Part shown: one piece after another, positions 1 to 64,000 of the stretch | Layout of the letters: each line of letters opens with the position of its first letter | Numbering within the stretch: the first letter of the stretch is position 1 | Origin: an uncultured Colwellia sp. | Lineage (GTDB): Bacteria; Pseudomonadota; Gammaproteobacteria; Enterobacterales; Alteromonadaceae | Assembly (NCBI GenBank): GCA_913061475.1 | Contig: CAJXUN010000004.1 | Span: 1-64,000, forward strand | Direction: 5' to 3' | DNA length: 64,000 bases | Translations under genes and position numbers: made by a program | The notes under the pieces: generated by a model | Databases searched by the model: none | Seen by the model: the letters and a program-made list of their open reading frames with translations, nothing else | Told to the model about the DNA's origin: nothing

Positions 1-223
1 CCTGAACATCGGGTGCTTGTCTAGAACTGTGCGGAAATATCGTTGATATTATTTAGTAATAAGAAAGGTAGTGACTTCCAAGGTGCCGCCGTTCACATAG
101 TCCTGAACATCGGGTGCTTGTCTAGAACTGTGCGGAAATATCGTTGATATTATTTAGTAATAAGAAAGGTAGTGACTTCCAAGGTGCCGCCGTTCACATA
201 GTCCTGAACACCGGGTGTTCAGG
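1..223. repeat. 101-bp tandem repeat, two full copies plus start of a third
   Basis: The stretch 1-101 is repeated at 102-202 with no difference I can see, and a third copy begins at 203 but diverges after about 20 bases. The third start forms a perfect inverted repeat at 203-223 (10-bp arms CCTGAACACC / GGTGTTCAGG around one base), whereas copies 1 and 2 carry a degraded version. Each unit also holds the small inverted repeat AATATC-GTT-GATATT. It has no coding content. The array may extend beyond the left edge. Confidence 0.85.
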
Positions 224-505
224 GCGGAAATATCATGCTAACCGTAGGCTTCCCGATACGAGCCGGGCCTGCACAATAGCTAATAATCAATATCCTTAGG
301 TAAAACTTATCGGCTCAGGGACATAGTTCACAAACGAACACCCCAGAAGTCAAAGCCATTATAGCTAAAAATGTCAGTTGATTTAAGTTTTTTATTACTT
401 GTAAGACCTGACTGCTTAATGCTTGAACAAATTGAAGTTTCTTTAAACGAAATGGCTTTAGTTGAAAAGTATGAGTTAAAAATTTCGCGCGCTGAGCGTA
501 TAAAA
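224..505. other. Non-coding edge region
   Basis: There is no convincing gene here. A short open frame of 56 codons (371-538, plus strand) runs into the 3' end of the next gene on the other strand. It lacks a ribosome-binding site and a recognisable domain, so it is not called. The segment may be the remnant of an accessory region tied to the tandem repeat on its left. Confidence 0.4.
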
Positions 506-1651
506 TTAGCGACAAGGATGATAATTATCATCTTGTGAGAATACCTTAGCTTCACTAATGGTCTGAGTAATGCTAAATATTTCTCCTTTCGCAAGTCCGG
601 CATTAAGCCAAGTTCGTCCAAGTCTCTCGTCAAAAGACATCAGAGTCGACATCGCATGGTATGCTTTGTTGTCAGTAACGTCCTGGTGATATTTATTGAG
701 TTTCTGCTGAATTTCTTTGTACAACTCTGCTTTGAAGTAATGCCGATAATTAAGTTGTTGCAGATAAAGCCCCATCATATAGGCTATTGAGGTTTGGCTG
801 TGTTGCTCTAGCTGACTGCCCATTTGTAAGCATGAATCAGCTACGTCAATATTTTCTAGTTGTAGTTCACAAAAGTTGATGAGAGTTGTGTAGTTTATTC
901 CTAATGATGTTGAAGTCATTTCGATGGCACTATTAAGCCTATTATTAAAACTTAGGCCACTGTTTTTTTGATAGCTTTGTTCAATAAAACTAATTTTTTC
1001 GAAATGGTAGTCATTAAAATAGGCTTTATTATTGCCAAGATGAATCGCCTCTAGGGCATCACTGATGCTGTTTTGCGAAAGATGAATACTGGCAATTAAA
1101 TACCATAAATAGGCATTGTCTTTATCGATATGGTGAGCTTGGTCATACAGTTCGTCATGACAATACTGCTGATTGAAGTTTTCAGAGCAAAGCGCAAGTT
1201 GGCGATCATACAAAAGCCTGTCGTTAGCTGACGTTGGCGAGCGCAGAAAAATATCATCTAGATTTTCGCTGTTTTTAGCTCGGCTATTTTGCATATATAG
1301 CGCAAGTTTATCATCGCTGCCAGCGCTTAATTCAAGCGCAGTTATATAGTCATCCTGCTTAATTTTACGTTCGGCGCTGTCATTGATATTGTTAAGGCAA
1401 TTATCAGCTAGCTCAATTAACTTAATGCTGGAAGCATTTGATGGCGCTATCAATTTTTCTGTCGAGCTTGCTATATTCTCAAAAGTTGCCGTTTGCTCAA
1501 TTGTTGAATTGGACTTAATAGGAATTTGTTTGGTTGATAATAGCGCTGACGCAGAAGGGAAAGCATTGTCTGAAGATGGACGGTTTAATAGCAATATATA
1601 AGCAGTGAAAACTAATGTGATAATGAGAAGAATAGCTTTAGATGGCATCAT
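506..1651 (-). CDS. Membrane-anchored protein of unknown function
   Basis: I do not recognise the family of this 381-residue protein. An N-terminal hydrophobic segment (about residues 5-22, after a lysine) looks like a signal anchor, so the rest should lie in the periplasm. The body is helical and polar. Around residues 180-215 it has a pattern resembling a TPR or Sel1-like helical hairpin (AYLWYLIASIHLSQNSISDA). Several cysteines are spread through the chain and could form disulfides. It starts 49 bases downstream of zapA on the same strand and may be co-transcribed with it. Two ATG codons stand together at the start, and the first was taken. Confidence 0.65.
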   Translation of the reverse strand: MMPSKAILLIITLVFTAYILLLNRPSSDNAFPSASALLSTKQIPIKSNSTIEQTATFENIASSTEKLIAPSNASSIKLIELADNCLNNINDSAERKIKQDDYITALELSAGSDDKLALYMQNSRAKNSENLDDIFLRSPTSANDRLLYDRQLALCSENFNQQYCHDELYDQAHHIDKDNAYLWYLIASIHLSQNSISDALEAIHLGNNKAYFNDYHFEKISFIEQSYQKNSGLSFNNRLNSAIEMTSTSLGINYTTLINFCELQLENIDVADSCLQMGSQLEQHSQTSIAYMMGLYLQQLNYRHYFKAELYKEIQQKLNKYHQDVTDNKAYHAMSTLMSFDERLGRTWLNAGLAKGEIFSITQTISEAKVFSQDDNYHPCR

Positions 1652-1699
1652 ACTCTAATCCTTTAGAGCTGGGTTTAGACAGGTTATTAAAATACTGTA

Positions 1700-2005
1700 T
1701 TAAGCAGTTTTACTTGGGTTTACCGCTAGCTCAATCGTTGATTGTAAAAGTTCTATTTTACTTTGCATTCTTTCGCGTTCTTGCGCTAGATCAGCACGCG
1801 CTTTAATTAAATCATTAGCAAGGTTTAACGACATCATCACCAGTGCTTGCTCCGGTGTTTTTGCTGAATGCTTTTTCTTCGCGTCATGCTCTAAACGTTT
1901 ATTTATTTCATCGGCGGCTTGCAATAAAGCAGACTCATGACCAGCAGGACAAGCGATTTTCAGTCGTTTGTTGGCAACATTGATTGTTACTGTGTGTTGG
2001 CTCAT
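1700..2005 (-). CDS. zapA: Cell division protein ZapA
   Basis: ZapA binds FtsZ and bundles protofilaments in the cytokinetic ring. The product is 101 residues, the normal size. The N-terminal part (VTINVANKRLKIACPAG) matches the family's beta-strand head, and the rest is a long helix rich in Glu, Arg and Gln that would form the coiled-coil dimer. The gene is divergent from ygfB-pepP-ubiH, as in Escherichia coli. The 6S RNA gene that follows zapA in many gammaproteobacteria is not found here, since only 48 bases separate zapA from the next gene. Confidence 0.93.
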   Translation of the reverse strand: MSQHTVTINVANKRLKIACPAGHESALLQAADEINKRLEHDAKKKHSAKTPEQALVMMSLNLANDLIKARADLAQERERMQSKIELLQSTIELAVNPSKTA

Positions 2006-2239
2006 TGCGTTGTTAGTCTCAAGACATTATTTTCGTATTTTCAGTAAGCAATTAAAATATACTGCCACTGGATTGTCATACTAAGAAAGCTAATGATAAC
2101 CAAAACTTAGTACCCCATAAAGGGGAACTATAACGGTGAGTCTTACACTATGCAAGTGATCTCTATGGTTTTTCTGGAATCAAGGCTATGCCAATGTTAA
2201 GCTAGCTAGCAATATACTCCTGATTGAATTTATATTTTT
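2006..2239. promoter_or_regulatory. Divergent promoter region zapA / ygfB
   Basis: This 234-bp gap separates two divergent operons and must hold both promoters. A small hairpin, CCCC-ATAAA-GGGG, lies at 2113-2125. No strong ribosome-binding site precedes ygfB. I could not recognise a 6S RNA here. Confidence 0.45.
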
Positions 2240-2809
2240 ATGGCTGATAGCACTACTTTAGATTTTCCCTCTGTACAAGCGATTTTAACCAGTGAAGGTG
2301 TTGAAGCACATGCCGCTGAAATTCATGGCGTGCTCACCGGTTTAATTTCAGCTGGTTTTGAATTTGAAAGTAACGATTACATCGCTATGGTTAACGACAT
2401 GCTTAATAATGCTGAAGGTTTACCTGTCAGCGTTAAAAGCTTAGTTAAAGACATGTATAGTGATATTTGGCAGAAAATTCTTGATGATTCTTACAGCTTC
2501 CAATTAATGCTGCCTGATGACGATGACTCTATTGTTGAGCGTGGTCATGCACTCGGTAAATGGGTGCAAGGTTTTAACTTAGGTTTTGGCTTACAACAAA
2601 CAAAAAATGCTGTTTTTTCGGAAGATGTTAAAGAAGTACTGACAGATTTCGGTGAAATTGCTAATTTGTCAGACGAAATGGAAGAAAATGAAGATACGGA
2701 ACAAGCGTATTTTGAAATTGCCGAATACGTTAGAATTTCTGCTTTACTGTGTTTTACCGAACTAGGTGCGCCGCCGGCACCACAAGATAAAGCCGAGACA
2801 CTACATTAG
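2240..2809 (+). CDS. ygfB: UPF0149 / YgfB family protein
   Basis: This 189-residue protein belongs to the YgfB (UPF0149, YecA-related) family, an acidic all-helical cytoplasmic protein. Family features visible are the N-terminal EIHGVLTGLISAG stretch, the central GHALGKWVQGFNLGFGL segment and the acidic C-terminal helix ending near ALLCFTELGAPP. It is the first gene of a ygfB-pepP-ubiH-ubiI series, the same order as in E. coli. YgfB has been linked in Pseudomonas to regulation of beta-lactam resistance, but its biochemical role here is unknown. There is no cysteine-rich C-terminal SEC-C motif, which sets it apart from YecA. Confidence 0.9.
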   Translation: MADSTTLDFPSVQAILTSEGVEAHAAEIHGVLTGLISAGFEFESNDYIAMVNDMLNNAEGLPVSVKSLVKDMYSDIWQKILDDSYSFQLMLPDDDDSIVERGHALGKWVQGFNLGFGLQQTKNAVFSEDVKEVLTDFGEIANLSDEMEENEDTEQAYFEIAEYVRISALLCFTELGAPPAPQDKAETLH

Positions 2810-2870
2810 CGCTTAACAATTAATCCTCTGTATTTAAATAATCTTAACCGTACGCAGTGAGCTGGTAACC

Positions 2871-4211
2871 ATGATCAAAAACACTTTATTACCTGTTGCT
2901 GAATTTTGTCAGCGTCGACGCGATTTTATTGCGCAGATGCCGGAAAATAGCATAGCGCTAATTTCTGCTGGTAAGGAAGTTACCCGCAGCAATGATACCG
3001 AATACCCTTTTTGCCAACATAAGCACTTTTATTATTTGACCGGTTTTAATGAGCCGGATGCCATGCTGGTGTTAATTAACACTGATAAATTAAACGCAGC
3101 GCAAAGTATTTTATTTTCCCGTGAAAAAGACGCATTGCAAGAAATTTGGCACGGACGACGTGTCGGGCAAGCAAAAGCGATAGATGATTACCAAGTTGAT
3201 GATTGCTTTAGCTTAGCGGAAATTGATCAACAACTGTTGCCGTTAATGTCTGGTAAAAGCGCAGTACTAATTTGCCAACCAGAGCTGGCTGAATTTCAGC
3301 AACAAGTTTTAGATTGGTTGAATAAAGTAAGAAAGGCCGCTCGTAGTGGCATTAAAGCGCCAAATTCATTAATAGACTGCAGTGATATACTCGATGAAAT
3401 GCGCTTGCATAAATCACCTGCAGAGCTCGATATTATGCGACAAGTTAATGTCATCAGTGGCGCGGCTCATCAACGTGCAATGCAAGCAACGAAAACCGGT
3501 AAATTTGAATATCAAATAGAAGCGGAGTTACTGCACGAGTTTGCCATACATGGTGCTCGCTATCCTGCATACGGTTCGATTGTTGCGGGCGGTGATAATG
3601 CCAACATTCTGCATTATACCGATAACGACGACACCTTAAATGATGGTGATTTATTACTGATTGATGCCGGTGGTGAGTTAGCGGGCTATGCTGCTGATAT
3701 TACCCGTACTTTTCCGGTTAATGGACAGTTTAGTGAGCCACAAGCGTTAATTTATCAATTGGTGCTTGATAGCCAAAATCTTGCTATTAACGCGATAAAA
3801 CCTCTGCAAACCTTCGCGCAATTGAATCACATTGTCTGTGATTTTCTCACCCAAGGTTTATATGACTTAGGTGTTCTACAAGGTGACATTACTGAGTTAT
3901 TGGCGAAAAAAGCTTGTAAGAAATATTTTATTCATGGCTTAGGTCATTGGCTCGGATTAGATGTGCATGATGTCGGTGATTATCATTCGAATCAGCAACG
4001 CGAACAACTAAGACCGTTTGCCGCTGGTATGGTGATGACCATTGAACCGGGGATTTACATTCCGCTGAGTGATCATAGCGTTGATGAAAAATGGCGCGGT
4101 ATTGGTGTGCGCATTGAAGACAATATCTTGGTAACAACCAATGGTTTTGAAAATCTAACGATTAATGCTGCTAAAAGCATTGCTGATATTGAGCAGATGA
4201 TGTCACAGTAG
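2871..4211 (+). CDS. pepP: Xaa-Pro aminopeptidase P
   Basis: PepP removes an N-terminal residue that precedes proline, using two manganese ions. The 446-residue chain has the usual N-terminal domain (about 1-175) and a C-terminal pita-bread catalytic domain. All five metal ligands can be placed: D265 and D276 (in IDAGGELAGYAADITRTFPV), H359 (HGLGHWLGLD), E392 (TIEPGIYI) and E416 (RIEDN). It follows ygfB by 61 bases and precedes ubiH, the standard gammaproteobacterial order. Confidence 0.96.
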   Translation: MIKNTLLPVAEFCQRRRDFIAQMPENSIALISAGKEVTRSNDTEYPFCQHKHFYYLTGFNEPDAMLVLINTDKLNAAQSILFSREKDALQEIWHGRRVGQAKAIDDYQVDDCFSLAEIDQQLLPLMSGKSAVLICQPELAEFQQQVLDWLNKVRKAARSGIKAPNSLIDCSDILDEMRLHKSPAELDIMRQVNVISGAAHQRAMQATKTGKFEYQIEAELLHEFAIHGARYPAYGSIVAGGDNANILHYTDNDDTLNDGDLLLIDAGGELAGYAADITRTFPVNGQFSEPQALIYQLVLDSQNLAINAIKPLQTFAQLNHIVCDFLTQGLYDLGVLQGDITELLAKKACKKYFIHGLGHWLGLDVHDVGDYHSNQQREQLRPFAAGMVMTIEPGIYIPLSDHSVDEKWRGIGVRIEDNILVTTNGFENLTINAAKSIADIEQMMSQ

Positions 4212-4276
4212 CTACTTTTTACTATAAATAAATCAGTTGATTAAAAACAAAGTGATCAGTCTGATAAAAGTATAAG

Positions 4277-4334
4277 CTTTAGCGTTAATTATGTCCGTTA
4301 TCAGTCACGCTAAAACGACAAAATAACGCTAAAG
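4277..4334. repeat. Inverted repeat upstream of ubiH
   Basis: Perfect 11-bp arms CTTTAGCGTTA (4277-4287) and TAACGCTAAAG (4324-4334) flank 36 bases in the pepP-ubiH gap. It could be an mRNA hairpin that sets the pepP/ubiH ratio. There is no T-tract, so it is not a classic terminator. Confidence 0.5.
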
Positions 4335-4358
4335 TAGTAGAGAAAATAAAGGCTAACG

Positions 4359-5609
4359 ATGAACTCAAGCTTAAACAAAGACAAGGCTACTAGTACTAAC
4401 CATTTTGATGTGGTTATTGCTGGTGGCGGTTTATCAGGCGCGCTGATGGCGCTGAGCCTATCTACTTTAGTGACTGGCCAGCAAATGCCACTAAAAATAG
4501 CGATTGTCGAAGCTAATCCAATATTAACCGACCCGTCACGCAGTTTTGATGATCGTGTTTTAGCCTTATCGCATGGCAGTGCCGCTTATTTGACTGACGT
4601 AGGAGCATGGCAATATTTATATCAACACGCCGAGCCCATTAACAACATTCATATTTCAGACCGTGGCCATTATGGCAAGGCAAGGTTATATGCAAAGCAA
4701 CAGCAAGTTGATGCCCTCGGCTATGTCGCTGAGATGTCGGTTATTGGTGCAGCTTTACTCAAAGCGTTAGCGACGAAAAATAATATTACTTGGTTTGCCC
4801 CTGACCGTATTGAAAATGTGCAATGGCAAAGTGAGCAAGTCAATGTGGAGCTAAGCTCAGGTGCCCAGTTAACGGCGGCACTATTATTGGGCTGCGATGG
4901 CGTGCAGTCACCCTGTCGTAAGTTTGCCAACATTGCGACCACCAGCCGTGATTATCAACAATCGGCATTAATTGCCAATGTTGCCACCGCCCATCACCAT
5001 AACAATATTGCCTATGAGCGCTTTACCGAAACGGGTCCCATTGCCATGTTGCCGTTGTCGCCAGCGCCAAATAGCAATAAGCAAAGTGCAGGGCGCTGTT
5101 CTTTGGTTTGGACCTTAACACCTGAATTAGCAGAAAAAATGTTGAATTTATCAGATGATGAATTTGCAGAGCAGCTAGCGCAATCTTTTGGTCATTGGCT
5201 TGGCAAGATAACCCATGTCGGTAAACGGGTGACTTATCCATTAACCTTAGTACAAGCAAGTGAGCAGGTATATCATCGTATGGCCTTAATTGGTAACGCC
5301 TCACACACCATACACCCGATTGCCGGACAAGGTTTTAACTTAGGGTTACGTGATGTCAGTGATATGACTCAAGTGATCAAAAATGCCTTAGCACAACAAC
5401 AAGATATCGGCGCCTTTGCGAATTTAATGCAATATGCCCAGGCGCGCCAGCAAGACCAACAACAGGTGATAAGTTTAACCGATTCGTTAGTCACCTTGTT
5501 TTCAAACCAATTACCGCCATTAGTGGCAGGGCGCAATATTGGCTTAAAAGTATTGAATTATGTCCCAATATTGAAAAATGCTTTGGTTAAGAAAACCATG
5601 GGCTATTAA
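4359..5609 (+). CDS. ubiH: 2-octaprenyl-6-methoxyphenol hydroxylase UbiH
   Basis: UbiH is an FAD monooxygenase that hydroxylates C1 of the ubiquinone ring precursor at the membrane-associated Ubi complex. The 416-residue protein shows the N-terminal dinucleotide-binding motif GGGLSGALMALSLS, the mid-chain GCDGVQSPCRK (DG motif) and the FAD ribose motif LIGNASHTIHPIAGQGFNLGLRD. The GN in place of the more common GD is typical of UbiH. It follows pepP and precedes ubiI, and an AAAGG ribosome-binding site precedes the ATG. Confidence 0.94.
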   Translation: MNSSLNKDKATSTNHFDVVIAGGGLSGALMALSLSTLVTGQQMPLKIAIVEANPILTDPSRSFDDRVLALSHGSAAYLTDVGAWQYLYQHAEPINNIHISDRGHYGKARLYAKQQQVDALGYVAEMSVIGAALLKALATKNNITWFAPDRIENVQWQSEQVNVELSSGAQLTAALLLGCDGVQSPCRKFANIATTSRDYQQSALIANVATAHHHNNIAYERFTETGPIAMLPLSPAPNSNKQSAGRCSLVWTLTPELAEKMLNLSDDEFAEQLAQSFGHWLGKITHVGKRVTYPLTLVQASEQVYHRMALIGNASHTIHPIAGQGFNLGLRDVSDMTQVIKNALAQQQDIGAFANLMQYAQARQQDQQQVISLTDSLVTLFSNQLPPLVAGRNIGLKVLNYVPILKNALVKKTMGY

Positions 5610-5752
5610 TTTAGTTATTAGCTTTAGTAAATAACTTTGGTCGTTAGTGGTATCGGTTTATAAAAATAAGCAACAAAGTAAGCGTTAGGTGCTAACGATG
5701 AGACGTAACCATAAACGTGTAACATAAATGTGAAACTTAAATTTGAAAAATA

Positions 5753-7057
5753 ATGCAAAAATTTGATCTGTTAATTGTTGGTGGCGGTATGGTGGGCTTA
5801 ACGCTAGCCCTTGCTATTCGACAAAAAAGTACGTTAAGTGTCGCTATTGTTGATAATACACCGGTCGATGAACTCAATGATGAGCCAGAAGTACGAGTCA
5901 GTGCTATTAATGCCGCTAGTGTGCAAATGTTTATCAACCTTGATGTTTGGCAAGATATTATTGCTCAGCGAGCACAGCCTTATCATGATATGCATATTTG
6001 GGATAAAGCCGGTTATGGTCAACTCGACTTTTCTTTAAAAGATGTCAGCCACTCAAACGTCGGGCATGGCCCTGAACAACTCGGTTTTATTGTCGAAAAC
6101 AAAGCCATTCGCAATGCCTTATGGCATAAAGCAGCACAAGACAGTGGTATTGAGTTTTTCACCGCCAATAAATTACAGCAATTAAATCTCAGTGATAACG
6201 AGGTATTTGCCACCTTTGAAGCAAATCAAGATACCGGCCATCAGCCGATGCCGCTGGTAGCCAAGTTAGTGGTAGGCGCTGACGGCGCAAACTCTTGGGT
6301 GCGTCAACAAATGAACGTGCCTTTAACGTTTCGAGATTATGATCACCATGCCATTGTTGCCACCGTTAAATGCCAACAAGGCCATCAAAATACCGCTTGG
6401 CAAGTATTTTTAGCCACTGGGCCGCTAGCGCTTTTACCTTTATACCAAGCTGACTTATGCTCAATTGTTTGGTCAACAAGCCCTGAAGAAGCTACACGAT
6501 TAACCGCGTTACCGGCCGAGGATTTCGCCAAAGAAATCACCGCGGCAAGTGATGGTAAATTGGGCGCGATATCTTTGGTTAGTGAACGTTTTACCTACCC
6601 GTTAACCATGCGTTTTGCACAAGAGTTTGTCAAAAGCCGCATGGTGCTGGTGGGCGATGCCGCACATACTATTCATCCGTTAGCGGGGCAGGGAGTAAAC
6701 TTAGGTTTACTTGATGCGGCTGCGTTAGCACAAACGATTATTGAGCAAGTTGAGCGTAAAAGTCATCAAGGGCAAATTAATGATAATGCCTGGTATAGTG
6801 ATAAGTCGCTTCAGCAGTTTGCCCGTTGGCGTAAAAGTGAGGCAGCAGAAATGATTGCCGCTATGGAAGCTATTAAACAAGTTTTTAGCCCACAGCAAAG
6901 TGCAATTAAACTGCTCCGCGGTATTGGCATGTCGATACTCAATAACGTCAAAGCCGCTAAATCTTTAATGATAAATCAAGCGTTAGGTTTTAAAGGCCAA
7001 TTACCTGAATTAGCCAAACCACGGTCACAACCCTTAGCCAACAAAAAAACGCTATAA
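5753..7057 (+). CDS. ubiI: FAD-dependent ubiquinone hydroxylase UbiI (VisC type)
   Basis: UbiI hydroxylates C5 of the octaprenylphenol ring in ubiquinone synthesis. The 434-residue protein has GGGMVGLTLALAIR near its start, VGADGANSWVRQQM in the middle and LVGDAAHTIHPLAGQGVNLGLLDAA near residue 300, the three signatures of the UbiH/UbiF/VisC family. The position directly after ubiH supports UbiI over the paralogue UbiF, as in E. coli. A lysine- and proline-rich tail ends the chain. The 143-bp gap from ubiH holds a small hairpin CGTTAG-GTG-CTAACG (5683-5697). Confidence 0.9.
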   Translation: MQKFDLLIVGGGMVGLTLALAIRQKSTLSVAIVDNTPVDELNDEPEVRVSAINAASVQMFINLDVWQDIIAQRAQPYHDMHIWDKAGYGQLDFSLKDVSHSNVGHGPEQLGFIVENKAIRNALWHKAAQDSGIEFFTANKLQQLNLSDNEVFATFEANQDTGHQPMPLVAKLVVGADGANSWVRQQMNVPLTFRDYDHHAIVATVKCQQGHQNTAWQVFLATGPLALLPLYQADLCSIVWSTSPEEATRLTALPAEDFAKEITAASDGKLGAISLVSERFTYPLTMRFAQEFVKSRMVLVGDAAHTIHPLAGQGVNLGLLDAAALAQTIIEQVERKSHQGQINDNAWYSDKSLQQFARWRKSEAAEMIAAMEAIKQVFSPQQSAIKLLRGIGMSILNNVKAAKSLMINQALGFKGQLPELAKPRSQPLANKKTL

Positions 7058-7446
7058 TCCTGCCATTGCCTTATTTTTGTTGACCATAGAGTCAAGAAAA
7101 CTAGTGTTTTTCTCAATCTGTTGATGACAAATTAACAGCTTGAGAAATTCATTGTTACGATTATTTCACTAACGATAAAATTTAAATTTGCTCGGGGCTG
7201 ACTTTTTGTAAACTCAAGGAATTATATTTTCAAATAACCGACTTTTGAAAATATAATTTGGAATAGTATGTTTAGTCGGTTTTAAATTTCAAAATCACTT
7301 TCTTATCTGTTGAATCAACAGCTACTCAGAGCTATAATCTTTGTCACTTTTTGTAAATCTACCGTCTTTATCCTAGGTTTAGTTATTGTGCTAATTTTAA
7401 GCGCTGAAAAACTTAGGTAAAACAACTAACGTGAGTGAAACGTACG
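7058..7446. other. Leader region of gcvT
   Basis: This 389-bp gap separates ubiI from gcvT. It is AT-rich and holds a perfect 15-bp inverted repeat at 7220-7258 (listed separately). I looked for the conserved cores of the tandem glycine riboswitch that precedes gcvT in Vibrio and did not see them. Control of the glycine cleavage genes here therefore probably rests on a protein such as GcvA/GcvR-like factors or Lrp, which is inference. Confidence 0.5.
7220..7258. repeat. Perfect 15-bp inverted repeat upstream of gcvT
   Basis: Arms AATTATATTTTCAAA (7220-7234) and TTTGAAAATATAATT (7244-7258) are exact reverse complements around a 9-base loop. It lies 163 bases after ubiI and about 190 before gcvT. 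It could be the ubiI transcript end, despite the lack of a pure T-tract, or an operator. Confidence 0.7.
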
Positions 7447-8535
7447 ATGACAAATAAAACAGTATTACACGCTAAGCATATAGAAGCTGGCGCTAAAATG
7501 GTTGATTTTTACGGTTGGGATATGCCGATCAACTATGGTTCTCAAATTGAAGAACATCATGCGGTACGCACAGACGCTGGTATGTTCGATGTTTCACACA
7601 TGACTATTGTTGATGTAAAAGGCGCAGATGCTCAAGCCTTTTTACGTCGTTTAGTGATCAACGACGTGGCGAAGTTAGACGTAGCGGGTAAAGCACTTTA
7701 CACCGGTATGTGTAACCTTGAAGGCGGCGTTATCGATGATTTAATCGTTTACTTCTTCACAGATACTGATTACCGCTTAGTGGTTAACTCAGCAACACGT
7801 GAAAAAGATCTAGCTTGGATAGCTGAACAATCAGCTGCTTTTGACGTTACCGTAACTGAACGTCCAGAATTTGCCATGATCGCCGTACAAGGCCCACAAG
7901 CAAAGGCTAAAGTAGCCACCTTATTAAACGAGCAGCAAACCGCTGCGGTTGACGGTATGAAGCCATTTTTCTCAGCACAAGCCGGCGATTTATTTATTGC
8001 CACTACAGGCTACACAGGTGAAAACGGTTACGAAATCGCTTTACCTGCCGAGCAAGCTGCTGATTTATGGCAACAACTATTAGACGCTGGCGTTAAACCT
8101 TGTGGTTTGGGCGCGCGTGATACCCTACGTTTAGAAGCAGGTATGAACCTTTATGGTTTAGACATGGACGAAAGCGTGTCGCCATTAGCTGCTAACATGG
8201 CGTGGACGATTAGCTGGGAACCAGAAGATCGTAACTTTAACGGCCGTGAAGCATTAGCCGCGCAACGTGCTGCTGGCGACCAACCTAAATTAGTTGGTTT
8301 AATACTGGAAGAAAAAGGCGTATTACGCAGCGGCCTCAAAGTGATCAGTGAAGACGGCGAAGGTATTATAACTTCGGGTACTTTCTCACCAACATTAGGT
8401 CACAGTATTGCTATGGCACGTGTGCCACGTAGTGTTAAATTAGGCAGTACAGTTGAAGTTGAAATGCGTAAAAAGCTAGTTAAAGTTCAAGTAATTAAGC
8501 CAAGCTTCGTCCGTAACGGCAAAAAAGTTTTTTAA
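7447..8535 (+). CDS. gcvT: Glycine cleavage system T protein (aminomethyltransferase)
   Basis: GcvT releases ammonia from the aminomethyl group carried by GcvH and passes the one-carbon unit to tetrahydrofolate. The 362-residue protein opens with [20 protein letters not shown] and contains the folate-site stretch [15 protein letters not shown] and [18 protein letters not shown], all typical. A GTG four codons upstream (7435) keeps the frame open, but the ATG at 7447 matches family N-termini better. It is followed by gcvH and gcvP. Confidence 0.95.
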
Positions 8536-8704
8536 CTAAGTTTTTTAGCTAAGTTTTATCATCACAGGGTTTCATGTCTTGGTGATAAAATCAGCTTAGA
8601 AATGCAGAAAATTTAAGCTATAGTATGGAATGAATGGCGCAGGCCGCACGTCGTACTATAGTCATTTACATAAAATATTAAAAATAAAGACTAGGAACAA
8701 AACA

Positions 8705-9094
8705 ATGAGCAACATTCCTTCAGAACTAAGATATGCAACATCACACGAATGGGTACGCAACGAAGGTAACGGTATCGTTACTGTCGGTATCACTGAACAC
8801 GCACAAGACCTTTTAGGTGACATGGTATTTGTTGAATTACCTGATGTTGGCGACAACGTAAGCACTGGCGACGACGTTGCCGTAGCGGAATCAGTAAAAG
8901 CGGCATCAGATATCTACGCACCGGTAACAGGTGAAGTGGTTGAAGTGAATGAAGACCTTGAAGATTCACCAGAGCTAGTTAACTCTGACGCGTTTGGTGA
9001 CGGTTGGTTATTCAAATTAAAAATTGAAGACGAAGGCGAGTTACAAAGCTTGCTTGATGCTGAAGGTTATGCAAACTCGATCGACGAAGACTAA
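8705..9094 (+). CDS. gcvH: Glycine cleavage system H protein
   Basis: GcvH is the lipoyl carrier that shuttles the aminomethyl group between GcvP, GcvT and the L protein. It is 129 residues, the usual size. The lipoylated lysine is K65 in [21 protein letters not shown]. The frame is open further upstream (to 8630), but the ATG at 8705 gives the family start [17 protein letters not shown]. It lies 169 bases downstream of gcvT. Confidence 0.96.
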
Positions 9095-9275
9095 TTTAGC
9101 GTCGTCAATTAAGTTTAGTCTTGCATTGTCGATGTTGCTCACCTTGTCACTTACACCAGTAAGCTGCAACGGTTTGCAACTTGACAGCATTGCCTACATG
9201 GATGTAGGTACTGAGGTTAAGTTTGGAACGATTAACCTTTGCCTAAAACATAATTGTCATCGCTAAATAATATTT

Positions 9276-9313
9276 AAGCCTCGAAGATTCATCCGAATAC
9301 CGGGGCTTTCTTT
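9276..9313 (+). terminator. Terminator-like hairpin between gcvH and gcvP
   Basis: AAGCCTCG (9276-9283) pairs with CGGGGCTT (9301-9308), with one G-T wobble, and is followed by a TTTCTTTT tract. The 17-base loop can itself pair (ATTC/GAAT). It would end or attenuate gcvTH transcription ahead of gcvP, which begins 40 bases later. Confidence 0.6.
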
Positions 9314-9347
9314 TATATTACGTTTAAATACTAAGTGAAGCTGTTTT

Positions 9348-12254
9348 ATGACTACTCAATATAATGACTCTTTATCTTTAGCTGAATTAGAGCAAAGACA
9401 AGATTTTATTCGTCGTCACATTGGTCCAAATGACGAGCAAACTCAAGCCATGTTGCACGATATTGGTGCTGAATCTGTTGATGCCTTGATCAACGAAATC
9501 GTACCAAGTGATATTCGTTTAGCGGATTTACCCGCCATCGAAGAAAGCAAAACTGAAGTGCAAGCGCTAACCGATTTAAAAGCGGTGGCGAGTTTGAATA
9601 AAGTAAACGAGACATATATTGGTTTAGGTTACTACGGCACACTAACACCAAATGTTATTTTACGTAACGTGTTAGAAAATCCAGGTTGGTACACGGCTTA
9701 CACGCCATACCAACCAGAAATTGCCCAAGGTCGTTTAGAGTCATTATTAAACTACCAACAAATGTGTTTAGACCTAACTGGTTTAGACCTAGCGTCAGCA
9801 TCATTACTTGATGAAGGTACTGCCGCAGCTGAAGCTATGGCATTAGCAAAACGGGTATCAAAAAACAAAAAATCAAATTTATTCTTCGTTTCAAGCGATG
9901 TTTATCCACAAACCATCGACGTTGTTAAGCAACGTGCTGAGATGTTTGGTTTTGACATTGTTGTAGCGCCAGCGGCTGATGTTGTAGCGCACGACATATT
10001 TGGTGCCTTATTACAATACCCAAGCGCCACCGGTGAAGTCACTGACATCAGCGACTTAATTGCAAAAGTACACGAGAAAAAGGGCATTGTTGCGGTTGCG
10101 GCTGACATCATGAGCTTAGTGCTATTAAAAGCGCCTGGTGAATTAGGTGCTGATGCCGTTATTGGTTCAAGCCAACGTTTTGGTGTGCCAATGGGCTACG
10201 GCGGGCCACACGCGGCATTTTTCACCACCTCTGATAAATACAAACGTTCACTGCCGGGTCGTATTATCGGGGTATCAAAAGATACTCGCGGTAACCCAGC
10301 ATTACGTATGGCGATGCAAACGCGCGAACAACATATTCGCCGCGAAAAAGCCAACTCAAACATTTGTACTGCACAAGTCTTACTGGCGAACATGGCGGCA
10401 TTTTATGCGGTTTACCATGGTCCTAAAGGCTTAAAAGTAATTGCAGAACGTATTCATCGTTTTGCTGACATTTTAGCGCATGCTGCTAACCTTAAAGGTT
10501 TAACGCCTTTACATGGACAATTTTTTGATACGGTAACCTTTAACTTATCAAGCGAGAAAAAAGCTGACATCGTGGCTCGCGCATTAGCCCGTGGCGTTAA
10601 CTTCCGTACTGACGTTGAAAACCAAATCAGTATATCATTTGATGAAACCACCAACCGCGTTAAGTTTGCAGCGATATTAGATATTTTATTCGGTGACGAT
10701 CATGACCTGAACATCGAATTACTTGACGCAGAATTACGTGTATTAGGCAGTGACTCAATTCCTGCGGCATTAAAACGTGAAACAGCGATTCTAACCCATC
10801 CAGTATTTAACTCGTATCACAGTGAGACTGAGATGCTACGTTACATCAAAAAGTTAGAAAACAAAGATTTAGCATTGAACCACTCGATGATTTCATTGGG
10901 CTCTTGTACCATGAAGTTAAATGCGACGGCACAGATGATCCCAGTATCATGGCCTGAATTTGCTAACATGCATCCATTTGCGCCAGTTGACCAAGCACAA
11001 GGTTACAAGCAAATGATTGACGAGTTAGGCGACGCATTAATCGAGCTAACCGGTTACGACAACATTTCAATGCAACCAAACTCGGGTGCACAAGGTGAAT
11101 ACGCCGGTCTTATCGCGATTCACAAATATCACGCTAGCCGTGGTGACGATCATCGTAACATTTGTTTAATCCCTGCTTCTGCACATGGTACTAACCCAGC
11201 GTCAGCACAAATGGTTGGCATGAAAGTGGTTGTGGTTGATTGTGACAAAGAAGGTAACGTTGACATGGACGACTTGCGCAGCAAAGCTAGCGAGTTAGCC
11301 GAGAATTTGTCATGTATCATGATCACGTACCCGTCAACACACGGTGTATACGAAACTACCATCGCTGAAATTTGTAATATTGTTCATCAGCACGGTGGCC
11401 AAGTTTACCTTGATGGCGCAAACATGAACGCACAAGTAGGCGTGACGTCTCCAGGCTTCATTGGTGCTGACGTTTCGCACTTAAACTTACACAAAACTTT
11501 TGCTATTCCACACGGTGGCGGTGGTCCAGGTATGGGTCCTATCGGCGTTAAAGCGCATTTAGCACCATTTTTACCTGACCATGCGTTAATCAATGTTAGC
11601 GAAAGCACCCAAGGTAACGGCGCTGTTTCAGCTGCGCCTTACGGTAGTGCCGGTATTTTATGTATCTCTTACCTGTACATTGCCTTATTAGGGCGTAAAG
11701 GCGTAACAGATGCCACTAAGTACGCGATTACTAACGCTAACTACTTAGCGGTTAAACTTAGCCAACATTTCCCGATTTTATATGCCGGAAAAAATGGTCG
11801 TGTTGCCCATGAATGTATTATCGATTTACGTCCACTTAAAGCTGAATCAGGGGTAACTGAAGTCGATATCGCGAAACGTTTAATGGACTATGGTTTTCAT
11901 GCGCCAACCATGTCGTTCCCAGTAGCGGGTACCTTTATGATTGAGCCGACAGAATCAGAATCTAAAGTTGAATTAGACCGTTTTATTGAAGCGATGGTTT
12001 GTATTCGTGATGAAGTGCGTAAAGTAGCGTCAGGTGAATGGTCAAGTCAAGACAACCCATTACACAATGCACCGCATACCTTAGCGGATATTACCGATAC
12101 GTGGGATCGTGGTTATACGATTGCTGAAGCGGTATTCCCTGTGCCTGCGGCCGCAGCGAATAAATTCTGGCCAACGGTTAACCGTATTGATGATGTTTAC
12201 GGGGATCGTAATTTGATTTGTAGTTGTCCTCCGGTTTCTACTTATCAAGACTAA
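9348..12254 (+). CDS. gcvP: Glycine dehydrogenase (decarboxylating), P protein
   Basis: GcvP is the PLP enzyme that decarboxylates glycine and loads the aminomethyl group on lipoyl-GcvH. At 968 residues it is the fused homodimeric type (N- and C-halves in one chain). The PLP lysine is K716 in [21 protein letters not shown], and the family stretches [18 protein letters not shown] and PTESESK are present. The chain is full length. It is preceded by gcvT and gcvH and closed by a strong terminator. Confidence 0.97.
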
Positions 12255-12273
12255 CTAGTTGATATGAAATAAT

Positions 12274-12303
12274 AAAAAAGCGAGCTACGGCTCGCTTTTT
12301 TTA
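12274..12303 (+). terminator. Rho-independent terminator after gcvP
   Basis: The stem AAAAGCGAGC / GCTCGCTTTT with a TACG tetraloop is followed by further T residues. It is symmetrical A/T-flanked and lies 20 bases after the gcvP stop. It isolates the glycine cleavage operon from the accessory genes that follow. Confidence 0.93.
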
Positions 12304-12401
12304 TTTTAATACAATAGTATGAGGAACTAATGGATAATAATATGGTAATGAACTACGTGTTATTAAGTATAGGGTAATTTAATTTGAGTTTTATATTATA
12401 G

Positions 12402-13412
12402 ATGTTTAAAAAAATATTCACTCCACCATTAGGGAAAGGAAAACTTTCGAGTAAGGATATCAAGCTTCCTCAGATCTTTAAAACTGAGCTTGTTGATAAT
12501 CGCATTATTATTCACTCTCCAGCTGATTTATGTATTTACGAGGATAAATGGAGCTATATTACATATCAATTTTTAGAATATATTCAAAAAGTTATTTTTG
12601 AATATAAAATTGCGATTACTATTAATTTTAATGAACTAAATAATTTAACTGCTGCTGCTTCGTTACTTATTTTTGCTAAAATAACTAAATGCCAAATTTG
12701 TGTTGTAGACCCTTCTGCGATTGATGTTATTCCACCTAAAGATAAAGATACTAAAAGGCTATTCAGTGCTTCAGGGTTATGGGCAGGTGTTAAACCAGGT
12801 GGGATTAGTAAAATCCGAAAGCTAATCGACTCTAATAATCAATATATGTCAGGTAGTAACTCAGTTATTGAAGATTATTCAAAAGTGCTATCAGCAACTA
12901 TTATAAGTCTTTACAAACAAGGTGTTAATTTTAATAGAGCGGCTATCCATACTTTTACTAGAGGAGTTCAAGAGGCAATACTTAATGTTAATTATCATGC
13001 GTACAATAAAGAGGCGCTTGGTAAGCAGTATGAAGAATTAGGTGATAGTCGTTGGTGGCAGTGCAGTTGGTTAGATAATGGTAGTAATCAATTAGTTTTT
13101 ATCATTTATGATGATGGCGAAGGTATAGCTAGTTCATTAAAAGAACAATTTTCTACATTACCTGATAGTGAAATTATTGAAAAAGCTATGACCATGGGGG
13201 TCACTCGAACTTTAGATCCTTCTAGAGGTAAAGGCTCTGGTAATATAATTAGAACTTCATGTGAATTCTCTAATTCCCACTTAGTTGTTATGAGTGGAAA
13301 TGGGTATTACAGATATGATCAATGTGGCGTGACACTCAAAGAACTACCATTTACACTTGAAGGTACTGTAGTGCAATGGGTATTGAATTACACCGGAGAA
13401 AATTTGAAATGA
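12402..13412 (+). CDS. STAS-like / GHKL ATPase protein
   Basis: This is a 336-residue soluble protein. The N-terminal third (about 35-110) looks STAS-like, with alternating strands and helices and a NFNELNNLTAAASLLIFAKI core. The C-terminal half carries the GHKL ATP-binding signatures: an N-box (GVQEAILNVNYHAYN, E191/N195), a G1 box (DDGEGI, 237-242), a glycine-rich lid (SRGKGSGN, 274-281) and a closing EGT (320-322). There is no histidine phosphorylation domain, so it is more like an anti-sigma or switch kinase than a sensor kinase. It overlaps the next gene by an ATGA junction, indicating translational coupling. It is more AT-rich than the gcv genes before it, a sign of recent transfer. No specific function is assigned. 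Confidence 0.75.
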   Translation: MFKKIFTPPLGKGKLSSKDIKLPQIFKTELVDNRIIIHSPADLCIYEDKWSYITYQFLEYIQKVIFEYKIAITINFNELNNLTAAASLLIFAKITKCQICVVDPSAIDVIPPKDKDTKRLFSASGLWAGVKPGGISKIRKLIDSNNQYMSGSNSVIEDYSKVLSATIISLYKQGVNFNRAAIHTFTRGVQEAILNVNYHAYNKEALGKQYEELGDSRWWQCSWLDNGSNQLVFIIYDDGEGIASSLKEQFSTLPDSEIIEKAMTMGVTRTLDPSRGKGSGNIIRTSCEFSNSHLVVMSGNGYYRYDQCGVTLKELPFTLEGTVVQWVLNYTGENLK

Positions 13413-13756
13413 TTACATATGATTTAAGTAAATTTTCCACAAAACCTTTTGGGCGTTATGTAAAGGATGGAAAATTTAATGGAACTACATTTAGAGAAAT
13501 TCTTTCTGTAAAATTGAAAGAAGCTCAAAGTGAGAACGATTATTTAATTGTGGATCTAGATAATATTGAATTTGGAGTAGGGTCTTCTTTCTTAGAAGAA
13601 GCATTCGGTGGTTTAGTGCGGAAAGGTCTTTTTACGAAAGATGAATTAATAGGGAGTCAGGGAATACTTCAAATAAAAAGCCAACAAGCATTTTATAAAG
13701 AAGAAATTCACCAATATATTGATGAAGCCAAAAAAGAGAATAACCAAGGATCTTAG
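13409..13756 (+). CDS. STAS-like domain protein (DUF4325 family)
   Basis: The 115-residue product has the DUF4325 STAS-like pattern: a central strand LIVDLDNIEFGVGSSFLEEAFGGLVRKG in which the conserved SSFLEEAFGGL turn is clear. STAS domains commonly serve as phospho-switch partners of GHKL kinases (the SpoIIAA/SpoIIAB and RsbV/RsbW pairs), and the upstream gene encodes such an ATPase. The start was set at the ATG that overlaps the preceding TGA (ATGA), although the frame extends 33 bases further upstream. The stop is followed at once by the next ATG with no spacer. Confidence 0.8.
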   Translation: MITYDLSKFSTKPFGRYVKDGKFNGTTFREILSVKLKEAQSENDYLIVDLDNIEFGVGSSFLEEAFGGLVRKGLFTKDELIGSQGILQIKSQQAFYKEEIHQYIDEAKKENNQGS

Positions 13757-14365
13757 ATGTTTGAATTTATTAGTTCTCTTTTTATTGGTTATACCTTGGA
13801 AGAACAGTTTACTCTAAGATTTATTTTTTCTTGGGTGGCTCCAATACTCGTTATTATTGGTTGGGTCATTTTACGGAGGAATGCTCATAGTTTTGCTAAA
13901 CGGAGTGAAATGAATAACGCAGGTAAAGAAATCTCATCGTTACTTGACAGAATAATTGATGTGGCTGAAGAATATTGGCTTTCACACAATTCTAAGTGCA
14001 AATATAGCGCTGCGGTATACGAAAGTTTAATTATTAACTTTCTAAGTCGTGTATTTGAGAAAGAAGAAGTCCTAAGAAAATATGGTGTAATTATTGATGT
14101 TAAAACTATTGTTAAATTTAGACGCTCTTTAACTTTATATGAAAAATCTTACCCAAATTTGAATCAAGCTAATTTTTTGAGTGCCCTCAAAATATCTACT
14201 AATTTACACATTAGTATTGAAAGTAAAATAAACGATGCAAATTTAGAAAATAATATTACAAATTTAATTAATTACCATCCATCAAAGATGGGGATTTTAT
14301 TAGTGGGTCTTATTTTAATTCTTTATTTTAAAATATTTGAATTTATTTTTACTATGGTATTTTGA
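13757..14365 (+). CDS. Two-helix membrane protein of the STAS/GHKL operon
   Basis: I do not recognise the family of this 202-residue protein. It has one transmembrane helix near the N-terminus (about 19-40, FIFSWVAPILVIIGWVIL) and one at the very C-terminus (about 179-201, MGILLVGLILILYFKIFEFI). Between them is a roughly 135-residue helical, charged domain, probably cytoplasmic given the RRNAHSFAKR run after helix 1. Its ATG directly abuts the DUF4325 stop, so the three genes form one tightly coupled operon. A plausible reading is a membrane effector or anchor whose state is set by the ATPase/STAS pair, which is inference from layout only. Base composition is very AT-rich. Confidence 0.7.
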   Translation: MFEFISSLFIGYTLEEQFTLRFIFSWVAPILVIIGWVILRRNAHSFAKRSEMNNAGKEISSLLDRIIDVAEEYWLSHNSKCKYSAAVYESLIINFLSRVFEKEEVLRKYGVIIDVKTIVKFRRSLTLYEKSYPNLNQANFLSALKISTNLHISIESKINDANLENNITNLINYHPSKMGILLVGLILILYFKIFEFIFTMVF

Positions 14366-14428
14366 GTTTATAGTAAAAACTAACTTTGCTGCTTAAATAA
14401 ATAGGATCAGATACACTTTAATTGCTTT

Positions 14429-14718
14429 GTCGCAGTGGCGACGACACCCAAAGGGAGGCTGACGCCGACCTCCCTCTGGACTCCCTCGGCGCTGCTGAAA
14501 AATGTATTCTTCATAAAATAATAATGTATCGAGCTAACGCTCAGAACGCACATCCATGTGCTACTTCGCTTTGCTGGCATCCTGCCAGCAATAGCTGAGC
14601 ATTAATATTTTATTCAGCATTTTTCTAAAGCAGATTGGGGGGATCGCTAATCTTTCGTAATTCTATTATTAGCTTTACTTACTATACCATTTTAACGATC
14701 TCTAAATTCCCATCTCAG
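14429..14718. repeat. Repeat unit 1 (5'-truncated)
   Basis: It starts directly at the GTCGCAGTGGCGAC hairpin and lacks the CTGAG end. It is nearly identical to the right half of unit 4 (16324-16615), apart from the segment just before the terminal block. It lies 60 bases after the membrane-protein gene. Confidence 0.8.
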
Positions 14719-14843
14719 TAAATAAATCTCCATTTTGTAAAGTGTCAGTCAAGCTGAGCCATGGATGGCGAAGACTGCCGCTTTTCATGGACGAATATCG
14801 GCAGGTATTGACTGTAAGCTCAAAATAGTGATTTATGTTTTCA

Positions 14844-15329
14844 CTGAGCAGGGCACAGTGGGGGATGCAAGGGGGAGATCTGTGGCCGTTACCTAAACAT
14901 AAGCCCCTTGCGTGTAGTCGGCACCCCGACGCCAAGCAGGGAATTAAACTCCAAACCGAATTGTTAAAAGTAGATTGTCGCAGTGGCGACGACACCCAAA
15001 GAGGGTTAAACGCCAAACCCTCTCTGGACTCACCCGACGCTGCTAACAAACGTTTTTCTTCAATGAATAAAAGTGTATTCGACACTTATTTAAGTAAAGG
15101 CGCTGAACGCACTGCGCTCCTTGCCATCCATGGCATCGCGCTTTACCGTTCATCCTGAACATAACCCATGTCCTACATCGCTTTGTTCATCATCCATGAT
15201 GAACATACGTGAACACTTTATTTATCTCAGCGTTTGTTCAAGCAGATTGGGGTGATCGTTAATCTGCAGTGTTTCTCTACTTTTATATTTAGGCACTCAA
15301 TATCAACGATCTCTAAATTCCCATCTCAG
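14844..15329. repeat. Repeat unit 2
   Basis: It runs from CTGAGCAGGGC to CCCATCTCAG, 486 bp. Its first 80 bases recur at 15660-15740 in unit 3, and its last 88 bases recur at 15987-16074. It contains the open frame region with GTATTCGACACTTATTTAAG also found in unit 3. Confidence 0.8.
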
Positions 15330-15505
15330 CGTTGAAATATTAATTTTTAACAGCAGTTAATCGATGACAGCCATGGCCGTTCTTAGGCATCCATGCCTTC
15401 ACGGCATTAGTGCATCCCTGCACGTCGATGGCTGGAACTGACGTCGCGCAGGGACGAGCATTCGTCAGGTATCGATAACTGCAAAAATTATTATTTCAGT
15501 CCTAG

Positions 15506-16074
15506 CTGAGTAGGGCGCCATGGGGAGTCCAGAGGCCGAGGTTAATAAAGCGGCGTGCAACGCCCCTCTGGGTGTTGTCGCCACTGCGACGCCAAACAAA
15601 GATTTAAACTCCAAGCTTTGGTTAAGGGCAAAGTAACAACTTAGTGATTTATGTTTTCACTGAGCAGGGCACAGTGGGGGATGCAAGGGGGAGATCTGTG
15701 GCCGTTACCTAAACATAAGCCCCTTGCGTGTAGTCGGCACCCAAAGGGAGGCTGACGCCGAGCCCTCTCTGGACTCACCCGTCGCTGCTAACAAACGTTT
15801 TTCTTCCATGAATAAAAGTGTATTCGACACTTATTTAAGTAAAGGCGCTGAACGCACTGCGCTCTTTGCCATCCATGGCATCGCGCTTTACCGTTCATCC
15901 TTGAACATAATCCATGTCACCTTCGCTTTGCTGGCGTCCTGCCAGCAATAGCTGAACATTAATATTTTATTCAGCATTTTTTCAAAGCAGATTGGGGTGA
16001 TCGTTAATCTGCAGTGTTTCTCTACTTTTATATTTAGGCACTCAATATCAACGATCTCTAAATTCCCATCTCAG
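15506..16074. repeat. Repeat unit 3 (composite)
   Basis: A left end CTGAGTAGGGCGCC at 15506 is followed within 155 bases by a second left end (CTGAGCAGGGC at 15660), so one element appears inserted in or recombined with another. The right end is at 16074. The spacer before it (15330-15505) matches 16075-16199 except for an extra segment of about 52 bases at 15377-15428. Confidence 0.75.
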
Positions 16075-16199
16075 CGTTGAAATATTAATTTTTAACGGCA
16101 GTTAATCGATGACAGCCATGGATGGCTGGAACTGACGTCGCGCAGGGACGAGCATTCGTCAGGTATCGATAACTGCAAAAATTATTATTTCAGTTCTAG

Positions 16200-16615
16200 C
16201 TGAGTAGGGCGCCATGGGGAGTCCAGAGGGGCTTTTGGCGTGCAACGCCCCTCTGGGTGTAGTCGGCACCCCGACGCCAAGCAGCAAATCAAACTCCAAA
16301 CAGAAATATTATTAAAACGGAGTTGTCGCCGTGGCGACGGCACCCAAAGGGAGGCTGACGCCGACCTCCCTCTGGACTCCCTCGGCGCTGCTGAAAAATG
16401 TATTCTTCATAAAATAATAATGTATCGAGCTAACGCTCAGAACGCACATCCATGTGCTACTTCGCTTTGCTGGCGTCCTGCCAGCAATAGCTGAACATTA
16501 ATATTTTATTCAGCATTTTTTCAAAGCAGATTAGGGTGCTCGCGTTTTCTTCCGTAATTCTATTATTTGTTTGGTTTACTGCGCTGTTTTAACGATCTCT
16601 AAATTCCCATCTCAG
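16200..16615. repeat. Repeat unit 4
   Basis: It runs from CTGAGTAGGGCGCC to CCCATCTCAG, 416 bp, and is the cleanest full unit. It includes CCAGAGGGG ... CCCCTCTGG, GTCGG-CACC-CCGAC and GTCGCC-GT-GGCGAC hairpins in order. Confidence 0.8.
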
Positions 16616-16876
16616 TATTTATCTGGCCACCCACAATAAAATGTTTATATTTATCCGAATAACATAGGTTGTTATTGACCTATGTGTTGTTTAACAAAAA
16701 ATGCAGCAATGTAGAATGGGTGTCCGAGTTAAACCAAGCTAAATAAAGTTAAAGCAAGCTAAACCAAGTACCCCCCAGTCATTTGCTTTTATTTTTTATA
16801 AGAAATGCATGAACAACTGCACTAATGCATTGAGTTCATGTAACATTCTTAAATAAGTTATGAAACAGAGAATACA

Positions 16877-17557
16877 GTGAAACTACAAGATAAAAATGTC
16901 TTATTATTTGATTTAGATGGCACCTTAGTCGACAGCGCTCCAGACCTCGCCTTAGCGGTAAATCGCATGTTAGCCGATTTAAACCGAGCTGAATTTGATG
17001 AAGACACGATTCGTAGTTGGGTTGGCAATGGCGCTAAAATATTAACAGAGCGGGCCCTGTCAGGCTCAACAGAAGTTGATGAAACACTCGATACCGACTT
17101 TGTTGCCGACGCATTAAGCAAGTTTTTGCGGCATTATGAAGCATGCGTTTGTATTAACTCTGTTTTGTATGACGGCGTGCGCGATGGCTTAATTACGCTA
17201 AAGCAAGCGGGCTATCGACTAGTCATTATTACTAATAAACCAGAGCAATTTATTCAACCTATCTTAGTTGGTTTAGCGCTAGGTGATCTATTTGAACTGC
17301 TGATTGGCGGTGATACCTATCCATTACGAAAACCACATCCAGAGCCTTTATTTGGCGCAATGAAAAAGTTAGCGGTGACGGTTGAGCAATGTGTGATGAT
17401 TGGTGATTCTAAAAATGATATTTTAGCGGCTCAGGCGGCAGATATGGCAAGCGTGGGGCTAACCTATGGCTACAATTATGGTGAAGATATCAGCCAGTAC
17501 CAACCAAACTGGTGCTTTGATAACTTTAATCAATTTGTTGCAGCCTTTAAAGCCTAA
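16877..17557 (+). CDS. gph: Phosphoglycolate phosphatase
   Basis: Gph is a HAD-family phosphatase that removes 2-phosphoglycolate formed during DNA repair of oxidised ends. The 226-residue protein has motif I FDLDGTLVDSAPDLA (D12, D14), motif II IITNKP, a lysine in LRKPHPEP and motif IV GDSKNDILAA, with an alpha-helical cap between motifs I and II. The start codon is GTG, because an ATG 17 bases upstream is out of frame and soon stopped. It is convergent with the next gene, and their stop codons overlap. Confidence 0.92.
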   Translation: MKLQDKNVLLFDLDGTLVDSAPDLALAVNRMLADLNRAEFDEDTIRSWVGNGAKILTERALSGSTEVDETLDTDFVADALSKFLRHYEACVCINSVLYDGVRDGLITLKQAGYRLVIITNKPEQFIQPILVGLALGDLFELLIGGDTYPLRKPHPEPLFGAMKKLAVTVEQCVMIGDSKNDILAAQAADMASVGLTYGYNYGEDISQYQPNWCFDNFNQFVAAFKA

Positions 17558-19032
17558 AAGTTTAGTGCAAGGGCGCTTGGGTATTCACGTTGCTGGGCAA
17601 GCTCTATCGCCCGTTTTGTTACTTCAGTGTCGCTGCTTTGCTGACTGACCGGAAAGTAGTGATGCTTATAAGGGGCGGTTAATGCCGACTTTTCAATCAA
17701 CTCACAACAAATGAGGTCGGCTAAAATTGCATCGGCTGCCTCTAATGCTGAAGAGGCTTTGACTATTTCAGCGCGGGCGTAGTGTTTACTGTCGAATGAC
17801 ACGTCTGCGGCGCGCAGGCCTGGATCTTGTCCCGGAATTTGTTGTGCGCCAAACAACGGCTTAGCGGCAACTGTTGCGCTGTTAAAGCTTGGTATATATT
17901 GCGCAATATGGCCAATAGAGCCTAAAGTACGGTGATTTACTAACTGGGCTGGCCATTGCTTGTCAATTTTTTCGATAAATTTAGCGGGCAATTGAGGTTG
18001 GGCGCTATTGGCTGAACTGCTTACTAAACCTTGTTCGAACAAGGTAATATCTTGTGTCATACCGTGTAGTTGGAAATAACCGTTAGGGTAGGGCGTTAAT
18101 TGTGCCATACCTTGCGGTGTTCCACGCTCACCATGAAACACGATTTCGGGCCATGCGCCTTGGTATTGTGGCCAGTGCACAACATAGGCCGCTTTAAATT
18201 CGACCATACGCTTGCGCTTGGTATTGAGTATGTCATCAATTTCACCGCTTTTAAACCCACAGGCATTAACCACATAGTCAAATTCTTGGTGCTCTTGTCT
18301 ACCGCTATCGTTATCTTCAGTGGTTACCTTCCAGCCTAAATGGTCGGCTTGTGCTGATATGGCAACCACCTTACGGTTTGTTTGCAAATGACAATTGGCA
18401 AGACGTTCAATGGCTAAGGTGGCTATTGCCGCTAAACGAAAAGCAGACATACCATATTCTTGTACTAGCACAATAGGAAATTTAATGGCGTCTAAATTAG
18501 TATGATTGGCAAAAGCTATTAGCCAGTCGGTTGGGCATTGCGCTGTTTTAGGAATGGGCTTACCAAGGAGCGGTTCGATGTCAGCTCGAGTAAAGCATTG
18601 AAAGTAGTCTGCCGGTTCGCCAATCACTTTATTAGCTAGGTCATCGCTTATTAACCTTTCGTATTCTGTACGCAGTTTTTCTAACCTAGGTAATAAGTCT
18701 TCAGGTTGGCCCTTGTCTGTTTTAGGTAATGCAATGATCGTCGGTCTTATGTTTATGCAGGAAGGATAAACTTTTACGGTATCAATCGATTGTTTGAGTA
18801 AAATAAGACATTGTTGGTCAGAAATTTCTCGATATAAATTACCGCCAGCATGTAAATGACACATTGGCGGACCATTTACCAAACTTGGGCCTTTTTCAAT
18901 TAAGGTGGTATTAAGTCCAAGTTCAGCAAAGCGCAACGCAATAGTAGACCCAGCAACACCACCACCAATAATTGCAATTTTGCTTGGGTTTGATAATAGA
19001 GGTTGATAAGGCATTGGTTTTTTATTCATCAA
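17554..19032 (-). CDS. FAD-dependent oxidoreductase (DAO type)
   Basis: The 492-residue protein starts with a Rossmann FAD motif (KIAIIGGGVAGSTIALRFAELG, about 18-39) and an acidic end to strand 2 (LIEKG). A later stretch, DYVVNACGFKSGEI, fits the second FAD contact of D-amino-acid-oxidase-like enzymes. The substrate is unknown: the middle part resembles neither a known amino-acid oxidase nor MnmC closely. No signal peptide is seen, so it is probably cytoplasmic. It overlaps the gph stop on the opposite strand by 4 bases. Confidence 0.75.
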   Translation of the reverse strand: MMNKKPMPYQPLLSNPSKIAIIGGGVAGSTIALRFAELGLNTTLIEKGPSLVNGPPMCHLHAGGNLYREISDQQCLILLKQSIDTVKVYPSCINIRPTIIALPKTDKGQPEDLLPRLEKLRTEYERLISDDLANKVIGEPADYFQCFTRADIEPLLGKPIPKTAQCPTDWLIAFANHTNLDAIKFPIVLVQEYGMSAFRLAAIATLAIERLANCHLQTNRKVVAISAQADHLGWKVTTEDNDSGRQEHQEFDYVVNACGFKSGEIDDILNTKRKRMVEFKAAYVVHWPQYQGAWPEIVFHGERGTPQGMAQLTPYPNGYFQLHGMTQDITLFEQGLVSSSANSAQPQLPAKFIEKIDKQWPAQLVNHRTLGSIGHIAQYIPSFNSATVAAKPLFGAQQIPGQDPGLRAADVSFDSKHYARAEIVKASSALEAADAILADLICCELIEKSALTAPYKHHYFPVSQQSSDTEVTKRAIELAQQREYPSALALNF

Positions 19033-19335
19033 GATTTTATAGCGCGATTAGGTGTTTAAAGTTGCAACCGTTGCATGATATACGTTTGAATATCGTAATG
19101 CGATCGCTAAACGCGTATTTAATGTGTCATTGGTTGATCGTTAACCAATAGCGCTTTTAATTAAAAGTAAATTAAAAGGACATTCTACGACCTAAAATGA
19201 GTATCTTAGTTAGTCTACTAGCCATCTAGCATTGGTTAAGGCCAAATTAAAAAATAGTGATGGCTGGGAGAAACCATAAGTCTGTTAATCGCTAGAAAAC
19301 TTGGTACAATGCCATTTTTTGATTTTAGGTAGCCA
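19033..19335. other. Divergent intergenic region
   Basis: This 303-bp gap lies between two divergently transcribed genes. It holds a 13-bp perfect palindrome TGCAAC-C-GTTGCA at 19063-19075, just upstream of the oxidoreductase start, which could be an operator. Nothing else stands out. Confidence 0.45.
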
Positions 19336-19653
19336 ATGAATAAAGGTAATGATCCGCTGCACGGCGTAAAACTCGAACAAATTCTAACTGAACTTGAGAA
19401 GGAAGTTGGTTGGGATAAAATGGGTGAGTTACTGAATATTCGTTGTTTCCTGAATAAACCGCGTCTTAAATCCAGCTTGAAATTTCTCCGCACCACCCCT
19501 TGGGCACGCAGTAGAGTTGAAATTTTGTACTTAAAAACCTTTTGTAGTAAAAATAAAGGCACAGGGAGCGCAATCAGGGGCATACTTGCTCAAAAAACAT
19601 CAGTAGCAGAAAAAACCTCTAACAAACCTACTCCGTTTGTTTGGCCAACCTAG
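19336..19653 (+). CDS. VF530 family DNA-binding protein (DUF2132)
   Basis: The first 65 residues match the VF530/DUF2132 family very well (DPLHGVKLEQILTELEKEVGW, LLNIRCFLNKPRLKSSLKFLRTTPWARSRVE). Family members are small helical proteins of about 70-90 residues; the Vibrio fischeri member was solved structurally and is described as DNA-binding. This one is 105 residues, with an added basic, threonine-rich tail of about 35 residues of unknown use. It is monocistronic. Confidence 0.85.
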   Translation: MNKGNDPLHGVKLEQILTELEKEVGWDKMGELLNIRCFLNKPRLKSSLKFLRTTPWARSRVEILYLKTFCSKNKGTGSAIRGILAQKTSVAEKTSNKPTPFVWPT

Positions 19654-19779
19654 CAAGATAAACAGGGGGAATAAACCTGATATAGCATTGAAATAAATGC
19701 TTTTTAATACAACTGTTTGGCTGTTTAAGTCTTGATGTTGTGTAGTTCGATTTAATTTAGCGTCTGTTTAATTACATTG

Positions 19780-20844
19780 CTAATTAATTCGATAGCTGGT
19801 GCCTGCTTCATTTAACGCTCGGTAAAAGTCTTCAATTTGGCACATTTCTTCCAATTGACAGATCACTCGATATTTTTCTATTGCTGGCTGATAACCTTGC
19901 AAGGCGGCTTGAAATAACCAATGAACTGCATTTTCAATATCACGAGTTCCTTCAATGCCGGTTAAGTAAAGTTCAGCTAAGTTGGTTTGTCCTGGTGCAT
20001 AGCCTAACTCTGCTGATTGCTTTAATAATACAAAGGCTTGCTCAAATCTATCATTAATATAGCTTGCGTTAAGGTGGGCCATTCCCTGAGTGTTTTGCCG
20101 TTTTCCGGGGATATAGTGCCATGCTTTTTTCGCTTCTGTCGTGCTACTCACCGGATTACCATCAATCATATAAACCGCTGTATTTCTACCGATCATATTA
20201 AAGTCTGGTCGTACTGCCCGATAAATGAAACCTTGTTGAAATAATTTATCTAATTCAGCATAAGAAAAATGGTGACGCTTTTTTTCAAAATAATCAAAAT
20301 TTGTACTATGGCCGAAACGCAGGCCATTACTTAAAGCGTTTTTCATCGGGTAAAAGTAATTGCCATATGTCAGCGATACGGTACCACCGGTAATATCGAC
20401 AATTTTAGCAACCCGATAGTTGTTTTGTGGACGCATATCTCCTGCTACTTTTCGATAATCGATATAATAAAAGTCGTTAACTTTCGGGGCATCGATATAA
20501 GCTTGGCTCTGACGATGTTTTTGTTGTTCTTCAGAAAAGTAATAACTCAGCAATAGGATGATGATAATGCTACCGGTAAACGTGCTAAGCAAGCGTAGCT
20601 TGTTGAAAAATGCTAAGCCGAGATCAGAAAAAATTAGCTTTCGATCTGCTGCGCTATTCGCAAGGTGCTGACACTGTAAACATTGTACTCGTGTATCACG
20701 CTTTACCGGAAAAATAGGCAAGTATTCAAAAAAATAAAAAGCATAAGTGATCACTGAATTAACACGATGCTGTTGGCTACCACAACAAGGACACAGTAAT
20801 TTGTCTGTGATGCCTAAACTCATTGTCGACTCGCGATAATCCAT
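19780..20844 (-). CDS. Zinc-ribbon membrane protein with Sel1-like repeats
   Basis: The 354-residue protein opens with a four-cysteine zinc ribbon (CPCC at about 18-21 and CLQC at about 55-58). One transmembrane helix follows near residues 88-105 (TFTGSIIIILLLSYYF). The C-terminal domain ends in Sel1/TPR-like repeats (AFVLLKQSAELGYAPGQTNLAELYLTGIEG, then HWLFQAALQGYQPAIEKY). The topology is therefore a cytosolic zinc ribbon with repeats on the far side. No known function. An alternative start lies at the eighth codon (20823). Confidence 0.65.
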   Translation of the reverse strand: MDYRESTMSLGITDKLLCPCCGSQQHRVNSVITYAFYFFEYLPIFPVKRDTRVQCLQCQHLANSAADRKLIFSDLGLAFFNKLRLLSTFTGSIIIILLLSYYFSEEQQKHRQSQAYIDAPKVNDFYYIDYRKVAGDMRPQNNYRVAKIVDITGGTVSLTYGNYFYPMKNALSNGLRFGHSTNFDYFEKKRHHFSYAELDKLFQQGFIYRAVRPDFNMIGRNTAVYMIDGNPVSSTTEAKKAWHYIPGKRQNTQGMAHLNASYINDRFEQAFVLLKQSAELGYAPGQTNLAELYLTGIEGTRDIENAVHWLFQAALQGYQPAIEKYRVICQLEEMCQIEDFYRALNEAGTSYRIN

Positions 20845-21127
20845 TACCTAAACCTATTCTTAATTAATACTTTTTCAAGACTGCTATTTTTATAGCATTG
20901 GTTTATAAAACAGACAAGTACTTTCTACTAATAACTTCGTAGTTTGCTAATCTAATACCGACATCTCAGGTTATTAAAACTAACGCCTAAGTTAGTAGAG
21001 ATATCTGGCTTTAGGTGTGTTCATATCAATAATCGTCTGTTATTTTAAGCTAATATGCCATTACTAGGTTATGGCTGAGCAAGCTTTTTGAATCATCAAG
21101 AAAAAATTAAATGGGGAGATATCAACA

Positions 21128-21475
21128 ATGGTGAATATGTTAATTACCTATCAACTTAATGATGGTGATGTTATTGAAATTAATCATCCAGAAGAGTTTG
21201 AGTTTAAAGATCTAGATGGCAATAGTTTAGGCAACGCTGAGATTATAAAACGTCATAATAATGATTTAATATTAGCTGAAGCGGCATTTGTAATCTCTGC
21301 CGAACATGAGAATATTACCATACCAAGTGATGCTGCCTTCATGGCATCAGCAGGCGAAAAGCAACCGTTTGACTTTAATGGTCTGGTAAAAATCTGCGGA
21401 TTTTCTTCTATTAAATATAAGTTTGATAGGCAAGGCGATGAGAGCTTGGACTGGGTTGTTGCTTATCCTAAGTAA
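21128..21475 (+). CDS. Small acidic protein of unknown function
   Basis: This is a 115-residue soluble acidic protein that I do not recognise. It has alternating short strands (MLITYQLNDGDVIEINH) and a terminal DWVVAYPK. A clear ribosome-binding site (GGGGAGAT) precedes the ATG, which supports it as a true gene. No neighbours suggest a role. Confidence 0.6.
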   Translation: MVNMLITYQLNDGDVIEINHPEEFEFKDLDGNSLGNAEIIKRHNNDLILAEAAFVISAEHENITIPSDAAFMASAGEKQPFDFNGLVKICGFSSIKYKFDRQGDESLDWVVAYPK

Positions 21476-21836
21476 TGTCTATATCAGTGAATAAATCTCA
21501 AAGTTGATTAGCGTCAATCAAGCTCAATAATTCAAGTAGACTAACAATAAAAAATTGAATAGTTAAAATTTACTTTAAACATAAGCGCTACATCTCTAAT
21601 TATTTACCATGTTTAGCGTAATTATTGCTTGAAAGGCGAGTTATTGGTGATATTTTGATTATCAAGTCATACTTTTTATGAATAATTATAATTTTTATTC
21701 TATATTAGAGGCGAAAACCTAAACTTGAGACAAAATCACACCTTTAGGCTTCGGCAAAATAAATAAAAATTAAATAGAGTAAAAAGCGCGCCTTTAAGCC
21801 CACTTTAGAACTCGGCAAATAAATCAGGGATATAAT
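21476..21836. other. Intergenic region upstream of mscS
   Basis: This is a 361-bp AT-rich gap. I saw no strong hairpin, repeat or RNA gene. It probably holds the mscS promoter, and an AGGGAT ribosome-binding site lies just before its ATG. Confidence 0.4.
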
Positions 21837-22652
21837 ATGAATACAGAAGAAGTTATTAGTCAAATCACAAGTATGGCATTACTTTACGGTCCAAAATTGA
21901 TTGGTGCGATACTGGTATGGATCATTGGTGGCTGGGTAATAAATGTTATCGGGCGAGTAGTAAATACTGGCTTAGATAAAAGCGGAACCGATCCATCGTT
22001 AAAGCCTTTCCTCTCAGGCATTGTTAACGGCCTGCTAAAGGTTATGTTGGTTATTACGGTGCTTGGTATGTTAGGCATCGAAATGACTTCGTTTATTGCT
22101 ATCATCGGTGCGGTTGGTTTAGCCGTAGGTATGGCAATGTCAGGTACTTTGCAAAATTTTGCTGGCGGCGTGATGATTCTTGTGTTCAAACCGTTCAAAG
22201 TCGGTGATGTTATAGAAGCACAAGGTTATGTTGGCAGCGTGTCTCAGATACAAATTTTCAATACTATTATGAAAACGCCAGACAATAAAACTATCATCAT
22301 TCCAAATGGTGGGTTATCAACGTCATCAATGATCAATTACTCAACTGAGCCTAAAAGACGTGTTGATTGGACTATCGGTGTTGCTTACGGTGATGACTTG
22401 GATAAAGCCCGTGAAGTGATCAAACGATTATGTGATGCAGACGATCGTATTTTAAAAGATCCTGAAGTATTTATTGCTGTTTCAGCGTTGGCAGACAGTT
22501 CAGTTAACTTTGCGGTTAGAGCTTGGGTAAATGCCCCGGACTATTGGGCTGTTTACTTTGCGATGAATGAGAACGTATATAAAACATTCTCACAGGAGGG
22601 ATTAAACATTCCTTTCCCACAAATGGATGTTCATTTACATAAAGACGCATAA
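21837..22652 (+). CDS. mscS: Small-conductance mechanosensitive channel MscS
   Basis: MscS opens on membrane tension to release solutes after a drop in osmolarity. The 271-residue protein has three transmembrane helices (about 15-40, 60-82, 85-115). The glycine/alanine-packed pore helix AIIGAVGLAVGMAMSGTLQNFAGGVMIL is followed by the beta-domain signature KPFKVGDVIEAQGYVGSV and IPNGGLSTSSMINYS. Length is close to E. coli MscS (286). It is monocistronic with a terminator downstream. Confidence 0.95.
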   Translation: MNTEEVISQITSMALLYGPKLIGAILVWIIGGWVINVIGRVVNTGLDKSGTDPSLKPFLSGIVNGLLKVMLVITVLGMLGIEMTSFIAIIGAVGLAVGMAMSGTLQNFAGGVMILVFKPFKVGDVIEAQGYVGSVSQIQIFNTIMKTPDNKTIIIPNGGLSTSSMINYSTEPKRRVDWTIGVAYGDDLDKAREVIKRLCDADDRILKDPEVFIAVSALADSSVNFAVRAWVNAPDYWAVYFAMNENVYKTFSQEGLNIPFPQMDVHLHKDA

Positions 22653-22789
22653 ATTATGCTCAATGGCGTTAAGCAAAACGCTATTGGTACTAGATGAATT
22701 TAACTATGCCATTAGCAAGTAGCAGATACGTCTTGCCGTTAACTCTTATGACGATACGTTTAGCATAGTAAACATGTGTACTTAAACTT

Positions 22790-22828
22790 AAAAAGAGCTA
22801 GCCAATTAACTTGGTTAGCTCTTTTTTA
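22790..22828 (+). terminator. Terminator after mscS
   Basis: AAAAAGAGCTAGCCA pairs with TGGTTAGCTCTTTTT (one G-T pair) around a short loop and is followed by more T residues. It is located 138 bases past the mscS stop. Confidence 0.85.
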
Positions 22829-22898
22829 TTGTTTCGTTGGGGCGGTTTTATATCGTTAAATGCCAGCCGTTAAAACATTGTCGGTTAAGCATTGGCCA

Positions 22899-23270
22899 CT
22901 AGATATTGGCCGGCAAATGCAAAAAGCAACCTTTACCTGCGAACGTTAGCTGATAGCTAGGTTCATTATTGTTGGCGTTTGGCGCTACTTTTTCTAACAT
23001 GCCTTTCTCAATTAAGAAGTCTAACATGCTGGTCGAAAGCTCACCCAATTTAGCTTTTGCGGTGATTTCCATTTTCGTGGCTACGCCCTTACATGAATAC
23101 ATAGCTTTTATTATTTTAGCTTCGGCTTCCGATAATTTTGGCATACGACCGGTGTAGGTTGGATATTGATGTAACGGAAATTTACCGCGAATAGTTTTAT
23201 AAGACGCTTGTATCGCTTTAATATCATCTTCTTTATTTTCGGTGAGTTTGAAGGTATGAAAAACCCCTGA
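22899..23270 (-). pseudogene. Truncated copy of the acyltransferase 3' end
   Basis: This 372-bp segment is a near-identical copy (about seven single-base differences seen) of 26574-26945, the last 122 codons plus stop of the acyltransferase gene. The copy starts exactly at the stop codon and ends inside the coding frame, so it cannot encode the catalytic part. An 81-codon frame starting at an internal Met (22899-23144) would give only the C-terminal winged-helix-like domain. Synonymous changes dominate, so the copy may be recent or converted. Confidence 0.9.
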
Positions 23271-23283
23271 ACAACGGCATAAA

Positions 23284-23313
23284 AAAGGCCAGAAGCTTAA
23301 GCCGCTGGCCTTT
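23284..23313 (-). terminator. Terminator of the Ig-like lipoprotein gene
   Basis: AAAGGCCA / TGGCCTTT stem with a 14-base loop. On the minus strand it is followed by six T residues. It lies 53 bases beyond the lipoprotein stop and directly beside the truncated repeat. Confidence 0.85.
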
Positions 23314-23365
23314 CATTAAAAATTGTTAACATATTCTTAGATGAGACAGAATATGTTAAATGTGA

Positions 23366-25924
23366 TTAACGCATGGTTGGTTCAAGCTTTAAAAACTTAT
23401 CTGTAATTACTAATGACTTTTTAGTTACTGACGTTTTTACTGTGCTAGCCACTGCTGTAATTGGTGCTGAGCTCACTTTATATACAGATCTATTGTCATA
23501 GTAAATAGTATCATCTCCCCAATCTAGATTAGAAAATTTAAAGTCATGCTTATGAAATAGGTCAAATTTATTGCTTGATTGACCTATTAGTTGCCAAGTT
23601 CGCTCATGGTATAATACGCAATCGTCAGCATTAGCAATTCTACAGTCTGGACTATAGTTACCACCAGCTGTTCTTGTACGAGTAATAGTTACTTTGCCGT
23701 CAGTGTTAACGTGCCAACGACCGTACATGGTATAAATCTCATCTTCAGTTATTATGCCGTCACTATTACTGTCACTTGATGATTTTGTATCTGCATCACC
23801 GTTTTCGCTTAACTCAAACCAAAAATGGGATAATGGATCGTCACTGAATGTTGCATTGTCATAGCTGTAAATTCCTGCAACAGTAGCAGAGTCAAATGAC
23901 ATGGGGTTATCCACGATATTTCCCCAGCCTATATGGTCACCATTATGCTCACCAAAGCTTTCTGTTAATGCACTGTTACCATCGAATTCCATAGCATATA
24001 CATTAGCGCCGGTATTTGACGATAACTGATAAAAGCGAGCAACATACTCGTCATTTGTGGAATCATTAGCCACACTAAATTCTAAAGCTCCGTTATTGAT
24101 CGCCCAAGTAAAGTCAAAATTACTGACGGTCGCATGCCCAGTACCATCAGTATTTAATATGAATTCATCTGCATCTATATCGGTAATATCATCATTGCTA
24201 TCGATATAAGGCAAATAGGCTATACCTGCGCCGGTGTGACTAATATCGATGATTGCGGTATTTTTAGTTGCATTAGATGTAGTGGTGAAGTTTTGTCTAT
24301 AATCAGCTAGCTCACCATTAGGATAGTGAACGAGTTGGTAAGATTTGGATAACAGAACATCGCTTCGCTCACCTGTTGATAAACGGGTAAAGGTATAAGT
24401 TTCATCGATAAAGTGCACCTCTACTTGTAGCCCAATATTATTTATCTCATGATTTTCAAAGCTTATTTTTGGAGCATTATTGTCATTTAAAGTTGCAGTA
24501 ATAACCCCTTCAGATTCTGTCCAAGTGTAACCTAGTCCATCGTGGCTACCTGTATTGTTATTATTGAAGCGATATGTATCCCCTGTACAAAGTGAACAGT
24601 TGGGGGTGAAATAATAGGTATTTGGTACTTGCCAGCTAGAACTCATATCAAATAGATTTTCATCTTGGTACATTTCTTCTTGGGCATCATCGAACTCAAC
24701 TGTACTTTGTACTCCTTGAACATATGCTTGAGTTGCTGCAGTGTTTTCAACGAGTGCTAAAGTGTCAGTAATGCCGCTTGGTAATGCAAGATCAGGGTTA
24801 TCATTAGCTTTATCAATAGCGACTTTGATTGCTGTTGCTAGTGTAATTACTTCATCGTAATTTAATGATTCAGATAGAGTCGCTAATTGTTCGTCACTAG
24901 TAATGGCATCACCATTATTTGCTAATTTAGCTAAAGCATATTTTGCGGTGGTGATATTAGTAACGTTTACTGAGAAACCCTCATCTTCGGTAAGTACATT
25001 ATCTTCCCCTGCGAGTTCACTTAATTCTCCAGCAGTGCCAAGCAAAGAAATCAATCCTGCCATATGTTGGTCTGCAACACCTTTTGCTTCGATAGAAATA
25101 AAGGCTTCTGCTTCAGAGTCATCTAGTAATAACTCTACCGTATACTCACCGCTATCATTAGCTGTTGCATCAACAGTGATATCGCGACCAGCAACATTAA
25201 CAGAAATTTGAGCATTAGCGATAGGTGAGTCGGTAGCTAGTCCTGATATTGTTAACGGAATAGTCAGCTGATTAACATTGACATTGCTTGTTGCTGTTGC
25301 AGTATCTCCATCAGTATCGGTTACCGTCAAAGCAAGTTCGATAATAGCGTCTTCACTGATTTCAGGCGCTGAAAATGATATTTCTGCTGTATTAGCATCG
25401 CCTAAATCAACATTAGGTCCACTGTTTACTTGCCAATTGTAGCTAGCAATGGTGTCACCCATACCATTAACTTGTGCAGCGAGAGTAACGTTTGCTTTTT
25501 CATCTACATTAACATCGGTAAGTTCGACTGTAGGAGATACGTTATTAATAACTATATTAGCTGTTGCCGTGCTAGAAGCGCCATCATTGTCTGTTGCAAT
25601 AACACTTAACGTAACGGTATCGCCATCTGCGGTAACACTCGGCGCGATAAAAGAAATGGTGTTAGATGCACTTCCGCTAAGCTCTAGTGTATGGCCACTT
25701 GTTACCTGCCATTGATAACCACTGATTGAACCGTCAGAATCTGTCGCTGACGCGCTAACAGAGATAGCAGTGTTTTCATTAGTTTCGGCATTTGCAACAG
25801 TTAACGTTGGTGCTGAATTTTCTAGCTCAGGCACAGGCTTAGAGCTACTACTACTACCACCACAACCAGCTAAGATAATGGCGCTGGTTAGAAGTGAGTA
25901 TTTAAATATGTTAGTTGAATTCAT
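23366..25924 (-). CDS. Large lipoprotein with Ig-like/PKD-like domains
   Basis: This is an 852-residue lipoprotein. The start at 25924 gives a signal peptide ending in the lipobox LAGC, followed by GGSSSSS, and has an AGGAAAA ribosome-binding site. The longer frame (from 26002) lacks such a signal. Two tandem PKD/Ig-like domains follow (about 35-130 and 130-220; SISGYQWQVTSG and TIASYNWQVNSGP with SVIATDNDGASST / ALTVTDTDGDTAT). A carboxypeptidase-regulatory-like fold comes next (about 225-300) and then a long unassigned C-terminal region with an EF-hand-like DSNSDGIITEDE loop. It probably sits on the outer membrane and binds a surface polymer, but the substrate is unknown. It is flanked by 372-bp direct repeats. 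Confidence 0.8.
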   Translation of the reverse strand: MNSTNIFKYSLLTSAIILAGCGGSSSSSKPVPELENSAPTLTVANAETNENTAISVSASATDSDGSISGYQWQVTSGHTLELSGSASNTISFIAPSVTADGDTVTLSVIATDNDGASSTATANIVINNVSPTVELTDVNVDEKANVTLAAQVNGMGDTIASYNWQVNSGPNVDLGDANTAEISFSAPEISEDAIIELALTVTDTDGDTATATSNVNVNQLTIPLTISGLATDSPIANAQISVNVAGRDITVDATANDSGEYTVELLLDDSEAEAFISIEAKGVADQHMAGLISLLGTAGELSELAGEDNVLTEDEGFSVNVTNITTAKYALAKLANNGDAITSDEQLATLSESLNYDEVITLATAIKVAIDKANDNPDLALPSGITDTLALVENTAATQAYVQGVQSTVEFDDAQEEMYQDENLFDMSSSWQVPNTYYFTPNCSLCTGDTYRFNNNNTGSHDGLGYTWTESEGVITATLNDNNAPKISFENHEINNIGLQVEVHFIDETYTFTRLSTGERSDVLLSKSYQLVHYPNGELADYRQNFTTTSNATKNTAIIDISHTGAGIAYLPYIDSNDDITDIDADEFILNTDGTGHATVSNFDFTWAINNGALEFSVANDSTNDEYVARFYQLSSNTGANVYAMEFDGNSALTESFGEHNGDHIGWGNIVDNPMSFDSATVAGIYSYDNATFSDDPLSHFWFELSENGDADTKSSSDSNSDGIITEDEIYTMYGRWHVNTDGKVTITRTRTAGGNYSPDCRIANADDCVLYHERTWQLIGQSSNKFDLFHKHDFKFSNLDWGDDTIYYDNRSVYKVSSAPITAVASTVKTSVTKKSLVITDKFLKLEPTMR

Positions 25925-26573
25925 AATTTTCCTTTTTGCTACCGATAATTGATTAGATTTTTGAAGTAATTGACATAGAGGGAGGACTGAGAATCTTTTC
26001 ATCGATTATCATCCCTGAAATTTAACTATGTTTGATATAAAAAATCTAAACTCCATTTTACATCGCATTATAGGCGCAGAAAATTATATGTAAATAAATT
26101 GTTAAGGTGGTTTAGTTGTTAATATAATTGGTTTTTAAGGATAACAGGTGTGAAAGGTGGCACAGAAAAGCTTTTTAATGGCGACTGTCGTGCGATTCGA
26201 ACATGCGAAATATCCTATAGGAGAGGCCGCTCGATTCAGCTGGCGAGAATAAGCCATATATGATGGTTATGTAAATCTTAAAGGGAAAAATTTCTTAAAA
26301 ATCATTTATGTAATGCAAAAGTACTTTATAAAACATAAAGACTCTTATTGTTTATGGTTTCCATGGTGGCTATCGTTAATAAAAATATTTACTGAGTAGG
26401 CGTACTAGGGGACAGAATACTGTATTCGTGCTTAAATATAACCCCTGTATAGCTGCCTACTCAAGGCTTGAGCTTACGTTGCGCCTATGCCATCGAACCC
26501 GACGATACATTGGTAATAAAGCTTCCAATGCAGTGCTGATCAACCTTTAACGCTTTGCTATAGAATAAATTTG
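25925..26573. other. Intergenic region with long hairpin
   Basis: This gap of about 650 bp between the lipoprotein start and the acyltransferase stop holds the hairpin at 26393-26463 (listed separately) and otherwise AT-rich sequence. No gene or RNA was recognised. Confidence 0.5.
26393..26463. repeat. Long nested hairpin
   Basis: Outer arms TGAGTAGGC (26393-26401) and GCCTACTCA (26455-26463) are exact reverse complements. Inside, AGGGG (26407) pairs with CCCCT (26442), and a central GAATA-CTG-TATTC forms the tip. It resembles a transcribed structural element or a small mobile palindrome. Its TGAGTAGG end recalls the unit ends of the 14.4-16.6 kb array. Confidence 0.7.
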
Positions 26574-26945
26574 CTAGATATTGGCCGGCAAATGCAAAAA
26601 GCAACCTTTACCTGCGAACGTTAGTTGATAGCTAGGTTCATTATTGTTAGCGTTTGGCGCTACTTTTTCTAACATGCCTTTCTCAATTAAGAAGTCTAGC
26701 ATGCTGGTTGAAAGCTCTCCTAATTTAGCTTTTGCGGTGATTTCCATTTTCGTGGCTACGCCCTTACATGAATACATAGCTTTTATTATTTTAGCTTCGG
26801 CTTCCGATAATTTTGGCATACGACCGGTGTAGGTTGGATATTGATGTAACGGAAATTTACCGCGAATAGTTTTATAAGACGCTTGTATCGCTTTAATATC
26901 ATCTTCTTTATTTTCGGTGAGTTTGAAGGTATGAAAAACCCCTGA
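26574..26945. repeat. Direct repeat, parental copy within the acyltransferase gene
   Basis: Right-hand copy of the 372-bp repeat, same orientation as 22899-23270. The two copies bracket the Ig-like lipoprotein gene, so recombination between them would delete about 3.7 kb. Confidence 0.9.
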
Positions 26946-27446
26946 TTCTTTACTGAGGTAATCGACTTTCGCTAAAAAAATTGGTAAACCACAACCTTGG
27001 GCAACATGATAAAAGCCGGTTTTCCATTTAGGTACGGCACCACGAGTGCCTTCTGGCGTAAATAAGAAAAACACCCGTTGTAATTTTTGGCTATCGATAA
27101 AGTCTTTTATTTGTTGAACTTGCCCAACACCTTGTTCTGAACGGTCAATCGGAATAGCGCCAAGATACATCAGCCAAGTGCCTAATACCGGTACTCGGCA
27201 AATACTGTCTTTAATAGAGAAATATATTTTCACGTCCTGTTGTATAGCAGCACCAAGCGCGTAAAAGAAATCCCAATTCGAGGTGTGCGGCGCAGCAATA
27301 GCAACACCAGCGCCTTCAGGTGCATCTTTGCAAAGCTTCCAGCCAGCAACTTTAAACCAAAGTGTAAAAAGAAATTTTAAGAAATATTTAGTGAAAACAC
27401 CGTCAAAGATGGTTTTATCACGAATGGTGAGTGATTTTTTGGCCAT
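26574..27446 (-). CDS. PlsC-like acyltransferase with C-terminal winged-helix-like domain
   Basis: The 290-residue protein carries the glycerolipid acyltransferase motifs HTSNWD (H54, D59) and PEGTRG (E132-R135), plus a motif III-like LGAIPIDRS. This predicts acyl transfer to a lipid at the inner membrane. Residues about 210-290 form an extra domain with the look of a winged helix (LSEAEAKIIKAMYSCKGVATKMEITAKAKLG, then LDFLIEKGMLEKV), which is unusual for this family. The last 122 codons are duplicated 3.7 kb away. Substrate unknown. Confidence 0.82.
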   Translation of the reverse strand: MAKKSLTIRDKTIFDGVFTKYFLKFLFTLWFKVAGWKLCKDAPEGAGVAIAAPHTSNWDFFYALGAAIQQDVKIYFSIKDSICRVPVLGTWLMYLGAIPIDRSEQGVGQVQQIKDFIDSQKLQRVFFLFTPEGTRGAVPKWKTGFYHVAQGCGLPIFLAKVDYLSKESGVFHTFKLTENKEDDIKAIQASYKTIRGKFPLHQYPTYTGRMPKLSEAEAKIIKAMYSCKGVATKMEITAKAKLGELSTSMLDFLIEKGMLEKVAPNANNNEPSYQLTFAGKGCFLHLPANI

Positions 27447-27603
27447 GATAATAGAGATTGTAGTTACGTTGAATATAACTAATATTCTAGCATGTACGCG
27501 GCAATAAACATTGATATAGCGTAAAATTTTTTGTCGCTAAATTTTATTCATGTTAGGTATGGTTGCTTGCACGAAGCTAAGGCATTTTATGTGTGACCAC
27601 TAC

Positions 27604-28356
27604 CTATAAAATAATTGGCTTGGGTATAGCTAGGTAAGCATCAATAATATGTTGCACGTCATCGGCTTTATTTTGTCGCGATGTTTGCAAATAGCCTTGT
27701 TGAATACGTTGGTAATGGTTTAGGGTTTTACGTAAATATTTAGCTGAAATTGCACTTTGCTTATCAGTAGTTGATTGCCAGATTTTATCGCCAACAGCGC
27801 TGATTTTATTGTTTTTATCACCTAGCTCTTCGCCTGATATTTCACTTAAAGATGAGACTAATAGTATTTCATAGAAACGTTGATTTTCTTCAATCAGTAC
27901 TTCATCTATTAAGCTAAAATTTAGTGCAATTAATTTTTGACGTAAGGCAAATTGGTGATGCACAGGGCAGAGTAAAAAATCAATATTGAGGTTTTTGTGT
28001 TGCTGATTAATCGCGCTAATAAACTGCATCATTAAGTCACCACCGACACCTGCAATGATAACAAGGTGTTTACCTTGATATTGCGTTAATGGCAGTTTTG
28101 CCACATCTAAACAGTGGGCTTTCCACTTTGAGTCGGGGTAAAAACGTTCAAGTTTTTGCTGCACTTTGCCCATAAGGTCGGGAACAATATCTACAAAATG
28201 AATAATGCTGCTTGCCTGACCGGATTGTTGACGCGAAATTTGCCGAGAGAGTAATGCAAAGCCCAGCAAGCCATGATCACAACAACAATCCCAAATATGT
28301 TGGTATGGCAATGTCGCCATTGCTTCAATTTGCTGTAAGCGTTTACTGATTTTCAA
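27604..28356 (-). CDS. trmK: tRNA (adenine-N1)-methyltransferase, TrmK family
   Basis: TrmK methylates N1 of adenine 22 in tRNA using S-adenosylmethionine. Motifs: the SAM-binding IWDCCCDHGLLGFALL near the N-terminus and HLVIIAGVGGDLMMQFI in the middle, followed by LLCPVHHQFALRQKL. The C-terminal part is a helical extension. The frame opens at a TTG at 28368, but a TTG at 28356, preceded by GAGAG, gives MKISKRLQQI, which fits the family's usual start and is chosen here. Both starts are non-ATG, so the exact start is uncertain. Confidence 0.82.
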   Translation of the reverse strand: MKISKRLQQIEAMATLPYQHIWDCCCDHGLLGFALLSRQISRQQSGQASSIIHFVDIVPDLMGKVQQKLERFYPDSKWKAHCLDVAKLPLTQYQGKHLVIIAGVGGDLMMQFISAINQQHKNLNIDFLLCPVHHQFALRQKLIALNFSLIDEVLIEENQRFYEILLVSSLSEISGEELGDKNNKISAVGDKIWQSTTDKQSAISAKYLRKTLNHYQRIQQGYLQTSRQNKADDVQHIIDAYLAIPKPIIL

Positions 28357-28417
28357 AATAGCTCTCAAGTAAGGGGTGATTTTAGATAAAGAGGCTTTAT
28401 CGTATAGACTTTATAAC

Positions 28418-29122
28418 TTAGTTGAAAAGGCCTTTCTGGTAGGCGTCTGCTACTTTATCGAGTATCTCTTTATCGGTTAGATTGAGTTTGTGACGTTTAC
28501 TAAAACCAAAAAAAGTCGTGTTATTTCTAACTTCTTCAAGCGCAATAGGAGACACCTTTAACTTTTTGTTATTGATTTCTTGATAATGAATTTCTAATAG
28601 TGCGGGGCTTATCATTATCAAGTCGATGCGGTCTTTAAGTAATAGAGAAAAGCCAATACGGTCATTTTGCACTGAAATTTTATCTAAAGTGTCATCATTA
28701 TCAAATCGAGGGAAATATGCTGAGCCTCGTGAAACGCCGATGATCTTTCCTTTAAAATCATTATAAGTGTTAATAACGATACCTTCTCTAGAAATAACTT
28801 TCATCAAATCGGCAGGCTTAAATGGTGCGTAAAATGCAAATTCTCTTCTTTGTGCTGTTTTATTAAGTCCAGCAATCACATCAACGTCACCTTTTTTCAA
28901 CATTGCAACACATCTTGCAAAGTTGGGAGACTGCACAAACGTTAATTCTTTGTCTAACACCTCAGCAAGTACTTCAAGTGCTGAAATATGAGTTCCATAC
29001 GGCTTAGTTGCTAAGTATTGATAAGGAGGGTGATCGTCAATACAGGCAACCAGGGCTTTACTTTGCGCTTGTGTAAATGACGCCCAAAACAGGCTCAGCA
29101 AAAGTAAAATAACCTTTTTCAT
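28418..29122 (-). CDS. Periplasmic solute-binding protein, family 3 (orphan)
   Basis: The 234-residue protein has a signal peptide (MKKVILLLLSLFWASFTQAQ) and a family 3 binding fold (ACIDDHPPYQYLATKPYGTHISALEVLAEVL, AMLKKGDVDVIAGLNKT, GKIIGVSRGSAYF). No permease or ATPase gene is next to it, so it may feed a distant transporter or act as a sensory protein. The usual arginine/aspartate ligand pair of amino-acid binders is not clear. Confidence 0.8.
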   Translation of the reverse strand: MKKVILLLLSLFWASFTQAQSKALVACIDDHPPYQYLATKPYGTHISALEVLAEVLDKELTFVQSPNFARCVAMLKKGDVDVIAGLNKTAQRREFAFYAPFKPADLMKVISREGIVINTYNDFKGKIIGVSRGSAYFPRFDNDDTLDKISVQNDRIGFSLLLKDRIDLIMISPALLEIHYQEINNKKLKVSPIALEEVRNNTTFFGFSKRHKLNLTDKEILDKVADAYQKGLFN

Positions 29123-29299
29123 AGTTTAGCCGCCAAAATATTTCACCATACAAAATGGCAAGTTTACATCATATTATGGCTTTTATGTACAAATGATGGT
29201 CACAGTTATCAGGAATTCTTGAACGAGTAGGCTATTGCCTTCATTTATTGCACTGAAAGTTTCGGCGCTAAAAAGCATCGTAGATTATGGTTTAGTTGA

Positions 29300-29899
29300 T
29301 CACTCTTCATCAAGAATAACCACTCTAATGATGGTGATCATTTTTTTCGGCACTGTGGTGTAACCTAACTCTTCGCTATAACCGACTTCTACTTGTGCGA
29401 TAGCTTCAAGTATTTCATAGCCTTCGATCACTTCACCAAAAACCGCATAGCCCCATGAACTTCCAGGGTCTAAATTGCTATTGTCATTGAGGTTAATAAA
29501 GAATTGGTTAGTGGCTGAATGGGCATCATTCAATTGCTTTGCCATGGCAATCGTACCCTCTTTATTTTTTAGGCCATTGCCAGACTCATTAAAAATAGGC
29601 TCGTCGGGTTCAACGTCAGTGTAGTTAGTCATAAAGCCACCGCCTTGAATGAGATAGCCTTCTTCTACACGGTGGATTAAGGTTTTGTCATATTGTCCTC
29701 GGGTAACGTATCCCAAGAAATTATTCACGGTAATTTTGGCTCGGTATCTGTCAAGTTCAATAATGATATTACCCATAGTGGTTTCTATTCGTACTTTTGG
29801 CGATAGGTTACTTGGTTGAATATACTGTCCTTTGGTATTGGCTGCGAACAATTGAAACGATATCAATATGCTAAGAATAAGGGGGAGGAATCTGCTCAC
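29300..29899 (-). CDS. Periplasmic cyclophilin-type peptidyl-prolyl isomerase
   Basis: The 199-residue product has an N-terminal signal peptide (MSRFLPLILSILISFQLFAA) and a cyclophilin domain with the core pattern VRIETTMGNIIIELDRYRAKITVNNFLGYV, HRVEEGYLIQGGGF, and FFINLNDNSNLDPG. The catalytic arginine is the R of HRV, and the FxxQGG-like stretch is ILIQGG-like. It resembles PpiA and folds exported proteins. The start is GTG with an AAGGT ribosome-binding site 6 bases before. Confidence 0.9.
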   Translation of the reverse strand: MSRFLPLILSILISFQLFAANTKGQYIQPSNLSPKVRIETTMGNIIIELDRYRAKITVNNFLGYVTRGQYDKTLIHRVEEGYLIQGGGFMTNYTDVEPDEPIFNESGNGLKNKEGTIAMAKQLNDAHSATNQFFINLNDNSNLDPGSSWGYAVFGEVIEGYEILEAIAQVEVGYSEELGYTTVPKKMITIIRVVILDEE

Positions 29900-30266
29900 G
29901 TCAGTACCTTTTTTAGAATGTGATAAAAAGTGCGATAGAAAATATTATTTATTTTAACAGTTATTTCCTTTATTTATCAAAAGTAATCAAATGCAATACA
30001 AAGTAATTAAAACAGAGCTAACGATTAGTCTCACGGCGAAATATCCTTAATGACGCCTACGCCGTTATTTTATGATAAGTACGCTTTAAAGCTATAGTAG
30101 TTAAGCAAACGCCAAACGATATATATAGATAAAAATGTAAACTGCTGTTGAGATCAGTTCTACGCTTATTGCGCGGAGCTTGTCCAAGGGTAAAATTAGC
30201 CATTGTTTAAAGTTGCTTGCTTGTTTATATTAGTTGCTGTTTTGTAAGCATAATTTCAGGGATATA
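29900..30266. other. Divergent intergenic region
   Basis: This 367-bp AT-rich gap contains promoters for both neighbours. I saw no hairpin or repeat of note. Confidence 0.35.
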
Positions 30267-30983
30267 ATGACGGTATTAAGCCAAGAGGCACCAAGCCAAA
30301 AAGCAACAAGCCAAGCGCCACAAAGCCTAATGCATGGCTTTGACCTGCAGCCAGGTAAAGTTGTCGATGTAGAAATTAGTCACCCGACTAAAGTGCGCAT
30401 TAAGGTGCCGTTAATCGGCTATGAAATGGGTAAATATATTATTTTGAAATACCCTGTTTCAGCCAGGCCCAGTGACTATAAAGATGTCCTGGTTGAAGGT
30501 AATGTGGTCATTGCTCGTTATATTCTAGAAGGGGAACGCGGTGAATGTTTTGCTTTTCGCTCGACAATAAAACACATAACCAAATATCCTGAAAACTTTA
30601 TTATACTCAATTATCCCAATAAAATTGAAAGTCGCCAGTTACGACTACAACAACGAATAGTAACGCATTTACCGGCCAGCATCATGGTAGATTCAGAAGC
30701 TGGCGATCAAAAAAGTGTTCGTTTAAATGGTATTATTGCTGATATATCAACCAAAGGTTGTGGTTTTGCCTTTAAAGCCGATAATACTAAAATTACGGTG
30801 AATAAACGTAATATATTTGTGTGTATTCATCACCCTACATTGGGTGAGGTTAAAATTTCTGCCAGTGTATGTAATAGTAGAAATGAACAAGGAAAGGTCA
30901 GTGTCGGTATAAAGTTTTTTGATGATGATAAACAAGTGAGTAGTCTGCTTGAACACTTGTTTATTGATCAAAATATGTTGTAA
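30267..30983 (+). CDS. PilZ-domain c-di-GMP-binding protein
   Basis: The 238-residue protein has an N-terminal YcgR-like beta domain (about 25-110, PGKVVDVEISHPTKVRIKVPLIGYEMGKYIILKYP) and a C-terminal PilZ domain with the binding motifs RLQQR (the RxxxR part) and DISTKGCGF (the D/NxSxxG part). It should therefore bind cyclic di-GMP and act on motility or surface behaviour. The ATG at 30267 with a preceding CAGGG is preferred over the upstream frame opening at 30234. It is not linked to flagellar genes here. Confidence 0.82.
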   Translation: MTVLSQEAPSQKATSQAPQSLMHGFDLQPGKVVDVEISHPTKVRIKVPLIGYEMGKYIILKYPVSARPSDYKDVLVEGNVVIARYILEGERGECFAFRSTIKHITKYPENFIILNYPNKIESRQLRLQQRIVTHLPASIMVDSEAGDQKSVRLNGIIADISTKGCGFAFKADNTKITVNKRNIFVCIHHPTLGEVKISASVCNSRNEQGKVSVGIKFFDDDKQVSSLLEHLFIDQNML

Positions 30984-31004
30984 AAATGTGAATGTAATGA
31001 GCTG

Positions 31005-31793
31005 TTATCGCAACTCAAATTCATCAGCATCTAAAAATGCCTGAAAACCCTCTTTGAACTTAGCAAGCGCGCTAAAGTCGAGTTGCGTGGTAATGATTTG
31101 TTGTTGATTATCTGTGGCGGTAATAATGTTTTCGCCGGTAAAGTCAATCACGGTTGTGCCACCAGAATGAGCGGTATCGTTACCGTCAGCACCAATGCGA
31201 TTAACCCCAACGACAAAACTTTGATTTTCCATTGCTCTTGCTTTTAATAAGGTATCCCAAATATGACGTCGTGCAGCGGGCCAATTAGCAACATTCACCA
31301 TCAAGTCATAGTCTTGACGATTTCGGGACCAGACCGGAAAACGTAAATCATAGCAAACTAGCGGCAGTATTTTTATGCCGTTAATGGTTATTATTTTTCT
31401 GCTCTGGCCTTGTTCAACATGGTCTTGCTCGTTACCCAAACGGAATAAATGACGTTTGTCGTAATGTTCAACACTACCATCGGCGAACACCCAGTAAAAA
31501 CGATTCACCTTTTTATTATTTTGACTAACTAAAACACTGCCAGCGACCACACAGTTATACTGTTGTGCTATTTTTTTTAACCAAATTAGGGCGGTACCAC
31601 CATTTTCAGGCTCTTGTACATCTTGCCTATTAATACAAAAACCGGTTGAAAATGTTTCCGGTAAGAGTAATAAGTCAACTCCGCTATTGGTATTAAAGTA
31701 ATCTGAAAGTAGTTCTTCTAAGTGCTTAAAGTTAGTTTGTTGATCTAACCACTGAATGTCGTATTGCACGGCTGCTATGGTTAAAGTTGACAT
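31005..31793 (-). CDS. yafV: Omega-amidase YafV (nitrilase superfamily)
   Basis: YafV hydrolyses 2-oxoglutaramate and 2-oxosuccinamate to 2-oxo acids. The catalytic triad is visible: E46 (LLPETFSTGF), K113 (DKRHLFR) and C147 (LVCYDLRFPVW). At 262 residues the length is normal. Its start overlaps the end of the upstream aminotransferase by 13 bases, which indicates co-translation and suits a two-step pathway in which the transaminase makes the keto-acid amide that YafV removes. Confidence 0.9.
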   Translation of the reverse strand: MSTLTIAAVQYDIQWLDQQTNFKHLEELLSDYFNTNSGVDLLLLPETFSTGFCINRQDVQEPENGGTALIWLKKIAQQYNCVVAGSVLVSQNNKKVNRFYWVFADGSVEHYDKRHLFRLGNEQDHVEQGQSRKIITINGIKILPLVCYDLRFPVWSRNRQDYDLMVNVANWPAARRHIWDTLLKARAMENQSFVVGVNRIGADGNDTAHSGGTTVIDFTGENIITATDNQQQIITTQLDFSALAKFKEGFQAFLDADEFELR

Positions 31794-32968
31794 AATAAAT
31801 CCGCCGCTTTCAGTAAAGTATCGTCATTTTTAGCAAAGCAAAGTCGGATCACTTTATTATTTTTGTGATATTGCTGCCTTTGCTCAGCAGAGTACAGAGG
31901 GCTAAGTGGAATGGCTGCAACGCCAACTTCTTTGATTAGCCAATGACAAAAATCTCGGTCATTTAGTTCAGATATGGCAGAGTAATCTAATAATAAAAAG
32001 TAAGTACCTTTTGAGGGCAGTAAGGTAAAACGTGAGCCTTTCAAAGCATTAACCAATACATCTCTTTTCTCTTGATAGAAACTTGCTAACGCAGTGATGT
32101 GCTCGGGTTGTTGTTTTAACATTTGCGTAATGGCGATTTGAGCGGGGGTAAATGAGCAAAAGGTCACGTATTGATGAATCTTTCTAAATTCGGTCATCAG
32201 TTCATTAGGCGCAGCACAATAGCCCATTTTCCAGCCAGTACAATGAAAGGTTTTGCCAAAGCTAGAAACCACAAAACTCCGGTTAAATAATTCAGGATAA
32301 CGTAATACGCTTTCATGGCGTAAACCGTCAAAGGTCATGTGCTCGTAAACTTCGTCGCTGATGACATATAAGTCATATTTTTCAACCAAACCTTGTAAGG
32401 TATGAAGGTCAGATTCACTTAATATTGAACCGGTTGGATTGTGCGGGCTGTTAACTATAATGGCACGGGTTTTTGCATTAATGCTTTGCTCTACTTGCAG
32501 CCAGTTTATCGTATAATTTGGAGCATTAAGGGTGATGTGACGGCATGTACCACCGGCAAGTTCAACAGCTGGCTCGTAGGAGTCATAAGCGGGATCAAAA
32601 ATAATCACTTCATCATTTGGCCGCACAAGTGCTTGTATCGCAACCCATAAAGCTTCTGTTGCACCCGAGGTAATAGTGACGTTGTTTAAGCCATTAAGCT
32701 TTTGTTCATCGGCTAAATGGCTTTGATATTGTCTGTGGATCATTTCGGCAATTTGCATTAGGAGTTCAGGTAAACCATTTGACGGAGAATACTGATTTTT
32801 CCCTTCACTGATCGCTTGATTAATTTTATCTTTTAGAAAAGCAGGCGTATCAAATTCTGGGAAGCCTTGTGAAAGATTAATCGCCTGATGTTGATTTGCC
32901 ATCATCGACATTTCAGTGAATATACTGGTTTCTATATTGGGCATTTTACTAGTAAAAGAAGATGACAC
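31781..32968 (-). CDS. ybdL: PLP-dependent methionine/glutamine aminotransferase (YbdL type)
   Basis: This is a class I/II fold aminotransferase of 395 residues. The PLP lysine lies in SFGKTFHCTGWKMGY, and the stretches NSPHNPTGSILS and ISDEVYEHMTFDG are typical. The tight YbdL-YafV overlap matches a glutamine transaminase K / omega-amidase pair, which uses glutamine to transaminate 4-methylthio-2-oxobutyrate to methionine. The C-terminus (VIRLCFAKNDDTLLKAADLL) matches YbdL. Substrate preference for methionine is inferred from the family. Confidence 0.87.
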   Translation of the reverse strand: MSSSFTSKMPNIETSIFTEMSMMANQHQAINLSQGFPEFDTPAFLKDKINQAISEGKNQYSPSNGLPELLMQIAEMIHRQYQSHLADEQKLNGLNNVTITSGATEALWVAIQALVRPNDEVIIFDPAYDSYEPAVELAGGTCRHITLNAPNYTINWLQVEQSINAKTRAIIVNSPHNPTGSILSESDLHTLQGLVEKYDLYVISDEVYEHMTFDGLRHESVLRYPELFNRSFVVSSFGKTFHCTGWKMGYCAAPNELMTEFRKIHQYVTFCSFTPAQIAITQMLKQQPEHITALASFYQEKRDVLVNALKGSRFTLLPSKGTYFLLLDYSAISELNDRDFCHWLIKEVGVAAIPLSPLYSAEQRQQYHKNNKVIRLCFAKNDDTLLKAADLLCQL

Positions 32969-33149
32969 AAAAACTCGCTTAATTTTATATTTATTGTTCG
33001 AACTCAGCAGGCCTTCATTTAAAGGCCTGTGAACAGATAATTCGAATGTTAAGGTGAACGGCTGATGAGTGCAATTATTAATAGCAGAAAAACTGCCGTT
33101 GTTCTGCTAGCAAAACATACATAAGCTAAATTTGGCTTAACTTAGTTAG

Positions 33150-34433
33150 TCAGCTTGCTTGATGACTATGCGCTGCGGCAGAATTAGTGTTACTCAGCAC
33201 TAATTTAACAGTACTGAAAACTTCTTTATTGGGATAACCGTCAGCAATCAATTGATGTTTTAACTGAAATAAGCGAATAGCTTGTCGACTTTTAGGTCCC
33301 CAGATACCGTCGGGTTCTCCGGTTTCAAAACCTAATGCGTTTAGTTGTCTTTGGAGGCTTTTCATTTTGGCGACACTATAAGGTTGCACATTTTCTTTGC
33401 CGCCTGATAAAAACTCGATGCCTTTTGCGCCGACTAACTTATTCGCCAAGGTACCAACCGATAGCGCATAGCTCTTTGATAAATTCCAGGTCATGATGAC
33501 GTTAAAGTTTGGATAGAGTAAAAATGCTGGCCCTTTATGACCTGAAGGTAGGTAAAGTTCGGCCTGAATATCATAAGTAGGCAATGCTTGCTTGTTAGTT
33601 TGTTGAACACCTAATTGCTGAAAATAATTAAGTGGGTAGTACTTATCAAAAGCGACTTTATCAAAGGCGAAGTTTTCAGGGAGTTTAACTTCTCTACCCC
33701 AGCGTTCTTTGCTTTGCCAGCCAATTTGATTTAAATAATTAGCGGCTGTCGTTAATGCGTCAACTTCGCTTTGCCAAATATCAACTTTGCCATCATTGTC
33801 ACCATCAACGGCATATTTTAACAATGCCGTTGGCATAAATTGCATATGGCCCATTGCACCGGCCCAAGAGCCTTGTAGTTGTTCAACAGACACTTGTTCG
33901 CTTTCAATTAAGCTGAATAAATTGAGTAATTCGAGGGTAAAAAACTCGCTACGGCGTTGGTCACAGGCGAGGGTGGCAAGGGAATTAAGTACCGACATTT
34001 TGCCTTTATGCTTACCAAATACGGTTTCTAAACCCCAAAACGACACTAAGTATTGACGAGGAATGTCGTATTCGGCTTCTAACTTGTCAAAGAGCGCTTT
34101 GTGCTGGATTAACTTTTCTTTACCTACGCGAACATGATAAGCGGTAACTCTGGCTTTAATGTATTGTTCAAAGGTTTGGGTAAACTCTGGTTGTTTTTTA
34201 TCTAGGGCAATCACGCGCTTTATTGGCGAAATATTGTTAATAACGGTTTCGGTGATATAAGGTGAAAACCCTGCACTTTGTGCACGTTTAGCGAGGTTTT
34301 TTTTGCATTGAAGAAAATTTTCATCAGCAATGGTGGCATGAGAAAATAGCGGCAATAATGCTGCTATGAGAATTAACTTTCGAAAATTAAAACGGCAAAC
34401 GGTTTTTTTTAAAAGCAGGTTTGATGAGTTCAT
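33150..34433 (-). CDS. Lytic murein transglycosylase (MltB family) with peptidoglycan-binding domain
   Basis: This periplasmic enzyme cleaves the glycan strands of peptidoglycan to 1,6-anhydro products. After a signal peptide (about residues 1-35), an SLT_2 domain follows with catalytic E136 (SFWGLETVFG) and GSWAGAMGHMQFMPT. A C-terminal PG_binding_1 repeat (KSLQRQLNALGFETGEPDGIWGPKSRQAIRLFQ) completes it. The ATG at 34433 with a GAGG ribosome-binding site is preferred over the frame opening at 34478. There is no lipobox, so it is soluble. Confidence 0.9.
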   Translation of the reverse strand: MNSSNLLLKKTVCRFNFRKLILIAALLPLFSHATIADENFLQCKKNLAKRAQSAGFSPYITETVINNISPIKRVIALDKKQPEFTQTFEQYIKARVTAYHVRVGKEKLIQHKALFDKLEAEYDIPRQYLVSFWGLETVFGKHKGKMSVLNSLATLACDQRRSEFFTLELLNLFSLIESEQVSVEQLQGSWAGAMGHMQFMPTALLKYAVDGDNDGKVDIWQSEVDALTTAANYLNQIGWQSKERWGREVKLPENFAFDKVAFDKYYPLNYFQQLGVQQTNKQALPTYDIQAELYLPSGHKGPAFLLYPNFNVIMTWNLSKSYALSVGTLANKLVGAKGIEFLSGGKENVQPYSVAKMKSLQRQLNALGFETGEPDGIWGPKSRQAIRLFQLKHQLIADGYPNKEVFSTVKLVLSNTNSAAAHSHQAS

Positions 34434-34627
34434 TAATGAACATTCCTCGGTGAAATGGTAAAAAGTAACATGAAACAAATAATAAAAGATAACTCGTCAT
34501 ACCTTCGCTAAATTTTATCAAGATAACAATCATTTTTTGCCACGTGGTCATGGTTCATCGAGGCTGAAGTTAAAAAGTATTGTTACTTACTCACCATTCG
34601 CCTAATACGTAAACATCAGTCGGTTAT

Positions 34628-34966
34628 TTAATGCATGCTTAAAATAGGTATTTTCATGGCTTCCCTTCTTAATATGTTTTTTGCGCTTTCAGGCGAAACT
34701 TCATAAAATTCATTAACATATTTTTGAGCATTGAAGTGCTTTCTGAGCTTTTTTTTGACCTGACATGGATTTTCGCATGCCATAGAGAAAAATAAAGCAT
34801 ACTGACCAGGACCTTCTGCGGATAAGGATTTTGCATATTCTTCGCTGTCACTTGGCGTGCAGCCAATTCTTATCACGTTTGAAAAAATAGAATGAGTCAT
34901 TATGTAAACGTTGCCAAAAGGGGCATGGTCAACGGGTAGGTTTTCTTGTGATTTTTTTATCTGCAT
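34628..34966 (-). CDS. GIY-YIG-like (T5orf172/MUG113) protein
   Basis: The 112-residue protein has the pattern of a GIY-YIG nuclease fold of the T5orf172 type: FGNVYIMTHS (degenerate VYI for GIY), VIRIGCTPSD (RIG for YIG), and KKLRKHFNAQKYVNEFYEVSP, where Glu could be a metal ligand. The motif residues are partly changed, so catalytic activity is uncertain. A 22-codon extension upstream (to 35029) lacks support, and the ATG at 34966 is chosen. It is divergent from the helicase gene at 35438. Confidence 0.65.
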   Translation of the reverse strand: MQIKKSQENLPVDHAPFGNVYIMTHSIFSNVIRIGCTPSDSEEYAKSLSAEGPGQYALFFSMACENPCQVKKKLRKHFNAQKYVNEFYEVSPESAKNILRREAMKIPILSMH

Positions 34967-35029
34967 AAGTAGGTGCTCTTTGATAAATAATACGTTGAAA
35001 TTTATTGGTTTTATAATTATGAACCCCAT

Positions 35030-35437
35030 GGTAATAACATGATTTTATTCCTTGTTAGGTTTGCATATATTGACTTGGCGCTATGTTTTATGTGCGAGCT
35101 TACAATTCGGATGATGACTTGATATGGATCAATGCTTAATAATGAAAGTGTTGTTCGGTACGCGATATTTACCTGTTGTTTGCCATTAATTAGCGCTAAC
35201 TTTTGCCGCAGGCAGGCAAGGAAAAAACTCAATAATGCTAACGAGGATAAAGCATCATTAGTAAGATTATCGCGGTTAAAAAAAGGAAATGGCATAATTC
35301 TGCATTTTTACCTAGTTTGAGGGTATAATGTTCCGTTCTCAATAATACTTGTGTTATTAAAACCTTAGACCTAGCAATAACGGTGCTTATAAAACCGTTA
35401 ACAATACCAGACAAGGAAAAGCCCTGAGTAGTATGGC
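35030..35437. other. Intergenic region between nuclease-like and helicase genes
   Basis: The gap is about 408 bp. Open frames on both strands here are short, overlap each other and have no domain or ribosome-binding site, so none is called. Helicase and nuclease-like genes are divergent and may share regulation in this region. Confidence 0.45.
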
Positions 35438-36964
35438 ATGAAGATATTAGAAAAAGATTATCAGATTAACAGTGTCCGTAAGGCAATTGACGCAGGAGGG
35501 AACTCCATTATTGCACTTCCTACGGGCGGCGGTAAAAGCATCTGTATACTTAAATTATGCCAAGCAATGTCTGACAAAAAAGTCGTGGTGAGCCTGCGTA
35601 ATGCGGCATTGGTGCCACAGTTATTGCACACGCTTACGGTCAATGGTTTATCGGTGAGTGTGGTTAAGTCAGGCTATAAATATGTCGCTGGCGGTGATGT
35701 TACCTTAGTGATGGAACAGTCATTTAATCGCAGAAAGCACTTAAATATAAACTGTGATGTATTGCTACGTGATGAATATCACGTTGGTTGTATGGGCGGT
35801 GTTTATATCGATATGCGTGAAGAGTTGTCGCCTGATTTAGTTATCGGCCTGACGGCGACCCCAATTGATCGATTGGGCGTTTATATTGATCCGTCGATGA
35901 TCTTGATTGAAGAGACCACCACGAGGTTGTTGATTGAATCTGGCGAGCTAGCCAAACCTGTTTACAAAGTACCCAGCTTATCGCAAGAGATAGATTACAG
36001 CGCGGTTAAAATGTATCGGGGTGACTTTAGTGTTTCGGGCTTAGACCTGATATTGCTCGAACATTGTGCCTTAGTTGCTCAACAAACCGTTGAGGATGCG
36101 CTCTCTCAGGGCCGCAAAGTCATGTTATTTGCCAACTCTATCAAACACGTGGAAGCGTTATCTGATGCCTTTGACTTACTCGGCGTTAAACATGAACGCG
36201 TGCACTCACATCGCTCGATTAGTGATAACGATGAAAGCATACGTAGATACAAGTCGAACGAAGTTAGGCTGATCATTAATATGTCGATGTTAACCATTGG
36301 TTTTGATGATCCTGAGACTGATTGCGTTGTTTTAGCGCGACCAACGAAAATATTGCGCTTGTATTTGCAGATTATCGGCCGATGTTTACGTGCATTTAAA
36401 GGGAAAAAAGACGCCTTAATATTGGATTTAGCCCAATGCATTTCTACTCATGGTTTTGCTGAAGATCACCGCGACTTTACGCGTAAAACCGCTAAATCTG
36501 CGGCAATAATGTCGGAACGCCTAAGCGTAACGAATATCGGTCAGTTTGTTGATGGTGAGTTTACCTTTAACGACTCAATAGAGCGTAAAGTTATCAAGAA
36601 AAAACCAGCCCGCAAGCGCAATAAATCTCGACCTAAGTTAGTGGTGAGTAAAGAGCTTGTTGATAGAGCTGCCAGTAAACGCGCTGAGTCTTTACTTAGG
36701 CTTAATCCTAAAATGGAAAAACTGGTCAGTACTATCGAATTGGTTAATATTGTTTATGACCAACAAGATGAAAGTTACAAGATGCTAGATGAAGTCGGTA
36801 TGGTTAAGTTAGTTGCATTAATCGGTTTTGCCTACAGCGATGATTTAGTGGAGAGCAGCACAACATTGGTGGAAGCGCTACATGATAAAAATAAGTCAAT
36901 TAAGGGTTTATTACCTAAAATTAGCAACTTGATCACGAGCATCACCCGCAAAGACTTAGCATAA
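35438..36964 (+). CDS. Superfamily 2 DNA/RNA helicase
   Basis: This is a 508-residue SF2 helicase of the ResIII/SSL2 type. Motifs: Walker A LPTGGGKS (27-34), motif II RDEYH (a DEYH variant of DEAH, with D before E), motif III GLTATP, and motif VI QIIGRCLRAFKGKK. The C-terminal 120 residues are basic and unassigned (KKPARKRNKSRPKL). It has no nuclease domain of its own, and a GIY-YIG-like gene lies divergently. Role unknown; it may act in replication restart or defence, but that is inference. Confidence 0.82.
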   Translation: MKILEKDYQINSVRKAIDAGGNSIIALPTGGGKSICILKLCQAMSDKKVVVSLRNAALVPQLLHTLTVNGLSVSVVKSGYKYVAGGDVTLVMEQSFNRRKHLNINCDVLLRDEYHVGCMGGVYIDMREELSPDLVIGLTATPIDRLGVYIDPSMILIEETTTRLLIESGELAKPVYKVPSLSQEIDYSAVKMYRGDFSVSGLDLILLEHCALVAQQTVEDALSQGRKVMLFANSIKHVEALSDAFDLLGVKHERVHSHRSISDNDESIRRYKSNEVRLIINMSMLTIGFDDPETDCVVLARPTKILRLYLQIIGRCLRAFKGKKDALILDLAQCISTHGFAEDHRDFTRKTAKSAAIMSERLSVTNIGQFVDGEFTFNDSIERKVIKKKPARKRNKSRPKLVVSKELVDRAASKRAESLLRLNPKMEKLVSTIELVNIVYDQQDESYKMLDEVGMVKLVALIGFAYSDDLVESSTTLVEALHDKNKSIKGLLPKISNLITSITRKDLA

Positions 36965-37033
36965 CCAAGCCAGCCATTAGACAGTTGGACAGTTAATCGC
37001 CATATGCCTTATCCAGAGCTATTAGGTTAAGTA

Positions 37034-37807
37034 TTACAAAATTTTATAAACTTGTAATACATTCCAACCAACGAATATGGCAATAGCGTAGCTTAGTAGG
37101 GTACCTAGCATCATATATTCAGTTAGCTTCATGTCTTTGTTGTTGGTTAGATCACCAAATCTAAAGATAGTTTTAGTCGCGACTAGAAAACCAATGCCGG
37201 CAAACTGTCCCATAAAGATAAATGAAATAGCTAAACAGCGTTCAATATAGCCAATCCAAGCGCCTGCTGACACCAAACCAATATGCTCATTTTTTTCTGT
37301 TGTAGGGTTTTCTGTAATCGCGCTAGCGTATTGAGTTAGGCTGTCAGTGTGCTTTTTTAACGCTAATGAAATAATTACCGATGCGGGCTTACAAACTAGC
37401 AAGTACGCCATCGCAATGATGATGTTTTTTGCACTTAAAATATTGACAAGAAAGGCTGCGACTTGCCCAATGGTAAAATTGGCAAGGTACGCCCAAATAA
37501 TGCCAATGAGTACTATATGAATAGTCTGCGCTATTAAAAAATAGCGCAGACTATTGCGTCGGTAAGACTGCCAGTAATTAGTGCAAAAATGTGCGAATGA
37601 TAGCAACACAACTGACATTATTGCTGGCAGTAGTGCAATCTCAGATAGTATTAAAATGCTTGTCGTTAGTAGCGTGTGTACTGCCACGTTTTTCCAAAGC
37701 CCGGGCGATTTTATATGATGCTTGTTTCTACATGTCACCCAATGAGTGGGATTGAGATAAAAGTCTGTGATGAAATGGCCAGTCAACAATAAGAGTAACA
37801 GTTCCAT
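37034..37807 (-). CDS. DUF3307 membrane protein
   Basis: The 257-residue polytopic protein starts with LLLLLTGHFITDFYLNPTHWV and HHIKSPGLWKNVAVHTLLTT, the DUF3307 signature (a histidine and aspartate in the first helix, then HT in the second). About six to seven helices follow to the C-terminus. It begins with the A of the SatD stop codon (TAATG), so it is translationally coupled to the upstream gene. DUF3307 and SatD are recurrent neighbours in other genomes. Role unknown. Confidence 0.8.
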   Translation of the reverse strand: MELLLLLLTGHFITDFYLNPTHWVTCRNKHHIKSPGLWKNVAVHTLLTTSILILSEIALLPAIMSVVLLSFAHFCTNYWQSYRRNSLRYFLIAQTIHIVLIGIIWAYLANFTIGQVAAFLVNILSAKNIIIAMAYLLVCKPASVIISLALKKHTDSLTQYASAITENPTTEKNEHIGLVSAGAWIGYIERCLAISFIFMGQFAGIGFLVATKTIFRFGDLTNNKDMKLTEYMMLGTLLSYAIAIFVGWNVLQVYKIL

Positions 37808-38445
37808 TAGCTGTTATCCCTGAGTAAGGTGATTTTTTGGTTGATGGTATTCATGTAATCCCGGACTAGAAAAGCGCCAATATTACCTAATCTATTACTG
37901 ATGTTTTGCCGCGTTGTACCGGTAATTTCTGCTATTTTTTTATGCTCAGCAAAGTCGTTATCGATATATTTATACAATAACTGTGCTTGCGTTTTAGTCA
38001 GGCGGTTCAGTAAATGACTTAAAAATTGTGTTAAAAGCTGAAGTTCAGCATTCGTAGAATCTTGGGTAAAACATAATGACAACTCGCCTCGCTGAGACTT
38101 TTCCAAAGCTCTTCCCGACTCAATAAAAACTGGACCTGATGAGGTATTTGGTTTGTCATCGTAAATGTTATGAGGGCCATAGGCCAATGACAACGTGCAT
38201 TGTATGGGCTTTGATGAAAAATTTGATAAATGTAGGGCAAGCTTAATTAATAAGGTACTTTTTAAGGCGTGAATAGGATCAGGGTACTGGATCTGAAATT
38301 CATCCCCTCGATACACTTCACCAATGGCTTGATATTTTTTATTTGCCGCTTGAAGCTGACTTTTAATACTATCTATAACATTGGTATATTTTTCGTTCGG
38401 CATCTTCGTAGAGTTGACGAGATCCCCCGTTAATACAGCAATCAT
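37807..38445 (-). CDS. SatD family protein with class III cyclase-like features and HTH
   Basis: The 212-residue product matches the SatD family. Its N-terminal half has a pattern I associate with the class III nucleotidyl cyclase fold: VLTGDLVNST (D8, a metal-site position), VYRGDEFQIQYPDPIHAL (D48) and LSLAYGPHN...GPVFIESGRALEKSQRG. The C-terminal part (about 168-190, KKIAEITGTTRQNISNRLGNIG) is a helix-turn-helix. Cyclase activity is a guess, since the catalytic set is incomplete. The frame opens at 38505, but the ATG at 38445 gives the family start MIAVLTGD. Four 18-bp repeats lie directly upstream. Confidence 0.75.
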   Translation of the reverse strand: MIAVLTGDLVNSTKMPNEKYTNVIDSIKSQLQAANKKYQAIGEVYRGDEFQIQYPDPIHALKSTLLIKLALHLSNFSSKPIQCTLSLAYGPHNIYDDKPNTSSGPVFIESGRALEKSQRGELSLCFTQDSTNAELQLLTQFLSHLLNRLTKTQAQLLYKYIDNDFAEHKKIAEITGTTRQNISNRLGNIGAFLVRDYMNTINQKITLLRDNS

Positions 38446-38473
38446 ATTAATTAACCCAATACGGTATTTGTAT

Positions 38474-38563
38474 ACAACTATATTTAATTGCATTTGCAAA
38501 GGCAACTATATTTAATTGCTTATCACTTTGCAACTGTATTCGGTTGCAACTGTATTCTATTGC
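38474..38563. promoter_or_regulatory. Four iteron-like 18-bp repeats upstream of satD
   Basis: Copies ACAACTATATTTAATTGC (38474-38491), GCAACTATATTTAATTGC (38502-38519), GCAACTGTATTCGGTTGC (38530-38547) and GCAACTGTATTCTATTGC (38546-38563). Spacing of starts is 28, 28 and 16 bases, the last two overlapping by two. Each is itself a partial palindrome (GCAA...TTGC). They lie 29-118 bases before the satD start and look like operators, perhaps for SatD's own HTH. Confidence 0.8.
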
Positions 38564-38638
38564 TACTGGTGTTTTAATAGGTGAACAAGGTTTTAAGCAC
38601 TAGCAACTTAGCTTTTTATGCCAGTAACTCAGTGAACA

Positions 38639-39847
38639 TTATGATCTTAGCGTTAAAGTGATTAGCACAATACCGTGATCGGTGCTTTCGCCATCACGGT
38701 CAAAAATTGGATTAATTAAATGTCGATCGTAAGTATGATAAGCACTGACCTGATACAAACTGTCGTGGTAGCTGGCGTCAAATTCACATGACAATAAAAT
38801 GTAATCGAGCACAGAGCTACCGGCACCAAAATAATGTGTTGGGGTGCGCTCAACTATTTTTTCTTGAACCGCTTCATCGGTATTTTCATCTACTTGATTT
38901 TCATCACCAGCATCTTTAATTTGTGCTGCTTGAAATAAATCCCAAGCATCGTTTAAGCAATATTTAGCGAGATAAGCATCGCGGTCAATAGCCGAAACAA
39001 AACGTAGGGTATTAGTGAGTAAATGGCTGAGTACACCATCAGCTAAGCTGTTGTTAAAATCGCCCATTAATACCATAGGATTATTGCTGGTTTCGCGCCG
39101 CGTTATCATTTCAATCATTAATAATGCCGCCTCACTGCCGCGCTGTATGGTTGAGCCCCAACCACCAGCCACTTGTGCTTTCAAACTTTCAATAATGGTT
39201 TTTTCTGCTGAGAAAGTGTTATTTATTTCATCCACTTCTATCATCGAACGTTTAGATTTAAAGTGCACGACATAGCAATCACAATTGCCAATATGAGGTA
39301 CAGCAATGGTGGCTCTGAGTACTTGTCGACTAAAAGAAAATTCAGCCGTTAAACCTAAGGTTTCGGCAAGATCTGTATTGGGCTTTATCGCCAAAACTTC
39401 AACAATTGGGTAGCGAGACGCTATAGCAACAACCGGGCTGCGATAAATAAAATCATCAATGACTTGCGGTTGGTCAACCACAGAAAAATAATCATAACCT
39501 TGCTCAGCGACTAATGCTTTTAACGATTCAGGGCTGAAAACTTCTTGAAAGCCAATAATGTCAGGCTGGTGCGTTTGTAAATAATCAGCGATCCAACGTT
39601 GCTTTTTTTGCCACTGCTCAGCGCTATAAATGCGCTCGAAATCATAAAAAGCATTAGGTGGCTCAAGATAATTAAATAAGTTAAAAGTCGCAATTTTAAG
39701 TTGTGTATTTGCCTCTGATGCGGATAATGCTGCGGGCGGGATTAGCGGTTTGATTACTTTGTTAGCTTTATGGTTGATGATGGTAACTCTACTAAGCGAT
39801 GTGGAGTCATTATAACTCAATGTTTGTAGCAATAAACATCTTAGCAA
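38639..39847 (-). CDS. Endonuclease/exonuclease/phosphatase family protein
   Basis: The EEP fold is visible in KIATFNLFNYL, QPDIIGFQEVF (catalytic Glu of the Q-E pair), PMVLMGDFNNSLADG (D-x-N) and SSVLDYILLSCEF, with the terminal STDHGIVLI (catalytic D-H). Substrate is unknown: it could be a nuclease or a phosphodiesterase. The frame opens at a TTG (39847) and a TATAAT-like box falls inside the first codons, so the true start may be downstream. No ATG occurs in the first 60 codons. No signal peptide. Confidence 0.75.
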   Translation of the reverse strand: MLRCLLLQTLSYNDSTSLSRVTIINHKANKVIKPLIPPAALSASEANTQLKIATFNLFNYLEPPNAFYDFERIYSAEQWQKKQRWIADYLQTHQPDIIGFQEVFSPESLKALVAEQGYDYFSVVDQPQVIDDFIYRSPVVAIASRYPIVEVLAIKPNTDLAETLGLTAEFSFSRQVLRATIAVPHIGNCDCYVVHFKSKRSMIEVDEINNTFSAEKTIIESLKAQVAGGWGSTIQRGSEAALLMIEMITRRETSNNPMVLMGDFNNSLADGVLSHLLTNTLRFVSAIDRDAYLAKYCLNDAWDLFQAAQIKDAGDENQVDENTDEAVQEKIVERTPTHYFGAGSSVLDYILLSCEFDASYHDSLYQVSAYHTYDRHLINPIFDRDGESTDHGIVLITLTLRS

Positions 39848-39933
39848 TCAATAAAATAAATGGCAGCTAATTCCCCGTACGCGATAAATTAATTGTACAA
39901 CCTAGCGCCTTGGCTTTAACCAGAGAAAATAGC

Positions 39934-40485
39934 ATGCCGTCAGCAATACAACTGAGCAAAGAAGACCTTAGAACCACAAAACCAACCCGTGAAGAATACA
40001 TAAATAAGCCAAAAATACCGCTGGTGTTGATTTTAGATAACGTCACTAATAGCTACAATATCGGTGCCTTTATTCGTTTGGCTGACGCATTCGCTATCGA
40101 AAAAATAATTGTTTGTGGTGAACTGACTATTTCTGATAAAAAACTACGTAAAGCCTCAAGAAATGAAGCGAAATGGGTTTGCGTTGAATATAGCGATAGC
40201 ACCACATTAAGCATAAAAGCATTAAAAGATAAGGGCTATGCAATTTACGGTGTTGAACTTTGTCATGGATCAGTAGACTACAAATACATTAACTATCCAT
40301 CACCTTGTGCATTAGTGCTAGGTAATGAACGAAAAGGCGTTAGTGAAGCAGCATTGCAATTAACACAGCAACAAATTCATATTTCTATGTATGGAATGGG
40401 AAACTCATTAAATGTGTCGACCGCTGGCGCTATTGTGCTCGCAGAATGTGCGAGCCAAATTCGCCAAGTCGTTAGTGCTAAATAA
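39934..40485 (+). CDS. TrmH-family RNA 2'-O-methyltransferase
   Basis: The 183-residue SpoU/TrmH protein shows motif 1 ILDNVTNSYNIGAFIRLADAF, motif 2 CALVLGNERKGVSEAAL and motif 3 ISMYGMGNSLNVSTAGAIVLAE, which form the trefoil knot SAM site. No N-terminal RNA-binding domain is present, as in TrmL-like members. It methylates a ribose 2'-OH in tRNA or rRNA; the target is unknown. The ATG at 39934 was preferred to the TTG at 39910. Confidence 0.85.
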   Translation: MPSAIQLSKEDLRTTKPTREEYINKPKIPLVLILDNVTNSYNIGAFIRLADAFAIEKIIVCGELTISDKKLRKASRNEAKWVCVEYSDSTTLSIKALKDKGYAIYGVELCHGSVDYKYINYPSPCALVLGNERKGVSEAALQLTQQQIHISMYGMGNSLNVSTAGAIVLAECASQIRQVVSAK

Positions 40486-40617
40486 TTAATAGCTAAATTT
40501 GTACTTGCAAGTACCCAAAGTCGCTTATTAAATGATTTATTCTTTTCACTCATGAATAATTATCGTTTTTGGATAAGTTAGCGGTTATTGAAACAAGTAT
40601 GAGCAAGCGTTGAAAGA

Positions 40618-40661
40618 GCGTTCAGCCATTAATGAGTATGAATACTCGATATGCTGAACGC
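40618..40661. repeat. Nested hairpin between convergent genes
   Basis: Outer arms GCGTTCAGC (40618-40626) and GCTGAACGC (40653-40661) enclose an inner hairpin GAGTAT-GA-ATACTC (40634-40647). It lies between the methyltransferase and hflX stops and may serve as a bidirectional transcript end. Confidence 0.65.
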
Positions 40662-40677
40662 GATACCGGTTAGCGTT

Positions 40678-42045
40678 TTATAAGTTTTGCATACGCTTTT
40701 TTAATCTTTTTAATTCAATGGCATTTGAACGTACGGTAAGTTTAATGTGCTCATATTCATAGTCTTCTTTGGTTACGCTCATGCTGGCGCGAATTTCACC
40801 TATGATACCCTTCGCGGTATAGGGCACAATGATTTCATCTTCAATCATCTCTTCTTGTGCGGCATTAACGATATATTGATGTAGTTTACTGATATCAGCA
40901 GGATTGCGCGTTGAGGTCATCATGGCGTCAGGAAATTCAGCCATCAAGGCCTGCTGTTGTTCAGGCTCAAGTTGATCTGATTTATTTAACACCAACAATT
41001 TTTTACTATTTTCAACACCAACTTCCGCTAATACTTCATGAACAACATCAAGTTGCGTTCGAAACGAGGGATCAGCAGCGTCAACTACATATAACAGCAA
41101 TGATGCGTCATGGGCTTCTGCTAAAGTTGAATGAAATGAAGCAACGAGGTCGTGCGGTAGTTTTTTAATAAAACCAACGGTATCAGACACTAATATTCTT
41201 GGTTGGGTCGTTGGGTACAATGCACGAACTGTGGTATCAAGGGTGGCAAAAAGCTTGTTTTCACCTTCTACATCACTGCCGGTAATTGCTCGCATCATTG
41301 ACGATTTTCCAGCATTGGTGTAGCCCACTAACGCAACACAAAATAGTTCGGAGCGTTGTGTTCGACGTCCCTGCATTTCATCTTGAACACTAATTAACTC
41401 ACGCTTTAATTCGGCTAATTGGTCACGTACTTTTCGACGGTTTAACTCCAGTGTGGTTTCACCTGCGCCTTTACCCATTTGACGTTCTTTATCACCACAC
41501 GATGACTCACGAAGTCGTGGTGCAACATAATTAAGTCGCGCAATTTCAACTTGTAATTTCGCGGTTTTGGTACGAGCATGGCGACTAAATATTTCAATAA
41601 TAATACCGGTGCGGTCAAATACTTCCACGCCTAATTGGTTTTCGACATTACGCAATTGCGATGGACTGAGGTCACAATCAAATACCACAACATCGGCACA
41701 ACCAAAGGGCAGGTTTTCTGATGGTATATCTGCAGGTTTAACGGCCATTGCCGCTTCATCCGCTAACGCTTGAGCAGCAGGGTCTTCAACTTCGTCAATG
41801 TCTTCAACGTCACCTTTGTTGCCGGTGAGGTGGGCTATTTCAGCTAATTTTCCTAACCCCAGTACATTCACTCTTTTCGTTGAACTCAGTTTTTGCGATT
41901 GCGTACCAACCACTTTAAAACCTAAGGTTGTTACTAAACGAGCCAATTCAGCTAGCGACTCAGTGGCTTCATCACCTTTAAATTCAGGTGTGCAAATAGA
42001 GATAAGTAAGGCGTGATTAAGTGATGCTTTTGCAGTTAGTTGCAT
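40678..42045 (-). CDS. hflX: GTPase HflX
   Basis: HflX is a ribosome-binding GTPase that rescues stalled 70S or 100S ribosomes. The G motifs are visible: G1 GYTNAGKSS, G3 DTVGF, G4 NKSD. The N-terminal HflX domain includes NVLGLGKLAEI and DCDLSPSQLRNVENQL, with the linker helix TKTAKLQVEIARLNYVAPRL. The C-terminus ends KRLKKRMQNL. The frame opens at a TTG at 42090, and the ATG at 42045 was taken, without a clear ribosome-binding site. It is not next to hfq, so it may be a stand-alone copy. Confidence 0.87.
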   Translation of the reverse strand: MQLTAKASLNHALLISICTPEFKGDEATESLAELARLVTTLGFKVVGTQSQKLSSTKRVNVLGLGKLAEIAHLTGNKGDVEDIDEVEDPAAQALADEAAMAVKPADIPSENLPFGCADVVVFDCDLSPSQLRNVENQLGVEVFDRTGIIIEIFSRHARTKTAKLQVEIARLNYVAPRLRESSCGDKERQMGKGAGETTLELNRRKVRDQLAELKRELISVQDEMQGRRTQRSELFCVALVGYTNAGKSSMMRAITGSDVEGENKLFATLDTTVRALYPTTQPRILVSDTVGFIKKLPHDLVASFHSTLAEAHDASLLLYVVDAADPSFRTQLDVVHEVLAEVGVENSKKLLVLNKSDQLEPEQQQALMAEFPDAMMTSTRNPADISKLHQYIVNAAQEEMIEDEIIVPYTAKGIIGEIRASMSVTKEDYEYEHIKLTVRSNAIELKRLKKRMQNL

Positions 42046-42302
42046 AATGGTTTTATCTTGTGCACCTGAGTGCAAACCTAGTGTTAACAAAGTAGCCTGA
42101 TCCTACGCTGTTATCGACAAGCTTTATAGCACAATAGTCATAGATCGCTCCATTCGAGCAACTTAACTGTTGTTGTGCGTGTTGTTCGTATAGAATCCGC
42201 GCTATAATTTTTCCGATTTAATGCTTTATTAAATCGGAAATTAAATTTATGACAGCTTTCTAGAGCTGTCTATCCTGACAATCGCTTATTAAAAGAATAT
42301 AA

Positions 42303-43172
42303 ATGACTGATAAAACAATAGTAACGCACGACGGTAATTTTCATGCAGATGATGTATTTAGTATCGCGGCCCTTAAAAGTATTTTTCCTGACTTTAACTT
42401 GATACGCACACGCGATTTAGCTGTTATTGCTAAGGCTGATATTGTGATCGATGTTGGCGGTGAATATAACGCAGATGCGGGTCGTTTTGATCATCACCAA
42501 CGTGGTGGGGCAGGCGCGCGCGAAAATGGTATTCCTTATTCGTCATTTGGTTTAATTTGGCAGAAATATGGCTTAGCGCTATGTCAAAATAATGAAGAAG
42601 TGGCTAATGCCGTTGATGACGGTTTAGTGTCGATTATTGATGCCATTGATTGTGGGCATGTTGAAGGCGTTGCACAAGGCATTAGCCTGAGCCAAACGAT
42701 TTCAATGTTTAATCCAACATGGCAAGAAGATGGTGATTTTGATGCTTGTTTTAATGAAGCGGTTGACTTTGCTAGGCGTATTTTAGCGCGTTTTATTGCG
42801 TCTGCAGACGGTGGTATTAGTGCGAAAGTGATTGTTGCTAAGGCGATAGAAAATGCTGCAGACCCACGGGTAATTGTATTAGAGAAATACACACCGTGGA
42901 AAAGAACAGTACATGCGTTATCGACAGAAGCGTTATATATGGTTTATCCATCGCAATCAGGGCAATGGCGCATTCAAACGGTGCCGGTTGAGCCGGGGTC
43001 GTTTGAAGATAGAAAATCATTACCACAACCCTGGGCCGGTTTATCGGGTAAAGCTCTGCAAGCGGTAACCGGTATTGACGACGCAATGTTTTGTCATAAT
43101 GGTTTATTTATTGCTGGTGCAGAAACATTTGCTAATACCATGAAAATGGCGGCTATCGCACTAGCAGAATAA
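42303..43172 (+). CDS. MYG1 family protein
   Basis: The 289-residue protein matches MYG1/GAMM1: THDGNFHADDVFSIAAL (HxDD), DVGGEYNADAGRFDHHQRGG (DHH-like motif), and the C-terminal PWAGLSGKALQAVTGIDDAMFCHNGLFIAG. Related to DHH phosphoesterases; eukaryotic members act as 3'-5' RNA exonucleases, so a nucleic acid hydrolase is plausible. It is closed by a terminator shared with the convergent aminotransferase. Confidence 0.88.
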   Translation: MTDKTIVTHDGNFHADDVFSIAALKSIFPDFNLIRTRDLAVIAKADIVIDVGGEYNADAGRFDHHQRGGAGARENGIPYSSFGLIWQKYGLALCQNNEEVANAVDDGLVSIIDAIDCGHVEGVAQGISLSQTISMFNPTWQEDGDFDACFNEAVDFARRILARFIASADGGISAKVIVAKAIENAADPRVIVLEKYTPWKRTVHALSTEALYMVYPSQSGQWRIQTVPVEPGSFEDRKSLPQPWAGLSGKALQAVTGIDDAMFCHNGLFIAGAETFANTMKMAAIALAE

Positions 43173-43226
43173 ACGTCCCATTAGCTTGTAGGTATTTAAT
43201 CACGTTATAGTGAGTCAGATTCTAAT

Positions 43227-43260
43227 AAAAAAGCACGAATAGCTATATTCGTGCTTTTTT
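43227..43260. terminator. Bidirectional terminator
   Basis: Perfect 15-bp stem AAAAAAGCACGAATA / TATTCGTGCTTTTTT with a GCTA loop. It serves the MYG1 gene from the left and the class III aminotransferase from the right. Confidence 0.95.
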
Positions 43261-43283
43261 GTTTGATTTATCCCTATCTACCC

Positions 43284-44609
43284 TTACTTTATTTTAAGTG
43301 CCTCTGCCATAGCTTGTTCGGCTACTTGCTCTAACCAAGTAAAGTCGATGGTTTGATGCGCCTCACAAATAAACCAAGGTTCACGCGAATCCGGTTCTAA
43401 CATGACACCCTTGTCGATTAAGTTAAGCGCAAATTCGGTGTATAAATCACTGTTAGTTTTTTTCCAATCACGATAATTTTGCGGTACGCTGGCACCGAAA
43501 TGCACACCAAACATGGCATTAGGACCGGCAAAACAATGCTCGATATCAAATTTGGTAAATACGCGAGACAGTAGCGCTTGAATTTCTTTGCCGACACGGT
43601 CAATTGTGGCTAGGGCATCAGTTTCTTTCAATAAGGTTAAGGTAGCTTTTGCTGCGCTTAAGGCCACCATATTAGCAGTATAAGTTCCGCCATGTGTTAC
43701 GCCGTTTTTATCAAAAGATATTGCACTCATGACATCAGCACGGCCACCAAATGCGGCAACAGGGTATCCGTTACCCATAGCTTTAGCATAAGTGGTTAAG
43801 TCAGCATGTATGTTATATAACGCCTGCACACCACCTTTAGCAACGCGGAAGCCGGTTTTTACTTCGTCCATGATCAATAACGAACCGTTGCTGTCAGAGA
43901 TGTCACGTAGCTTTTGCATGTATGCTTGTGTTGAAGCAATAGAGCCACAGTTGCCCATGATAGGTTCGATTAATATCGCTGCAATATCATCACCATGCTG
44001 TGCAAAAACAGCGTCAATAGCAGCAAAGTCATTTAAAGGTACACTGACTTGATGTTCGCGTGTGCTTTGTGGAATACCAGCACCAAAAGGGATGATTTCA
44101 GGTGAGTTTGTATCGCTGACTTCCCAGTTATCAACATCAGATTTCCACATGACTTCATCGTGCAAACCATGAAAACCACCTTCAACGACAACAATTTTAT
44201 TACGCTTGGTATAACCACGAGCGGTGCGCACTGCGCCAATTACCGCTTCAGTACCTGAATTAGCAAAGCGCATTTTTTCGATGTTAGGACAAAGTGACTT
44301 AACCAATTCAACAACATCAGAATCAAGGCCTGTTGAGAAACCAGAAATGCTGCCAATATTAGTGATGGCATTGATTACTGCATTATCAACACGTTCATCA
44401 CGGTAACCTAAAATGATAGGGCCGTAAGCTAAACGAAAATCAATGAATGTTTGATCGTCACAATCGGTAATAGTGCAACCCTTCATACTGCTCAAAAATA
44501 CTGTGTTGTCTTCGCCCCAATAACGATAACTATCGGCAACGCCGAGGGGCATATTTTGATGGGCTCTTTTGAGCATGGCGGCACTATTAGGTTTATGTGT
44601 TTTGGTCAT
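43284..44609 (-). CDS. Class III PLP aminotransferase / aminomutase (GSAM-like)
   Basis: The 441-residue protein resembles glutamate-1-semialdehyde aminomutase: FANSGTEAVIGAVRTARGYT, LIMDEVKTGFRV and the PLP lysine in TYAKAMGNGYPVAAFGG. It is unlikely to be the housekeeping HemL, since it lacks the usual HemL N-terminus and lies by the betaine cluster. Substrate unknown; amino-acid or polyamine transamination is possible. The frame opens at a TTG (44621), and the ATG at 44609 was chosen. It is separated from the porin gene by a terminator, so it is a separate unit. Confidence 0.78.
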   Translation of the reverse strand: MTKTHKPNSAAMLKRAHQNMPLGVADSYRYWGEDNTVFLSSMKGCTITDCDDQTFIDFRLAYGPIILGYRDERVDNAVINAITNIGSISGFSTGLDSDVVELVKSLCPNIEKMRFANSGTEAVIGAVRTARGYTKRNKIVVVEGGFHGLHDEVMWKSDVDNWEVSDTNSPEIIPFGAGIPQSTREHQVSVPLNDFAAIDAVFAQHGDDIAAILIEPIMGNCGSIASTQAYMQKLRDISDSNGSLLIMDEVKTGFRVAKGGVQALYNIHADLTTYAKAMGNGYPVAAFGGRADVMSAISFDKNGVTHGGTYTANMVALSAAKATLTLLKETDALATIDRVGKEIQALLSRVFTKFDIEHCFAGPNAMFGVHFGASVPQNYRDWKKTNSDLYTEFALNLIDKGVMLEPDSREPWFICEAHQTIDFTWLEQVAEQAMAEALKIK

Positions 44610-44732
44610 AATGTAGTCCAATCTAACTGATGTATTTTCAACAAGTGGTGTGAAATAACGATAATATTTTATGGTTGAGATAATACAGGTAACGTGCGAA
44701 GTCAGGAAGTGTTAGCAGCGATTATATAAATA

Positions 44733-44767
44733 AAAAAGCTCTTACACATATGATGTAAGAGCTTTTT
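44733..44767 (-). terminator. Terminator of the bet / porin operon
   Basis: Stem AAAAAGCTCTTACA / TGTAAGAGCTTTTT, 7-base loop, flanked by A/T runs. It follows the TorF-type gene by 42 bases and closes the betaine operon on the minus strand. Confidence 0.92.
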
Positions 44768-44808
44768 GAAAGCGCCATTATTGAAAAATTAATAGACGTT
44801 AGTTGATG

Positions 44809-45513
44809 TTACATACCGAAGGTACGTGAAACTGAAAATACAACACGTGCATCGGCACTATCAATATTCATACTGGTGTCTTCAAGCGCTAAATTAAGAT
44901 CAAAGCCTTTATAACTGGTCATGTATTCAAGGCGCACATGGTTGTATGCATCTCTTTCATTCCATGCCCATTTATTTTCATCGTTAGATGTAGAACGATC
45001 GAAACTTGCTCTAATATTGTGTCCTGGTGCAACTTCGAATGTATGAGCAACCATGGCAATATAATGACCAACATCAAGACCAAAATAATCCCAGCTGTAC
45101 CAGAAATTTAATTCGGTATCGCCGACAGATGAATTATAAGCAAATTTGGCGTAAGCCTCGGGATAATTATAGCTATCTGAGACTGAGTCACCATGATAGG
45201 TATAATAAGCAATGCCTGTATCAAGACCAACTTTATCGTTTAGTTGAAAGAACTTTCCAACGTAAGCATCTAACTCTATATTGGTGTCGTCACCGCTACC
45301 AAAGTCAACATTAGACGCCCAAGCACCAGCATAAAAACCATCGCTTCCAGCGTAATCTAAACTGGCTTGCAGCGCAGGATCGTTTCCTGTTTGGCTGACA
45401 CCGTTAAAGGTGTAATCAGAGGTTACATTAACTGTTGCTGATACTTCCGCTAATGCGCCTGAAGATACCGTTAATAAACAACTTGTTGCTAAAGCAATAA
45501 TACTTTTTTTCAT
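44809..45513 (-). CDS. TorF-family outer-membrane porin
   Basis: The 234-residue protein has a signal peptide (MKKSIIALATSCLLTVSSGALA) followed by a beta-barrel typical of the TorF putative porin family: VSATVNVTSDYTFNGVSQTGNDPALQASLDY, then alternating aromatic strands ending in VVFSVSRTFGM with a terminal aromatic-type end. It lies just after the BCCT carrier gene, so it may let choline or betaine through the outer membrane, which is inference. The frame opens at 45528, with the ATG at 45513 chosen. Confidence 0.85.
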   Translation of the reverse strand: MKKSIIALATSCLLTVSSGALAEVSATVNVTSDYTFNGVSQTGNDPALQASLDYAGSDGFYAGAWASNVDFGSGDDTNIELDAYVGKFFQLNDKVGLDTGIAYYTYHGDSVSDSYNYPEAYAKFAYNSSVGDTELNFWYSWDYFGLDVGHYIAMVAHTFEVAPGHNIRASFDRSTSNDENKWAWNERDAYNHVRLEYMTSYKGFDLNLALEDTSMNIDSADARVVFSVSRTFGM

Positions 45514-45532
45514 TACGTTAATACTCATTTAA

Positions 45533-46750
45533 TTAAGTCACATGTTCTATTTTAGTAAAATCTATTTTATTTTCTTTTGGTGAGCTTTCTATTGACGCCA
45601 CTGCTTTGAATTTGTTTAATAAAATATAACCAAAGCATGTGAAGAATAAGCCAATAACTACTGCTCCAACCCATTGAATTTGTAAGAAGTCTAGTTTAAA
45701 TAGCAAGGTAAGCAAGCTTAATGCTGCAAGGTTACCTAAAAAGTATTTAATTTTTCCTACACGGGCAACACCGACATTCAAGTTATCGGTATATAAACGA
45801 ATCAATGAATCGAGCGAATTAATGACAAAGGTGATACCCACAACCGCCATGGCAAGATTATAAAAACCTGTGGTTTCTATGCCGTTTAAATTGTAGTAAT
45901 ACAAGACGCTAAACCATATTGCAATTGGGATAGAGGGAAATACCATCATGGCAAGCAATACTTGATATGTGCGCAAACCACCGACAAAACGCGCGGTAAA
46001 TTGGCCGATCATAATACTCCATGCAAACCACCAGTAAAGGTAGAACTCATGATAATCATTCATCGGTAAGACAAATTCATGGATATTACCAAAGTAACCA
46101 CCGAGCAAAGCAAAGGTGCTAGCAAATTCACCAAGGCTTGAGTTTTCTCCCATAAACGCACCGCCCCACATTAAGGCAATTAGGGCGATAAAAAGCCAGG
46201 TGGTGGCTAAACTTAAAATACGGACATAGCGAATGTTAGTACTTGAATATACGGCGGTAGCAATAACCAGCAATACAATTAAGTAGAAACTACCAATAAT
46301 AGATTCACCATCGCCAAGCTCTGGCAGATACCAAGGCAAGTTAGACAGTAATAAATAGGCGGTAAAGGCACAAGTACCGATGATCACGATGTTATTGATG
46401 AGTTTAACCAGTGGAAGCTCAAAAAAGCCTACACGTGGTTCAATCACACAAAAGTAAAAACAAGTGAGGAAGTAAAAACTCCAAATAAGAAAGGCCCAGA
46501 AACCAAATTCGATGGCTAATGGGTTCGTGAAGCCGTATTCCGGGCTTGTTGCTAAATCGGCATAACCGGCAAACTCAGTTAATGGGAACATAATCAGTCC
46601 CACGTCTAAGCCCGAGGTGAACAATATGGCGATAAAGGTGAAGGTTTTAACGGGCGTAACGCCAACACAGCGTACGTTTCCCCAACGATATAAAATAAAT
46701 GCGATTGTGGCAAAGGTAAATAATATGCCGGCAGATAACCAAGCTGTCAT
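45533..46750 (-). CDS. BCCT-family (betaine/choline/carnitine) transporter, short form
   Basis: This is a polytopic inner-membrane carrier of 405 residues with about 12 helices. The family signature region is HEFYLYWWFAWSIMIGQFTARFVGGLRT. Typical BCCT carriers are 500-650 residues; this one is shorter, lacking much of the N- and C-terminal tails. A GGAGACA ribosome-binding site precedes the ATG. It sits between betA and the porin, so choline or betaine uptake is the likely role. Confidence 0.82.
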   Translation of the reverse strand: MTAWLSAGILFTFATIAFILYRWGNVRCVGVTPVKTFTFIAILFTSGLDVGLIMFPLTEFAGYADLATSPEYGFTNPLAIEFGFWAFLIWSFYFLTCFYFCVIEPRVGFFELPLVKLINNIVIIGTCAFTAYLLLSNLPWYLPELGDGESIIGSFYLIVLLVIATAVYSSTNIRYVRILSLATTWLFIALIALMWGGAFMGENSSLGEFASTFALLGGYFGNIHEFVLPMNDYHEFYLYWWFAWSIMIGQFTARFVGGLRTYQVLLAMMVFPSIPIAIWFSVLYYYNLNGIETTGFYNLAMAVVGITFVINSLDSLIRLYTDNLNVGVARVGKIKYFLGNLAALSLLTLLFKLDFLQIQWVGAVVIGLFFTCFGYILLNKFKAVASIESSPKENKIDFTKIEHVT

Positions 46751-46962
46751 GATTGTCTCCCTGGTGTACGTTTAATCAATATAAAGATAATTAACTCCTC
46801 TTTTTTCTTATAGTAGAGTATTCAGTAGCACCTAATAAGTCAGTCTGACATTAGGCTTCAAGTTTCAATTATCGCCGTCATACTGTAGTCGTTATAAAAA
46901 CAAGATGACGGCGATAATTAAGCGCTGAAAGATTACTCGCGATTAATACAATGCTCTAAAAT

Positions 46963-48648
46963 TTAGTTTGTGCTTCTTTTTGGTATTGCTGAACGTTGTT
47001 GCTGCTGCCAGTTAGGGTCAATGGTCACCTTGGCATTCAATGGCGCAAGTAATTCGCGACCACGAATAATATCGGCTGCACGCTCGGCAACCATGATTGT
47101 TGGTGCGTTTAGGTTACCGTTCGGAATGGTTGGGAATATTGATGAGTCAACAACGCGCAGACCATCAATACCGTGCACACGAGTTTGTGGGTCAACTACT
47201 GCCAGTTCATCTGTGCCCATTTTACATGAGCAGGAAGGATGGTAGGCGCTCTCAACAAATTCACGAACAAACGTGTCTATTTCTTCATCGCTTTGAATAC
47301 TTGTACCAGGTTGAATTTCTTCACCGCGATATTCATCAAGTGCTGGTTGATTAATAATTTCTCGGGTTAAGCGTACACAAGCACGAAATCCTTCTCGGTC
47401 ATCTTCATGTTCAAGGTAGTTAAACAAAATTTCTGGATGGGCTTTAGGATCGGCTGAAAGCGCTTTAATATGACCACGGCTTTTGGGCTTGTTATGGCCA
47501 ATATGTACTTGAAAACCATGACCTGCAAACGCTTCTTTACCGTCGTAACGCATGGCTGCAGGTAAAAAGTGGTATTGAAGATCAGGCCATTCAACACTGA
47601 CTTTAGAGCGGATAAAGCCACAAGATTCAAAGTGATTGGTTGCACCTAAGCCTTTTTTAGTTAAAATCCAACGAACACCAATTTTAAGTTTACTGAACCA
47701 ATCTAATTTACCGTTAAGGGAAATGGGCTTTTTACATTTAAATTGGAAATAAAACTCGAGATGATCTTGTAAGTTCTGACCAACACCGGGTAAATCATGC
47801 TTAACGTCAATATTGGCTGCTGCAAGTACCGCTTTTGGACCTATACCTGAAAGTTGTAATAAGTGTGGAGAGCCAACCGGGCCGGCCGATAAAACCACTT
47901 CTTTATTAGCCTTAACATCAACAATTTTTCCTTTACGCTCATACCTAACCCCAACGGCTTTTTTTCCGTCGAGTAAGACCTTATGTACTAAGGCATGGGT
48001 GATCACGGTTAAGTTGTTACGCGCCATAGCAGGACGTAAATAAGCATTGGCTGTTGAGCTGCGTACGCCGTTTTTAACCGTCATGTGCATTGGCCCAAAG
48101 CCTTCTTGCTGTTCGCCATTGTAGTCTTTAGTTTCAAAATAACCGGCTTCAACACCGGCATTGATAAAGGCACGGTACAACGGATTTTTCATCTCGTTAC
48201 CGTTGTTAACCCCTAGCGGACCCGATTTTGCGCGATATTCATTGGCACTAAATGCCCAATCTTCTGACTTTTTGAAATAAGGTAAACAATGGGCGTAATC
48301 CCACTCTTGAGCGCCATGCTGTTGCCATTCGTCAAAATCTTTTGCGTGTCCACGCACATAAACCATACCGTTAATTGATGAAGAGCCACCCAGCACTTTA
48401 CCGCGCGGGCAATGCATTCGACGATTATTTAAAAATGGCTCAGGTTGCGTTTCAAATTGCCAAGCATACTTTTTGGTATTCATTGGAATAGACAGGGCCG
48501 TCGGCATTTGAATAAAAATACTTTTATCACTGCCACCGGTTTCAATCAGTAACACACTGTTATTGCTGTCTTCAGTCAAACGATTTGCGAGTACACAGCC
48601 AGCTGAGCCTGCACCGACAATAATATAATCAAATTTTTCGCTATTCAT
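46963..48648 (-). CDS. betA: Choline dehydrogenase
   Basis: BetA oxidises choline to betaine aldehyde with FAD and the respiratory chain, at the inner membrane. The 561-residue GMC oxidoreductase has [17 protein letters not shown] at the N-terminus, [21 protein letters not shown] (signature 1), [17 protein letters not shown] (signature 2) and the C-terminal catalytic histidine region [12 protein letters not shown] plus [17 protein letters not shown]. It follows betB by 71 bases and is part of the betI-betB-betA run. Confidence 0.95.
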
Positions 48649-48719
48649 TTAAAACCTATGTTAATAATGTAGTACGTTGAATATTTAACTGTTGACGTTT
48701 AGAGAAAATAACTACTTGT

Positions 48720-50183
48720 TTAAAAAGGACTATCAAGTTTTTGTAAGCCTACATATACCGCTTTAATTTGCGTAAAATGATTCAGTGTAGAAAGACCATT
48801 TTCTCGACCGATACCTGACTGCTTGTAACCGCCAACTGGCATTTGTGCTGGCGATGCGCCGTAGCTGTTGATCCAGCAAATACCGGCTTGCATTTGATGA
48901 ACAACACGATGGGCACGGGTAATATCTTGAGTAAACACGCCGGCTGCTAAGCCAAATTCTGTATTGTTAGCGCGGCTGATAACTTCATCTTCATCATCAA
49001 AGCTTAGTACACTCATAACAGGGCCGAAGATTTCTTCACGACAAATGGTCATTTCATCATGACAGTCACCAAAAATAGTGGGTGCGATAAAATAGCCATT
49101 GGGCGCATTGTCCGGTTGCAGCGCTTTGCCACCATGTAGCAGGGTTGCACCTTCTTTAATACCAATATCAATATAGCTTTGCACTAGTTTTTGATGCTTT
49201 GCTGAGATTAGTGCGCCAAAATTAGTGTCAGAATCCATCGGATCACCGATAATAATATTATTACGTGTGCGCTCAACGAGTTTTTCAATAAACGCGGGGT
49301 AAAGTGATTTTTGCACGAACACGCGGGTACCGTTAGTACACACTTCGCCTTGGGTATAAAAATTACCTAACATAGCACCAGAAACAGCATTATCGAGATC
49401 TGCATCATCAAAAATAATCAGTGGCGATTTTCCACCAAGTTCCATGGTGACGTCTTTTAATGAACTTGCTGCAGCTGCCATGACTTTTTTGCCAGTACCC
49501 ACTTCACCAGTAAAGGAAACTTTAGCAATTTCAGGATGGTGCGTTAGCCACGCGCCGACATCACCGGCACCTTGAACGACGTTAAATACGCCGTTAGGCA
49601 CGCCTGCTTCAGTAAAAATTTCAGCAAGCTTTAGTGCACCTAGTGGGGTTTCTTCAGACGGTTTGAAAATCATCACGTTACCGCACGCTAATGCCGGTGC
49701 CGCTTTCCAACACGCTATTTGTAAAGGGTAATTCCAAGCACCAATGCCGGCGCAAATCCCTAGGGGTTCACGACGAGTATAATAAAAGTCGCCATCGACG
49801 GTCTGCTGATTACCTTCAACGCTCGGTGCTAGGCCTGCAAAAAATTCAATAGAATCAGCGCCAGACAATACATCCACCACTGAGGCTTCTTGCCATGGCT
49901 TACCGGTATCTAACACTTCAATTTTAGCGAGTTGATCGTTACGTTCACGTAATAACGCCACCGCTTTAAGTAAAATGCGGCTGCGTTCTATTGCACTCAT
50001 GGCTGACCACGTAGCAAAACCGAATTTTGCGCTCGCTATGGCTTTTTCTTGTACCTGTTCATCAGCAACTTCAACCTGATAGATAACTTGGCCGGTTGCA
50101 GGGTTAGTAACATCAAAGGTTTCGCCGCTGCTATTTTCAATATAATTACCATCGACATAGTTTTTATAACGTATTAATGACAA
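48720..50183 (-). CDS. betB: Betaine aldehyde dehydrogenase
   Basis: BetB oxidises betaine aldehyde to glycine betaine with NAD+. The 487-residue aldehyde dehydrogenase has the glutamate motif MELGGKSPL, the cysteine motif [12 protein letters not shown] and the NAD-site [12 protein letters not shown]. The C-terminus [13 protein letters not shown] fits BetB. The start is TTG (50183) with a GGAG ribosome-binding site 7 bases before. It lies 62 bases from betI on the same strand. Confidence 0.96.
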
Positions 50184-50245
50184 GTAAGGTCTCCACTTTT
50201 ATTAATTTAATGACTTAATTTTATGACTTAATTTTATGGCTTAGC

Positions 50246-50830
50246 TTAATGACTTAGTTTTTCGTCTATAAAGCTTTTACATAATTGCTCTGCTTGTTTG
50301 AACTCTGCTTCTGGCTTATTGCTCAAGGCACAGCGTAGCCAGAAACCATCAATCATTGCCGCCGTTTGTTTTGCCGCCGTTTTTGCTGCATTTTCTGTTA
50401 ATAGTTGACGAAATGAGAACAGTAGGTTGCTGTATAAACGTTTGCTATTGATATTTTGTAGCCTACTTAATTTTGGCTCATGCATTGATTCAGCCCAAAA
50501 GCTCAGCCATATTTTGATCGCTGGGGTAGAGCGTTGAAATGACGTAAAATTAGCTTCAATAATAATTTTTAGACGTTCAGTTGCCGTTAGGTTTTCAACC
50601 GATATGCGACTGAGTAGGGCTAATCTTAACTGCTCTAATAGGTGTATAATTGTCGCTTCAATAAGCCCTTGCTTACCACCAAAGTAATGGCTAATAATGC
50701 CCGAAGACAAGCCCGCAATACGACTGATTGTGACAATCGTTGTATTTTGTAAACCGAATTCACCAATAGATTCTAGCGTTGCATCGATTAGTTGTTGTTT
50801 ACGTACGGGTTTCATTCCAACTTTAGGCAT
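50246..50830 (-). CDS. betI: TetR-family repressor BetI
   Basis: BetI represses the choline-to-betaine genes and is released by choline. The 194-residue protein has an N-terminal TetR helix-turn-helix (IGEFGLQNTTIVTISRIAGLSSGIISHYFGGKQGLI, about 17-52), where the GIISHYFGGK stretch matches BetI. The C-terminal ligand domain is typical. It lies first in the operon, and an 18-bp perfect palindrome is found just upstream. Confidence 0.92.
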   Translation of the reverse strand: MPKVGMKPVRKQQLIDATLESIGEFGLQNTTIVTISRIAGLSSGIISHYFGGKQGLIEATIIHLLEQLRLALLSRISVENLTATERLKIIIEANFTSFQRSTPAIKIWLSFWAESMHEPKLSRLQNINSKRLYSNLLFSFRQLLTENAAKTAAKQTAAMIDGFWLRCALSNKPEAEFKQAEQLCKSFIDEKLSH

Positions 50831-50846
50831 AGGGTGTTTTCTTTTT

Positions 50847-50864
50847 TAATTGAACGTTCAATTA
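50847..50864. promoter_or_regulatory. Perfect 18-bp palindrome, probable BetI operator
   Basis: TAATTGAACGTTCAATTA is an exact palindrome 17 bases upstream of the betI ATG. Its site, symmetry and size suit a TetR-type operator. Autoregulation of the bet operon by BetI is the natural reading. Confidence 0.8.
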
Positions 50865-51292
50865 GTTTCTATTCTAATGGCTTTTGGCTGAATGATCAAA
50901 TTAGCTTTTGGTATAGCTTGATTTCACCCAGCTATATTTAACATGACTTTCCATGTTAATTGGCGCAGCGGCGTGGTATTGCACAGTGTGATGGTACTGG
51001 TACTTTTATGGTTAAAGGTTAGAGTTCGAATGATAACTTGCCGCTATTCCTTGATGGGTATAGTTGACGGGTAGATTTTACCTTTGCTGAATACATGTTA
51101 GGTTTAGCAAGGTCGGCAAGTAACATAAGTAACACTGTCAGAAGCAATGTACTCGCAATAAAAAAACCTCTAATAGTAAATATTAGAGGTTTTACTGTGA
51201 CGTGCCGTTTGTTATAAAGTTATTGACTTCAGATTTAGCCAGTACGAATTTAACAAGTACGGGCTAATTGCTGAATGCTTAACTGTTGTAAA
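50865..51292. other. Intergenic region betI / dnaK
   Basis: This is a 428-bp gap. It carries the dnaK terminator at 51163-51193 (listed separately) and the upstream part of the bet promoter. The rest shows no gene. Confidence 0.5.
51163..51193 (-). terminator. Terminator downstream of dnaK
   Basis: AAAACCTCTAATA / TATTAGAGGTTTT with a 5-base loop. On the minus strand it is followed by a T-tract, 100 bases beyond the dnaK stop. Confidence 0.92.
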
Positions 51293-53182
51293 TTAGCCAT
51301 TACTAACATCTTCGAAATCAGCATCAATGACGTCGTCGTTACTCGCATCATCGTTGGCAGCATGCTGTTGCTCAGCTTGTTGCGATTGTGAGGCTTGCAT
51401 GATGTTAGTGTAAGCTTCCTGCAATGCTTTTTGTCGAATTTCAATGGCAGCTTTATCATTGCCATTAACCGCCATTTTCAGTTGCTCAATCAAGCTGTTA
51501 AGTTCCGATTGTTGCTCTTGAGTTAAGCTTGCCATAGAGGTTTGTACGGTATGGATCAATTGATCTGCTTGGTTGCGTTGCTCAACTAACTCGCGCTTTT
51601 GTTTGTCTTCATTAGCGTGAATTTCTGCATCATTAACCATGCGATTAACTTCATCTTCGCTCAAACCACTTGAGGCGGTAATAGTAATACTTTGTTCTTT
51701 ACCTGTAGCTTTATCTTTCGCTGATACATTTAATATACCATCTGCATCGATATCGAAAGTGACTTCAACTTGCACTGAACCGCGTGGGCCTTGAGCAATA
51801 TCGCTTAAGTTAAATTGTCCTAGCGACTTATTGTCGGTCGCCATTTCGCGTTGTCCTTGCAATACATGCACGGTTACTGCAGCTTGGTTGTCTTCAGCGG
51901 TAGAAAACGTTTCCGAAGCTCGTGTTGGTATGGTGGTATTTTTTTCAATAAGCTTGGTCATTACACCGCCTAAGGTTTCAATACCTAGGGATAATGGTGT
52001 TACATCTAGTAATAATACATCGCCTACTGTTCCTGACAACACGCCAGCTTGAATAGCTGCACCCATAGCAACGGCTTCATCAGGGTTCACATCTTTACGC
52101 GGTTCTTTACCAAAAAAGGCTTTAACCGCCTCTTGTACTTGTGGCATACGAGTTTGGCCACCCACCAAAATTACTTCGCTGATATCCGCTTTGCTTAAAC
52201 CTGCGTCTTTTAACGCTTGCTCACACGGGGCGATAGTACTTTTAACTAAGTCTTCGACTAAAGACTCTAATTTAGCTCGAGTGATTTGTACGTTTAAGTG
52301 CTTAGGACCGCTAGAATCAGCAGTAACGTACGGTAAGTTGACGTCAGTTTGTAGTGCTGATGATAACTCTATTTTCGCTTTTTCAGCCGCTTCTTTAATA
52401 CGTTGTAAAGCTAACGGGTCTTTTTTAACATCAATACCACTGTCTTTTTTAAATTCATCAGCAAGGTAATTAATCAGGCGTAAATCAAAGTCTTCACCAC
52501 CTAAAAAGGTATTACCATTAGTGGCTAATACTTCAAACTGTTTTTCGCCGTCAATGTTTGCTATTTCAATAATGGAAATATCGAAGGTACCGCCACCTAA
52601 ATCGTAAACCACCACTTTTTGGTCTGCTTTACTATTTTTATCAACACCATAGGCTAATGCCGCGGCTGTTGGTTCGTTAATAATACGCTTTACATTTAAG
52701 CCTGCAATCTTGCCTGCGTCTTTGGTCGCCTGACGCTGTGAATCGTTAAAGTAAGCCGGTACGGTAATCACTGCTTCAGTGACTTTTTCACCTAAATAAG
52801 CTTCTGCATCTTTTTTCAATTTTCGTAAAATTTGCGCTGATACTTCCTGTGGCGATAGTTTTTTACCGTTTACTTCAACCCAAGCGTCGCCGTTGTCTGC
52901 TTTAACAATTTTATACGGTGCTAGCTTAATATCTTTTTGTACTTCTTTGTCGTCAAACTTGCGGCCAATTAAGCGCTTTATGGCAAATAAAGTGTTGGCG
53001 GAATTTGTTACTGCTTGTCGTTTTGCCGGTTGACCTGCTAGCGTTTCATTGTTGGCATAAGCAACAATTGATGGCGTAGTTCGGCTACCTTCAGCATTTT
53101 CAATGATTTTGGCAACACCGCCTTCCATAACTGCCACACATGAGTTTGTTGTACCTAAATCAATACCAATAGTCTTAGACAT
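51293..53182 (-). CDS. dnaK: Hsp70 chaperone DnaK (second-copy context)
   Basis: DnaK binds exposed peptides under control of ATP. The 629-residue protein has the full set: phosphate-1 [18 protein letters not shown], phosphate-2 [17 protein letters not shown], the adenosine motif [15 protein letters not shown], the linker [21 protein letters not shown] and the acidic tail ending [14 protein letters not shown]. The ATG at 53182 (AGGTG ribosome-binding site) beats a GTG at 53191. No grpE or dnaJ lies beside it, so a second dnaK elsewhere in the genome is likely, but this is inference. A Crp/Fnr-type gene is divergent. Confidence 0.95.
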
Positions 53183-53319
53183 AATAATCACCTATTTTAG
53201 AATAACTTTATAAAAAGGTCTGATGCTTTAAGGCTATTACCCAGTAAGCAGTTAGACCGTATAAACAGCCTTTGCTGTTTGGTTAGTGGAGCTATAGTAC
53301 GTAAGGTGAGGAAATGCTT

Positions 53320-53337
53320 CTGTCACAAATATGACAG
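53320..53337. promoter_or_regulatory. Crp/Fnr-type palindrome upstream of dnaK and the regulator gene
   Basis: CTGTCACAAATATGACAG contains TGTCA-N6-TGACA, arms and spacing as in CRP sites but with a different half-site from TGTGA. It lies 139 bases before dnaK and 68 before the divergent regulator. The same palindrome occurs upstream of cbpA at 56617. Confidence 0.75.
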
Positions 53338-53404
53338 TAATGATGAATTTATTATTTTTGTAATTTGAAAGCCATTTAAAAAAGGCTGCTGCTTAGGGAG
53401 GAAA

Positions 53405-54259
53405 TTGATTAGCTTTGCTATATCGCGACAACTAGGTAGAATAAATGCTCTCGACTACTTTGCTACTAATGTCAATTTATCTATGCCTAAAGATGTTCCT
53501 CAGTTACCGCAAAAAGCCAATCCAGTGTTAGTAAAACAAGCTAATATTTTTGCCGATTTGCCCGCGCAATTAATTGAAGACTTTCAGCAGGAATTTCAGC
53601 TTAATGAATGGCACAAGGGCGACTACATAAACTCCGACATTTTAATGCAACGTTTCTATGTTGTTATTGAAGGGCAGTTAGAGATAAAGCAAAGTAATGC
53701 TGAGACGGGTCGAGAAGCAACCCTAGATATGCTCTACGCTGGCGATTGTTTTGATTTAATGGTGTTGTTAGATAATCAACCTCATGATGTGATTATTTCA
53801 CCTTTAACAACTGTGAAGCTATTGTCGGTGAAGTTGGCAACTATGCGACATTGGTTATGGACTTACCCTGAGTTTAATCAACAGTTTATGCCATATTTAG
53901 CTCAAAAGATGCGTGAAAAAGAGCAGCAAGCCAGTAGCTTAATTTTAAATGATGTTCCTACGCGATTGAGCCGGATTATTTTAAAGCATATTAATAAAAT
54001 TAAATTTTATACTGGCGTTAAAGAAGAAGAGCATCAGCACCATTTGGTTAATGGTTTAAATGATGACACCTTAGCGCGCATGGCAGGATCAGTACGGCAA
54101 GTCATTAATAAGCAGTTACAGCTTTGGAAAAAAGCGGGCACGCTCGATAAAAAACGCAACCAGCTGATCGTTAAAGATTTAGAAGCATTAGAAGAAGCGG
54201 CAAAATTCACTGAAACTTTACCTAATGCGCCTTTGATGCAAGATAAAATGAAAGATTAA
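53405..54259 (+). CDS. Crp/Fnr-family transcriptional regulator
   Basis: The 284-residue product (possibly 258, if the ATG at 53483 is used) has a cyclic-nucleotide-binding-like beta-roll (about 50-150, EGQLEIKQSNAETGREATLDMLYAGDCFDLMVLLDN) and a C-terminal helix-turn-helix (about 215-245, LNDDTLARMAGSVRQVINKQLQLWKKAG). The recognition helix SVRQVINK differs from E. coli CRP SRETVGR, so a different half-site is expected. The TTG at 53405 has a GGGAGG ribosome-binding site only 3 bases before it; the ATG lacks one. It is divergent from dnaK. Confidence 0.82.
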   Translation: MISFAISRQLGRINALDYFATNVNLSMPKDVPQLPQKANPVLVKQANIFADLPAQLIEDFQQEFQLNEWHKGDYINSDILMQRFYVVIEGQLEIKQSNAETGREATLDMLYAGDCFDLMVLLDNQPHDVIISPLTTVKLLSVKLATMRHWLWTYPEFNQQFMPYLAQKMREKEQQASSLILNDVPTRLSRIILKHINKIKFYTGVKEEEHQHHLVNGLNDDTLARMAGSVRQVINKQLQLWKKAGTLDKKRNQLIVKDLEALEEAAKFTETLPNAPLMQDKMKD

Positions 54260-54478
54260 ATGAACGCTAGACTATTTAGTTTACTGCAGCTAAACGCTTT
54301 AAGTGTTGTTAAATTGTCGCTGCTTGTGTTTTTGACGGCACTGTGTGATTTGAAGCCTGACCTTGAGCTAACCGCATATTAGCGTTGATATTAACCATGA
54401 AGTTTATTGTCTAATAGTTCACAATATTGACTCTCATGGTAATTAGTCCTAAGGTTTAGAAAAAGGTTATAATTTCAA

Positions 54479-55300
54479 ATGAATTACAAATGTAAGGTAA
54501 AAAGTATAACTTTAATTCTAAAGCCTAATTTTTGGTTGAGCCTAATCGCTTGCAAAAAAATTAAACTCCAGCGACTCATAATTTTATTTCCGTTAACTTT
54601 TCTCACTTTATTTTCCACTATTTTTTCGGCGTCAGCACAAGAAAAAATTATTATAGGCGCCATTCATGCCCCGCCATATTTTACCGTTTTGCCAAATAGT
54701 GATGCGGTAACTGGCTTAGTTCCGGAATTACTTGTTTCTATATTCTCGCCACTTAACATTGAGGTTGAGTACAAAGTACTTTCTTTAAAGCGAGTCAAGG
54801 TGGCATTAATAAATGGTGACATTGATGCATTTCCATTGATGGTTGATGGTATTAAAGCAATAGATAAAGTGGCGTTATCCGATAAATATTGGAGTGCCAA
54901 TAATTACGTGTGGGCGTTACGTTCAAAATATCATAATGGCATCGAATGGGAATCATACGCGGACTTGACAGAATACAAAATTGGTATTGTTAGAACGGCC
55001 AATTATGGACCGGAAACTGATAGGTTTATCAGGAATAATAGTGGTATTTTTTATCAGTCAGATACATCACCAGACAATATTAAATTATTATTAGTGGGGC
55101 GATTTGATGCTACTTTTAGCAATGAAGATATCATCGTAAATTATAACAAAGATCAAACCCTCGTTCGTTCAAGCAAGGCTCTATATACTTACGACTATCG
55201 AATAGGTTTTTCCTTAAAATCGCCATTTGTTTCTCGTATTAAAAGCATAAATGAACAGATAAAACAGATAGAAAAGGTTAATGAACGGACCAAAGAATAA
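54479..55300 (+). CDS. Periplasmic solute-binding protein, family 3 (orphan)
   Basis: The 273-residue protein has a long N-terminus with a hydrophobic signal (LIILFPLTFLTLFSTIFSASAQ, residues 33-54) and a family 3 binding fold (IIIGAIHAPPYFTVL, GLVPELLVSIFSPL, LINGDIDAFPLMVDG). No transporter genes are near. It follows the Crp/Fnr gene by 219 bases. The substrate is unknown. Confidence 0.75.
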   Translation: MNYKCKVKSITLILKPNFWLSLIACKKIKLQRLIILFPLTFLTLFSTIFSASAQEKIIIGAIHAPPYFTVLPNSDAVTGLVPELLVSIFSPLNIEVEYKVLSLKRVKVALINGDIDAFPLMVDGIKAIDKVALSDKYWSANNYVWALRSKYHNGIEWESYADLTEYKIGIVRTANYGPETDRFIRNNSGIFYQSDTSPDNIKLLLVGRFDATFSNEDIIVNYNKDQTLVRSSKALYTYDYRIGFSLKSPFVSRIKSINEQIKQIEKVNERTKE

Positions 55301-55374
55301 ACTTAAATTGTGACGATTCTGTTTATCGAATAAACGAAGTGCTGGTTTTTTATAAGTCGCTAGAAGCTCAATAC

Positions 55375-55406
55375 AAAGCCTGCTCACTATAAAAAAAACA
55401 GGCTTT
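55375..55406. terminator. Bidirectional weak terminator
   Basis: AAAGCCTG / CAGGCTTT with a 16-base A-rich loop between the solute-binding protein and cbpA stops. It has a T/A-rich flank on both sides. Confidence 0.65.
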
Positions 55407-55459
55407 CTCGGCGCTTTAACATTTTTAAAAATATCTTAAATAAATTCAGTCTAATGACG

Positions 55460-56428
55460 TTAATCACTAGCACTCTGCTTAACTTTATTTTCTTTATCAT
55501 TATTCGCTAATGCTTTTAAAGATTGATAAAGCTCTTCTTCTTCAACGGACAAGCTTTTCGGTAGTACAATTTTTAGTTTTACAAAAAAGTCGCCAGCAAC
55601 TTTACTGGGTAATCCTCGACCTTTTAAGCGCATTTTACTACCACTACTGATCAATTTAGGCAGGGTTAAATCAATAGCACCGGTTGGTGTTGGCACTTTT
55701 ACTTTATCGCCTAATGCCGCTTGCCAAGGTGTAATAGCAAGTTCGGTTGTTATATTCGCGCCCTCAACGAGATATAAATCATTCGGCTGAAAACTTACTT
55801 CAAGATATAAATCACCATTTTTTGCACCGCCAACACCCGTTTGACCTTGTTGGTGTAAACGAATCTTTTGACCTGATTTGATACCTTTTGGGATGGTAAC
55901 TTTCAATGTTCGTTCTTTCGTTTGCCGCTGTCCATGTTCATTTACAACTTGATCTTGTAAGGTGAAGTTTCGGCTTGTTCCTGTGTAGGCATCTTGTAAA
56001 TCAATCATTATTTTTGCGTTACTGTCTTGCCCTGGTCGCTGATTCGACTGACGCGTGCGTGATGACTGTTGATTAGCGTTGAAGCCACTGCCAAATAATG
56101 ATTCAAAAAAGTCACTGAAATCACCTTGTCCACCGGCATTAAAATTACCATTGCCTTGGTGAAATTGCTCTTGCCAATTCGGTGGTGGTGTAAAGCCTGA
56201 TTGTTCACCTTGCCAATTATTGCCAAGTTGGTCGTACGCCGCGCGCTTTTCTTTATCACGTAATACTTCATAAGCTTCGTTAATGTCTTTAAAGCGGCTC
56301 TCAGCATCTTTTTCTTTACTAACATCAGGGTGAAACTTGCGTGCTAATTTTCGGTATGATTTTTTAATATCGTCTTGAGACGCTATTTTATCAACGTTCA
56401 TGATTTTATAATAATCTTTATAATTCAC
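55460..56428 (-). CDS. cbpA: DnaJ-type co-chaperone CbpA
   Basis: The 322-residue protein has an N-terminal J domain (about 4-70) with the HPD motif (H33-P34-D35), a glycine- and glutamine-rich linker (about 75-130) and two C-terminal peptide-binding domains. There are no cysteine-rich zinc-finger repeats, which marks it as CbpA rather than DnaJ. It lies in the neighbourhood of the DnaK gene. It carries the same upstream TGTCA-N6-TGACA palindrome as dnaK and may form a dedicated DnaK/CbpA pair. Confidence 0.9.
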   Translation of the reverse strand: MNYKDYYKIMNVDKIASQDDIKKSYRKLARKFHPDVSKEKDAESRFKDINEAYEVLRDKEKRAAYDQLGNNWQGEQSGFTPPPNWQEQFHQGNGNFNAGGQGDFSDFFESLFGSGFNANQQSSRTRQSNQRPGQDSNAKIMIDLQDAYTGTSRNFTLQDQVVNEHGQRQTKERTLKVTIPKGIKSGQKIRLHQQGQTGVGGAKNGDLYLEVSFQPNDLYLVEGANITTELAITPWQAALGDKVKVPTPTGAIDLTLPKLISSGSKMRLKGRGLPSKVAGDFFVKLKIVLPKSLSVEEEELYQSLKALANNDKENKVKQSASD

Positions 56429-56616
56429 TGTGCCCTCCTGCTTAATATGCCAGCGGGTAACTTATGAGTTAGCTGCTGTGAGCAATATTAGAAAATAAAT
56501 TCGCTGAGTAGGTCTGAAGATGGAACTCAGTGATGGTTAATTGTTAATTTAGCTCAGACTTACTTTAGCTTGCCCAATTTGATGACTTTATTATAAGAGC
56601 ACAGAAACGTGATGAA

Positions 56617-56632
56617 TGTCAGTAATGTGACA
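56617..56632. promoter_or_regulatory. Crp/Fnr-type palindrome upstream of cbpA and a GNAT gene
   Basis: TGTCAGTAATGTGACA has the arms TGTCA and TGACA and a six-base spacer, as at 53321. It lies 189 bases before the cbpA start and 54 before the GNAT start, where TTGACG immediately after it could be a -35 box. Confidence 0.7.
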
Positions 56633-56685
56633 GTTGACGAAAAATATGCGATGTTAACATTAAATATTAAACATAAGGTAAGTCT

Positions 56686-56961
56686 ATGTCAGAGATTCTC
56701 ATCCATAACGCAGCAGAGTGTAAGTATGAATATCATATTGATGGTTATGTTGCCTATATAACTTATGATGACCAACAAGGTAACATGCACTTAACCCATA
56801 CCATAGTTCCTGATGCGCTTGCTGGCAAAGGCCTTGCCAAAACATTGCTAGAAGATGTATTGCAACACATTAAAAAAGATAATAAAAAGGCCGTAGCTAA
56901 GTGCTCTTACATTATTAAATATTTAGAAAAAAATCCTCAAGCAAGTGAATTTTTTGTTTGA
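56686..56961 (+). CDS. Small GNAT-like N-acetyltransferase (YjdJ/COG2388 type)
   Basis: The 91-residue protein matches the short GNAT family: TIVPDALAGKGLAKTLLEDVLQHI (acetyl-CoA-binding V-x-x-x-GxGxA-like loop) and the C-terminal KCSYIIKYLEKNPQ. It probably acetylates an unknown small substrate or protein lysine. A GTAAG ribosome-binding site precedes the ATG. It is monocistronic and next to cbpA, divergently placed. Confidence 0.82.
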   Translation: MSEILIHNAAECKYEYHIDGYVAYITYDDQQGNMHLTHTIVPDALAGKGLAKTLLEDVLQHIKKDNKKAVAKCSYIIKYLEKNPQASEFFV

Positions 56962-57070
56962 CTTCTATCAATTATCAATCGTGGTTAAGCGAATATCTAC
57001 ATTTTTAGATTTTATTAAACCAAGATTAACACTTGGCTAACTAGAAGCTATAGTCAATTAAATCATCAAA

Positions 57071-57820
57071 TTATAAAATCATGTAGTTATCATATATTTT
57101 TTGAAATTCACCACTTTCTTTGAGCTTCTTTAAGCCTAAATTAAAATCATCACGAATTTTTTCATCTCTAAATACTGGCCGGTAATCTTCAGGGGTTGCT
57201 GTGGTAAAGTTATGCTCGTCAACTTCATCTATGGTGAGCACATTTAATAACTTCATGCGTTTTGCAAAATACCTGAAAATATATCGGTCGCTTAATACGA
57301 CCTCGTAGCGTCCTAAGTGCAGCAGTTTTACTTGGGTAAACTGATTGCTAATGCTAAAAAGTCGGTCTTCTTTCGCGACTTTATTTAACCACTTTGGATA
57401 GCGTTTTTCAGCGCCTTGAAAAGACACTACGTGCAATAAATCTAAGTCGCTAGGTTGAGTAATCGAAATGTTTTTACTTTTTAAACTAATAAAAACATTG
57501 TCATAGATCACTGCAGGGTTGGCGTAAAATCCACCGGATGCCTTGAGATCAACACCCATATCTCCCATGATTGCATCGACTTGATTATTTCGAAAAGCAA
57601 TTGGAATACGTGCTAAAGGGAAGTAGAGCGGTTTTAATGTATGGCCTTTAAAAGCTAATGCGGCTGAAATGATATCTATTTCAATACCTTTATCATGCTT
57701 TTCAAATACATAAGGTGGAATGTTTTGGCCAAACGCCATCAATATATCTTTTGCGCTTGCTATGCTAGAGAAAAACGCCATAACAAATAAGAAGTAATAT
57801 CTAGATGATTTTATTATCAT
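57071..57820 (-). CDS. Periplasmic solute-binding protein, family 3 (orphan)
   Basis: The 249-residue product has a signal peptide (MIIKSSRYYFLFVMAFFSSIASA) and a family 3 fold (GIEIDIISAALAFKGHTL, AFRNNQVDAIMGDMGVD, EVVLSDRYIFRYFAKRM). The frame opens at 57865, with the ATG at 57820 chosen. It is the third orphan binding protein in this window. No permease genes are nearby. Confidence 0.76.
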   Translation of the reverse strand: MIIKSSRYYFLFVMAFFSSIASAKDILMAFGQNIPPYVFEKHDKGIEIDIISAALAFKGHTLKPLYFPLARIPIAFRNNQVDAIMGDMGVDLKASGGFYANPAVIYDNVFISLKSKNISITQPSDLDLLHVVSFQGAEKRYPKWLNKVAKEDRLFSISNQFTQVKLLHLGRYEVVLSDRYIFRYFAKRMKLLNVLTIDEVDEHNFTTATPEDYRPVFRDEKIRDDFNLGLKKLKESGEFQKIYDNYMIL

Positions 57821-57926
57821 ATGAATAAACCAACTGCCCGTATGAAGAATGAAATTTAAAAACAAAAAACAAAACTTACCTTGTCTTTATAATGTATGTG
57901 GTTGAGGTTTTGACTATATAATGCCA

Positions 57927-57966
57927 TTAACATAGTAATATCAATATAATGATATTACTATGTTAA
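57927..57966. repeat. Perfect 17-bp inverted repeat
   Basis: Arms TTAACATAGTAATATCA (57927-57943) and TGATATTACTATGTTAA (57950-57966) around a 6-base loop. It lies between two minus-strand genes. No T-tract, so it may be an operator or a transcript end. Confidence 0.75.
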
Positions 57967-58053
57967 TATTTGTATTTCAGAATTCTCTTGATAGCTTATG
58001 AAAACTAAATATTTATTCAATGGCCATATAAATACTACAATTATGGTAAAAAA

Positions 58054-58521
58054 TTAGGGCAATAATTCTTTAGGTAAATCCCAACTCGTAACTATCTGCT
58101 TACCCTGCCAGTTTTCTATTGTTAGCCACATTTTATGCCCGGCTTCAATAACGGCGGGCGCAATAGCATGTACTTCTTGGCCGTGTTGACTACCATGCAA
58201 TATCCCTACATCACCGGCTTGTAATGTAGTTAACGGAAGGGCTGCATAGCCAATATTCAAATACGCTTGGCGAATGTCAGCAATATTACCTTGGCTAAAT
58301 GTCAACATAAAATCTTTTATATAATGGCCATCATGAAGGTACGGTGGCTCAAGATCATAGGGCGCTGGTGTGATCTGAAATGAAGCGATTTCTTTTGTGC
58401 CCCAAGCGTCGGGAAACTCTGGGAATAATGAGTGATATAAAAAATAAATGGGTAAAATTAACACCAAAGCATTTATTTTATATTTATGTCGATGCCATAA
58501 GGAATTTTTAGCGCGCGCCAT
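58054..58521 (-). CDS. Single-pass membrane protein near PepSY gene
   Basis: A 155-residue protein with one transmembrane helix near its start (about residues 17-33, NALVLILPIYFLYHSLF) and a periplasmic part that ends KQIVTSWDLPKELLP. I do not recognise the family. It lies 11 bases downstream of the PepSY gene, so they are likely one operon and the protein may assist iron or siderophore handling. Confidence 0.6.
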   Translation of the reverse strand: MARAKNSLWHRHKYKINALVLILPIYFLYHSLFPEFPDAWGTKEIASFQITPAPYDLEPPYLHDGHYIKDFMLTFSQGNIADIRQAYLNIGYAALPLTTLQAGDVGILHGSQHGQEVHAIAPAVIEAGHKMWLTIENWQGKQIVTSWDLPKELLP

Positions 58522-58532
58522 TATCGTATTTC

Positions 58533-59720
58533 CTACTCAGTTAGTTTTGTATTTTTTGCTGTTGCATATTGTTTGGTCGTTATGGCGCCAGCTGTTGGCT
58601 CGGTATTTCCCCGAGCTGCTTTTACGGTGCGACTTCCCCACATTAAAAATCCAGTAATTGACATGCCGGTAAGTAAAACACCAAAAACAAACCAAATAAT
58701 TTTTGTCCATATACCGCCAATAGTGCCGTAGTGAAGTGGATTAGCAATATGTGACATTGTTTGTAGAATCGTCATTTGAGCAGGTGTTCTTTGATCTGTA
58801 ATGACACCAGTCCAAGGGTCTACAACCACACCATAAGAATATTGGTCATAGAAAGTGAAGCTCCCCCCACCGTAGACTTTATAAGTATCACGATTATGTT
58901 CAGGTAACATGATATAGGTACTTTTGAAATCAGGAAATTTTTCTTCAGCAATGGCTAAAGCATGCGCTAACGTGAAAGGAGGTATTGGTATTTTTGTCTT
59001 ATATGGGGGAAGTTGTTCAACCGCAACTATAGGTGAGTGTGGCTCAATATCGTAATCAGCATGCCATAAAATAGCCTGTACTAAATACCATAGCCCAGTA
59101 AGGCTCATTAGTATCAAAAACCAAATTGACCAAACACCGGCTAAACGATGTAAGTCGGCTAATAGTGTTTTTTTACCTTGTTTTAAACGCAGTTTAGGCT
59201 GTGTAAATGCCCGCCAAAAGCGTTTATAAATAACTAAGCCAGTGACCAGAGCACCGAGCATTACTAGGGCCATCGCACAAACCAAGTAATAGCCAATACT
59301 GTAGTTATGATGCCATGGAAATAAAAGCCAACCATGTAAGGAACGCATAAAATTTACAAAGGTTATGCCTTGATTTACTTCCTGAATTTCACCTGTGTAT
59401 TGGTTTACATAGGCAATCGCAAAAGGTTTATCGCTATCTGTAAAAATAACTGCATTGATAAGGTAAGGCTCAAAGGTCATTACCGTACTTACTTTTGCGT
59501 TAGGGTAGGATTCTTTAACGATGGAAACTAATTCGAAAGCCGATTTTTCAGCAAGATTTTGTGGATTACTAGCACGAGAGGCCGGATTAGTTAACCAAGT
59601 TAATTCATGGCTGATAACCGAAATTGTGCCGGTAAGACAAACAAAGCAAAATATCACCCAAATAGGCAATGAACACCAACCATGAAGTTGAAACCAGAGA
59701 CGGTTACTAAGTTTTGACAT
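58533..59720 (-). CDS. PepSY-associated transmembrane protein
   Basis: The 395-residue protein fits the PepSY_TM family: four or more helices with paired helices at the N-terminus (WLWFQLHGWCSLPIWVIFC-like) and a C-terminal helix, plus PepSY-like periplasmic domains (AKVSTVMTFEPYLINAVIF and STYIMLPEHNRDTYKVYGG). The N-terminal HGW and later H-rich helices may bind haem. Members often reduce or release iron from siderophores at the inner membrane. It is divergent from the TonB receptor and shares a regulatory region containing a Fur-box-like site. Confidence 0.85.
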   Translation of the reverse strand: MSKLSNRLWFQLHGWCSLPIWVIFCFVCLTGTISVISHELTWLTNPASRASNPQNLAEKSAFELVSIVKESYPNAKVSTVMTFEPYLINAVIFTDSDKPFAIAYVNQYTGEIQEVNQGITFVNFMRSLHGWLLFPWHHNYSIGYYLVCAMALVMLGALVTGLVIYKRFWRAFTQPKLRLKQGKKTLLADLHRLAGVWSIWFLILMSLTGLWYLVQAILWHADYDIEPHSPIVAVEQLPPYKTKIPIPPFTLAHALAIAEEKFPDFKSTYIMLPEHNRDTYKVYGGGSFTFYDQYSYGVVVDPWTGVITDQRTPAQMTILQTMSHIANPLHYGTIGGIWTKIIWFVFGVLLTGMSITGFLMWGSRTVKAARGNTEPTAGAITTKQYATAKNTKLTE

Positions 59721-59817
59721 TTTATTCCTAACTAATCACTGTGCATAAAAGCGCATCTTAATATCCTATAAGAAAGACATCAAGATCTAAATGAGATTAG
59801 TTTTTATTTGTATTTGC

Positions 59818-59838
59818 AAATAATAGTGATTATCATTT
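59818..59838. promoter_or_regulatory. Fur-box-like site
   Basis: AAATAATAGTGATTATCATTT resembles the Fur consensus of inverted GATAAT units, with TGATTATCA at its core. It lies 65 bases upstream of the receptor gene and about 100 from the PepSY gene start, so Fur could repress both in iron-rich conditions. Confidence 0.7.
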
Positions 59839-59902
59839 GCGTTAATTTTTTTGATGATAAATAATCTTTTTTAACAATATTTATAAATATATAAGGGTAG
59901 AT

Positions 59903-62005
59903 ATGAAGCTCAAACGTACTTTCGCACTTTCTTCGTTAGTTTTAGCTATGGGATTTCAGGCACAGGCACAAGAAATTAATCCTGAGATAAACGCTAAATC
60001 AAGCGAGGATCATTTAGAAAAAATTTTAATTTTAGGCGTGAGACAAGACAGAGTTAGTCAAGGTGCGACGGGATTGACAATGGAAATTGACGAAACACCA
60101 CAATCAATTAGTGTAGTGACGGCAGATTTAATTAAAAATTACGCTGCTAATAATCTTAATGATGCGCTTAAATTAGCCCCCGGTATCGGCGTTGAAGAAT
60201 GGGAAACTAACCGTTCAAATTATACTTCTCGTGGCTTTGAAATTAAAAGTACCCAAATAGATGGTGTAGGATTACCAAATGACTGGGGTATTGTTACTGG
60301 CGCGTTGGAAGCATATGGTTATGAAGAAGTTGAAGTTATTCGTGGTGCAAATGGACTATTAACCGGGGTAGGTAACTCTTCAGGTACGATTAATTATGTC
60401 CGTAAACGTCCAACTAATGAAAATGAAGGTGAAGTGGGTTTATCGTTAGGGTCTTATGATTATAAGCGTGCAAATGTTGATTACTCTGCATTGCTAACTG
60501 AAAGTGGAAGTTGGGCTGGGCGAGTTGTTGTTGCTGTTGAAGATAAAGGCTCACACCTTGATGGTTTAGAAAATGATCGCAGTTACTTTTACGGGGTTGT
60601 TGATGGTCAGCTAACCGATAACTCGACACTTACGGCGGGCTTCTCCTATCAAGATGCAAATACCGACAATAACATGTGGGGCGGATTAGTATTTAACTAT
60701 ACTGATGGTACCCAAGCCGAATGGGAGACCAGTGATACTACAGCGCAAGAATGGGCAATGTGGGATACGATTAGCACGTCAGCTTTTATTGAATATGCTT
60801 ATCTATTTGATAATGACTGGGAAATGAAGCTTACTTATAATAAGCAAGGTTTTGAAGATAAAAGTAAGTTGTTTTATGCTTATGGCAGTATTGATAAGGC
60901 AACTCAATTAGGTTTGATTGGTTGGCCAGGTAGATACGAGAGTGAATTTTCCTCTGATATTATCGACTTAACCACAAGAGGCCGTTATAGTTTATTTGAT
61001 CGAGAGCATGAAGTGACTTTTGGCCTAAGTAACGCGAAAAGCACTAAAAAAGGATATCAATATGGCTATGATTACACAACTACCCCTGCCGCTGGAGCCA
61101 CGCCTAGTTTTCCTTATGCTCAAAATACGATACCTGAGCCTGAATGGCTAGGTAAAGAGGAATACTCTGATATTGATGTGACATTAACGCGTTTTTTTGG
61201 CTCTACAAAGTTTAACGTTTCTGAACATTTATTTGTTATAGCAGGCTTTAACGCCATTAAATATAATCGTGAAGGTGTAAACTCTGCAGTTGATATTGAT
61301 AACGAGGAAAGTGAAACAAGCCCTTATGCTGGCGTAACTTATGCGATCTCTGATGATATTAATGCTTACGTAAGTTATTCAGATATTTATCAGCCGCAAG
61401 AACAATATAATTTACAAGGTGACTTTTTAGAGCCAACTAAAGGGGTAAATTATGAAGCAGGTGTGAAAACACATTGGTTTGATAATAACTTACTTGCCAC
61501 CTTTGCTGTATTTACCGCAGAGCAAGAAAGCTTAGCAACTTATGCTGGAACTAATCCAACTACGGGTCAGTTTTATTATAAAGGCACAGATGTAAAGTCT
61601 AAAGGCTTTGAAGTAGAAGTTGTTGGTCGCATTACTGAGCAGTTGAATGTATTGCTGTCTTATACTTCAATAAACTTGGAGGATTTTGCCGGTGAAGAAG
61701 CGAATGAATGGGCACCACGAAAGACCATAACGTTTTCAATTGATTATACCTTGCCACAAATACCTGAGTTTACCTTTGGCGTGGGCGGTAAGTGGCAATC
61801 TGATACGGTTAATGCAACCTATGCTGTTGAGCAAGACTCATATTTATTGGTTAATGCTTTTGCTCGTTGGGATGTATCAGAGCAATTTAACATCCAAGCT
61901 AATATTAACAACCTTACTGATGAAAAATATATCAACAGTTTGATTAATGTTGGTTATTATGGCGCACCAGTCAATGGCACATTAAGCTTAGCTTATCGTT
62001 TCTAA
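59903..62005 (+). CDS. TonB-dependent siderophore receptor (FhuE/FpvA-like)
   Basis: The 700-residue outer-membrane receptor has a signal peptide (MKLKRTFALSSLVLAMGFQAQA), a plug domain beginning near residue 60 (TPQSISVVTADLIKNYAANNLNDALKLAPGI, VEVIRGANGLLTGVGNSSGTINYVRKRPT) and a 22-strand beta-barrel ending in LSLAYRF with the terminal aromatic. It takes up ferric siderophores with TonB energy. The plug pattern resembles FhuE/FpvA-type receptors, but the ligand is unknown. No N-terminal STN signalling domain is seen. Confidence 0.92.
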   Translation: MKLKRTFALSSLVLAMGFQAQAQEINPEINAKSSEDHLEKILILGVRQDRVSQGATGLTMEIDETPQSISVVTADLIKNYAANNLNDALKLAPGIGVEEWETNRSNYTSRGFEIKSTQIDGVGLPNDWGIVTGALEAYGYEEVEVIRGANGLLTGVGNSSGTINYVRKRPTNENEGEVGLSLGSYDYKRANVDYSALLTESGSWAGRVVVAVEDKGSHLDGLENDRSYFYGVVDGQLTDNSTLTAGFSYQDANTDNNMWGGLVFNYTDGTQAEWETSDTTAQEWAMWDTISTSAFIEYAYLFDNDWEMKLTYNKQGFEDKSKLFYAYGSIDKATQLGLIGWPGRYESEFSSDIIDLTTRGRYSLFDREHEVTFGLSNAKSTKKGYQYGYDYTTTPAAGATPSFPYAQNTIPEPEWLGKEEYSDIDVTLTRFFGSTKFNVSEHLFVIAGFNAIKYNREGVNSAVDIDNEESETSPYAGVTYAISDDINAYVSYSDIYQPQEQYNLQGDFLEPTKGVNYEAGVKTHWFDNNLLATFAVFTAEQESLATYAGTNPTTGQFYYKGTDVKSKGFEVEVVGRITEQLNVLLSYTSINLEDFAGEEANEWAPRKTITFSIDYTLPQIPEFTFGVGGKWQSDTVNATYAVEQDSYLLVNAFARWDVSEQFNIQANINNLTDEKYINSLINVGYYGAPVNGTLSLAYRF

Positions 62006-62036
62006 AGAATATTTCTTACTTATTATAATTTAAATG

Positions 62037-62073
62037 AAGTGAATTAAGCTTATGTAATAGGCTTAATTCACTT
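62037..62073 (+). terminator. Terminator after the siderophore receptor
   Basis: Perfect 13-bp stem AAGTGAATTAAGC / GCTTAATTCACTT followed by a T-run. It begins 31 bases after the stop. Confidence 0.92.
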
Positions 62074-62230
62074 TTTATTTATCAACCTGAGGTAATGGCA
62101 TTGGCTATATAGACGTTCAGCAAGTAAGGGCAAGCAGCCAAAGGTGATAAATGACTTTAGGAAAAGGCTAAGGCATGAAAATATTATTGGCTCTATAGAT
62201 TAGACCTTTACTCATCAATACTAAAAATAA

Positions 62231-62683
62231 CTAATGTGGCAGGTTAAATTTTACCGATTTTAAAATTCGTAAACCTTGTTCCAATTGCACTGTGTTTTTG
62301 AATTCGATTAACATCGAAAAACCTATTTCTCCTGAGACTGTTGGTATAGTTAGTGCCATTTTTTTGTCTTGTATTAATAACTTTCCGTCATGGCCGTCAA
62401 TAATGACGGCTTCGCTAGTCGCTTGGGTTAAGTCATTAAATTTTGATGAATACCTGCCTAAATCATAAGTTAGCGTGATATTTTCCTGCTCTAATTGACC
62501 GGCGATTGAGTCTAAAGCGAGGACATCAATAGGAGTTAAGCTTGTTGGCCGTTGAAAGCATAACTGACTCTTTGGACAAAATTCGACCCAGCTATCAAGT
62601 TGTGAACTATCGTTGCTATTTGAATAGCTTGCATAACATAATGCAATTAAACATAAGATTAAAACTGCTTTAGCAAATTGCAT
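62231..62683 (-). CDS. Exported protein of unknown function
   Basis: A 150-residue product with a hydrophobic N-terminal segment (MQFAKAVLILCLIALCYAS) that may be a signal peptide or anchor, followed by a soluble part with two cysteines (FCPKSQLCF) that may pair. I do not recognise the family. The frame opens at 62707 and the ATG at 62683 is preferred. It is next to the PEP-CTERM protease gene on the same strand and may be transcribed with it. Confidence 0.6.
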   Translation of the reverse strand: MQFAKAVLILCLIALCYASYSNSNDSSQLDSWVEFCPKSQLCFQRPTSLTPIDVLALDSIAGQLEQENITLTYDLGRYSSKFNDLTQATSEAVIIDGHDGKLLIQDKKMALTIPTVSGEIGFSMLIEFKNTVQLEQGLRILKSVKFNLPH

Positions 62684-62756
62684 TATAAATCCGTCAGGCA
62701 CCAACACTTGTTACTTAGCTTACTATAACAAGCGCTGGATTACCGAATTACATTTA

Positions 62757-63419
62757 CTATTTTCTTTTTACGCCATTTTTTAACAAAAGGCTAAAAGAGA
62801 GTAAAAGTAGTGCTAAGGTACTTGGTTCCGGAACCGGTAATGGTGTGCTAGCTGTTGCGACAATTAATACGGGATTAATATTAATCCAAAAGCTGAGTCC
62901 GTCAGTTTGTACTAAAGAACTTGCACGAATGGTTGCAACTTCTTGGTCTGTTAACGTGGTATCGCTATTTAGTGATGGGTTCATTAGGCCACCAGTACGG
63001 TGGTCCAAACCTAAGTTATGCGCTAACTCGTGGGCTAATATTTCACTACCAAAACTGCCAGCGGCAAAAACTGATTCAACAACAAAATCATTACCGGGAA
63101 ATTCGCCACAGCCAACAATGCCAGTGTTAAATCCACCACAGGCGTCGACAGTGTCAACAAAATAAAAGTTAACGATATTAGCTCCACCAATATGCAAGTT
63201 AAATAACTGATTAACTTCGGCATCAGTTGTGATGTCTAATAAGTTAGGAAAAACTAATTCAGACGACGCACCAATGCGTATATCGATGGGGATATTGGCA
63301 AAACTTGATTGGGAAAATATAGCATCTAGCGCAGCTTCATCGGTGGTAATAAAACCGGCTTTAGCATGGGATACAATTAATAATCCAAGGGTTAATACTA
63401 ACGATTTTAATACGTTCAC
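62757..63419 (-). CDS. PEP-CTERM-sorted zinc metalloprotease
   Basis: The 220-residue protein has a signal peptide (MNVLKSLVLTLGLLIVSHAKA), a metzincin-type active site HELAHNLGLDH (H130, E131, H134, H140) with a Met-turn candidate M146, and a C-terminal PEP-CTERM motif (VPEPSTLALLLLSF then basic KNGVKRK). Proteins with such a tail are cut and anchored or released by an exosortase. The catalytic domain is small, and no regulatory propeptide is evident. It is the only PEP-CTERM protein seen in the window. Confidence 0.85.
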   Translation of the reverse strand: MNVLKSLVLTLGLLIVSHAKAGFITTDEAALDAIFSQSSFANIPIDIRIGASSELVFPNLLDITTDAEVNQLFNLHIGGANIVNFYFVDTVDACGGFNTGIVGCGEFPGNDFVVESVFAAGSFGSEILAHELAHNLGLDHRTGGLMNPSLNSDTTLTDQEVATIRASSLVQTDGLSFWININPVLIVATASTPLPVPEPSTLALLLLSFSLLLKNGVKRK

Positions 63420-63925
63420 AAGTATTCCTTTTTAATAGGTAAGTTACTGAGCTAATAAATTAGCCTTTAATTGTAAACTATTATGTAAGCAAAAAACATT
63501 CCGTAGTGTGCTTGTTTAATCAAAACAAACTGTTAGTTTTAGATATTCTGATTATTTAGTTAAAAGTGTTAAAAAACACGACAACAAACCGCTTGTTTCC
63601 TTCCGTGTTTGACGTCATAACAAACAGCTTCTATTTTAATAGCCGAAGAATTTCCCCTTGTAAAGATTAAACACATCACTATCAAACCATACACTATCAC
63701 ATCGGTTATAAAATAATCACTTAAAAGTAAAGTTTCGATGGGGGTCTAGGTGATATTGCTGTATAATGCGCGGCTTTATTATGATGACTGGTCAGATGTT
63801 TAATATTTTCATTTGCTTAGTTGTTAAAAATTACAGTATTAACTCTCATTAAAACTATCCGTTAGCGCTAAGGTGTTAGCGAAAACTGGTTAATGAGTTT
63901 AGTTAACGGAAAATAGGAATACCTT
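63420..63925. other. Divergent intergenic region
   Basis: This 506-bp gap separates the protease gene from the ABC-F gene. It is AT-rich and carries promoters for both. No gene, RNA or strong hairpin was recognised. Confidence 0.4.
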
Positions 63926-64000
63926 TTGATCACTACATCGAACATTACTATGCAATTTGGCGCAGAGCCGTTATTTGAAAACATTTCGGCTAAATTTGGC
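63926..64000 (+). CDS. ABC-F family ATPase (YbiT-like), partial at window end
   Basis: Only the first 25 codons are inside the window. They read MITTSNITMQFGAEPLFENI and so on, matching the N-terminus of ABC-F ATPases of the YbiT type that act on ribosomes. The start is a TTG at 63926 with an AGGAA ribosome-binding site upstream. The rest of the gene lies beyond the right edge. Confidence 0.8.
   Translation, partial: MITTSNITMQFGAEPLFENISAKFG

Follow-up and report, generated by a model that had tools for sequence, protein, structure and literature searches.

The satD–DUF3307 pair as a candidate self-regulated module behind palindromes spaced 28/29 bp apart

The gene pair satD–DUF3307 probably forms an autonomous module that regulates itself, a reading we hold with slightly better than even confidence. 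SatD would be a palm–HTH repressor seated on an array of operators with 28/29-bp spacing and tuned by a nucleotide, and its membrane partner would be a probably harmful output. What is new here are the pairs of palindromes, recognized in sequence, that stand 28/29 bp apart before satD. The fold, the conserved residues, the array geometry, the co-occurrence of the two genes and the restriction of good operators to one locus are likewise read from sequence or predicted from it. Two protein families without known function would thereby be joined into one testable module.

Palindromic operators before satD

The window, a stretch of 64,000 nucleotides, carries satD on the minus strand (37807..38445). 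Upstream of the gene and on the same strand lie four 18-bp repeats (GCAAYNNAATAYAGTTGC) with start-to-start spacings of 16, 28 and 28 bp. Operator 1 (GCAATAGAATACAGTTGC, 38546..38563), operator 2 (GCAACCGAATACAGTTGC, 38530..38547) and operator 3 (GCAATTAAATATAGTTGC, 38502..38519) have 0 mismatches, and operator 4 (GCAATTAAATATAGTTGT, 38474..38491) has one. The four 18-bp repeats of the original prediction are therefore real, but they are imperfect palindromes rather than plain direct repeats. Operators 3 and 4 contain the −10 elements of the first and second of two promoter-like sites within the array, TTGCAA-17-TATAGT (38505..38533, minus strand) and TTGCCT-17-TATAGT (38477..38505, minus strand). 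Each site matches the consensus at 9/12 positions, a level at which the region has 10 sites where 5.5 would be expected, which is weak evidence alone. A scan of the own genome found, beyond the four satD operators, one site with a single mismatch; sites with up to two mismatches numbered 16 in all, against 13 for a reversed-pattern control. Since good operators occur almost only at the own locus, its own operon is probably all that SatD regulates, and on the simplest reading of the sequence it would probably bind its own array and little else.

The same geometry was sought at satD loci from other genomes, with control upstream regions drawn from the same loci. The 94 satD upstreams were counted after leaving out L014 and L019, which duplicate the genomes of L005 and L007; they retain nine pairs with start regions at least 90% identical (within L025/L026, L028/L029/L031, L037/L038/L062, L047/L065, L049/L096 and L050/L056), related sequences that are not independent. 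Using even palindrome lengths and 200 nt, 28/29-bp pairs with a score of at least 5 precede satD in 84/94 cases and occur in 1/395 controls, and 28/29 bp is the best of all spacings in 69/94 satD upstreams versus 5/395 controls. When odd and even lengths are both allowed, pairs scoring at least 10 within 230 nt are present in 88/94 satD upstreams and 1/393 controls, and at score 8 in 89/94 and 7/393; the array scan behind the 89/94 demanded a first pair spaced 28 or 29 bp. Spacings of 24/25, 32/33, 36/37 and 40/41 bp reach score 8 in just 7–11 of the same 94 regions. The best pair at any spacing exceeds all 30 shuffles made per locus in 64/96 loci, and from the control upstreams together with these shuffles we judge that the satD palindrome pairs are not due to chance. 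Extension of the arrays from the first pair yielded 97 spacings of 28 bp and 33 of 29 bp, plus single spacings of 27 and 30 bp. A second set of loci, from which L174 was omitted as a copy of L172, has the array in 23/32, two being repeats of earlier loci (L165 and L169, which repeat L008 and L010).

Array-bearing loci span Gammaproteobacteria and Bacteroidota. Five of the 94 loci are without an array at score 8, and high-GC or divergent members mostly lack one. The letters of the palindromes vary by genus—GCAAC..GTTGC, GTAAC..GTTAC, TATCGG..CCGATA, TGACCAA..TTGGTCA and TATACG..CGTATA are examples—while the 28/29-bp spacing stays constant, so that the putative operators follow a ruler conserved in two phyla despite the drift of their letters. 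Some arrays are readable in two registers, of 18 or 20 bp, which leaves the assignment of half-sites uncertain.

Covariation between operators and SatD gives partial support for binding. Corrected for palm and pre-HTH identity, similarity of the recognition helix (approximately residues 179–188 by DSSP of the AlphaFold2 model) correlates with operator similarity at a partial r of 0.17, a value matched by 0/500 permutations; in the corrected comparison the palm gives 0.005. In simple correlations with the operator the recognition helix does not stand out (0.45, versus 0.42 for the palm and 0.50 for the pre-HTH segment), and among distant pairs only the values amount to 0.10, 0.03 and 0.19, respectively. 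Of the SatD columns tested, 179/180 come second and third in predicting how similar operators are, behind column 197, which is not part of the recognition helix. One pair of loci, picked by eye, combines KR (L075) versus NQ (L085) at the start of the recognition helix with GTAAC..GTTAC versus GTAAT..ATTAC in the operators. Taken together, the array counts, the own-genome operators and this partial covariation make self-regulation of SatD through the repeats probable at the sequence level, in line with what had been suggested for the locus.

The two proteins and a putative nucleotide site

SatD of the window comprises 212 amino acids, with a palm domain of the nucleotidyl-cyclase superfamily followed by a C-terminal HTH; its start at ATG 38445 is favoured by homologues, while the mechanical ORF begins at TTG 38505. 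The alignment of 94 SatD proteins, which reaches down to 22% identity with the query, was used to build an AlphaFold2 model with a mean pLDDT of 95. A Foldseek search of the PDB with this model gave 87 matches at E ≤ 0.001, of which the best 50, starting at E 4.4e-6, belong to class III cyclases, and VIA-align likewise fits the palm domain (residues 1–127, 38065..38445, minus strand) to cyclase structures. As modeled, the N-terminal domain of SatD is a palm/nucleotidyl-cyclase fold. The class III-like fold, which had been guessed from the motifs GDLVNST, YRGDEF and GPVFIESGRAL (all found as quoted), is thus borne out by model, Foldseek and VIA-align in agreement. GGDEF, class III and Cas10 palm domains tie in VIA-align, with Z of 12.4–13.5, and for this reason a structural separation among the three was dropped. 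A profile search aligned cyclase Ma1120 to the N-terminal half of SatD (E 0.013, weak alone) and HTH proteins to the C-terminal part, and 13 cyclase domains from relatives, compared profile to profile with SatD, yielded a probability of 87%. GGDEF and Cas10 palms resemble SatD to the extent of these Z-scores, which fall in the class III range, but SatD differs from GGDEF proteins in having RGD[SE]F in place of the GG[DE]EF signature, and the Pfam GGDEF model has no match to the window SatD at E ≤ 1. The whole own genome (G000) has 49 matches to GGDEF and none to class III cyclases at E ≤ 0.001.

Nine positions, D8, S12, R46, G47, D48, F50, Q51, G104 and G111, are invariant in 94/94 aligned SatDs. 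Two of these are metal-type Asp residues that align with Ma1120: Asp8 on strand 1 (38422..38424, minus strand) corresponds to the FTD of the cyclase, and D48 lies in the RGDEFQ hairpin (residues 46–51, 38293..38310, minus strand), which aligns with SQGDGF. The R46-G47-D48-[SE]-F50 motif is present in 93/94, the one remaining SatD having A at the [SE] position. The helical region with the HTH (residues 132–205 by DSSP of the model, 37831..38052, minus strand) is matched, weakly, by the profiles of YlxM and sigma-70 region 4, and a C-terminal helix-turn-helix, also predicted earlier, is supported by the profile searches. SatD resembles the PF16264 SatD family, named from the sat operon of Streptococcus mutans, in that 59/94 aligned members match this model at E ≤ 0.01 (best 4.1e-14); the window SatD has no PF16264 match at E ≤ 1, nor does its genome at E ≤ 0.01. 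Unlike in that operon, the partner of satD in the loci studied here is DUF3307 (91/96). Two divergent SatDs (L211 2253–2984 and L212 544–1185) have the hairpin TLGDE[LF]QAV; the partner adjoining the former matches only the C-terminal half of DUF3307, and that adjoining the latter matches from residue 39. In G153 the flagged SatD stop closes a frame that is otherwise complete.

The DUF3307 gene (37034..37807, minus strand) encodes a polytopic membrane protein of 257 amino acids. Its start overlaps the satD stop by one base as TAATG (offset −1), and this overlap, the survey of partners and the partner model uphold the coupling of satD to a polytopic DUF3307 protein. The window protein matches PF11750 with E 5.1e-16 and 59.3 bits against a curated cut-off of 23; the match covers residues 3–113 (37469..37804, minus strand), a half with conserved H/D/Q-rich positions by column counts, several of them substituted in the window copy. 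The most conserved part is the C-terminal half (residues 172–256, 37040..37294, minus strand), where G182, G186, E189, R190, G206, K212, R216, E230, Y231, G235 and S239 are invariant in 90/90 partners and mean column entropy is 1.54 bits versus 2.30 in the N-terminal half. The predicted model (pLDDT 90) is all-helical and has no PDB match at E ≤ 0.001, which does not prove a new fold. A soluble sensor or ligand domain is absent from the model, and Pfam at E ≤ 1 gives DUF3307 only. Within the DUF3307 coding sequence of the window (37520–37555) lies a perfect 16-bp inverted repeat with a 4-nt loop.

The site and its partner bear on whether SatD might be an active cyclase or nucleotide synthase whose product gates DUF3307, with autoregulation secondary—a principle like that of Pycsar, though not membership in it. 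The cyclase fold with both metal-type Asp invariant, as in the class III cyclases Ma1120, Cya2 and Rv1625c, would suit such activity, as would the close pairing with a membrane protein. In class III cyclases a Lys chooses the base, and SatD differs from them at this very position before the GD hairpin: Ma1120 has K, whereas the SatDs have I (75), V (18) or L (1), that is, no Lys in 94/94. The transition-state Asn/Arg positions of helix 4 (residues 105–116), as read by eye, are not kept either (108 is variable and R112 is present in 47/94; hhalign aligned this helix differently). The Pfam cyclase model (PF00211) fails to match the window SatD at E ≤ 1, an HTH is fused to the palm, and the partner model offers no soluble domain for a ligand. 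We consider an active synthase unlikely, and prefer the reading in which the palm of a self-regulating repressor would bind, and perhaps convert, a nucleotide.

Pairing, distribution and neighborhood

DUF3307 follows satD within a strict window in 91/96 loci; these loci were found through SatD, and three of them are viral contigs and two come from duplicate genomes. Of the other five, L012 carries a broken partner and L082 nothing but a remnant, and in L060 SatD is present and no partner was found; in L032 and L059 the longest frame of the partner begins further upstream, inside satD. One of the 91, L038, has its partner split into two frames. The remnant in L082 (6603–6761) follows an intact SatD and consists of 53 codons with both DUF3307 ends, the middle missing. 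In the order, 247 genomes were surveyed: SatD occurs in 42 of them, and a long DUF3307 in exactly these 42. With positions compared by eye, the two genes adjoin on a single contig in 41 genomes, and in G095 they lie at the ends of contigs. In the class survey of 369 genomes, the DUF3307 profile gave 22 matches. All ten long or C-half DUF3307 proteins among them adjoin SatD (10/10, with two SatDs found by a more sensitive search only), and the C-terminal half was found in this survey beside SatD only. The other 12 matches cover just the N-terminal part, in open frames of 114–181 amino acids; no SatD accompanies them at E ≤ 1e-6, with four of the 12 checked a second time. Neither survey, of order or class, found an intact full-length DUF3307 without SatD.

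The pair had been considered possibly housekeeping, which fits poorly with its patchy distribution (42/247 genomes of the order) and its position at three or more places in one genus. Among near genomes satD is present in 13/60, own included. Seven genomes of the genus that were compared carry the unit at no fewer than three places: beside helicase and exonuclease-like genes in G000, G002 and G004, near the counterpart of window 56686–56961 in G003, G005 and G016, and next to the counterpart of window 28418–29122 in G015. No neighbor is constant, with a maximum of 4 loci sharing one among 37 loci from diverse genera. Around the unit the window presumably contains ordinary genes, e.g. for glycine cleavage and dnaK, as named from their translations. 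The helicase neighbor at 35438–36964 was ruled out as part of the unit, as an 89% identical copy in G003 lies on a contig other than that of satD. In the window this RadD/YejH-like helicase adjoins a GIY-YIG-like small gene (34628–36964 in all; MUG113, PADLOC PDC-S57 at E 1.9e-9), and near-identical helicases occur in G002, G003 and G004, that of G003 away from satD.

A tblastn search of a phage collection returned no match at E ≤ 0.01. In IMG/VR a first SatD scan found none, a SatD profile scan 3 contigs and a DUF3307 scan 8, of which three are common with the profile scan and some may be host stretches; SatD adjoins the partner in 7/8 of the latter. The exception is L203, a viral contig on which an N-truncated partner (3914–4531) occurs and SatD is absent. 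Plasmids gave 6 records, every one below 60% identity.

A cyclase-fold protein beside a membrane protein is also the layout of Pycsar (PycC and PycTM), a system covered in PMC11224242, to which the pair had initially been likened. The satD pair differs from it by the HTH of SatD, the operator array, the DUF3307 partner and weak or absent PADLOC matches. PADLOC-DB includes PycC models, and the PycTM effector carries a cyclic-nucleotide receptor domain. SatD matches only CARF3, PDC-S01 and PDC-M06B in PADLOC, with a best E of 7.2e-4, and the partner has no match at E ≤ 1; no cyclic-nucleotide receptor domain was found in the partner by Pfam, by PADLOC or in its all-helical model. Pycsar membership was dropped after the Pfam and PADLOC searches, the lack of a sensor domain and of a recurrent neighbor also counting against a Pycsar-type layout. 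Nor did satD–DUF3307 cluster with defence genes in any clear or consistent way among the 37 diverse loci. At E ≤ 1e-10, PADLOC covered 74/147 near neighbors, defined as the first gene on each side (in L094 the second upstream ORF, as the first overlaps satD), and 74/125 far neighbors. Near neighbors matched 108 PADLOC families and far neighbors 5; the best 25 of the 108 match one member each, including a type I specificity subunit and AbiEi. PADLOC families may be enriched near satD.

Restraint of the partner and rival readings

In the reading we prefer, that of a self-regulated repressor and its output, we infer DNA binding, repression as its sign, nucleotide binding and toxicity of the partner. 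The HTH of SatD would bind successive palindromic operators 28/29 bp apart, and since this distance is approximately 2.7 helical turns, neighboring dimers would sit about a third of a turn from each other around the helix. SatD on the array would cover the promoters and so repress its own operon, mainly that operon alone, though it may activate instead. A nucleotide would be bound, and perhaps converted, at the palm site, where both metal-type Asp and the invariant R/Q/S/G set lie; it would either tune DNA binding or act on DUF3307. This polytopic protein, with a conserved C-terminal half that is tied to SatD, would be the output and probably harmful when unrestrained.

The excerpted text of a Streptococcus pyogenes study (PMC11323703) names satD as the sole accessory gene in the top essentiality range and reports it in 178/249 genomes. 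If the product of a gene holds a harmful partner in check, strains that carry the gene should need it although the species as a whole can do without it, and the module proposed here may offer a reason for that report. These data suggest that SatD restrains something harmful, the membrane partner being a candidate; the essentiality could alternatively come from polar effects or from the eggNOG annotation. A broken DUF3307 stands beside an intact SatD in G259, L038 and L082, three cases only, some of them from drafts or MAGs in which sequence error is possible. G001/L012 combines a broken partner with a C-terminally shortened SatD, and no array was found there.

The unit resembles autoregulated toxin–antitoxin and plasmid-partition repressors in being a two-gene unit with putative binding of tandem palindromes before its own gene. 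Such repressors are autoregulated and have operator arrays. As in toxin–antitoxin systems the two genes co-occur strictly, in 42/42 carriers of the order and for 10/10 long or C-half partners of the class, L060 and L082 being the exceptions among the 96 loci; the palm domain and the polytopic partner set the satD unit apart. A tentative extension, which we regard as rather doubtful, is a nucleotide-gated addiction or abortive module: the cyclase-fold repressor would polymerize on its 28-bp-phased array and read or make a nucleotide, and a metabolic or phage cue would free a membrane-damaging partner. If true, such a module would account for the fact that strains with satD need it and many others lack it.

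Also unlikely in our view is that DUF3307 is a membrane sensor that sequesters and releases SatD as an activator, making the pair a one-operon signaling circuit and not a toxic module. Such a circuit would agree with the strict pairing and translational overlap and with operators found almost only at the own promoter, and the conserved charged residues of the membrane half could form the interface; yet the −10-like elements within the operators favour repression, and the report of an essential accessory satD fits a restraining role better. That the palm is a dead dimerization scaffold, and the pair an ordinary accessory transporter with its repressor, is very improbable: class III signature residues are partly lost and no function for the pair appears among the literature matches listed, but nine positions around the putative site that are invariant in 94/94 proteins do not look like a decaying site. 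Among the matches listed in open-licence full-text literature, none concerns the fold of SatD, its operators or the SatD–DUF3307 pair. In the excerpted part of a lysozyme transcriptome study (PMC5786311), satD of strain UCN 34 is given under decreased expression, at 0.47-fold.
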